Positions 1-32,246 of a stretch of DNA of 32,246 nt are shown piece by piece; the first letter of the stretch is position 1; every line of letters begins with the position of its first letter. Both the position numbers and the translations under genes were made by a program. This stretch comes from Alkalibacterium sp. (lineage in GTDB: Bacteria > Bacillota > Bacilli > Lactobacillales > Carnobacteriaceae_A), in assembly GCA_007692455.1 (NCBI GenBank), contig RECC01000040.1, positions 1 through 32,246 of the forward strand, written 5' to 3'. The notes under the pieces were generated by a model, which was not told where the DNA came from, did not search any database, and saw nothing but the letters and a program-made list of their open reading frames with translations.

Positions 1-1
1 T

Positions 2-55
2 GAGTTAGAACTAATAAGGGAGATACTGGCAACTCGTCTGAGTAAAGCCAGCTGA
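2..55 (+). CDS. possible 3' end of an upstream gene
   Basis: Frame 2 is open from the window edge to a TGA at 53-55 and encodes 17 residues ending in an amphipathic, helix-like tail (ELIREILATRLSKAS). The other two forward frames stop within the first few codons. An inverted repeat follows at 92-129, as would suit the end of a transcription unit. The piece is too short to identify, and chance openness over 17 codons is quite possible. Confidence 0.3.
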   Translation, partial: ELELIREILATRLSKAS

Positions 56-91
56 CTTTATAATGTTAAGTAAGGTGTGACAAGTAGAAGG

Positions 92-129
92 TTATTTCCT
101 TAATAATCGTAATATTATTAAGGAAATAA
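92..129. repeat. perfect 16-bp inverted repeat
   Basis: The arm TTATTTCCTTAATAAT (92-107) is followed by a 6-nt loop and its exact reverse complement (114-129). The stem is AT-rich and has no T-tract, so it is not a typical intrinsic terminator. It lies 36 bp upstream of a TATAAT (166-171), so it could be a terminator for the preceding gene or an operator for the next one. The sequence does not decide between these. Confidence 0.6.
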
Positions 130-189
130 ACAAGCAAAATGATAGTAACCCTTTTCATCTTAATGTATAATGAGAATGAGGTGAGAGGA

Positions 190-669
190 TTGTTAAAATA
201 TAGTGAATTGAGCGAAAGAGATAAACGCAGACGACACCAGATGATTATGCATTGGCCGGCTTTTTTGATAACCTTTTTTTTGATGTTCAGTGAAGTCAAC
301 TATGCTGTAATCATGACCTTGTATACCGGAATGATGGTGATCGAACTTGTCATATTTGGTCTTCTGGATATTAAGTTTAATTACTCGCTTATAGAGTTAC
401 TTAAAGATGCTCTATTCCTGTTTTTCACCAACCTCATTGTCGTATACTTAGTTACGCCTCTCTTCTTGTTTGCGCTGAATTATCTGACAGCTGCAAATTA
501 TATCTTTACTAACAACATCAGACTTGCTGTGTCCTTTATTCATTTTTACCTTTTCTGGTATGCCTTTATCAATCTCACTATAAAAATCAAAAAAAACCCA
601 CTCCTGAAATGGAAGTGGGAAGTTACAGGCATTATGGCTTCTGATAAGAAAAGATTTGCCGTAAAATAA
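190..669 (+). CDS. hypothetical multi-pass membrane protein
   Basis: This is a 159-residue protein I do not recognise. After a basic N-terminal stretch (SERDKRRRH) it has about four hydrophobic segments: roughly residues 20-35, 40-60, 75-100 and 115-130. The C-terminus is basic and presumably cytoplasmic. I chose the TTG at 190 because GAGG (178-181) precedes it by 8 nt. An upstream ATG at 139 has no ribosome site and would lie before the likely -10 box (TATAAT 166-171), so it would not be transcribed from that promoter. The gene stands alone, ends in a structured terminator and is convergent with the ZIP-like gene. It has no motif that assigns a function. Confidence 0.6.
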   Translation: MLKYSELSERDKRRRHQMIMHWPAFLITFFLMFSEVNYAVIMTLYTGMMVIELVIFGLLDIKFNYSLIELLKDALFLFFTNLIVVYLVTPLFLFALNYLTAANYIFTNNIRLAVSFIHFYLFWYAFINLTIKIKKNPLLKWKWEVTGIMASDKKRFAVK

Positions 670-673
670 TAGC

Positions 674-763
674 AGTACTGGCTCACGCACTGATGACAGC
701 CGTTCGTTCAGTCTTTATGAGAACGCAGCGATTGCCATTGCAGCTGTGTACCAGTACTTTTTT
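674..763 (+). terminator. large compound hairpin with T-tract between convergent genes
   Basis: AGTACTGG (674-681) pairs with CCAGTACT (751-758). Inside it ACGCA (685-689) pairs with TGTGT (745-749) including one G-U, and CTG (690-692) pairs with CAG (741-743). The loop holds a further possible stem, CGTTC with GAACG. Six T's (758-763) follow the outer stem. It is therefore probably the terminator of the 190-669 gene, but at about 85 nt it is much larger than a normal terminator and could be a small structured RNA. Confidence 0.55.
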
Positions 764-773
764 AGTGCAGGAA

Positions 774-1493
774 TTAAAGTAGGATAAGCAGACCAGAATA
801 TAGGACAAGTCCGGTCATAAAGGAGGTCAGCCCATTTCCTCTACAGGCAGGGAGTTCGTCTTTCAAAGCATTCAGCACTAGGCCACCCGCCACAAAGGCT
901 TCTATTAGACCAATATAGGTATGTGGTATCATTATAACCAGTCCAATGCCCCATCCTAGAAGCACAGATATAACCAGCAGGTTAAGACCGTAACGGTCGT
1001 ATAGAGACTCAAAGTGGTGGCGCAGAACCCAATCATTTGTCAGGAAGTGTATGCCGATGGCTACGAGATAAAGAAGTGCTGTAACTGACGTTTCAAACAA
1101 ATGATGGGACAGTAACAGACCGACAATAAAATTATATAGAAAATAAGATCCAATATGTGCCCAGAAAATACCGGAAGTATGTGCATTTGTTTTGATTAGT
1201 TTAATTCTGGATGATTTCAGGCCGAGTTCCAGAAAATAAAAAACGACAATACCCATGAGCATGGAACCAAAAATTAAGTGAGATGCGTTTTGGGACGATA
1301 GATGAAAGGTTTCCATCACTTCATGTTCGTAGGACTGCACAGTAGGCAGCAAATGAAAGAATACATATGCAAGGGAAATCCCGCCTACAAATGAAGTAAA
1401 CTGATTTACAGAAAAAAGTCGGAGTTTAAAATGTTTTGAAGACAGATGAATAAATGAAAAACCTAAAGCAACAATGAGACCGGTTAGTGGCAC
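774..1493 (-). CDS. ZIP-like multi-pass membrane protein
   Basis: This 239-residue, strongly hydrophobic protein has seven or eight predicted membrane segments. An early segment reads ISLAYVFFHLLP, resembling the FHLLP region of ZIP-type metal permeases. Later segments carry polar and acidic residues (IHFLTND; LNALKDELP). These make a metal-transport role plausible, but the canonical HN..D and HE..H ZIP motifs are not clearly present, so substrate and family are tentative. I start at the GTG whose first base is 1493. It is preceded by AGAAGGA at good spacing, whereas the longer reading with a TTG at 1511 has no ribosome site. A consensus sigma-A promoter lies upstream and the gene appears monocistronic. 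Confidence 0.6.
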   Translation of the reverse strand: MPLTGLIVALGFSFIHLSSKHFKLRLFSVNQFTSFVGGISLAYVFFHLLPTVQSYEHEVMETFHLSSQNASHLIFGSMLMGIVVFYFLELGLKSSRIKLIKTNAHTSGIFWAHIGSYFLYNFIVGLLLSHHLFETSVTALLYLVAIGIHFLTNDWVLRHHFESLYDRYGLNLLVISVLLGWGIGLVIMIPHTYIGLIEAFVAGGLVLNALKDELPACRGNGLTSFMTGLVLYSGLLILL

Positions 1494-1538
1494 GATAATT
1501 CCTTCTTTCAATAAGTATGCAATGCTGTGAGCGAATTT

Positions 1539-1567
1539 ATTATAGTCCTCTTTATGAGGGGTGTCAA
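1539..1567 (-). promoter_or_regulatory. consensus sigma-A promoter of the ZIP-like gene
   Basis: On the minus strand TTGACA (1567-1562) and TATAAT (1544-1539) are both perfect and separated by exactly 17 bp. Transcription should start near 1532, about 40 nt before the GTG start. This is the best promoter match in the window. Confidence 0.85.
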
Positions 1568-1624
1568 TCTGTTTTCATGAAAGTTTCTGAAAGATAAATA
1601 ACTACTAAAGGAGTCAATCATTAA

Positions 1625-2197
1625 ATGGAAGATTTAAAGGTGTTAATGACCAAATACAGGCGACTGGAAACAGAGCGATTAATACTTAGACCAGTAACGT
1701 TAAAAGATGCCGAAGACATGTTTGAGTATGCGAGTGATGAGGAAACGACTTATTATGTTTTCGACAGACATGAGTCTTTACAGAAGACAGAAGAAGCGAT
1801 AGTCAACTACTTCATCAGTGAGCCATTCGGGAAATACGGAATCGAACTGAAAGAGACCGGCAAGATGATTGGTACTATTGACTTAAGGGTGAAAAGCCAA
1901 GATAAACGGGCAGTAATGGGCTACACATTAAATAAGCAGTACCACGGCAAGGGGTATATGACAGAAGCTGGTGAACGACTGCTATCTTTTGGCTTTGACA
2001 CGCTTAAACTGAGCTGTATTTCTGCTCTACACGATGAACGCAATGCTGTTTCCGGAAAAGTGATGGAGCGTTTAGGCATGACAAAAGAAGGGACACTTCG
2101 TCATGTAGCAAAATGGAAGCAGGGAGAATGGTTTAATGATGTGTATTACTCAATTTTGAAAATGGAATACGATGAACAGCAAACTCACAAGAAATAA
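1625..2197 (+). CDS. GNAT acetyltransferase, RimJ/RimL type
   Basis: This is a 190-residue acetyl-CoA-dependent N-acetyltransferase of the RimJ/RimL-like family, which acetylates N-termini of ribosomal proteins or small amines. The opening LETERLILRPVTLKDAEDMF is the family's usual first strand. Acetyl-CoA motif A appears as Q105-YHGKG with the preceding strand MGYTLN, and the helix YMTEAGERLL follows. Later ALHDERNAVSGKVMERLGM is the typical NxxSxxVxEKLGF region. The substrate cannot be read from sequence. AAAGGAG (1607-1613) sits 11 nt before the ATG, slightly long. It is divergent from the ZIP-like gene and upstream of the P450, which has its own promoter. Confidence 0.85.
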   Translation: MEDLKVLMTKYRRLETERLILRPVTLKDAEDMFEYASDEETTYYVFDRHESLQKTEEAIVNYFISEPFGKYGIELKETGKMIGTIDLRVKSQDKRAVMGYTLNKQYHGKGYMTEAGERLLSFGFDTLKLSCISALHDERNAVSGKVMERLGMTKEGTLRHVAKWKQGEWFNDVYYSILKMEYDEQQTHKK

Positions 2198-2207
2198 GGG
2201 TTATTGC

Positions 2208-2251
2208 TTGCGATTCATGAGGCCTACTTTTTATACTGGTAGTAATATTAC
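2208..2251 (+). promoter_or_regulatory. promoter and palindrome upstream of the CYP152 gene
   Basis: TTGCGA (2208-2213) and TATACT (2232-2237) are spaced 18 bp. Immediately downstream lies the perfect palindrome GTAATATTAC (2242-2251), where a repressor could block initiation. The operator reading is inference; the promoter match is moderate. Confidence 0.5.
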
Positions 2252-2269
2252 ACTATAAGGAGGAGACAA

Positions 2270-3544
2270 ATGGAAGCCACAAGAAAGTTTCCGAGAGAAG
2301 ACGGTTTGGAGAACGGATTAAAAGTACTGAGAGAAGGCTATATGTATGCACCGAACCGCCACCATATATATAAGTCAGATGCATTTGAAACAAAGTTGCT
2401 GGGTCAGAAAACTATTGTAATCGGCGGAGAAGAAGCCGTGAAACTGTTTTATGATGAGAGCAAGTTCAAGCGGGAAGGTGCGGCTCCTGAGCCGGCTAAA
2501 GCTACTTTGCTCGGAAAAGGCGGCATTCAGGGGCTGGACGGTGAAGATCACCGTAATCGCAAGAAATTATTTATGGATATGATGTCAAAAGAACGCATTG
2601 AAATCTGGGCGAAACTGGTTGAAAAACACCTCCTTAAAGCTACAATGAATTGGCTTGAAAAAGATTCTATCGTGTTTTATGAAGAAAGTCAGAAAATCTT
2701 GACGGAAGCTGTGTGTGAATGGGCAGGTGTACCGCTGCCGGAGAAAGATGTCGATAAGCGGACGAAGCAGCTTGTCAGTATGTTTGAATCGCCTATGGCA
2801 GCCAGTACACGCCATATAGAAGGCCGGATTGGACGCAAACAAGCTGAATCCTGGTGCAGCGATATAATTAAGCAGGTCAGAGAAGGCGATTTACATCCGA
2901 AAGAGGAGACTGCCCTGTACAAAGTAGCCTGGCACAGAGAGTTAGACGGCAATCTGCTTGATTTAAAAACGGCTGCAGTTGAATTGTTGAATGTATTAAG
3001 ACCGTCAGTGGCAATAGCCATCTATTTTGCCTTCACAGCATTGAGCCTGCACCAGTTCCCTGAAGTGAAAGAGAAACTCAACGGGGATAATCCTTACTAC
3101 CTGCATATGTTTATTCAGGAGATCAGACGATACTACCCATTTTTCCCCTTCAACGGAGCGATTACGCGGAAAGATTTTGTCTGGGAAGGTTACGAATTTG
3201 AAGAAGACACCCTAGTCATCCTCGACTTTTACGGAACCAATCACGATCCTCGCATTTGGGAAAAGCCGGAAGAGTTCAATCCCGAGCGGTTCAGCGACTG
3301 GCATACTAGTCCAACCGATCAGGTACAGATGAAGCTGGTCGCACAAGGTGGAGGCGATTATGATACTGGTCATCGCTGTCCGGGAGAGTGGAACACTGTG
3401 CGGGCAATGGAAATCTTAACGGACTTCCTGATAAATAAAATAACCTACACCGTGCCGGATCAGGATATCGGGTACAGCATGGTGGATGTGCCGACTGTAC
3501 CTAAGAGCGGAATGATTCTGGAAAATATTGATTTAAAAGACTGA
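2270..3544 (+). CDS. cytochrome P450 fatty-acid peroxygenase (CYP152 family)
   Basis: This 424-residue heme-thiolate enzyme uses H2O2 directly to oxidise long-chain fatty acids and needs no reductase partner. CYP152 features are clear. The heme ligand is C370 in GGGDYDTGHRCPGE, the family's modified FxxGxxxC loop. The ExxR pair is E284-R287. R244-P245 replace the usual I-helix acid/alcohol pair; the Arg binds the substrate carboxylate. The position that is His in the alkene-forming OleT appears to be Gln87 here (GGIQGLDG), as in the hydroxylating Bacillus enzyme, so alpha/beta-hydroxylation is the likelier main activity. The ribosome site AGGAGGAG is strong. A small membrane-peptide gene follows within 20 bp, before a terminator. 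The protein is cytosolic, with no signal peptide. Confidence 0.93.
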   Translation: MEATRKFPREDGLENGLKVLREGYMYAPNRHHIYKSDAFETKLLGQKTIVIGGEEAVKLFYDESKFKREGAAPEPAKATLLGKGGIQGLDGEDHRNRKKLFMDMMSKERIEIWAKLVEKHLLKATMNWLEKDSIVFYEESQKILTEAVCEWAGVPLPEKDVDKRTKQLVSMFESPMAASTRHIEGRIGRKQAESWCSDIIKQVREGDLHPKEETALYKVAWHRELDGNLLDLKTAAVELLNVLRPSVAIAIYFAFTALSLHQFPEVKEKLNGDNPYYLHMFIQEIRRYYPFFPFNGAITRKDFVWEGYEFEEDTLVILDFYGTNHDPRIWEKPEEFNPERFSDWHTSPTDQVQMKLVAQGGGDYDTGHRCPGEWNTVRAMEILTDFLINKITYTVPDQDIGYSMVDVPTVPKSGMILENIDLKD

Positions 3545-3563
3545 ATGGTCTAGGAGGATTACA

Positions 3564-3671
3564 TTGAAAAGAGTGTTTAAAGTAATTCTTATGGTATTGA
3601 TTGGCATAATTGGTGGTATGGGCGGCTCGATGAAGCCATATGACCTTACAGAAAAAGATAAACACACCTAA
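3564..3671 (+). CDS. 35-residue membrane peptide downstream of CYP152
   Basis: This is a short ORF with a near-perfect ribosome site: AGGAGGA (3552-3558) lies 5 nt before a TTG start. The product begins with a basic MKRVFK and continues with a hydrophobic stretch (VILMVLIGIIGGMGG, about residues 7-21). It ends in a charged tail (YDLTEKDKHT). It looks like a single-pass membrane peptide. It begins 19 bp after the P450 stop and ends just before a strong terminator, so it should be co-transcribed with the P450. I do not recognise a family. The link to P450 function is inferred from position only. Confidence 0.65.
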   Translation: MKRVFKVILMVLIGIIGGMGGSMKPYDLTEKDKHT

Positions 3672-3680
3672 ATGATTGAC

Positions 3681-3732
3681 AAGCACATTTCAGCTCTCGG
3701 AAAAAGACCGGGTCAGCTGGAATGTGCTTTTT
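3681..3732 (+). terminator. intrinsic terminator of the CYP152 operon
   Basis: AGCACATTTCAGCT pairs over its full length with AGCTGGAATGTGCT (one T-G pair), followed by TTTTT. The loop contains a second small stem, CTCGG with CCGGG. It is a strong rho-independent terminator with a nested loop hairpin. Confidence 0.9.
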
Positions 3733-3906
3733 ACTGTAATTAGTCTTAATGTATATAATGTAGGAGAAGATAGAAAATAGGTACTTACACAGTATATTCC
3801 TCATAAGTTATTTTATGACGATGCCTCACTTGTCATGATTAGTTATTGTTAGTAATTAGCTGGACAAACATTGATTTCAAATGAGCAGCAGGAAAATTGA
3901 CAGTAG
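3733..3906. other. intergenic stretch without a recognised feature
   Basis: This AT-rich sequence has no plausible gene. An isolated TATAAT followed by AGGAG near 3755-3770 leads into no sensible reading frame. A TTGACA at 3897-3902 sits too far (25 bp) from the next -10 box to act with it. I see nothing else in it. Confidence 0.4.
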
Positions 3907-3933
3907 CACACAGAATACCCTGTGTGGTATACT
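3907..3933 (+). promoter_or_regulatory. extended -10 promoter with an inverted repeat directly upstream
   Basis: TGGTATACT (3925-3933) is a full extended -10 element. Overlapping its upstream edge is the inverted repeat CACACAG (3907-3913) / CTGTGTG (3920-3926) with a 6-bp centre. A dimeric regulator bound there would compete with RNA polymerase, so an operator is plausible. It serves the small membrane protein at 3955. Confidence 0.5.
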
Positions 3934-3954
3934 TTTTGTTGAACAGGAGTGATT

Positions 3955-4164
3955 ATGATGAAACAGTTTCTCTGTCCGGCATTAAGTATCGGCTTTTACC
4001 TGCTTTATTTTGCGTTACTGCAGCTATTCGTACTGATTCTGCCTGAATCGTCTTTGACAACCGCATTCATTATCAGTTCAGTCTTTCTGCTTATACCTTT
4101 AGTCGCGTCCAAAACAAGTGCACTGGTTATGAGAAAGATAAAAGGTGCCAGCTGTTCAATATAA
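3955..4164 (+). CDS. small two-helix membrane protein
   Basis: This 69-residue protein is almost entirely two hydrophobic segments (about residues 8-30 and 36-57) with a short basic C-terminal tail (MRKIKGASCSI). I do not recognise a family. AGGAG (3945-3949) precedes two adjacent ATG codons (3955 and 3958), and either could be used. An in-frame GTG overlapping the ribosome site can be excluded. The gene has its own promoter and is followed by the SRP RNA unit. Confidence 0.55.
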   Translation: MMKQFLCPALSIGFYLLYFALLQLFVLILPESSLTTAFIISSVFLLIPLVASKTSALVMRKIKGASCSI

Positions 4165-4286
4165 ATTCAGAAAATTTGTGTCTTTATAAGGCGCAGCAGT
4201 GAGGAAACAGGAACCTGAAGAGTTATTAGAATGACTGATTTTGAAAATCCACTGGAAATAAGTCTGCTTCTGTGCTATTATAATAA

Positions 4287-4402
4287 GTGCCGCAAGGCCT
4301 CATGGCAATGGTGGGCGTATGAACCGTGTCAGGTCCGGAAGGAAGCAGCACTAAGTACTGCTCCACCATGTGTCATGTGATACATAGTCATGAATAATGC
4401 AC
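4287..4402 (+). ncRNA. ffs: signal recognition particle RNA, small bacterial type (4.5S-like)
   Basis: The conserved SRP domain core is present: CAGGTCCGGAAGGAAGCAGC, a stem capped by the GGAA tetraloop with the Ffh-binding internal loops. The flanking helix forms between CATGGCAATGGTGG (4301-4314) and the complementary CCACCATGTGTCATG (4363-4377). GTGC (4287-4290) can close with GCAC (4399-4402), so the ends are given from this pairing and may be off by several bases. A TATAAT at 4279-4284 sits unusually close to the proposed 5' end, so the true start may be a few bases further in. With Ffh the RNA targets nascent membrane proteins to SecYEG. The position directly before dnaX is the classical Firmicutes order. 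Confidence 0.92.
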
Positions 4403-4413
4403 GTTGTTCATAG

Positions 4414-4448
4414 AAAGATGTTCCTTATCATAAGGGCATCTTTTTTTT
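4414..4448 (+). terminator. terminator of the SRP RNA
   Basis: AAAGATG and CATCTTT form the base of a stem with CCTTA/TAAGG above it, followed by eight T's (4441-4448). It separates the RNA gene from dnaX. Confidence 0.85.
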
Positions 4449-4533
4449 GAATTTTAGACTAAATTTCTTTTTAATTTCTGCTGCATTTGACCTATAATAA
4501 AGAAGTGAAGGCAACGAGGAAAAGAGGAGAAAA

Positions 4534-6246
4534 ATGAGTTATCAAGCTTTATATCGTGTATGGCGCCCTCAGCGTTTTGAAGACATTGCAGGTCAGGAAG
4601 CTGTCACGCAAACACTGCGAAATGCGCTGAGCCACGGCAATACCAGCCACGCTTATTTATTTTCCGGACCAAGAGGAACGGGGAAAACGAGTGCGGCGAA
4701 AATTTTCGCTAAAGCCATGAACTGCAAGCATGCGGTTGACGGTGAACCGTGTAACGAGTGTGACTTGTGCCAGTCGATTACCAGAGGGAACCTGCCGGAC
4801 GTTATAGAAATCGATGCGGCTAGTAACAATGGTGTCGATGAAATACGAGACATCAGAGAAAAGGCCAATTACGCACCAACTCAGGCCGATTACAAAGTCT
4901 ACATTATCGATGAGGTCCACATGCTCTCTATGGGAGCGTTCAACGCCTTATTGAAGACGCTGGAAGAACCGCCAGTTAATGTTGTCTTTATACTGGCAAC
5001 AACTGAGCCACATAAAATACCGCTCACGATTATTTCGCGGACGCAGCGGTTTGATTTCAGACGGATTGCTCCTTTAGATATAGTACGCCGGATGACTTTC
5101 ATTTTAAATGAGAAAGAAGTCAACTTTGAAGAAGATGCTCTTTTAGCTATTGCTAAAGCAGCAGAGGGCGGCATGCGGGATGCCTTGAGTATTTTGGATC
5201 AGGCCCTGTCCTTCTCAAATGGAACCATTACGCTTGAAGAAACACTCCGCATAACGGGCAGCGTCACTCAGGAACTACTGAGTGAATATGTTCGCGCATC
5301 ACTGATTAATGACACGGAAAAAGGGCTCTCACTTCTGCATTCGATTCTTCAGGAAGGCAAGGATGCGAACCGGTTAGCTGATGATACCATTTTGTTCTGC
5401 AGGGATATCCTGATTTATCAGAAGACGCAGGAAGAAACAGTACTCAAAATGAGCAAGGTGAATGAACAGTTTACGGAACTCGTTAAAGAAGCTGATGCTG
5501 AGAAGATTTATGAAATTATTCGCGTCATGAATCATACTCAGCAGGAGATGCGCCAGTCGAGTCATGCAGAAGTGTATCTGGAAGTCGCTACCGTTCGCTT
5601 GACCCAGCCAAGTCCGAATCAGAAGGTGATTCAGACTAGTGGTGGAGGAGTGGATGACAAGGAAGTCAGTGCACTGAAGGCTAAGATGGCCCAGATGCAG
5701 AAGATGCTTGAACAAATGCAGCAAAATCAGGCACCGGCTGCTCAGCCAATTCAGAAAACGACCCGTCAACCTAAAAAGCAGCAGCAGTTCAAAGTGAATA
5801 AAACACAGGTCTTTACCGTTCTTGAAAAAGCGACGAAAGACGACCTGAACCGCCTCAAAGATGTCTGGCCTGATTTGATAAATTATCTGCCTGCCGGACA
5901 GAAGGCAATATTAAAGACCTCCAAACCTGTTGCAGCCAGTCCTCATGGGTTGGTTGTCACCTTTGATTATGATATTCTATGTGAGAGAGCCTCAAGTGAC
6001 ACATTTTTGATTGAATCAATTGGGGATTATCTCGAAAAAGTCATCGGTCACCGCGCTGAAATGTGCAGTGTACCAGCTGACCAGTGGCCGACCGTCAGAC
6101 AAGCCTTCATTCAACGAATGAAAAACAGTTCGCCTGAAGAAACAGACGCGGCTCCTGAGGAAGAGGCGGCTGAAACACAGGATGATTCTGTTGTCAGCGA
6201 AGCGATTGATATTTTTGGAAAAGAAGCAGTAACAATAAAAGACTAA
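4534..6246 (+). CDS. dnaX: DNA polymerase III subunit gamma/tau
   Basis: This 570-residue clamp-loader ATPase loads the beta clamp and joins polymerases at the fork. The N-terminal AAA+ domain shows Walker A GPRGTGKT (45-52), a zinc module with C64, C73, C76 and C79, and Walker B IIDEVH (124-129). The sensor/arginine-finger segment reads ISRTQRF (168-173), with Thr where many homologues have Cys. Domain III follows to about residue 350. A Gln/Pro-rich linker with a coiled coil (QMQKMLEQMQQ) follows, then a C-terminal tau domain near 425-520 and an acidic tail. I see no programmed-frameshift slippery run that would give a short gamma form. AGAGGAG precedes the ATG at good spacing. It begins a run with yaaK, recR and yaaL. 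Confidence 0.97.
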   Translation: MSYQALYRVWRPQRFEDIAGQEAVTQTLRNALSHGNTSHAYLFSGPRGTGKTSAAKIFAKAMNCKHAVDGEPCNECDLCQSITRGNLPDVIEIDAASNNGVDEIRDIREKANYAPTQADYKVYIIDEVHMLSMGAFNALLKTLEEPPVNVVFILATTEPHKIPLTIISRTQRFDFRRIAPLDIVRRMTFILNEKEVNFEEDALLAIAKAAEGGMRDALSILDQALSFSNGTITLEETLRITGSVTQELLSEYVRASLINDTEKGLSLLHSILQEGKDANRLADDTILFCRDILIYQKTQEETVLKMSKVNEQFTELVKEADAEKIYEIIRVMNHTQQEMRQSSHAEVYLEVATVRLTQPSPNQKVIQTSGGGVDDKEVSALKAKMAQMQKMLEQMQQNQAPAAQPIQKTTRQPKKQQQFKVNKTQVFTVLEKATKDDLNRLKDVWPDLINYLPAGQKAILKTSKPVAASPHGLVVTFDYDILCERASSDTFLIESIGDYLEKVIGHRAEMCSVPADQWPTVRQAFIQRMKNSSPEETDAAPEEEAAETQDDSVVSEAIDIFGKEAVTIKD

Positions 6247-6265
6247 ATGGAGAGGACGAAACTAC

Positions 6266-6586
6266 ATGCGTGGTGGAATGGGAAATATGCAAGGTATGAT
6301 GAAGAAAATGCAGAAGATGCAAAAAGAAATGGAACAGGCTCAGGAGACATTGAATCAGACAGAATTTGTTGGAACAGCAAATGACGATCTGGTTACAGTC
6401 ACATTTACAGGTGACAAGAAACTCCAGAAAGTATCCATTAAAGAAGACATTGTGGATCCTGAAGATGTCGAAATCATTGAAGATCTGGTTCTTCTGGCAG
6501 TGAATGATGCCTTGACTAAGATTGACGAAGAAACTGAAAAATCAATGGGCAAATACTCTAAAGGCATGGGTATTCCCGGAATGTAA
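6266..6586 (+). CDS. yaaK: YbaB/EbfC nucleoid-associated protein
   Basis: This 106-residue DNA-binding protein of the YbaB/EbfC family lies in its invariant place between dnaX and recR. It has the Met-rich N-terminus (MGNMQGMMKKMQKMQKEMEQ) leading into a long helix, then the beta sheet GTANDDLVTVTFTGDKKLQKVSI. The closing helices contain LVLLAVNDALTKIDEETEKSM. Family members form tweezer-like dimers that bind DNA, and their exact role is unsettled. The start is the ATG 19 bp after the dnaX stop, preceded by GAGAGGA; an ATG four codons later is less likely. Confidence 0.95.
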   Translation: MRGGMGNMQGMMKKMQKMQKEMEQAQETLNQTEFVGTANDDLVTVTFTGDKKLQKVSIKEDIVDPEDVEIIEDLVLLAVNDALTKIDEETEKSMGKYSKGMGIPGM

Positions 6587-6655
6587 GTGAGCACATTTGA
6601 AGACTGTAAAATCGGATTTGATTTTGACTGATTTTACAGAAGAAAGGATACGGTC

Positions 6656-7252
6656 ATGCATTATCCAGAACCGATTGCACAGTTAATGGACAGTTATATG
6701 AAGTTGCCAGGAATTGGGGAGAAAACAGCTGCCCGCCTGGCTTTTTATACGGTAAATATGAATGAAGATGATGTGACGCGCTTTGCCAAATCGCTCATTA
6801 GTGTGAAGAGAGATTTGACTTACTGCTCTGTCTGCGGAAACATGACTCAAAATGATCCGTGTGATATTTGTCAGGATAAAAATCGTAATCAGTCACTTAT
6901 ACTCGTGGTCGAACACGCAAAAGATGTGATTGCAATGGAGAAAATGCAGGACTTTAAAGGTCTGTATCATGTGCTGCATGGCGTTTTGTCTCCGATAGAA
7001 GGTACAGGACCGGAAGATATTAATATTCCTGTTCTGATCAAGCGGCTTCAAAAAGATGAAGTCAAGGAAGTTATTATCGCAACGAATGCTACGGCTGAAG
7101 GAGAGGCAACAGCCATGTACTTGTCTCGCCTGATAAAACCGGCCGGCATTAAAGTGACGCGACTGGCACATGGCTTGTCTGTCGGAAGCGATATTGAATA
7201 CGCAGATGAAGTGACGCTGCTTAAGGCAGTCGAAGGTAGAAGAGAGATGTAG
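6656..7252 (+). CDS. recR: recombination mediator RecR
   Basis: This 198-residue ring-forming protein works with RecO (and RecF) to load RecA on SSB-coated gaps. The sequence shows the helix-hairpin-helix [14 protein letters not shown] (17-30) and the four-cysteine zinc finger C57, C60, C69 and C72. The Toprim fold starts at [11 protein letters not shown] (81-91). The length equals the family norm. AGAAAGGA precedes the ATG. It is transcribed with dnaX and yaaK. Confidence 0.97.
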
Positions 7253-7262
7253 GAACAGTATA

Positions 7263-7490
7263 ATGGGATTATTTAGAAAAAAACACAAGTTAAAAAATGC
7301 GTACGATCAAACACTGATTGCACAGATTCAGAAACAGAAAGAGTTTTACGAAAATGCAAAAGGGATGGAGCGCCTGATGGTGAAAGAGCATCCGAAATGG
7401 GATGCCGAACTGAAGCTACAGAGAGCCAAGTATTTCTATCTGTTCAAGGAAGCACGGATTAGAAATATTCAGGGTAATCATTTGAAATAA
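7263..7490 (+). CDS. yaaL: YaaL-family protein (DUF2508)
   Basis: This 75-residue, highly charged, mostly helical protein lies directly after recR, where B. subtilis has yaaL. The N-terminus is basic (MGLFRKKHKLKNAYDQTL). The core KFYLFKEARIRN-type region (here YFYLFKEARIRN, near residues 58-69) is what I associate with DUF2508. Function is unknown. It begins 10 bp after the recR stop with AGGAA as a modest ribosome site, and is followed by a structured terminator. Confidence 0.85.
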   Translation: MGLFRKKHKLKNAYDQTLIAQIQKQKEFYENAKGMERLMVKEHPKWDAELKLQRAKYFYLFKEARIRNIQGNHLK

Positions 7491-7501
7491 AATAAGTACA
7501 A

Positions 7502-7582
7502 AAACACCGCTTAGGTACTCACACCCAAAGGCTAGAGAACATCTATCCTGGAAAGTGCAGACCTGAGCCGGTGTTTATTTAT
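7502..7582 (+). terminator. compound hairpin/terminator after yaaL
   Basis: AAACACCG (7502-7509) pairs with CGGTGTTT (7569-7576) with one bulged C, continuing into CTTAGGT (7510-7516) with ACCTGAG (7561-7567). The 44-nt loop carries a further hairpin, AGG-C-TAGA (7529-7536) with TCTA-T-CCT (7542-7549). A T-rich run (tttatttatt) follows. It ends the dnaX-yaaL transcript, and its size also allows a structured RNA. Confidence 0.65.
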
Positions 7583-7638
7583 TGTCACCGGGAAAATGAA
7601 TCTTTTAAACTATAGTTTGTAACGATATTAGAAACGAA

Positions 7639-7668
7639 TGGACAAGACGGTTTAATCTACCGTATAAT
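7639..7668 (+). promoter_or_regulatory. promoter of the tmk operon
   Basis: TGGACA (7639-7644) and TATAAT (7663-7668) are spaced 18 bp, upstream of the GTG start of tmk. With the preceding terminator this makes tmk-darA-holB a separate unit from dnaX-yaaL. Confidence 0.65.
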
Positions 7669-7709
7669 AGAAACAAGAATACAGTAAGCAAGGTAATGGG
7701 GGAAAATAC

Positions 7710-8345
7710 GTGAAAGGTTTATTCATCACCATTGAAGGTCCGGATGGTGCAGGAAAGTCAAGTCTGGTCAAGCGTCTGAATGAGTCAATTCTCGAACAGA
7801 CTAAACGCCCGTTAGTCATGACACGAGAGCCAGGCGGCAGTGAGATTGCGGAAGAAATCAGAGAAATTATTCTTAATCCGTTACATACAAAAATGGATGC
7901 CCGTACCGAAGCCCTGCTTTTAGCTGCAGGAAGGCGTCAGCATGTTGTGGAAAAAATTCGTCCAGCCCTCGAGCGGGGAGATATTGTTCTGTGTGACCGT
8001 TTTGTCGACAGTTCAATCGCCTACCAGGGAAAAGCCAGAGGCATCGGCATGGATGAAGTGAGAGCGATTAATGAATTTGCAATAGAAGGGCTAAAGCCTG
8101 ATGCAACACTTTATCTGGATGTTGAAGCCCATATCGGTTTAGCCCGAATAATGGACAAGAAGTCCAACCGCGCTCAGGACCGTCTGGAGCTGGAAGAAGT
8201 GACCTTCCATGATAAAGTGAGAGAAGGCTACAAGGAAATTATCGCACAGGATCCCGAACGTTTTGAGATTATAGACGCTTCTCTGGATGAAGAGACTGTG
8301 TATCAGAAAGCATGGCAAAAAATTCACTCATTAATCAGTGAATAA
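7710..8345 (+). CDS. tmk: dTMP kinase
   Basis: This 211-residue kinase phosphorylates dTMP to dTDP with ATP, the last specific step to dTTP. The P-loop is GPDGAGKSS (10-18). DRFVDSSIAYQG (96-107) is the DR(Y/F) substrate motif. The LID segment near residues 146-160 (RIMDKKSNRAQDRLE) has the expected arginines. The start is GTG after a GGGGG ribosome site. It opens the tmk-darA-holB operon. Confidence 0.97.
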   Translation: MKGLFITIEGPDGAGKSSLVKRLNESILEQTKRPLVMTREPGGSEIAEEIREIILNPLHTKMDARTEALLLAAGRRQHVVEKIRPALERGDIVLCDRFVDSSIAYQGKARGIGMDEVRAINEFAIEGLKPDATLYLDVEAHIGLARIMDKKSNRAQDRLELEEVTFHDKVREGYKEIIAQDPERFEIIDASLDEETVYQKAWQKIHSLISE

Positions 8346-8369
8346 AGACAAACAGGAAGGATGATTACG

Positions 8370-8699
8370 ATGAAATTAATCGTTGCAATTGTTCAAAATC
8401 AGGATAGCAAGCGTTTGGCAGATGAATTTGTGGAAAATGGTATCAGAGCAACAAAACTGTCTTCGACAGGTGGTTTTTTACGTTCCGGAAACACGACATT
8501 TCTGTTAGGGGTTGAAGACAGAAAAGTAGATGACGTACTGGAACTGATCAAGGAAAACTGTTCAACTCGAAGCCAGACGATGATGAGCCCACCGTCTTAT
8601 GACTTTACGCTTGAATCTGACCTGACTTACCCGGTTGATGTCGAAGTAGGCGGAGCGACGCTCTTTGTCCTGCCAATCGACCAGTTTTTACAATTTTAA
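8370..8699 (+). CDS. darA: cyclic di-AMP receptor DarA (PII-like, YaaQ)
   Basis: This is a 109-residue PII-like trimer of the DarA/PstA family that binds c-di-AMP; the downstream target is not established. The sequence follows the family closely: MKLIVAIVQNQDSKRL at the start, the TKLSSTGGFLRSGNTTFLLGV segment that forms the nucleotide pocket, and VEVGGATLFVLPIDQF at the end. I start at the ATG at 8370, which gives exactly the usual 109 residues. An in-frame ATG at 8361 directly abuts the ribosome site GGAAGG and is excluded. It lies between tmk and holB as in other Firmicutes; the yaaR gene often found next is missing. Confidence 0.95.
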   Translation: MKLIVAIVQNQDSKRLADEFVENGIRATKLSSTGGFLRSGNTTFLLGVEDRKVDDVLELIKENCSTRSQTMMSPPSYDFTLESDLTYPVDVEVGGATLFVLPIDQFLQF

Positions 8700-8716
8700 A
8701 CAGTAGGAGACGAGAC

Positions 8717-9709
8717 ATGTCGACTCAAAACACCAGACAGCCGAGTATTCAGCGGCTGTTTCTTCAGTTAGTAACGAATCAGACACTCCAGCATGCCTAT
8801 ATTTTTGAAGGAAAAGCCGGTACAGGCAAAAAGGAAATGGCTCTGTGGGTGACCCAGACGCTTTACTGTAAGGAATCAGATGAAGGCGCCTGTTTGAACT
8901 GTCAGACTTGCAGCCGTATTGCATCGCATCAGCACCCTGATGTCGTCGAGCTGGCCCCCGATGGTCAGTCGATTAAAATTGGCCAGATTAGAGGGCTGAA
9001 AGAAGAATTTACGAAAAGTGGAATGGAAAGCCGCAGAAAAATTGTCATCGTAGAAGATGTTGAGAAGATGACGAACCAGGCGGCCAACAGTCTGTTGAAA
9101 TTTCTTGAAGAGCCGGAAGGAGAAATTATCGTCTTCCTTCTGACAACGGCCAGGCAGACACTCCTGCCGACTATTGTATCGCGCTGTCAGATTATACAGT
9201 TTCCGCAGCTCTCCAAAGAAGAACGTCTGTCTGCCCTGATGGACAGAGGTATTTCCAGCGAGAAGGCTGCTATCCTTATTCACCTGACAAATGATGCGTC
9301 TACTGCAGAAGAAATGGCTGAAAGAGATGAGCTGACTCAGTTAATTAAAACGGCCTGGAAGTGGTTTGCCTATATAGCCAAAGGGGATGACCAGTCTTTT
9401 GTCTACGTTCAGACAGACATTATGCCGCTGACAAAAGAAAAAAGTGATCAGTATCTCTTTCTGGATTTAATTCTAGTAATCCTTCAGGATATTTTGAACA
9501 GCCAGGGTTCAGATGAGTATGCGGTTGGCTTTCAGCAGCAGGCCTCAGCGATACGGCAGGAGGCAGATCGTCTACGACCGATAACGATTGCGGGATGGAT
9601 GGAAAGTATACTGATGGCTAAAAGGTACCTCGACAGCAATGTTGCTGCTCAGGGAATCTATGAGGACTGTGCACTCCAGATGATTAGCCTGTTAAAAGAA
9701 CACAGATAA
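8717..9709 (+). CDS. holB: DNA polymerase III subunit delta'
   Basis: This 330-residue clamp-loader subunit completes the loader with DnaX and delta. The AAA+ domain has the P-loop-like GKAGTGKK (32-39), which in delta' generally does not hydrolyse ATP, and zinc cysteines C51, C59, C62 and C65. The segment NSLLKFLEEPEGEIIVFLLTT and the SRCQIIQF sensor region follow. Start ATG after AGGAGA, 17 bp from the darA stop. In most Firmicutes ricT follows; here a 130-bp gap with only a weak promoter-like stretch (TATGCT/TATAAA near 9755-9770) leads to yabA. Confidence 0.95.
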   Translation: MSTQNTRQPSIQRLFLQLVTNQTLQHAYIFEGKAGTGKKEMALWVTQTLYCKESDEGACLNCQTCSRIASHQHPDVVELAPDGQSIKIGQIRGLKEEFTKSGMESRRKIVIVEDVEKMTNQAANSLLKFLEEPEGEIIVFLLTTARQTLLPTIVSRCQIIQFPQLSKEERLSALMDRGISSEKAAILIHLTNDASTAEEMAERDELTQLIKTAWKWFAYIAKGDDQSFVYVQTDIMPLTKEKSDQYLFLDLILVILQDILNSQGSDEYAVGFQQQASAIRQEADRLRPITIAGWMESILMAKRYLDSNVAAQGIYEDCALQMISLLKEHR

Positions 9710-9839
9710 TTGAAAACTGTTCTCAGTCGGTTTGGCTTTTTAAATGCAATCATGGTATGCTATAAAAAGATAATCAATTCTATTTTTTATCTGAAAAAAA
9801 AAATAAGCAAACGATGAAAGTATAAAGAAGTGGTGACGT

Positions 9840-10184
9840 ATGAATAAAAAAGAACTGCATGATACATTTTCAGATCTGGAATCTCAGGCAGAAGCCACCT
9901 TGAATATTATTAAAGATATGAAAGATGAGTTATCGCATTTAACTGAGGATAACCACATCTTACGTATGGAAAATCAGCATTTGAGAGATCGGCTGGCAGA
10001 AATCATCAAGCAGCAGTCAGTGGAGAAACAGGCCGCTGATTCCGGCATGACAAAGTCGCGTTTGAATCTGGAAAAAATATATGAAGATGGTTTTCATGTA
10101 TGCAATCTCTTCTATGGTTCAAGACGAGATGGAGATGAACCCTGTGCGTTTTGTCTGGAAGTCATTTATGGTGAAAGAAAATAA
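9840..10184 (+). CDS. yabA: replication initiation control protein YabA
   Basis: This 114-residue negative regulator of initiation binds DnaA and the sliding clamp. The N-terminal two-thirds is a coiled coil (about residues 5-60) that drives tetramerisation. The C-terminal zinc module is visible as H86-x-C88 and C102-x-x-C105. GTGGTGA serves as a modest ribosome site 3-4 nt before the ATG. It is followed by a strong terminator, whereas in relatives trmN6/yazA/rsmI or rsmI come next; here those genes lie 8 kb downstream. Confidence 0.94.
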   Translation: MNKKELHDTFSDLESQAEATLNIIKDMKDELSHLTEDNHILRMENQHLRDRLAEIIKQQSVEKQAADSGMTKSRLNLEKIYEDGFHVCNLFYGSRRDGDEPCAFCLEVIYGERK

Positions 10185-10236
10185 GAACCACAATATGTAG
10201 TGTTGAGTAAAAAGACAAAGATGTATTTTAGAGCAG

Positions 10237-10288
10237 AGCACTCCCGTTACAGGTACGTTTGTACCGAAAAGACGGGAGTGCTTTTTTT
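10237..10288 (+). terminator. strong intrinsic terminator after yabA
   Basis: AGCACTCCCGT (10237-10247) pairs perfectly with ACGGGAGTGCT (10272-10282), followed by seven T's. A second hairpin GGTAC/GTACC (10252-10265) sits in the loop. It separates the yabA unit from the nrd promoter region, which begins 8 bp downstream. Confidence 0.92.
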
Positions 10289-10295
10289 GTCGCAA

Positions 10296-10342
10296 ATACA
10301 ACATGTTGTGTTCGGTTTAAAAAAGTTTAGTATATCTGGTGT
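10296..10342 (+). promoter_or_regulatory. pair of NrdR boxes upstream of nrdHIEF
   Basis: ATACAACATGTTGTGT (10296-10311) and TTAGTATATCTGGTGT (10327-10342) match the NrdR consensus ACACWATATVTWGTGT at about 14/16 and 12/16 positions. Their starts are 31 bp apart, the known three-helical-turn spacing of paired NrdR boxes. NrdR is the ATP/dATP-sensing repressor of ribonucleotide reductase genes. The nearest promoter candidate is just downstream. Confidence 0.7.
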
Positions 10343-10349
10343 TTAATGC

Positions 10350-10377
10350 TTGATTTTTATTTCCTGTACTGTAAAAT
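10350..10377 (+). promoter_or_regulatory. candidate nrdHIEF promoter
   Basis: TTGATT (10350-10355) and TAAAAT (10372-10377) are spaced 16 bp, directly after the NrdR box pair. This would give a leader of about 95 nt before nrdH that contains a third NrdR-like box. Confidence 0.45.
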
Positions 10378-10424
10378 AAAACTATCGAATTAAGTTGAAT
10401 AGAAAAAAGCCGTCAATCATGATG

Positions 10425-10440
10425 AAACTATATATTGTGT
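10425..10440 (+). promoter_or_regulatory. third NrdR box close to nrdH
   Basis: AAACTATATATTGTGT matches the NrdR consensus at 15 of 16 positions, the best of the three sites, but no partner lies 31 bp away on either side. TATATA inside it could double as a -10 element, in which case NrdR would cover the start site directly. Confidence 0.65.
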
Positions 10441-10481
10441 CTAAAAAAACGCTTAATCACCTATAAAGAGGAGAGTTTACA

Positions 10482-10712
10482 ATGGAAAAAACAGTTATTG
10501 TGTATTCAAAACCAAACTGCATGCAGTGTAATTTTACGAAGAAATTTTTGGAAGATAAAGGTATTCCATATCAGATTAAAGATATTGAAGAAAACACAGA
10601 AGCAGTTAATGAAGTGAAAAGTTTAGGGTTCAGCTCACTGCCTGTTGTCATTGCAGAAGGACTCGAAGCCTTTCATGGCTTCCGACCAGATTTATTAAAC
10701 AGACTGGCATAA
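10482..10712 (+). CDS. nrdH: glutaredoxin-like NrdH redoxin
   Basis: This 76-residue redoxin re-reduces the NrdEF reductase, taking electrons from thioredoxin reductase. The redox pair is C13-MQ-C16, followed by the thioredoxin-fold segments PYQIKDIEEN and LGFSSLPVVIAEG (cis-Pro SLPVV) and the FRPDLLNRL ending typical of NrdH. AGAGGAG gives a strong ribosome site. It is the first gene of nrdHIEF, with nrdI starting 2 bp after its stop. Confidence 0.95.
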   Translation: MEKTVIVYSKPNCMQCNFTKKFLEDKGIPYQIKDIEENTEAVNEVKSLGFSSLPVVIAEGLEAFHGFRPDLLNRLA

Positions 10713-10714
10713 AT

Positions 10715-11089
10715 ATGTTAATTGTTTATATCTCTTTAACTGGACAGACCAGAAAATTTGTAAAGAAATTAAATATGGATTTGCTGGAGTTGAATCCGGC
10801 AAATCCTTTTATTGAGATAAACCAGCCCTTTATAATCGTCACACCTACTTATGACGGAGAAGTAAAAGAGTGGTTGGAAGATTTTCTGGAAACAGGGCAG
10901 AACAAAGAGTTTGCCAAGGGGATAGCCGGCGGAGGGAACCTCAACTTCGGTCCACTGTTTGTATCTACAGCCAAGGCACTCTCAGCAACGTATGATATTC
11001 CTATTCTTCATCAGTTTGAATTTCAGGGAACGGATGAAGATGTGCGCATTTTGAAGAAAGCGGTGAACGATCTTGACAACAACAAGTAA
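10715..11089 (+). CDS. nrdI: flavodoxin-like NrdI
   Basis: This 124-residue flavodoxin supplies oxidant for building the dimanganese-tyrosyl radical cofactor of NrdF. The FMN phosphate loop is SLTGQTRKF near residue 7. The VTPTYDGEV and AGGGNLNFGPLF segments are characteristic of NrdI. It starts 2 bp after nrdH and overlaps nrdE by 17 nt, so translation is probably coupled. Confidence 0.95.
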   Translation: MLIVYISLTGQTRKFVKKLNMDLLELNPANPFIEINQPFIIVTPTYDGEVKEWLEDFLETGQNKEFAKGIAGGGNLNFGPLFVSTAKALSATYDIPILHQFEFQGTDEDVRILKKAVNDLDNNK

Positions 11090-13259
11090 AGTAAAAGCAA
11101 AACCAAAAGAAACAACATACTTCCAGTTGAATAACCAGATTAATCGTCCGGTGAACAACCAGATTCCACTTCACAAAGATCAGGAAGCAGTAAAAGCCTA
11201 TTTTAAGGAACACGTTAACCCCAACACGGTCCAATTTGATTCAGTAGCTGAAAAAATTACTTATCTGATTGAACAGGATTTTATCGAAGAAGGTTTCATA
11301 AAGAATTATTCACAGGAGTTTATCACTGAACTTTTTGAAGAACTATATGAAAAACAATTTCGTTTCCGCTCCTTTATGGGTGCTTATAAATTTTATACAC
11401 AGTATGCACTGAAAACAGACGACGGTGCACGCTATCTGGAACGCTTTGAAGACAGAATAGCCTTTAACGCCTTATTCCTGGCAGATGGTGACGAAGAACT
11501 GGCGAGAAAGATTGCTGAAGAAATTATTAATCAGCGCTACCAGCCGGCAACACCAACATTTTTGAATGCCGGGCGTAAGCGCAGAGGCGAACTGGTTTCC
11601 TGCTTCCTCGTTCAGGCAACAGATGATATGAACAGTATCGGCCGCGTCATCAATTCGGCGCTTCAGCTGTCTCGTATCGGCGGCGGTGTGGGAGTCAATC
11701 TGTCGAATCTTAGAGCGGCAGGCGATCCAATTAAAAAAATCGAGAATGCATCAAGTGGTGTTCTGCCCGTTATGAAGCTTTTAGAAGACAGTTTCAGTTA
11801 CTCCAACCAGCTCGGTCAGCGTAATGGAGCTGGTGCGGTTTACTTGAATATTTTCCATCCGGATATTTACCGCTTCCTGTCCACTAAAAAAGAAAATGCA
11901 GACGAGAAAGTCCGTGTTAAGACCCTGTCTTTAGGTGTCGTTGTCCCTGACAAATTTTATGAACTCGCTGCTCGCAATGAAGATATGTATCTATTCAGTC
12001 CTTACGACGTTGAACGCGTTTATAACGAGCCATTTGCCTATGTAGATATAACTGAAGAATACGACAAGCTGGTAGCTAATCCGGAAATTAAAAAGACTAA
12101 AGTCAATGCCCGCGAGCTGGAGAATGAATTATCCAAGCTTCAGCAGGAATCCGGCTACCCGTACATCATCAATATTGATACAGCCAATAAGGAAAATCCG
12201 GTACACGGAACCATCACCATGAGTAATCTGTGCAGTGAGATCTTACAGATTCAGGAACCGTCTGTTATCAAAGACAACCAGGAATACGAGGTGTTGGGTA
12301 CAGACATCAGCTGTAACCTTGGGTCGACAAATATCGTAAACATCATGAACACACCTGATTTCGAACAGTCAATTGATACAATGGTCCGCGCGCTGACTTA
12401 TGTAACAGATAAATCAAGTATTGAAGCCGTACCGACGATTAAAAATGGGAATGATAATTACCATACGATTGGTTTGGGAGCGATGGGACTGCATACATTC
12501 TTTGCCTTGAATCAGATGGACTACGGTTCTCCAGAATCCATTGAATTTACCGATGCCTACTTTATGCTGCTGAACTTCTATACTTTGAAAGCCAGCAATA
12601 AAATGGCAAAAGAGCGCAGCCAGACTTTCCACAATTTTGAAAAATCTTCCTATGCAGACGGCTCTTACTTTAACCGTTATACTGAAGAGTCTTTCGCCTT
12701 CGACTCTGACAAAGTTGCTCAGATATTTGCAGATCGTGGTATTTCAGTACCCGCAAAAGAAGACTGGATTCAGCTGAAAGAAGACGTTCAAACACACGGT
12801 TTGTACCATCAGAACAGACTGGCTGTGGCACCGACCGGGTCCATCAGCTACGTGAACGAAACGTCAGCGAGCATACACCCGATCACGCGTCTGGTGGAAG
12901 AAAGACAGGAGAAACTGACAGGAAAAACTTATTATCCTGCACCGTACCTGTCGAATGAAACCATGCCGTATTATGTCAGTGCCTACGATATGGACATGCG
13001 AAAAGTGATTGATGTGTATGCAGCTGCTCAGAAACACGTGGATCAGGGAATGAGCCTGACCCTGTTTATGCGCTCAGCTATTCCGGAAGGTTTGTATGAC
13101 TGGAAAGAAGGCCGGACGAACAAACAGACGACGCGTGATTTGACGATACTGAGACATTATGCCCACAAGAAAGGCATCAAATCGATTTACTATATCAGAA
13201 CCTTTACAGATGACCAGGAAGAAATTGGAGCGAATGCTTGCGAAAGCTGTACCATTTAA
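11073..13259 (+). CDS. nrdE: class Ib ribonucleotide reductase, large subunit NrdE
   Basis: This 728-residue catalytic subunit reduces ribonucleoside diphosphates to deoxy forms under oxic conditions. The redox cysteines are C177 (SCFLVQ) and C414. The thiyl radical cysteine is C387 with N385 and E389 in SNLCSEI. The C-terminal shuttle pair is C723-ES-C726, read by NrdH. There is no N-terminal ATP cone, as usual for class Ib. The start is TTG at 11073, inside nrdI, with a GGTGA ribosome site; the sequence from KETTYFQLNNQI onward is family-typical. Confidence 0.97.
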   Translation: MTTTSKVKAKPKETTYFQLNNQINRPVNNQIPLHKDQEAVKAYFKEHVNPNTVQFDSVAEKITYLIEQDFIEEGFIKNYSQEFITELFEELYEKQFRFRSFMGAYKFYTQYALKTDDGARYLERFEDRIAFNALFLADGDEELARKIAEEIINQRYQPATPTFLNAGRKRRGELVSCFLVQATDDMNSIGRVINSALQLSRIGGGVGVNLSNLRAAGDPIKKIENASSGVLPVMKLLEDSFSYSNQLGQRNGAGAVYLNIFHPDIYRFLSTKKENADEKVRVKTLSLGVVVPDKFYELAARNEDMYLFSPYDVERVYNEPFAYVDITEEYDKLVANPEIKKTKVNARELENELSKLQQESGYPYIINIDTANKENPVHGTITMSNLCSEILQIQEPSVIKDNQEYEVLGTDISCNLGSTNIVNIMNTPDFEQSIDTMVRALTYVTDKSSIEAVPTIKNGNDNYHTIGLGAMGLHTFFALNQMDYGSPESIEFTDAYFMLLNFYTLKASNKMAKERSQTFHNFEKSSYADGSYFNRYTEESFAFDSDKVAQIFADRGISVPAKEDWIQLKEDVQTHGLYHQNRLAVAPTGSISYVNETSASIHPITRLVEERQEKLTGKTYYPAPYLSNETMPYYVSAYDMDMRKVIDVYAAAQKHVDQGMSLTLFMRSAIPEGLYDWKEGRTNKQTTRDLTILRHYAHKKGIKSIYYIRTFTDDQEEIGANACESCTI

Positions 13260-13303
13260 GCTTTCTGAATCGAGGTCGTCAGTTGAATGAAGGAGAGTTT
13301 AAA

Positions 13304-14266
13304 GTGACTGAAACATACAAAGCGATAAACTGGAATCGCATAGAAGACATGATTGACAAACTGACTTGGGAGAAGCTTGTTGAACAGTTCTGGACGGATA
13401 CGCGAATTCCCTTGTCAAACGATTTAAGTGACTGGAACAAACTGTCACTTGAAGAAAAAGATATGATTGCAAAAGTGTTCGGGGGCCTAACGCTCCTTGA
13501 TACACTGCAGTCTCAGGACGGGATTGAAGCCCTGAAAAAAAGCAGCCGCACCCAGCACGAAGAAGCGGTCTACAATAACATTGAGTTTATGGAATCAATG
13601 CACGCGAAAAGTTACAGTGCGATTTTCAGTACCTTGAATACCAAATCTGAAATTGATGAGATATTCGACTGGACGCACAGCAATCCTATGCTTCAGAAAA
13701 AAGCACAGATTATCAATGCGATTTATCAGGAGGGCACTGAACTTCAGAAAAAAGTTGCCAGTGTATTTCTTGAATCCTTCCTGTTCTATTCGGGCTTTTA
13801 CGCACCATTGCGTTACCTCGGAAACAGCAAGCTGACCAATGTAGCAGAAATTATCAAGCTGATTTTACGTGACGAATCGGTTCACGGAACCTATATCGGC
13901 TATAAATTTCAGATTGGATTTGAGCAGCTGACAGAGGCTGAGCAGGAAGAACTGAAAAACTGGACATATGAACTGCTCTTCAAGCTCTATGAAAACGAAA
14001 CAGAGTATACAAGCTATTTATATGATGCAATCGGCTGGACAGACAGCGTGGGTGTATTCCTTCGCTACAATGCGAATAAGGCCCTTCAGAACTTGGGCTT
14101 TGACCCGCTGTTCCCTGATACAGCTGAAGATGTGGATCCGATTATCATGAACGGTATATCAACTGGAACAAGCAACCATGATTTCTTCTCTCAGGTCGGA
14201 AACGGCTACCTTGTAGGGATGGTCGAATCAATGGCTGACAGTGACTATGAAAAATGGTTAAGCTAA
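13304..14266 (+). CDS. nrdF: class Ib ribonucleotide reductase, small subunit NrdF
   Basis: This 320-residue radical-generating subunit has metal ligands D66, E97, H100, E157, E191 and H194. The radical tyrosine is Y104, in MHAKSYSAIF. The spacing matches E. coli NrdF with a one-residue offset. I start at GTG 13304, which has AAGGAGAG 6 nt upstream and gives the normal length. A longer frame from an ATG at 13238 would overlap nrdE and lacks a ribosome site. It completes nrdHIEF and is followed by a GC-rich hairpin. Confidence 0.96.
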   Translation: MTETYKAINWNRIEDMIDKLTWEKLVEQFWTDTRIPLSNDLSDWNKLSLEEKDMIAKVFGGLTLLDTLQSQDGIEALKKSSRTQHEEAVYNNIEFMESMHAKSYSAIFSTLNTKSEIDEIFDWTHSNPMLQKKAQIINAIYQEGTELQKKVASVFLESFLFYSGFYAPLRYLGNSKLTNVAEIIKLILRDESVHGTYIGYKFQIGFEQLTEAEQEELKNWTYELLFKLYENETEYTSYLYDAIGWTDSVGVFLRYNANKALQNLGFDPLFPDTAEDVDPIIMNGISTGTSNHDFFSQVGNGYLVGMVESMADSDYEKWLS

Positions 14267-14273
14267 ACTAATT

Positions 14274-14313
14274 GGATAGGGCGCCGGCCACTTCAGGCGC
14301 CTTCATTCTATCC
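14274..14313 (+). terminator. nested GC-rich hairpin after nrdF
   Basis: GGATAG (14274-14279) pairs with CTATCC (14308-14313), enclosing GGCGCC (14280-14285) with GGCGCC (14296-14301). There is no proper T-tract (TTCATT only), so termination may be partial and some transcripts could continue into nrdD. Confidence 0.55.
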
Positions 14314-14326
14314 ATACATAAGCAAT

Positions 14327-14381
14327 TTCACAAACCTTTTTTTTAAAAACGCTTGTGAATGTTTGAATTAGTAAATAAAAT
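14327..14381 (+). promoter_or_regulatory. nrdDG promoter with an inverted repeat over the -35
   Basis: TTGTGA (14353-14358) and TAAAAT (14376-14381) are spaced 17 bp. TTCACAA (14327-14333) and TTGTGAA (14353-14359) form an inverted repeat whose downstream arm covers the -35. The arms equal Rex half-sites but are reversed in order and 19 bp apart, so binding by Rex or an FNR/CRP-type regulator is only a suggestion. I find no NrdR box here. Confidence 0.45.
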
Positions 14382-14408
14382 AAAAAACCTTTAAGGACGG
14401 TGTTTCTT

Positions 14409-16610
14409 ATGCAAACTGTTAAGTGGAATGATCAGGAAATTAGAGAAAATAATGAAAAAATTATCAATGATGAGCTGAAACAGGTTCAAAAACGAGACGG
14501 TCGCCTGCAAAAATACAATCGAAAGAAAATAACGGAAGCACTTTTTCAGGCAGTTGAACAACTGGATTTAAATTACACGATTGACGATTTAAAAGCGATT
14601 TCATACGATGTTGAGCTACTGATTGTTGACAAGAAACCCGAAGCGATTGACACAAAAGATATTGATTTATTTGTACTGAGTATTCTGAAGTCAAACCAGT
14701 TTGAAGATTTAGCTGAAGGATACATTCAAAGACGCGAAGAAAAAGAAAAAGAACGGGAAACACGCCGTGACGTCAATGCAATGATTCAAAGCCTACTGCA
14801 GAAAGAAAAGTCCATCGTTAATGAAAATGCCAATAAAGACAGCAAGGTGTTCAACACACAGCGGGATCTGACGGCCGGGATTGTCGGCAAGGCGCTGGGA
14901 CTGAAAATGCTGCCGGCCCACGTTGCAAATGCGCATGAAAAAGGAGAAATCCATTACCATGACTTGGACTATACGCCTTATGCGCCAATGAGCAACTGCT
15001 GCTTGATTGACTTCAAGCACATGTTTGAGGAAGGCTTTCAGATTGGCAATGCCGAAGTGGACTCACCTAAATCCATTCAGACTGCTGCAGCTCAGACGGC
15101 ACAGATTATTGCCAACGTGGCTTCAAGCCAGTATGGCGGCTGTAGTTTTGACCGGATAGACGAGGTGCTCGCACCTTACGCTGAACGGAATTACCAGAAA
15201 CACATGAATACAGCAAAAGAATGGATTGACGGTGAAGACAAGCAAAGGGCTTTCGCAAAAGAAAAGACGAAAAAAGATATCTACGATGCCATGCAGAGTC
15301 TGGAATACGAAATCAATACCTTGTATACCTCACAGGGGCAGACACCCTTTACCAGTTTAGGATTTGGGCTGGGTTCCGACTGGATTGAAAGAGAAATTCA
15401 GAAGGCCATTCTAAAGGTCCGTATCAATGGACTGGGCAAAGAAAGACGAACAGCTATTTTTCCTAAACTAATTTTCACTCTGAAACGCGGTTTAAACCTG
15501 AACTCGGAGGATCCGAACTACGATATCAAGGAACTGGCACTTGAATGCTCAACAAAACGGATGTATCCGGATGTCTTGAGCTACGACAAACTGGTCGACA
15601 TCACCGGGAGCTTTAAAACACCAATGGGTTGCCGCTCTTTCCTTCAGGGCTGGCAGGATGAACAGGGCAACGATGTCTCTGCCGGACGCATGAATCTGGG
15701 TGTCGTCACTTTAAATGTACCGCGTATTGCCATCGAAGCGAAGGGCAGCACAGAACGGTTCCAAGCCTTGCTGAACGAACGCCTGCGTCTGGTAAAAGAT
15801 GCTTTGCTCTTTAAAGCTAATCGGGTGATGGAAGCTGAACCGGCAAATGCGCCTATTTTGTACATGCACGGGGCTTTCGGTAAGCGCCTGTCTAAAGATG
15901 ATGATGTGTCTCAATTATTCTTGAATAAGCGGGCAACTGTTTCGTTAGGCTATATCGGTCTATATGAAGCGGCAGCTCAGTTTTACGGCCCGGACTGGGA
16001 AGCAAATGAAGAAGCAAAGCAGTTCACACTGGATATTATGAAAGAATTGAAGTCGCATGCGGACCAATGGGGGAATGAGAGCGGTATTCATGTCAGTGTC
16101 TACTCCACACCGAGTGAAAGTTTGACGGACCGCTTCTGTAAGCTGGATACTGATAAATTCGGCCTAATCAAGGACATTACCGACAAAGGTTACTATACGA
16201 ACAGTTTCCACTACGATGTCCGTAAAAATCCGACACCTTTTGAAAAACTCGACTTTGAAAAAGATTACCCGCAGTATACTGGCGGCGGCTTTATCCACTA
16301 CTGTGAGTACCCTAAACTTCAGACGAATCCTAAAGCCCTGGAAGCGGTGTGGGATTACGCCTACGACCGTGTCGGCTATCTGGGAACAAATACGCCTATC
16401 GACCGCTGTTATGAATGTGATTTTGAGGGAGACTTCAAGCCAACCGAAAACGGCTTTAAATGTCCGGCTTGCGGCAATACCAATCCGGAAACCTGTGACG
16501 TCGTTAAACGAACATGCGGCTACCTAGGCAATCCACAAAAGCGGCCAATGGTAAACGGACGACACAAGGAGATTTCATCACGTGTCAAACATATAAAAGG
16601 GACTGATTAA
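14409..16610 (+). CDS. nrdD: anaerobic (class III) ribonucleoside-triphosphate reductase
   Basis: This 733-residue glycyl-radical enzyme reduces NTPs without oxygen, using formate as reductant. An N-terminal ATP cone lies at about residues 25-115 (KRDGRLQKYNRKKITEALFQA region), sensing ATP/dATP. The body has the family NCCLIDF and SSQYGG segments. Near the C-terminus a zinc site has C667, C670, C685 and C688. The radical glycine is G704 in RTCGY. I start at ATG 14409, 8 nt after AAGGACGG; a GTG three codons upstream lies in the ribosome site. The activase nrdG follows after 1 bp. Confidence 0.96.
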   Translation: MQTVKWNDQEIRENNEKIINDELKQVQKRDGRLQKYNRKKITEALFQAVEQLDLNYTIDDLKAISYDVELLIVDKKPEAIDTKDIDLFVLSILKSNQFEDLAEGYIQRREEKEKERETRRDVNAMIQSLLQKEKSIVNENANKDSKVFNTQRDLTAGIVGKALGLKMLPAHVANAHEKGEIHYHDLDYTPYAPMSNCCLIDFKHMFEEGFQIGNAEVDSPKSIQTAAAQTAQIIANVASSQYGGCSFDRIDEVLAPYAERNYQKHMNTAKEWIDGEDKQRAFAKEKTKKDIYDAMQSLEYEINTLYTSQGQTPFTSLGFGLGSDWIEREIQKAILKVRINGLGKERRTAIFPKLIFTLKRGLNLNSEDPNYDIKELALECSTKRMYPDVLSYDKLVDITGSFKTPMGCRSFLQGWQDEQGNDVSAGRMNLGVVTLNVPRIAIEAKGSTERFQALLNERLRLVKDALLFKANRVMEAEPANAPILYMHGAFGKRLSKDDDVSQLFLNKRATVSLGYIGLYEAAAQFYGPDWEANEEAKQFTLDIMKELKSHADQWGNESGIHVSVYSTPSESLTDRFCKLDTDKFGLIKDITDKGYYTNSFHYDVRKNPTPFEKLDFEKDYPQYTGGGFIHYCEYPKLQTNPKALEAVWDYAYDRVGYLGTNTPIDRCYECDFEGDFKPTENGFKCPACGNTNPETCDVVKRTCGYLGNPQKRPMVNGRHKEISSRVKHIKGTD

Positions 16611-16611
16611 T

Positions 16612-17172
16612 ATGCCTGTTGATCCAATTACATGGACTGCCGACCGATTCAGTAAAAATTATGTGGCTGACTATAAACCGTACAACTTTGTCGATGGAGA
16701 AGGCGTCCGCTGCAGTATTTATGTCAGCGGCTGCCCCTTCGCCTGCAAGGGCTGCTACAATAAGGCGGCCCAGGATTTCAGTTACGGCTCCCCCTATTCC
16801 AGAGAGCTGGAAAGTCAGATTATAAAAGACATGCGGGCCGATTACTGTCAAGGACTGACGCTTTTGGGCGGGGAACCCTTTTTAAACACTGGGGTGACCG
16901 TACCCTTGTGTGAAGAAGTAAGAGAAACCTTCGGCTGGACAAAAGACATCTGGTCCTGGACCGGCTACACATGGGAAGAACTGCTGCAGGGAACTGCCGA
17001 CAAGCGGAGACTGCTGGAGCTCATTGATGTAGTAGTTGACGGGCGTTTTGAACAGGACAAGATGGACTTGAACTTGGCTTTTAGAGGAAGCTCAAACCAG
17101 CGCATTATCGATGTACAGGCCTCATTGGAAGAGGACGAAATCGTCCTCTGGAATGACGGGGCTTATAAATAA
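16612..17172 (+). CDS. nrdG: anaerobic ribonucleotide reductase activase NrdG
   Basis: This 186-residue radical-SAM enzyme installs the glycyl radical on NrdD. The 4Fe-4S/SAM motif is C41-PFA-C45-KG-C48. The SAM-binding glycines appear in LTLLGGEPF. The C-terminal part VVVDGRFEQDKMDLNLAFRGSSNQRIIDV is typical of NrdG. Its start is 1 bp after the nrdD stop, so the two are translationally coupled. A long terminator follows at once. Confidence 0.96.
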   Translation: MPVDPITWTADRFSKNYVADYKPYNFVDGEGVRCSIYVSGCPFACKGCYNKAAQDFSYGSPYSRELESQIIKDMRADYCQGLTLLGGEPFLNTGVTVPLCEEVRETFGWTKDIWSWTGYTWEELLQGTADKRRLLELIDVVVDGRFEQDKMDLNLAFRGSSNQRIIDVQASLEEDEIVLWNDGAYK

Positions 17173-17176
17173 AAGG

Positions 17177-17227
17177 CTTCAAGAAGGTTGACTTCAATTC
17201 AGTCACCTTCTTGAAGTCTTCTTTTTT
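17177..17227 (+). terminator. terminator of nrdDG
   Basis: CTTCAAGAAGGT (17177-17188) pairs with ACCTTCTTGAAG ending at 17216, extended inside by GACT/AGTC after one bulged T. The loop is 7 nt and the T-rich run TCTTCTTTTTT follows. It is a strong intrinsic terminator. Confidence 0.92.
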
Positions 17228-17326
17228 GGGGGATATAGATTTTCTATCGGAGTAAAGCGTGCTAATGAGTTGATTTAAAGCCTTTTGGACCTATTTCTCT
17301 TCTTTGAAAAGAGTTGGATCGACAGC

Positions 17327-17680
17327 TTTGGCAGACTCCGCGGGAAAATGGTTTGAGTTAACCGAAGTTGGTGCCTCTTTGGCAGACTCCATGAGAAAAT
17401 AGATTGAGTTAACCAAAGTCGAAGCAACTTGGGTAAACTCCGCACAAAAATGACTTGAGTTTTCCCAAGTAGCCGCCGCTTAGGAAAACTGAACAGAAAA
17501 ATTTGTTGAGTTAACCGAAGATAGTGCTACTTCGGTTAACTCAATGGGGAAGGTACTGGGTTAACTGAAGGGGGTGCTCCTTCAGCAGACTCCACCAAAA
17601 AAAAGAATTGAGTAAACCGAACTTCCGACCACTTCAGCATAGTCCACGGCAAAAATCTGGCGAGTTAACCGAAGCAGGCG
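17327..17680. repeat. tandem array of seven degenerate 51-bp units forming phased hairpins
   Basis: Units begin at 17327, 17378, 17429, 17480, 17531, 17581 and 17633 (periods 51, 51, 51, 51, 50, 52), each with a TT(T/G/C)GG-like start and ACTCC or a variant. About 28 bp into most units lies GAGTTAACCGAAG or a variant. It is complementary to the start of the next unit, so six hairpins form, centred at 17372, 17423, 17474, 17525, 17575 and 17627. The fourth is perfect: TTGAGTTAACCGAAG (17506-17520), 9-nt loop, CTTCGGTTAACTCAA (17530-17544). Hairpin three has TTTTCC opposite GGAAAA where hairpin four has TTAACC opposite GGTTAA. Hairpin five has CTGAAG with CTTCAG instead of CCGAAG with CTTCGG. 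These are compensatory changes. No open reading frame runs through. More degenerate relatives may extend upstream to about 17265. Confidence 0.9.
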
Positions 17681-17747
17681 AATAACAGCAGAAACGTGCA
17701 AAAAGAACTGAAAAATAGAGCATCGGCGGCTGGCATAAGCACCTTAT

Positions 17748-17776
17748 TTGCTAATCTGCCAGAAAATGGTATACTA
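17748..17776 (+). promoter_or_regulatory. extended -10 promoter of the candidate small RNA
   Basis: TTTGCT (17748-17753) and TATACT (17771-17776) are spaced 17 bp, with the extended TGG at 17768-17770. No coding frame follows, which is why I read it as the promoter of a non-coding transcript. A hairpin CTGGCA/TGCCAG (17731-17736 with 17758-17763) overlaps the -35 region. Confidence 0.55.
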
Positions 17777-17782
17777 TAAGGA

Positions 17783-17997
17783 CGTTGAAGATAGATATGA
17801 AATATTATATAAACACGTTTTAACGAAGTTTATTCGCACTGGCGCAGCTTTGGGGCTGTAAGGACACGATAGAGGTAGGGATTGTGTCGTTTAAATGAGA
17901 AACTTAGTCATATAGATATGAATAGAAAATAACCAGCAATTTGCTTTACAAATATTTATGTTTAACCAGAAAGCCACTCAACTTTTGAGTGGCTTTT
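17783..17997 (+). ncRNA. candidate structured small RNA of about 215 nt
   Basis: This stretch is framed by an extended -10 promoter and a strong terminator and has no usable reading frame. Hairpins in order are CGAA/TTCG (17824-17836), GCAGC/GCTGT near 17844-17860, and GACACGAT with ATTGTGTC near 17873-17900. The last has a purine-rich loop, AGAGGTAGGG. The terminator stem follows. I compared it by eye with 6S RNA, tmRNA, RNase P RNA and common riboswitches and recognise none. The ends are estimates from the promoter and terminator. The nearest downstream gene is 360 bp away, so a leader is less likely than a free RNA. Confidence 0.5.
17970..17997 (+). terminator. terminator of the candidate small RNA
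   Basis: AAAGCCACTCAA (17970-17981) and TTGAGTGGCTTT (17985-17996) form a perfect 12-bp stem with a 3-nt loop, ending in TTTT. A-rich sequence on the left also allows some activity on the other strand. Confidence 0.88.
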
Positions 17998-18000
17998 GTC

Positions 18001-18228
18001 AATTCTCGGGTTAAAATAATATGAATGAGTAGTACATATGATAAGAATCCCCCGTAATTTAATGAAATTCATCAATAACTGACCAAATAAATGAAATCAC
18101 CGCAAAAATATTTTGAAACCTTTAAGTTCCCTCTAGTTTGCTGGTAATCAACATAAAGAAATTTGCATGTAAATATAATAGCGCAAAAAACACCTATGGG
18201 ATTAGTCTTGAAACAGCATTTAATTTAA
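18001..18228. other. AT-rich gap without a recognised gene
   Basis: I see no coding frame with a ribosome site, and only an isolated TATAAT (18174-18179) without a convincing -35. It looks like decayed intergenic sequence between the small RNA and trmN6. Confidence 0.4.
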
Positions 18229-18298
18229 AATCACTTACTGTAAAGGAAAGAAATGATGCCCATCATTTCTTATCTGAGTGAGTCTTTAAAAAGTGATT
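18229..18298. repeat. nested inverted repeats upstream of trmN6
   Basis: The outer arms AATCACTT (18229-18236) and AAGTGATT (18291-18298) enclose the perfect hairpin AAGAAATGAT/ATCATTTCTT (18248-18271, loop GCCC). The next promoter's extended -10 (TGGTATACT, 18317-18325) is 19 bp downstream, so the outer arm touches its -35 region. There is no T-tract, so regulation or a structured RNA is as likely as termination. Confidence 0.6.
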
Positions 18299-18356
18299 AT
18301 TTAAGCACTGCATTTTTGGTATACTAAAACTAATCAATTTATAAAGGAAGAATTCA

Positions 18357-19121
18357 GTGAATAAAGAATTAAAAGGTGACGAACGTATCGACCAACTTAT
18401 GCAGTATAATCTGGAAATTATTCAAAGTTCTTCAGTGTTTTCTTTTTCTCTGGATGCTGTGCTGCTGGGAGACTTTGCATCCGTACCTAAGCATAACCGG
18501 GCAAGGGTAGTGGATTTATGTTCAGGTAACGGTGCAGTCGCGCTGATGCTCAGTCAGAAGACGACCAGCCCGGTGACAGCAGTGGAAATACAGGAACGGC
18601 TGGTAGACATGGCAAAACGCAGCATTGAAATGAATCAACTGACAGACCGTGTCGAGATGATTCATGCGGACGTCAACCAAGTAACCCAGCACATAAAAAA
18701 AGACTCTGTAGATGTAGTGACCTGTAACCCGCCTTATTTTACAGTCTCAGACCACAGCCGAAAAAATCCGAATGAACACCTGGCAATTGCCAGACATGAG
18801 CTGCACCTGACATTAAAGGAACTCATGGCAGAAACAGCCGGGCTGCTGAAAACTAAAGGGAAGGCCTACTTTGTACACAGGCCAGAGCGCTTTTTGGAAA
18901 TTATGGACGCGATGCGGGAAGTCAAGCTGGCTCCTAAACGGATTCGCTTTGTCTATCCAAAGATCAACCGTGAAGCCAATATGCTATTAATAGAAGGCAT
19001 CAAGCAGGGTAAGGAAGATGGCCTGAAAATACTGCCACCGCTGTACGTATTTGACGAACAAGGTGAGTATTTTCCGGAAGTGAGAAGGATGATCTACGGT
19101 AATGACGATACAAACGAATAA
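18357..19121 (+). CDS. trmN6: tRNA1(Val) A37 N6-methyltransferase-type enzyme
   Basis: This 254-residue class I SAM-dependent methyltransferase of the YabB/TrmN6 family probably methylates N6 of A37 in a tRNA. Motif I is VVDLCSGNGAVAL (51-63), the acidic SAM-ribose residue is in AVEIQE, and the catalytic NPPY is 124-127. The start is GTG after AAAGGAAG, with the extended -10 TGGTATACT (18317-18325) upstream. yazA overlaps its end by 20 nt. In B. subtilis the gene directly follows yabA; here an 8-kb block separates them. Confidence 0.92.
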   Translation: MNKELKGDERIDQLMQYNLEIIQSSSVFSFSLDAVLLGDFASVPKHNRARVVDLCSGNGAVALMLSQKTTSPVTAVEIQERLVDMAKRSIEMNQLTDRVEMIHADVNQVTQHIKKDSVDVVTCNPPYFTVSDHSRKNPNEHLAIARHELHLTLKELMAETAGLLKTKGKAYFVHRPERFLEIMDAMREVKLAPKRIRFVYPKINREANMLLIEGIKQGKEDGLKILPPLYVFDEQGEYFPEVRRMIYGNDDTNE

Positions 19122-19455
19122 AGCCAGCTTTTTTTATGTGCTGCACTGCAAAGACGGTACATTTTACGGGGGCTACACAACAGATTTAACGAGACGACTG
19201 GATGAGCATAATCGGGGAGTGGGAGCGAAGTACACGCGGCCCCAGAGAAGACGTCCCTTAAGAATGATTTATGCTGAATCTTATGAGACAAGAAGTGCCG
19301 CGACCAAAGCAGAAGCGGCTTTTAAAAAATTAAACAGAAAACACAAAGAACAATTTTTAAAACGGTATGGCGTCAATAAGCCTTACGGGAAACTGACCAA
19401 TTGTGTAATTAGAAAAGGAAGTGAGACCGGTGTTGAAAACACAGAAGAGCTTTGA
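19102..19455 (+). CDS. yazA: GIY-YIG domain nuclease-like protein YazA
   Basis: This 117-residue UPF0213/YazA-type protein is a stand-alone GIY-YIG domain. The two strand motifs read FYVLHC (11-16) and FYGGYT (21-26). R31-R32 and H36-N37 follow (RRLDEHNRG), then the KYTRPQRRRPLRMIYAE core and the helix AATKAEAAFKKL with its acidic residue. The biological substrate is unknown in the family. It overlaps trmN6, and rsmI overlaps its 3' end, so the three form one operon. Confidence 0.93.
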   Translation: MTIQTNKASFFYVLHCKDGTFYGGYTTDLTRRLDEHNRGVGAKYTRPQRRRPLRMIYAESYETRSAATKAEAAFKKLNRKHKEQFLKRYGVNKPYGKLTNCVIRKGSETGVENTEEL

Positions 19456-20311
19456 ACAAAAAGAGCAAGGAACCCTTTACTTAGTCCCAACCCCTATAGG
19501 CAATCTGGACGACATGACATTTCGGGCGGTTGCTATATTAAAAGAAGTGGACTTCATTGCTTCTGAAGACACGCGCAATACGCAAAAGCTTCTGAACCAC
19601 TTCGAAATTGACACGCATCAGCTCAGTTACCATGAACACAATTCCAAAGAACGGACTCCTCAGCTTGTCGAAAAGATGCTTGACGGTGAAACCATAGCAC
19701 AGGTAAGTGATGCGGGTATGCCGTCCATCAGCGATCCCGGAGTCGATTTAGTGAAGGCTGCTTTGGACGCCGGTATTGCTGTTGTACCTTTGCCGGGACC
19801 CAATGCTGCACTGACAGCCCTCATCGCATCCGGTTTGGCACCGCAGCCATTTTACTTCTACGGTTTTCTGCCGCGGAAAAAGAAAGAACTGGTGGAGCAG
19901 CTGAATGAATGCAATAAGCGCGAAGAGACCCTTATTTTTTATGAGTCGCCCCATCGCATAAAAAAAGTGGTGGAGCAGATGATAGCGGTGTTCGGTCCGC
20001 AACGACAAATCGTTCTAGCGAGAGAAGTCACGAAACGCTTTGAAGAATTTGTTCGTGGCAGTACCCAGGAAGTGTATGAATGGCTGACGGAGGAACAAAT
20101 CAGAGGCGAATTTGTTCTGATTGCTGAAGGGAATTCTGAAGTCGATGCTGAAACACACGAGACCTGGGAAGACTTGAGTCTCAAAGAACACGTGGACTTT
20201 ATGATTGAGGAACATAACTTGCCCAGCAAAAAAGCAATTAAAGAAGTTGCATTGTTAAGAGATTTGCCTAAAAGAGAAGTTTACGCCGCCTATCACGAAA
20301 TAAGTGGCTGA
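19430..20311 (+). CDS. rsmI: 16S rRNA C1402 2'-O-methyltransferase
   Basis: This 293-residue tetrapyrrole-methylase-fold enzyme methylates the ribose of C1402 in the 30S decoding centre. It has LYLVPTPIGNLDDMTFRA, the SEDTRNTQKLL segment, SDAGMPSISDPG (SAM pocket) and PLPGPNAALTALIASGL in order. I favour the GTG at 19430, about 10 nt after AAGGA. A GTG at 19421 lies within the ribosome site and a TTG at 19433 is an alternative. It overlaps yazA and ends the trmN6-yazA-rsmI group; the lipoprotein gene follows after 24 bp. Confidence 0.94.
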   Translation: MLKTQKSFEQKEQGTLYLVPTPIGNLDDMTFRAVAILKEVDFIASEDTRNTQKLLNHFEIDTHQLSYHEHNSKERTPQLVEKMLDGETIAQVSDAGMPSISDPGVDLVKAALDAGIAVVPLPGPNAALTALIASGLAPQPFYFYGFLPRKKKELVEQLNECNKREETLIFYESPHRIKKVVEQMIAVFGPQRQIVLAREVTKRFEEFVRGSTQEVYEWLTEEQIRGEFVLIAEGNSEVDAETHETWEDLSLKEHVDFMIEEHNLPSKKAIKEVALLRDLPKREVYAAYHEISG

Positions 20312-20335
20312 CAATCTGACGGAGGAGGAATTAAA

Positions 20336-21163
20336 ATGTCCAAAAGATTAGTTGTTTTATCTGCACTGTTACTTAGTTTAGGGCTCAGTGCCTGCAATGA
20401 GAACACTGATGAAACGGTGACCGATGAGGAAGTCAATGAGACTGCAGTACTTGACACAGCAAGTGCAGACTCAGCTGAAGTAGACATTCAGGAAGACGAG
20501 TCCGAGCCAGAATTGGACGAGTCAGTGGAAATAGAAGAAAGCCAACAGGATAAAATAGAACAACTGAACCAGTTGCTGAAGCAGGCAGAAAAACAGTATC
20601 AGGCTGAACAGTTTGATGCAGCTGCAGGAACATTAAGTAAGCTTTTCCAGTACGACTTAAGTGAGTACGACGAACTGGCTGAAAAAGCGGAGAATCTGAA
20701 AGCAAATATCCAGTCCATTCAGGCAGAAAAAGCAGACAGTACTCTACAGGAATCTGTTTTCAAAGAAGAACGGCAGTCAGCCATTTTATCTGAGGAGTTT
20801 TTAACTGCGACAGGCCAGCGTATTGAAGATGCTTCAGATGAAGACCTGGCGGATTGGATAAGCGAAAAAGAAGCACAGGCTATCACAGATGACAGCGAGA
20901 GAGAATGGACAAAAGAAGAGGCGGAAAATTACGCCTTTGATCAGCTGATGATTTTAGAAGACTTGAATTATGAAAATTACTTTTTCTTTGTCAATATGAC
21001 TGCTGAAGATTGGGTACAGCTTGAAGCGAGAGAAGCCATTGAACGAGATGGGGTCAGCTGGTCCAATTTGATTGGTCTTTACCGCTACAACGTTTACAGC
21101 GATGAGCTTCAGAAACTGGATACGGTGACTGGAGAGTATGAGACTGTACAGAATCCTTCTTAG
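20336..21163 (+). CDS. acidic lipoprotein of unknown function
   Basis: This 275-residue protein has a lipoprotein signal peptide: basic MSKR, a hydrophobic core, and the lipobox LSAC with the lipidated C20. The next 50 residues are highly acidic and low in complexity, a typical surface tether. A coiled-coil or TPR-like part (about 70-135; KQAEKQYQAEQFDAAAGTLS) and a C-terminal domain with many aromatic residues follow. I do not recognise the C-terminal domain. GGAGGAGG is a strong ribosome site, and the 24-bp gap to rsmI suggests co-transcription, though the functions are not obviously linked. Confidence 0.8.
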   Translation: MSKRLVVLSALLLSLGLSACNENTDETVTDEEVNETAVLDTASADSAEVDIQEDESEPELDESVEIEESQQDKIEQLNQLLKQAEKQYQAEQFDAAAGTLSKLFQYDLSEYDELAEKAENLKANIQSIQAEKADSTLQESVFKEERQSAILSEEFLTATGQRIEDASDEDLADWISEKEAQAITDDSEREWTKEEAENYAFDQLMILEDLNYENYFFFVNMTAEDWVQLEAREAIERDGVSWSNLIGLYRYNVYSDELQKLDTVTGEYETVQNPS

Positions 21164-21215
21164 TTGAGTTTTTCAAAGCAAGTAAGATAAACTACCAGAG
21201 AAGGAGTGAAGAAAG

Positions 21216-22166
21216 TTGTCAAAATTAATATTAAGTTTGAGTGAATTAAAGAAAGAACATGAGGACGATTTGAAAAAACTGTCAAATGAGTATACGGTGA
21301 TTCATTCTTTAGAAGAAGCCTCATCAGTCAAGGATATTGAAATAGTGTATGGTTGGAACAAGGAAGAAGGGCCTAAACTTCTGGAAAATCCGGAGATGAA
21401 TGTGAAATGGATTCAGCTGACATCTGCCGGTGTGGATTATATGGACCTGGCTTTGCTTAATAAGCATAATATTACGTTGACCAATGCCAGTGGCATACAC
21501 AGTTACGCTATTTCAGAATCGATTTTCGGTATGCTGTTGAGTCATACAAGAGGAATTGGCTATTCCATTAAAAAGCAGATGAAGAATGAATGGGATGAGG
21601 TTGACGAAGCCTTTGAAATGAATCAGCGGACGATGGCAATCGTCGGGGCAGGAGAAATTGGCCGTCAGACCGGTAAACTTGCCAAAGCATTCGGAATGAA
21701 AACTATCGGGGTCAACCGCAGCGGAAAGCCAGTCGACTTTATGGATGAGCAGTTCACGCAGGCTCAACTAGCTGAAGCATTGGCCGATGCAGATGTTGTC
21801 GTTAACATTCTGCCTTTAACGGATGAAACAAGAAATCTATTTGACCTCGATTTGTTTAAGAAGATGAAACAGTCCGCAATTTTCATCAATGTCGGGAGAG
21901 GCTCGACAGTAGTGACCGATGATTTGCTGGAGGCGCTGGATGAAGGTATCATCGCATTTGCAGCGTTGGATGTCGTTCATCAGGAGCCGCTGCCGACGGA
22001 TCATCCGATCTATCAGAGGGATGATGTGCTCCTGACGCCGCATATTTCTGGTACCCTTGAAGATTATAGTGAGAGTGCCTACCGTCTGTTTGAAGAGAAT
22101 TTTAAAGACTATGCAGAAAGCAAAACAGTCTCAAAAAATGTAGTCGATTATCAATCGGGCTACTAA
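21216..22166 (+). CDS. D-2-hydroxyacid dehydrogenase family protein
   Basis: This 316-residue NAD(P)-dependent oxidoreductase would interconvert a 2-oxoacid and a D-2-hydroxyacid. The Rossmann motif is G144-A-G146-EI-G149. The catalytic set is R228 (VGRGS), E257 (HQEPLP) and H276 (TPHISG). The N-terminal substrate domain carries the ITLTNASGIHS loop. The substrate is not predictable; it is more like the phosphoglycerate/hydroxypyruvate-type branch than D-lactate dehydrogenase. The start is TTG, 9 nt after GGAG. It is followed by a strong terminator. Confidence 0.92.
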   Translation: MSKLILSLSELKKEHEDDLKKLSNEYTVIHSLEEASSVKDIEIVYGWNKEEGPKLLENPEMNVKWIQLTSAGVDYMDLALLNKHNITLTNASGIHSYAISESIFGMLLSHTRGIGYSIKKQMKNEWDEVDEAFEMNQRTMAIVGAGEIGRQTGKLAKAFGMKTIGVNRSGKPVDFMDEQFTQAQLAEALADADVVVNILPLTDETRNLFDLDLFKKMKQSAIFINVGRGSTVVTDDLLEALDEGIIAFAALDVVHQEPLPTDHPIYQRDDVLLTPHISGTLEDYSESAYRLFEENFKDYAESKTVSKNVVDYQSGY

Positions 22167-22169
22167 GTT

Positions 22170-22211
22170 ATCCCCTTCTTGCTGTAGAGCAGTTTAAGAA
22201 GGGGATTTTTT
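22170..22211 (+). terminator. terminator of the hydroxyacid dehydrogenase gene
   Basis: ATCCCCTTCTT (22170-22180) pairs perfectly with AAGAAGGGGAT (22196-22206), followed by six T's. A small CTG/CAG stem can form in the loop. Confidence 0.93.
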
Positions 22212-22308
22212 CTATTCAGCGGCCAATTCGGTAAGTATAATAATGGGAGAAGTGGCGGACAAGGCACTTCTTATAAATACTAAAAACTGAAATTGAATCG
22301 AGCAAGAG

Positions 22309-22511
22309 ATAATCATCATTCATACCTGAATTGCAGGATAAACATGGATTAAAGGGCATATAATCGTCTTTCAGATGAAGTATCCAGGATGAACAAGGGA
22401 AAAATAAATATAATCGTAGTTCGTACATTATTTTCGAGCTGAACAATGATTAAGTAGCTGATAATCGTTAGTCGTTTAATAAACAGAAGATGAACACGGA
22501 TTAAACGACCA
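22309..22511. repeat. tandem array of four degenerate units of 50-51 bp
   Basis: ATAATCRT recurs at 22309, 22360, 22410 and 22461 (spacings 51, 50, 51). Near the end of each unit a second conserved block recurs: AGGATAAACATGGATTAA, AGGATGAACAAGGGAAAA, AGCTGAACAATGATTAAG and AGATGAACACGGATTAAA. The end of one unit (GAAC..GATTA) is partly complementary to the start of the next (TAATC..GTTC), giving weak hairpins centred near 22356, 22406 and 22457. A perfect 10-bp inverted repeat, GTCGTTTAAT/ATTAAACGAC (22471-22480 with 22500-22509), lies in the last unit. Weaker dyads continue the phase at 22260, 22308, 22601 and 22652. There is no open frame. Confidence 0.75.
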
Positions 22512-22526
22512 ATAAGCTAACACTAC

Positions 22527-22569
22527 AAAGACTTAATTGCAATTATGATAGAAAGCAGAAAGTCTTTTT
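22527..22569 (+). terminator. intrinsic terminator-like hairpin after the array
   Basis: AAAGACTT (22527-22534) pairs with AAGTCTTT (22560-22567), followed by TTTTT overlapping the stem end. The loop includes the palindrome AATTGCAATT. Since no gene precedes it after 22211, it suggests that the array region is transcribed. Confidence 0.6.
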
Positions 22570-22690
22570 CGAATTTTTTCCCAAGTCAGTAACTTTCCCT
22601 GCAAGAAAGGATAAGCACATCAACATAAATGAGAGAAAAGACTGTAAGATTAAAATTTACCGAAAAATCTCTCACTTTCATCCGAAATTA
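22570..22690. other. gap with minor inverted repeats before pepF
   Basis: Inverted repeats CTTTC/GAAAG (22593-22609) and TGAGAGA/TCTCTCA (22630-22636 with 22668-22674) are present. AAAAGACT (22636-22643) can also pair with AGTCTTTT (22710-22717), across the pepF promoter. No gene is visible. Confidence 0.45.
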
Positions 22691-22699
22691 TGCTATACT
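22691..22699 (+). promoter_or_regulatory. extended -10 promoter of pepF
   Basis: TGCTATACT is a complete extended -10 element; the -35 region is poor, as is common for this type. Transcription from about 22706 would give a leader of about 78 nt. It holds an early T-tract (22712-22720) and a small hairpin, TGACA/TGTCA (22732-22744). Confidence 0.6.
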
Positions 22700-22783
22700 C
22701 TTTTCTAGAAGTCTTTTTTTTAGTTCGATAATGACATCGTGTCATATAGAGACTCGTTAAATTTTATAAGGGGAGATTAACTA

Positions 22784-24592
22784 ATGTCAGAACAATTACT
22801 TAAACGATCAGAAGTGTCAGAGGACCTGAAATGGGACTTGACTGCGATTTTCGCAACACAGGAAGACTTTGAACAGGCAGCTGAAGAGCTGCCGAAAGAT
22901 GTGGCTGCTTTTGCCGCTAAATACGATGGCAACTTAAGCGATGCGGATACCGTCGTGCAGGCGATTAAAGATTATGAAGAATTGGTAGCGACTGCCTCAC
23001 ATTTGGGACAGTATGGTCACCTGCCTGTCTCCGTTGACATATCAGACAGTGAAGCGCAGCAGGTCACCCGTCACGTATCCAACGTCCTTGCCGGAGTAGG
23101 CGCAAAACTGAGTTTTTTCCAGTCTCAGGTTGAAGACTTGGAAGAAAGCACACTGAATGAAGTCGTTGAAAAAGAACCGACATTTGAAGCGTATATTCGC
23201 AAAATTAAAAAATCCAAGCAGGCTAAACTGGATCCTAAAGTTGAAGAGGCGCTGGCCCAGCTGTCGCCAGTATTTGATTCACCTGCAGAAATCTTTGAAC
23301 AGGCACGCTCAAATGATGCCGATTATGGAACCTTTGAAGTGGACGGAAAAGAATACCCATTGAGTTTTGTGTTGTACGAAGAAGTGTATATGTACCATGA
23401 AGATCCAAAAGTCCGTCGTGCGGCCTATGACAAATTCAATGAAGTGCTGGGACGCTACAAAAACGTAGTCGCGACGGCTTACTATACCCATTTACAGAAA
23501 GAAAAGACTCTTTCTGACATGCGCGGCTATGATTCCATCTTTGACTATTTACTGGAAAGTCAGGAAGTCGATCAGGAGCTGTATCACCGTCAGATTGATA
23601 CCATCATGAATGACTTTGCCCCGGTTATGCGCAAGTTCATTACTCACCTGAAAGACGTTCACGGTCTGGATAAGATGACTTATGCTGATTTGAAAGTGGA
23701 TTTGGATCCTGAACATACGATGCCTGTATCCATTGAAGAGTCAAAAGATTTGGTGAAAGACGCTCTGGCACCGCTTGGAAAGGATTACGTTGATTTGATG
23801 CTGCGCTCGTATCCGGAACGCTGGGTCGACTTTGCACAGAATATCGGCAAACGCTCCGGTGCCTTCTGCTCAACCACTTACGGCAAGCACCCGTATGTTA
23901 TGGTGACTTGGACAGGTCAGTTAACCGATGCCTATACCCTGTTCCATGAATTAGGGCATGCTGGACAAGGTGTTCTTTCCAACGAAAACAATCCGTTAAC
24001 CAGCGCACGTCCGTCACTTTATCTGATTGAGGGCCCATCAACCTTTAACGAGCTGCTCTTGACAGATTACTTGAAAAACAAGACAGATGATCCGCGTACT
24101 GAACGCTCGGTTCTATCCAAAATGATTTCACGTACGTATTTCCATAACTTTGTCACTCACCTCTTGGAAGCAGCTTACCAGCGTGAAGTGTATCGTTTAA
24201 TCGATGCCGGTAAGAGTTTTGATGCCAACAAGCTAAGTGAATTGAAAAAAGATGTGCTTGAACAATTCTGGGGCGATGCAGTGGAATTGGAACCAGGCTC
24301 AGAGCTGACATGGATGCGCCAAATTCACTACTACATGGGCTTGTACCCGTACACTTACTCTGCCGGACTGACTATTGCAACTCAGGCCTTCCTGAAAATT
24401 AAGAGCGGAGAAGAAAAAGTAGATGGCTGGCTGGAATTCCTGGCGCTGGGCGGACAGAAAGTCCCGGCTGAGGCACCGAAAGTAGCTGGTGTGGACATCA
24501 CAACAGACAAGCCACTGAAAGACACCATCAACTACCTGGATGAGTCAGTAGACCGTATCATCGAACTGACAGGAGAATTGAATAAAGGATAA
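22784..24592 (+). CDS. pepF: oligoendopeptidase F
   Basis: This 602-residue cytoplasmic M3B zinc metallopeptidase cleaves oligopeptides of about 7-17 residues, recycling imported or internal peptides. The zinc site is H388-E389-L-G-H392, with E416 (IEGPSTFNE) as third ligand. The N-terminal helical domain starts with the usual SEVSEDLKWDLTAIFATQEDFE. HYYMGLYPYTYSAGL near residue 525 is the conserved substrate-side region. The length is the family norm. AAGGGGAG precedes the ATG. It is monocistronic, with its own promoter and terminator. Confidence 0.96.
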   Translation: MSEQLLKRSEVSEDLKWDLTAIFATQEDFEQAAEELPKDVAAFAAKYDGNLSDADTVVQAIKDYEELVATASHLGQYGHLPVSVDISDSEAQQVTRHVSNVLAGVGAKLSFFQSQVEDLEESTLNEVVEKEPTFEAYIRKIKKSKQAKLDPKVEEALAQLSPVFDSPAEIFEQARSNDADYGTFEVDGKEYPLSFVLYEEVYMYHEDPKVRRAAYDKFNEVLGRYKNVVATAYYTHLQKEKTLSDMRGYDSIFDYLLESQEVDQELYHRQIDTIMNDFAPVMRKFITHLKDVHGLDKMTYADLKVDLDPEHTMPVSIEESKDLVKDALAPLGKDYVDLMLRSYPERWVDFAQNIGKRSGAFCSTTYGKHPYVMVTWTGQLTDAYTLFHELGHAGQGVLSNENNPLTSARPSLYLIEGPSTFNELLLTDYLKNKTDDPRTERSVLSKMISRTYFHNFVTHLLEAAYQREVYRLIDAGKSFDANKLSELKKDVLEQFWGDAVELEPGSELTWMRQIHYYMGLYPYTYSAGLTIATQAFLKIKSGEEKVDGWLEFLALGGQKVPAEAPKVAGVDITTDKPLKDTINYLDESVDRIIELTGELNKG

Positions 24593-24632
24593 TAAGCTTG
24601 TAACTGAGATATTCAAATAGAATTCAAATTAG

Positions 24633-24667
24633 ATCAGAGCAGATTCATTTCTGTTCTGATTTTTTTA
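24633..24667 (+). terminator. terminator of pepF
   Basis: ATCAGA-G-CAGA pairs with TCTG-T-TCTGAT (24633 to 24660), with one G-T apposition and a short loop. Eight T's follow. Confidence 0.9.
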
Positions 24668-24692
24668 TTCATTAAAAAGAATACATAATGTA

Positions 24693-24731
24693 TTAAAATT
24701 GTTTATATAATGCATCTAAGCACAATTTTAA
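24693..24731. repeat. 10-bp perfect inverted repeat upstream of the argG promoter
   Basis: TTAAAATTGT (24693-24702) and ACAATTTTAA (24722-24731) are exact reverse complements separated by 19 bp. The repeat ends 30 bp before the -35 box of the arg promoter, so it might be a regulator site, though AT-rich dyads occur by chance. Confidence 0.5.
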
Positions 24732-24761
24732 ATAATTTATACAGAAAATTAAATATTTCTA

Positions 24762-24790
24762 TTGACAACGATTAAGAGATGTTATAGACT
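24762..24790 (+). promoter_or_regulatory. promoter of the T-box/argGH transcript
   Basis: TTGACA (24762-24767) is perfect. The -10 is either TAGACT (24785-24790, 17-bp spacing) or TATAGA (24783-24788, 15 bp). The start site would fall near 24797, at the head of the T-box leader. Confidence 0.7.
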
Positions 24791-24796
24791 ACTAAC

Positions 24797-25062
24797 AACA
24801 TCAAGGAACAAGAGAGTAAGTGAATAAGTCATTACAGCGAGTCAGCACAGAGTGGAAGGCTGACATGATACGTCACCGAAACGAGCTTGTGAGATGCTTT
24901 TCAGAAATAAGATTAGACTGGTCTTAAGTTGAAAAGCCGTTTGCAGCGTTAATGCGATGAGTTGGCAGACACCTATGCTTTATTATATCCAAACTGTGTC
25001 TGCAATTAGAGTGGTACCGCGATGAAGTCGTCTCTGTGTAAAAACAGAAGGCGTTTTTTTTA
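24797..25062 (+). ncRNA. T-box riboswitch controlling argGH
   Basis: The diagnostic T-box is GTGGTACCGCG (25011-25021), varying from the common TGGAACCGCG by a T, with a terminator (CGTC..CTGT/ACAG..GGCG then eight T's) at 25027-25062. Stem I is visible. AAGAGAGTAAGTGA lies on its 5' side, its apical hairpin is GTCAGC/GCTGAC (24841-24864), and a 3' strand runs ACGTCACCGAAACGAGCTTG. Uncharged tRNA would pair with the specifier and stabilise the antiterminator, allowing argGH expression. The specifier should lie in CCGAAACGAG. This contains CGA (Arg) but also AAC (Asn), and I cannot fix the codon by eye. The ends are approximate. Confidence 0.9.
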
Positions 25063-25100
25063 TACTCAAAAATCGGATTAAACTTAAAGGAGAATGACTT

Positions 25101-26372
25101 ATGACTGAAAAAACTTACAAGAAAATTGTACTGGCGTATTCCGGAGGACTTGACACATCCGTTATCATACACTGGCTAAAGGAAAATTATGGAAGTGAAA
25201 TCATTGCTGTGACGGCAAACGTCGGCCAGGAAGATGAACTCGAAGGCTTGGAAGAAAAAGCTTTAAAAACGGGTGCCTCCAAGTTTTACCAGGCAGACAT
25301 TGAAGAAGACTTTGTCTACGATTCAATTTTCCCAACTTTGAAAGCCGGAGCCATTTATGAAAATAAATACCTGCTGGGAACAGCAACGGCTCGTCCAATA
25401 ATCGCTAAGGCATTGGTGGACATTGCCAAGCAGGAAGGAGCAGACGCCATCTGTCACGGCTGTACCGGAAAAGGAAACGATCAGGTTCGTTTTGAAATGG
25501 GCATCAAGGCTCTGGCACCGGAACTGGATATTATCGCTCCGTGGCGTACATGGGAGATTACGTCCCGTGAAGAAGCCATCGATTACGCAGAAAAACATGA
25601 GATTCCATTGAAAATATCACGTGAAACTAATTACTCAAAAGATAAAAACTTGTGGCATTTATCCCACGAAGGATTGGACCTTGAAAATCCATTAAACGAA
25701 CCAAAGTATGACTCCATTCTGGAGATGAGTGTATCACCCGAACAGGCACCTGATGAAGCAACCATGGTCAGCATTACATTCGAAGAAGGCATTCCAGTTG
25801 CTTTGAATGGGAAAGAAATGGATGGGGTCAGCCTGATTAAAAAGTTGAATGACATTGGCGGTTCAAATGCGATTGGCATTCAGGATATTATCGAAAACCG
25901 TTTGGTGGGCATGAAGAGCCGTGGCGTGTATGAAACTCCTGGAGGCACACTCCTATATTTTGCACACGAGCAGCTTGAAATGATTACGCTGGATAAGGAA
26001 ACACTGCAGTACAAGCAGGAGTTGGCACAGAAATATGCAAATCTCATTTACAATGGCCAGTACTTTACACCACTGAAGCAAGCACTGGACTCCTTTGTCG
26101 ATGAAACGCAGAAAACAGTCAGTGGCACCGTCAAGCTGAAGCTGTACAAAGGAAACATGGTCGTCTCGAGCGTCGAGTCTCCTTACAGCCTGTATTCAGA
26201 GGCCTTTGCGACTTTTGACGACGATGACGTCTATAATCAAAATGATGCTGCAGGCTTTATCAATCTCTTCGGTCTGTCAAGCGTCATCCATGCTGAAATG
26301 AAACAAAAAATTCAGTTCGGCAAGCTCGCTGACAAAACTTACCAGGTTAATTATGAAGGACTGAGAGCATGA
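25101..26372 (+). CDS. argG: argininosuccinate synthase
   Basis: This 423-residue enzyme joins citrulline and aspartate with ATP, giving argininosuccinate, AMP and PPi. The PP-loop SGGLDTS (14-20) is at the N-terminus. [13 protein letters not shown] binds citrulline and aspartate, and [16 protein letters not shown] near residue 280 is typical. It is about 15-20 residues longer than many homologues, mostly at the C-terminus. AAAGGAG lies 8 nt before the ATG. It overlaps argH by 4 nt (ATGA) and sits under T-box control. Confidence 0.97.
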
Positions 26373-27754
26373 CAAAAAACAAGGTATGGCAGGGACGCTT
26401 TACCGGCAAAAGTGCACAGGAAGTTGACGTCTTTAACTCATCCATTAGTTTTGATTATGTTCTGTTTGAAGAAGACATTGCTGGGAGCATCGCTCACGCA
26501 AAAATGCTGGCCAAACAGGCTATTATTTCAGAAGAGGATACTGCAAGTATAGTAGATGGATTACAGGAGATTCTGATGGATCTGAAAAACGGTACCCTGG
26601 CCTTCGATCCGGATGCGGAAGATATTCATATGTTTGTTGAAAGTGTACTGACTGAAAGAATTGGTGAGCCGGCCAAAAGACTACACACGGGAAGAAGTCG
26701 AAATGATCAGGTGGCCCTTGATTTGAGACTATATGTCAAAAAGCAGCTCACAGAAATCAGTCAGCAGTTACTGGATTTTGAAGAAGTTCTAATCAGTCAG
26801 GCAGAACAGCATTTAGAGACGATTATGCCGGGCTATACGCATTTACAGATTGCCCAGCCGGTTACTTTCGCGCATCATGTGATGGCGTATGCTCAAATGA
26901 TCAAAAGAGACATCAAGAGGATTGAAGAAGTAATGGAGCATACAGATTCAATGCCACTTGGAAACGGTGCGCTGGCAGGAACGACTTATCCGCTGGACCG
27001 TCAATTCGTAGCCGAGGAACTGGGCTTCGGTTCAGTCACTGAAAACAGTCTGGATGGGGTCTCGGACAGAGATTTTGTCATTGATGCTGCCTATGCTTTG
27101 AGCATGATTATGATGCACCTGTCCCGACTCTCTGAAGAAGTGATACTGTGGTGTTCGCAGGCATTTCAGTTTGTGGAACTCGATGATGCCTTTGCGACCG
27201 GTTCATCGATTATGCCACAGAAAAAGAACCCGGACGTGGCCGAACTGGTGCGAGGAAAGACGGGCCGAGCTTACGGCAATTTGCAGACCTTGCTGACGGT
27301 GATGAAAGGGACCCCGCTGGCCTACAATAAAGATATGCAGGAAGACAAGGAAGCCCTTTTTGACAGTCTGTCTACAGTAAAACTAGCGCTGTCGGCTATG
27401 ATTCCCATGGTGGATACGATGACTGCCAATAAAGAACGCATGCGTGAAGCGGCATCCAAAGGCTTCATCAACGCCACGGACTGTGCGGATTACCTGACGA
27501 AAAAAGGTGTCCCATTCCGAGAAGCTTACGGGGTCATTGGTCAGCTGGTACAGACCTGCATTGAGAAGGATTTGACTCTGGAAGAGGTTTCCATAGAAAT
27601 GTATCAGTCCCTGCATGACTTATTCGATGAAGACATCTACGAGGCCATCAAACTGGAAAATTGTGTGACGAAGCGCAGCATCCAGGGAGGGCCGGCACCT
27701 GAAGCCGTGCAGGAACAGATAGTTAATCTCAAAAATCAGCTGGGGTTGTCGTAA
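26369..27754 (+). CDS. argH: argininosuccinate lyase
   Basis: This 461-residue fumarase/aspartase-superfamily enzyme splits argininosuccinate into arginine and fumarate. The signature [11 protein letters not shown] (278-288) holds the catalytic serine. H158 in PGYTHLQ and [12 protein letters not shown] (107-118) are the other conserved regions. It is translationally coupled to argG through the ATGA overlap. No otc or carbamoyl-phosphate genes are nearby, so citrulline must come from elsewhere, for example the arginine deiminase pathway or uptake. A hairpin array follows. Confidence 0.97.
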
Positions 27755-27778
27755 GCTGAAGGTAATGAGAACCCGTTA

Positions 27779-28011
27779 AGTTTGAAGAGAAGTAGGCAGT
27801 CAAACTAAAAACTTACAGCAAAAAAATGCAGTTCAGACTGAAACCAATCAGCTGAACTGCATTTTTGTCTGAACCGGTCTAGTTTGAGCTGGTTGTACAA
27901 CTTCAAACTGGAAAAAACGATACAAAATGTGAAGTTTAGCCGGCAAATCACGGCTAAACTTGATCCAATAAATTCTTGAAAACAAAAAAGGAAAATCTGG
28001 CTCGCCAGATT
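27779..28011. repeat. array of five inverted repeats at about 51-bp spacing between convergent genes
   Basis: Hairpins in order: AGTTTGA/TCAAACT (27779-27806), ATGCAGTTCAG/CTGAACTGCAT (27826-27862), AGTTTGA/TCAAACT (27881-27909), AAGTTTAGCCG/CGGCTAAACTT (27932-27961) and AATCTGGC/GCCAGATT (27994-28011). All arms are perfect. Centres are at 27792.5, 27844, 27895, 27946.5 and 28002.5 (spacings 51.5, 51, 51.5, 56). The first four share an AGTT...AACT core. They fill nearly the whole gap between argH and the minus-strand flavoprotein gene. Confidence 0.8.
27822..27866. terminator. bidirectional terminator after argH
   Basis: AAAAATGCAGTTCAG (27822-27836) and CTGAACTGCATTTTT (27852-27866) form a 15-bp stem, with A's on one side and T's on the other, so it can end transcripts from both argH and the opposite gene. 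CTGA/TCAG pairs within the loop. Confidence 0.88.
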
Positions 28012-28038
28012 ATCCCATCTTAGTTCTTTACTTAAAAG

Positions 28039-29316
28039 TTACGAGCTTACACCTAATGCAGTTTGAGCTGCATGCATGCCGGCAACTCGGCCGGTTATAA
28101 AGGCACCGGTAATGTTGTAACCACCTGTATAGCCGTTGTAATCAAGGATTTCCCCTGTGAAATAGAGATTCTTCATCAGTTTGCTCTCAAGTGATTTTGG
28201 ATTAACTTCTTTTGTATTGACGCCGCCTCCTGTAACGAAGGCTTTTTCAATCGGAAGCGACCCGTGAACAGAAAATCGAAAATCTTTCAGGAAAGCGATG
28301 ACGGCATCCACTTCCTTAGGATTCAGCGTCTTGAAGGCCCGTTCACTGTCGATACCTGTCTGCTCCAGTCCAAAGAGAATGTAGCGCTCAGGTCCAAACT
28401 GCTTCAATGTATTTTTACAACTCTTCTCGCCTTCGTTTTTCATCAGACGTTCAAGGGCCTGTTTAAGTGAGCCGACTGTTTCATCGGGCACACTGTCCAG
28501 ACTCATAACGGCGTGGTCAGTCTTATCCCGCTTCATTGTCTGAAGGACAAACATGGAACAGCGCAGAACAGCCGGTCCGGAAATCCCGAAGTGAGTAAAA
28601 ATCATGTCCATCCGGTGGTTGACCGCCGTCTTTCCCTTTTTATTGAGGACTTTCAGGTCGACATCCCGCAGAGAAATGCCCTGAAGTGTCCGGTCTAAAA
28701 TGAACGGTTCTTCAGATGTTATAGGGACTTCAGTCGGGTACAAGTCTTTAATCGTATGCCCGGCTTTTTTGGCCCATTTGTAGCCGTCACCGGTGGAGCC
28801 GGTTTTCGGCATGGCGCGTCCACCAGTGGAAAGAATAACTGTTTTTGCCGAAAGCGTCCGGCCATCCTCCAACTCGACTCCTGCTGCTGAGCCGTCAGTA
28901 TAGATGACCGTCTTGACCGGTGCATTGGTATGCACATCAATCTTAGAGTCTTCCATAATCTGGATCAGTGCGTTGACAATCGTACGTGATTTATCGGTTG
29001 TCGGAAACATGCGCCCGTGGTCTTCCTCTTTTAACTTGATGCCTTTTGACTGGAAAAAATTCATAATATCATAATTATCATACTGGTAGAATGCACTGTA
29101 TAAAAAGCGTCCGTTACCGGGAATGTGTGCAATAATTTCTTCTTTATCTCGATTATTAGTGACATTGCAGCGTCCGTTACCTGTGACCAGAAGCTTCCGG
29201 CCGACAAATTTGTTCTTCTCAACGACGCCCACTTTTGCCCCGTGTTCAGAAGCTGAAATTGCAGCCATCATGCCGCTTGTTCCACCACCGACAACGAGTA
29301 CATCATAATGTGTCAT
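28039..29316 (-). CDS. NAD(P)/FAD-dependent oxidoreductase, BaiN/RdsA (YhiN) family
   Basis: This 425-residue flavoprotein of the HI0933/YhiN group has the N-terminal FAD motif VVGGGTSGMMAA (8-19). The family hallmark GRKLLVTGNGRCNVTN follows. Near the C-terminus FVTGGGVNTKEV and GEILDYNGYTGGYN bind FAD. The true substrate is unknown for most members (tRNA, bile-acid or aminoacetone roles have been proposed for relatives). I start at the ATG whose first base is 29316, preceded by AGAGGA; a frame extending 21 codons further upstream has no ribosome site. It is convergent with argH and divergent from bglA. Confidence 0.9.
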   Translation of the reverse strand: MTHYDVLVVGGGTSGMMAAISASEHGAKVGVVEKNKFVGRKLLVTGNGRCNVTNNRDKEEIIAHIPGNGRFLYSAFYQYDNYDIMNFFQSKGIKLKEEDHGRMFPTTDKSRTIVNALIQIMEDSKIDVHTNAPVKTVIYTDGSAAGVELEDGRTLSAKTVILSTGGRAMPKTGSTGDGYKWAKKAGHTIKDLYPTEVPITSEEPFILDRTLQGISLRDVDLKVLNKKGKTAVNHRMDMIFTHFGISGPAVLRCSMFVLQTMKRDKTDHAVMSLDSVPDETVGSLKQALERLMKNEGEKSCKNTLKQFGPERYILFGLEQTGIDSERAFKTLNPKEVDAVIAFLKDFRFSVHGSLPIEKAFVTGGGVNTKEVNPKSLESKLMKNLYFTGEILDYNGYTGGYNITGAFITGRVAGMHAAQTALGVSS

Positions 29317-29355
29317 GTGTGTTCCTCTTTTCTTTCTAAGCCTATATCTTTGACA

Positions 29356-29371
29356 CTTTAACATATTAAAG
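29356..29371. promoter_or_regulatory. palindrome in the divergent promoter region
   Basis: CTTTAACATATTAAAG has 6-bp perfect arms around CATA, 40 bp upstream of the flavoprotein start codon. It could be an operator for that gene. Evidence is limited to symmetry and position. Confidence 0.3.
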
Positions 29372-29422
29372 AGAGGCAATCCATGTTATGAACCAATCCT
29401 AATAAAAATTTTACCTTTTCGC

Positions 29423-29450
29423 TTGTATGTAATGGATTACACTCTATAAA
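29423..29450 (+). promoter_or_regulatory. bglA promoter with a cre-like CcpA site in the spacer
   Basis: TTGTAT (29423-29428) and TATAAA (29445-29450) are spaced 16 bp. The spacer is filled by the perfect palindrome TGTAATGGATTACA (29428-29441). It matches the CcpA consensus TGWAANCGNTNWCA at all but one fixed position (G for C at position 7). CcpA bound there would block the promoter, so carbon catabolite repression is expected for this sugar hydrolase. Confidence 0.65.
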
Positions 29451-29503
29451 CTAGAGATGTAACAAAAAACGATATCAGACACTAACTAACAGGAGGAAAA
29501 TAG

Positions 29504-30937
<1,434 letters not shown>

Positions 30938-30958
30938 ATCGGATAAAATTTAAAGAAG

Positions 30959-30995
30959 AAGTTTCCTGCCGGTTAGCTGGCAGGGAGCTTTTTTT
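30959..30995 (+). terminator. terminator of bglA
   Basis: AAGTTTCCTGCC (30959-30970) pairs at all 12 positions (two G-U) with GGCAGGGAGCTT (30979-30990), followed by seven T's. Confidence 0.92.
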
Positions 30996-31023
30996 GTCTG
31001 TCAGCTACAAAAGTGGGTATAAT
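30994..31023 (+). promoter_or_regulatory. promoter of the Eis-like gene
   Basis: TATAAT (31018-31023) is perfect; TTGTCT (30994-30999) lies 18 bp upstream and overlaps the preceding terminator's T-tract. Confidence 0.55.
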
Positions 31024-31068
31024 GGGATTAGAGAATATGATAGCAATGAAAGTAGAGGAGAATAGTAA

Positions 31069-32246
31069 ATGACAACACTGAGAAACTTGACGAGCGAGGA
31101 TTTCGAAGACGTATACCAGTTGAACCTCTATGCTTTTCATTTTAAAGAGACGACTGAAAGCAAAGAGAGGATGAAGAAGGAATTCGACTATGGTCATGCA
31201 TTAGGATCTTTTTCTGATAATCAGCTGACCAGTTCTCTTATACTCTTTCCGTTCGAAGTGTATTATCACGGAAAAGCACTTAAAATGGGGGGAATAGGAA
31301 ATGTTACCAGTTATCCCGAAGTAAGAGGGCAGGGGCATGTACGTCAATTGATGAGTACTAATTTAAAGGAAATGAAGGAGCGAGGCATGGTCCTTTCTTA
31401 CCTGGCACCTTTTTCCTATCATTTCTACCGTAAGTTTGGCTATGAAGTGACCTTTGAAGAACGTCAATATGACATCAAGCCGGAAGATTTTGGGTCCTTC
31501 AAAGCACCTGAGAAAAGGGTTAAAAGAGTTAACTGGGAAGAACAGAAAGATGTGGTTAAAGCTATATATGCTGAAAAAATGACAAATGCCATTGGCCCTG
31601 TAAATAGAAATGACTGGATATGGAATAATCGTATTATGATTTCAGACACGAAAAATCTGGCACTCTATCAGGATGAAAAAGATGTACCGAAAGGCTATAT
31701 TCTCTATGAGTTTTCAGGTGAACATCAAAACCACTTTGAGATTAAAGAGCTGACTGCACTGACAGGACAAGCAGAAAAGGCACTGTGGCAATTTGTTGCG
31801 TCACACGCTGACGGTTTCGAAAGATTCACCTTTAGTGCTCGTTCAGATCAAAAGTTGTCCCACCTTTTTCGTGAAGCAGACCTCAAACAGAAATTAGTAT
31901 CAGGCATGATGGCTCGCATCGTGGATATGGAAGCCTTCTTAAAGCAGGTCCCTTTTAAAAAGGAGGACAATCAGACAGTCTATCTGGAAGTCACGGATGA
32001 CACAGCAGACTGGAATGAAAAAGTATTTAAACTAGCAGTTAACGAAGAGAACACAAGTGTTTCTACTGTAGATGAGCCAGAAGACACTACTTTTTACATG
32101 AAAGCCAGTATCCAGACATGGACGCAGCTGTTTATGCGGTATAAAAAAGCAACAGACTTACAATTTGAAGGGACACTTGAAGGTTCAAAAGAAGCAGTGC
32201 AGGCTCTAGATAACCTCTTGCCAGAAGGGGTACCTGAACTGCATGA
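31069..32246 (+). CDS. Eis-like GNAT N-acetyltransferase (3' end outside the window)
   Basis: The frame is open from ATG 31069 to the window edge, 392 complete codons, close to the usual 390-410 of Eis-type acetyltransferases. The acetyl-CoA motif V-R86-GQGHVRQLM is preceded by GGIGNVTSYPE, a pairing typical of this group. APFSYHFYRKFGYE (113-126) follows in the same GNAT repeat. The later part resembles the second GNAT-like and SCP2-like domains. Relatives acetylate aminoglycosides, peptides or lysines, so the substrate here is open. AGAGGAG precedes the start, and the gene has its own promoter. Confidence 0.85.
   Translation, partial: MTTLRNLTSEDFEDVYQLNLYAFHFKETTESKERMKKEFDYGHALGSFSDNQLTSSLILFPFEVYYHGKALKMGGIGNVTSYPEVRGQGHVRQLMSTNLKEMKERGMVLSYLAPFSYHFYRKFGYEVTFEERQYDIKPEDFGSFKAPEKRVKRVNWEEQKDVVKAIYAEKMTNAIGPVNRNDWIWNNRIMISDTKNLALYQDEKDVPKGYILYEFSGEHQNHFEIKELTALTGQAEKALWQFVASHADGFERFTFSARSDQKLSHLFREADLKQKLVSGMMARIVDMEAFLKQVPFKKEDNQTVYLEVTDDTADWNEKVFKLAVNEENTSVSTVDEPEDTTFYMKASIQTWTQLFMRYKKATDLQFEGTLEGSKEAVQALDNLLPEGVPELH

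Follow-up and report, generated by a model that had tools for sequence, protein, structure and literature searches.

The window analysed here is a stretch of 32,246 nucleotides from Alkalibacterium sp. (genome G000), and it carries an array of short inverted half-sites that starts 154 bp past nrdG. The identities of NrdD and NrdG, downstream of which an earlier sequence-only reading of this DNA had placed the array, were confirmed. The features of the locus are as follows, with the individual half-sites placed by a half-site matrix chain.

16612..17172, plus strand: nrdG, the gene preceding the array (TIGR02491 above cut-off)
17173..17228, plus strand: stem with a T-run that, by eye, resembles a terminator and separates nrdG from the array
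17326..17674, no strand assigned: class A array of 14 half-sites (RL x7), consensus TSAGTTTRCCGAAS (repeat search and half-site matrix)
17326..17338, minus strand: half-site R1
17355..17367, plus strand: half-site L1
17377..17389, minus strand: half-site R2
17406..17418, plus strand: half-site L2
17428..17440, minus strand: half-site R3
17457..17469, plus strand: half-site L3
17479..17491, minus strand: half-site R4
17508..17520, plus strand: half-site L4
17530..17542, minus strand: half-site R5
17558..17570, plus strand: half-site L5
17580..17592, minus strand: half-site R6
17610..17622, plus strand: half-site L6
17632..17644, minus strand: half-site R7
17662..17674, plus strand: half-site L7

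A short conserved RNA-like block follows the array. It occupies 17740-18000, is kept after nrdG in most species compared and, read by eye on the plus strand, opens with a promoter-like sequence and closes with a terminator-like one. An Rfam BsrC match at 17814-17900 lies on the minus strand, opposite to the apparent promoter and terminator of the block.

In the window array a degenerate half-site of 13 bp occurs 14 times, and its orientation is inverted from each copy to the next without exception (RLRL...). It can be written as seven units of the form CTTCGGTAAACTC-N15/16/17-GAGTTTACCGAAG with 9 bp between units, giving the pattern RLRLRLRLRLRLRL with gaps of 16, 9, 16, 9, 16, 9, 16, 9, 15, 9, 17, 9 and 17. 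These limits, set by a half-site matrix that was trained partly on the window array itself, differ slightly from the 17327-17680 proposed from sequence alone. The array can be counted as six hairpins (L-9-R) or as seven R-gap-L units, and the latter is the useful unit because most arrays begin with R and finish with L. A repeat search recovered the six hairpins that had been placed at 17372, 17423, 17474, 17525, 17575 and 17627, with spacings of 51, 51, 51, 50 and 52 between direct copies, together with the hairpin described as perfect over 15 bp (17506-17520/17530-17544). The judgement that this is neither CRISPR nor a recent microsatellite also holds for the window array. TRF reports it only in part (17326-17441, period 51), and such arrays are therefore easily overlooked.

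Further copies of this motif, designated class A, were located in the same genome with a structure-free profile, 150 of 813 first-look candidates being scored. The stretches examined hold 19 chained arrays, of which 17 are complete and two are cut by contig ends, and some 246 class A half-sites are present in the genome. The two partial arrays (L058:5206-5292 and L070:18-134, terminal on contigs C34 and C96) are perhaps a single array that broke the assembly. Exactly 14 half-sites occur in 14 of the 17 complete arrays; the remaining three have 12, 13 and 16, and a weak fourteenth site is visible in the one with 13. When each of 17 loci was shuffled once, no chain scored 25 or more. Outside arrays, no pair of class A half-sites reached threshold in 578 kb of this genome, where three single 13-mers were found, and the same 578 kb contained no isolated pair near a possible autoregulated gene.

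The half-site measures 13-14 bp over the arrays as a whole and is bipartite, made up of the blocks TSAST and RCCnAA, and the L arms and reverse-complemented R arms fit one strand-symmetric matrix (uncorrected p > 0.05 at 11 of 13 positions). The sequences of the gaps are near random between class A arrays, with mean identities of 0.28 for the 9-bp gaps and 0.30-0.33 for those of 16-17 bp. As for their lengths, 11 of 14 arrays have 16 bp in the fourth spacer, which is the central one, most other long spacers being 17 bp, and gap lengths are mirror-symmetric in 76 of 84 pairs, a result equalled or bettered in 7 of 2000 shuffles. For a second class, C, the corresponding figures are 55 of 60 pairs and 0 of 2000 shuffles. 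Mean periods are 51.74 bp for class A, 51.32 bp for class B and 51.39 bp for class C. A half-site pair thus takes up approximately 51.5 bp, close to five helical turns, so that corresponding half-sites face nearly the same side of the helix.

Arrays of other motifs share this geometry of about 51.5 bp, both in other species and in the window, sometimes at the same intergenic position. Next to nrdG in G011 there are 14 half-sites of motif B, GAGTTTTAAGAAT, lying beyond a small RNA-like block; in G002, nrdG is accompanied by 13-14 half-sites of motif C, CTAMnTRCCGAAn, placed before the RNA-like block as in the window. Eight motif B arrays of 13-17 half-sites each were found in G011. Motif C arrays of G002 and G005 have 12 half-sites in 12 of 15 cases, and the gap series 17, 8, 17, 9, 17, 8, 17, 9, 17, 8, 17 is identical in eight of those 12; one further motif C array (L119, 13 half-sites) lies outside the 15 counted. 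The nrdG-proximal position, 68-154 bp past the gene, is occupied by motif A in G000 and G004, an A-like motif in G001 and motif C in G002 and G005. A position on the side of what we take, from its sequence, to be truA carries motif A, an A-like motif and motif B in three species, and the single array of a motif D, in G007, stands beside a presumed selD (likewise named by reading the sequence) where G000 has a motif A array.

A motif-free search for the geometry gave five known arrays scores of 92-184, where 30 shuffles did not exceed 44, and named the motif poorly for two of the five; it was this search that brought up the motif D array of G007. Applied to the window, it revealed two further arrays of other motif classes, each with 8 half-sites and mirror-symmetric gaps.

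22314-22499, no strand assigned: second array, gaps 8, 17, 8, 16, 8, 17, 8 (score 77.1; maximum 44.7 in 60 dinucleotide shuffles of the segment)
27776-27963, no strand assigned: third array, gaps 8, 17, 9, 16, 9, 17, 8 (score 89.9; maximum 51.0 in 60 dinucleotide shuffles of the segment)

By eye, the motif of the second is approximately YGAACAnGGATTA, in a shifted register. That of the third is TnnAGTTTRRnnn, and this array is flanked by argH and a gene for an FAD-binding enzyme, which are convergent. Arrays resembling the second occur elsewhere in the genome at L069:432-646 (score 122) and L057:998-1183 (score 101), the shuffle maximum being 49 for each; in a shorter run L057 scored 60.7, under the best of 369 shuffles (61.3). 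Three more arrays, scoring 133, 103 and 67, came from 400 kb of class-A-poor contigs of the same genome. The search also revealed further classes in G002, G005 and G011, an array in G006 (71) that is weakly informative, and a pair in G009 (71 and 67), the best shuffle reaching 52. At L203:4381-5069 of G002, a motif C array and an array of GAGTAMKnCKAAT (14 half-sites) stand nearly back to back. Since several classes coexist in G002 and G005, and both model A and model C find matches in G004, one motif per species is a rough rule only. Several classes retain an SAGT block and vary the other block, and class C does the opposite; such block-wise change would fit a two-part DNA-binding module.

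The ten closest relatives of the window NrdG are all labelled Alkalibacterium (76-88% identity), which places the window in this genus. Among 36 nrdG loci a 51-, 102- or 103-base periodicity (match at least 0.55) was found at 5 of 11 from Alkalibacterium and 0 of 25 others; one Aerococcus locus carries an unrelated 41-base repeat. In a search of 60 relatives with stricter filters, the motif A model matched 8 of 12 genus genomes, with two matches each in G007 and G010, and none of 48 from other genera, a search that is bound to its motif and so says little of others. The motif B and C models matched 6 and 5 of the 12 genus genomes, respectively, at E <= 0.01, several of these matches being weak. 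The geometry-only search was not tied to a motif. Loci from other genera scored at or under the shuffle maximum in it (45.0 versus 48.0), 74 segments of G016 yielded no array, and 86 segments of G019 gave one borderline case (58.7; best of 435 shuffles 52.1). No match to the window array was found by blastn in collections of phages and plasmids.

The sequence-only reading had taken compensating differences between hairpins as a sign of selection on the folded form or of a duplication mechanism acting on it, and, for the former, had named an absence of significant co-variation in related arrays as the result that would count against this. Run as a permutation test, with R arms shuffled within arrays, the comparison gave just that result. 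Across 71 hairpins from 12 arrays, 608 of 923 arm positions pair, against 617.0 expected (sd 7.9, z -1.1), or 668 against 669.0 when wobble is included. Five genomes and classes A, B and C gave z values from -1.14 to 1.06 for the hairpins and from -2.27 to 0.36 across the long gap, the row for the window's own genome counting the window array twice because locus L112 duplicates it. The window array by itself does show more arm pairing than permuted arms: 61 of 78 positions pair (mean 56.2) and only 8 of 720 permutations do as well, or 4 of 720 with G-T pairs allowed. This local excess over chance accounts for the original impression, which does not extend to the wider set.

A transcribed array of protein-binding RNA hairpins, each with a 13-bp stem recognised as RNA, would draw on that same excess and on the fact that the stems can form. 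We nonetheless consider it very unlikely. Besides the lack of any pairing excess in the larger samples, the motif is strand-symmetric, the arrays lie mostly beyond the ends of genes, and no Rfam family lies over the window array at gathering score, the nearby BsrC match being the only one. Moreover, the arms are not complementary in mid-stem in several arrays of G001 and G008, making pairing impossible there. Pairing, whether in RNA or as a cruciform, is not supported in general, and the array is best read as a set of DNA sites rather than as a folded RNA.

In comparisons of orthologous arrays, selection seems, from the pattern of substitutions and indels, to act on the half-sites and their spacing. 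Three arrays shared by G002 and G005 are identical at 251 of 259 informative half-site positions (97%) and 195 of 222 other half-site positions, against 321 of 438 gap positions (73%) and 441 of 630 flanking positions (70%), in a pool of unequal loci whose flank identities are 91%, 70% and 51%. The informative positions differ from the gaps with a Fisher p of 7e-18, a contrast that is partly circular since the matrix was trained partly on the same arrays; gaps and flanks are not distinguishable (p 0.27). A non-circular comparison, which rests on seven events and excludes 29 flank end columns arising from unequal windows, is that of internal gapped columns: a single event accounts for 1 of 920 columns in the arrays, and six events for 10 of 640 in the flanks (p 0.02). 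Over greater distances (G000 with G003 at three arrays and with G008 at one), identities are 0.61-0.71 for half-sites, 0.33-0.38 for gaps and 0.41-0.59 for flanks. Random half-site pairs within G000 agree at 0.68, and distant orthologous half-sites are thus no more alike than random ones while the geometry is kept, which indicates that sites turn over within the motif as the geometry persists.

Half-site counts vary widely in relatives, from 3 to 29 with the motif A matrix, and this speaks against a strict fixed-count rule. Long arrays with near-identical units include L106:6073-6799 (29 half-sites) and L086:1501-2075 (23). Such units look like the product of ordinary tandem-repeat turnover, and tandem duplication can enlarge arrays. 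Two class A loci on contig C3 of G011 (L108 and L109) are 98.8-98.9% identical to G003, the nrdG loci of the two genomes being 81% alike, and are probably contamination of the G011 bin. A class A array on contig C2 (L110), 72% like its G003 counterpart, may be G011's own. All three arrays were left out of the class assigned to G011.

The nearest known kind of element, by placement and alternating orientation, is REP/BIME of E. coli and other bacteria: intergenic palindromic units in alternating orientation, for which binding of chromosome proteins has been proposed (in part after PMC12306157). The arrays share the intergenic, palindromic and alternating character and are multicopy, with tandem expansions in some species. 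They could accordingly be repeats of that type, spread and shaped by a mobile-element protein such as a RAYT transposase with no benefit to the host, which we regard as unlikely. REP/BIME elements exist as many dispersed near-identical copies, singles included, whereas here gap identity is 0.28-0.33 and no class A pair stands outside an array in the 578 kb. Unlike REP/BIME, two classes of the arrays keep for the most part to one half-site count (14 in class A of G000, 12 in class C), the spacing is near 1-bp exact and often mirror-symmetric, the gap sequence is unconstrained, and there are several motif classes, the motif differing from species to species. Copies also persist at orthologous positions across species, and the divergence of gaps while half-sites and spacing are kept makes it appear that each array is maintained in place. 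Neisserial NIME/dRS3 are likewise intergenic arrays built on short inverted repeats, with another geometry; unlike them, the present arrays have no conserved sequence between half-sites.

Placement was assessed with genes called by ORF length only. Both neighbours could be called for 53 arrays: the flanking genes are codirectional in 40 cases, convergent in 9 and divergent in 4, compared with 87, 11 and 39, respectively, for array-free gaps of at least 150 bp. Divergent gaps are therefore rarer for arrays (4 of 53 versus 39 of 137, p 0.002). Median distances are 130 bp from a gene 3' end and 214 bp to a gene 5' end, and a simple rule found a terminator-like stem at 32 of 58 gene ends that face an array. 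The neighbours are ordinary: NrdG in the window and, as we read their sequences, presumably TyrS, ClpP, PheT, MnmG, TruA and others elsewhere. The sole large recurrent family is one that we take, on the same basis, to resemble ABC transporters.

The prevalence of codirectional neighbours, the median distance of 214 bp to a gene start and, in the window, a promoter-like sequence (by eye) directly after the array would suit enhancer or silencer arrays through which fast-evolving global transcription regulators act on adjacent promoters. To this explanation, too, we give only a small chance: the nine convergent arrays have no gene start facing them, only four of the 53 are divergent, and the neighbours so far are unrelated housekeeping genes (those outside the window by sequence reading).

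One class A array, common to G000 (L069:2381-5788) and G003 (L101), lies about 2.2 kb from chromosomal parB. When array-adjacent pieces were placed on G016, a genome of another genus, 9 of 14 matched at 50% identity or more, at approximately 93, 184, 680, 711, 841, 963, 1012, 1122 and 1662 kb of 1978 kb, matches below that identity and an additional hit at 1821 kb by one of the pieces being left aside. Six of the nine are within 300 kb of parB in G016 (828 kb), a weak hint of clustering near parB. Plasmid centromeres and iterons (parC, tubC and Rep iterons) are helically phased arrays of sites that assemble a nucleoprotein complex, and helical phasing is common to the arrays described here. 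Unlike those systems, the present arrays are present in many chromosomal copies and have inverted half-sites with about 51.5 bp per pair; unlike plasmid centromeres, they have no recurrent partition-gene neighbour, the array close to parB being a single case.

The 13-8/9-13 arrangement of two half-sites is similar in spacing to that of loxP-like sites. TIGR arrays, as described in PMC12045711, alternate two repeats with 9-nt spacers and need a Nop protein. These likenesses raise the possibility of recombinase sites or of RNA-guided sites of TIGR or CRISPR type, which we hold to be extremely improbable. TIGR arrays have two repeats of 8-12 nt and two spacers of about 9 nt, and the gaps here are 8-9 and 16-17; being of these lengths and near-identical in homogenised arrays, they are not guide-like. 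Half-sites that are degenerate and inverted, with gaps that can be near-identical, also differ from CRISPR, in which the repeats are direct and near-identical and the spacers unique. No dedicated recombinase or guide-binding protein was seen beside the arrays, G001 bears arrays and yet has only two tyrosine-recombinase matches, and the 12 genus genomes hold no Nop-domain match.

We consider it probable that the arrays are double-stranded DNA docking elements for a putative family of sequence-specific DNA-binding proteins that would form fixed-size nucleoprotein particles on them, perhaps in chromosome organisation. Confidence is high that they are double-stranded DNA sites under selection, moderate that they carry particles formed by a dedicated protein family, and low to moderate that the purpose is chromosome organisation, as argued from placement and geometry only. 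The putative protein, probably a dimer, would occupy every site from about the same side of the helix, and the filled array would be a discrete, symmetric nucleoprotein particle. A closed particle is suggested, more than an open filament, by the constancy of the count and the mirror symmetry of the gaps. Paralogues of differing specificity would serve the different motif classes, and their role, between transcription units, may be to organise the chromosome locally or to insulate.

Among the functions to consider, the sequence-only reading had included DNA recognised by a nucleoid or partition protein, a suggestion that is compatible with the evidence; no binding protein was found among the candidates sought, namely an extra ParB/Noc, a Nop protein and a tyrosine recombinase dedicated to the arrays. 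For ParB/Noc beyond Spo0J, 11 of the 12 genus genomes have one ParB_N match and G009 has two. The domain of Nop-type Tas proteins (PF01798) gave no match at E <= 0.01 in any of the 12. The two tyrosine-recombinase matches of the array-bearing G001 (open frames of 302 and 305 aa) are probably two Xer proteins.

A search of the literature, limited to open papers in PubMed Central and thus no proof of absence, found no description of these arrays. A bolder reading, possible but rather doubtful, is that they reflect an undescribed layer of chromosome architecture in Alkalibacterium. Several paralogous, rapidly re-specialising DNA-binding proteins would build mirror-symmetric particles of fixed stoichiometry (12-14 half-sites, approximately 300-355 bp, with five turns to each pair), the intergenic loci concerned numbering up to a dozen or more, with site sets and proteins changing together and geometry, and often position, being kept.

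Among closely related bacteria, a DNA-binding specificity that serves many targets is usually conserved. The class A specificity of this genome, with its some 246 half-sites, appears to differ from those of the main classes found in other Alkalibacterium species, and the spacing hardly varies by a base pair. Should the protein be found, these arrays would provide a natural series for studying the co-evolution of a regulator-like or architectural protein with its entire set of sites, and possibly a new kind of chromosome-organising particle.
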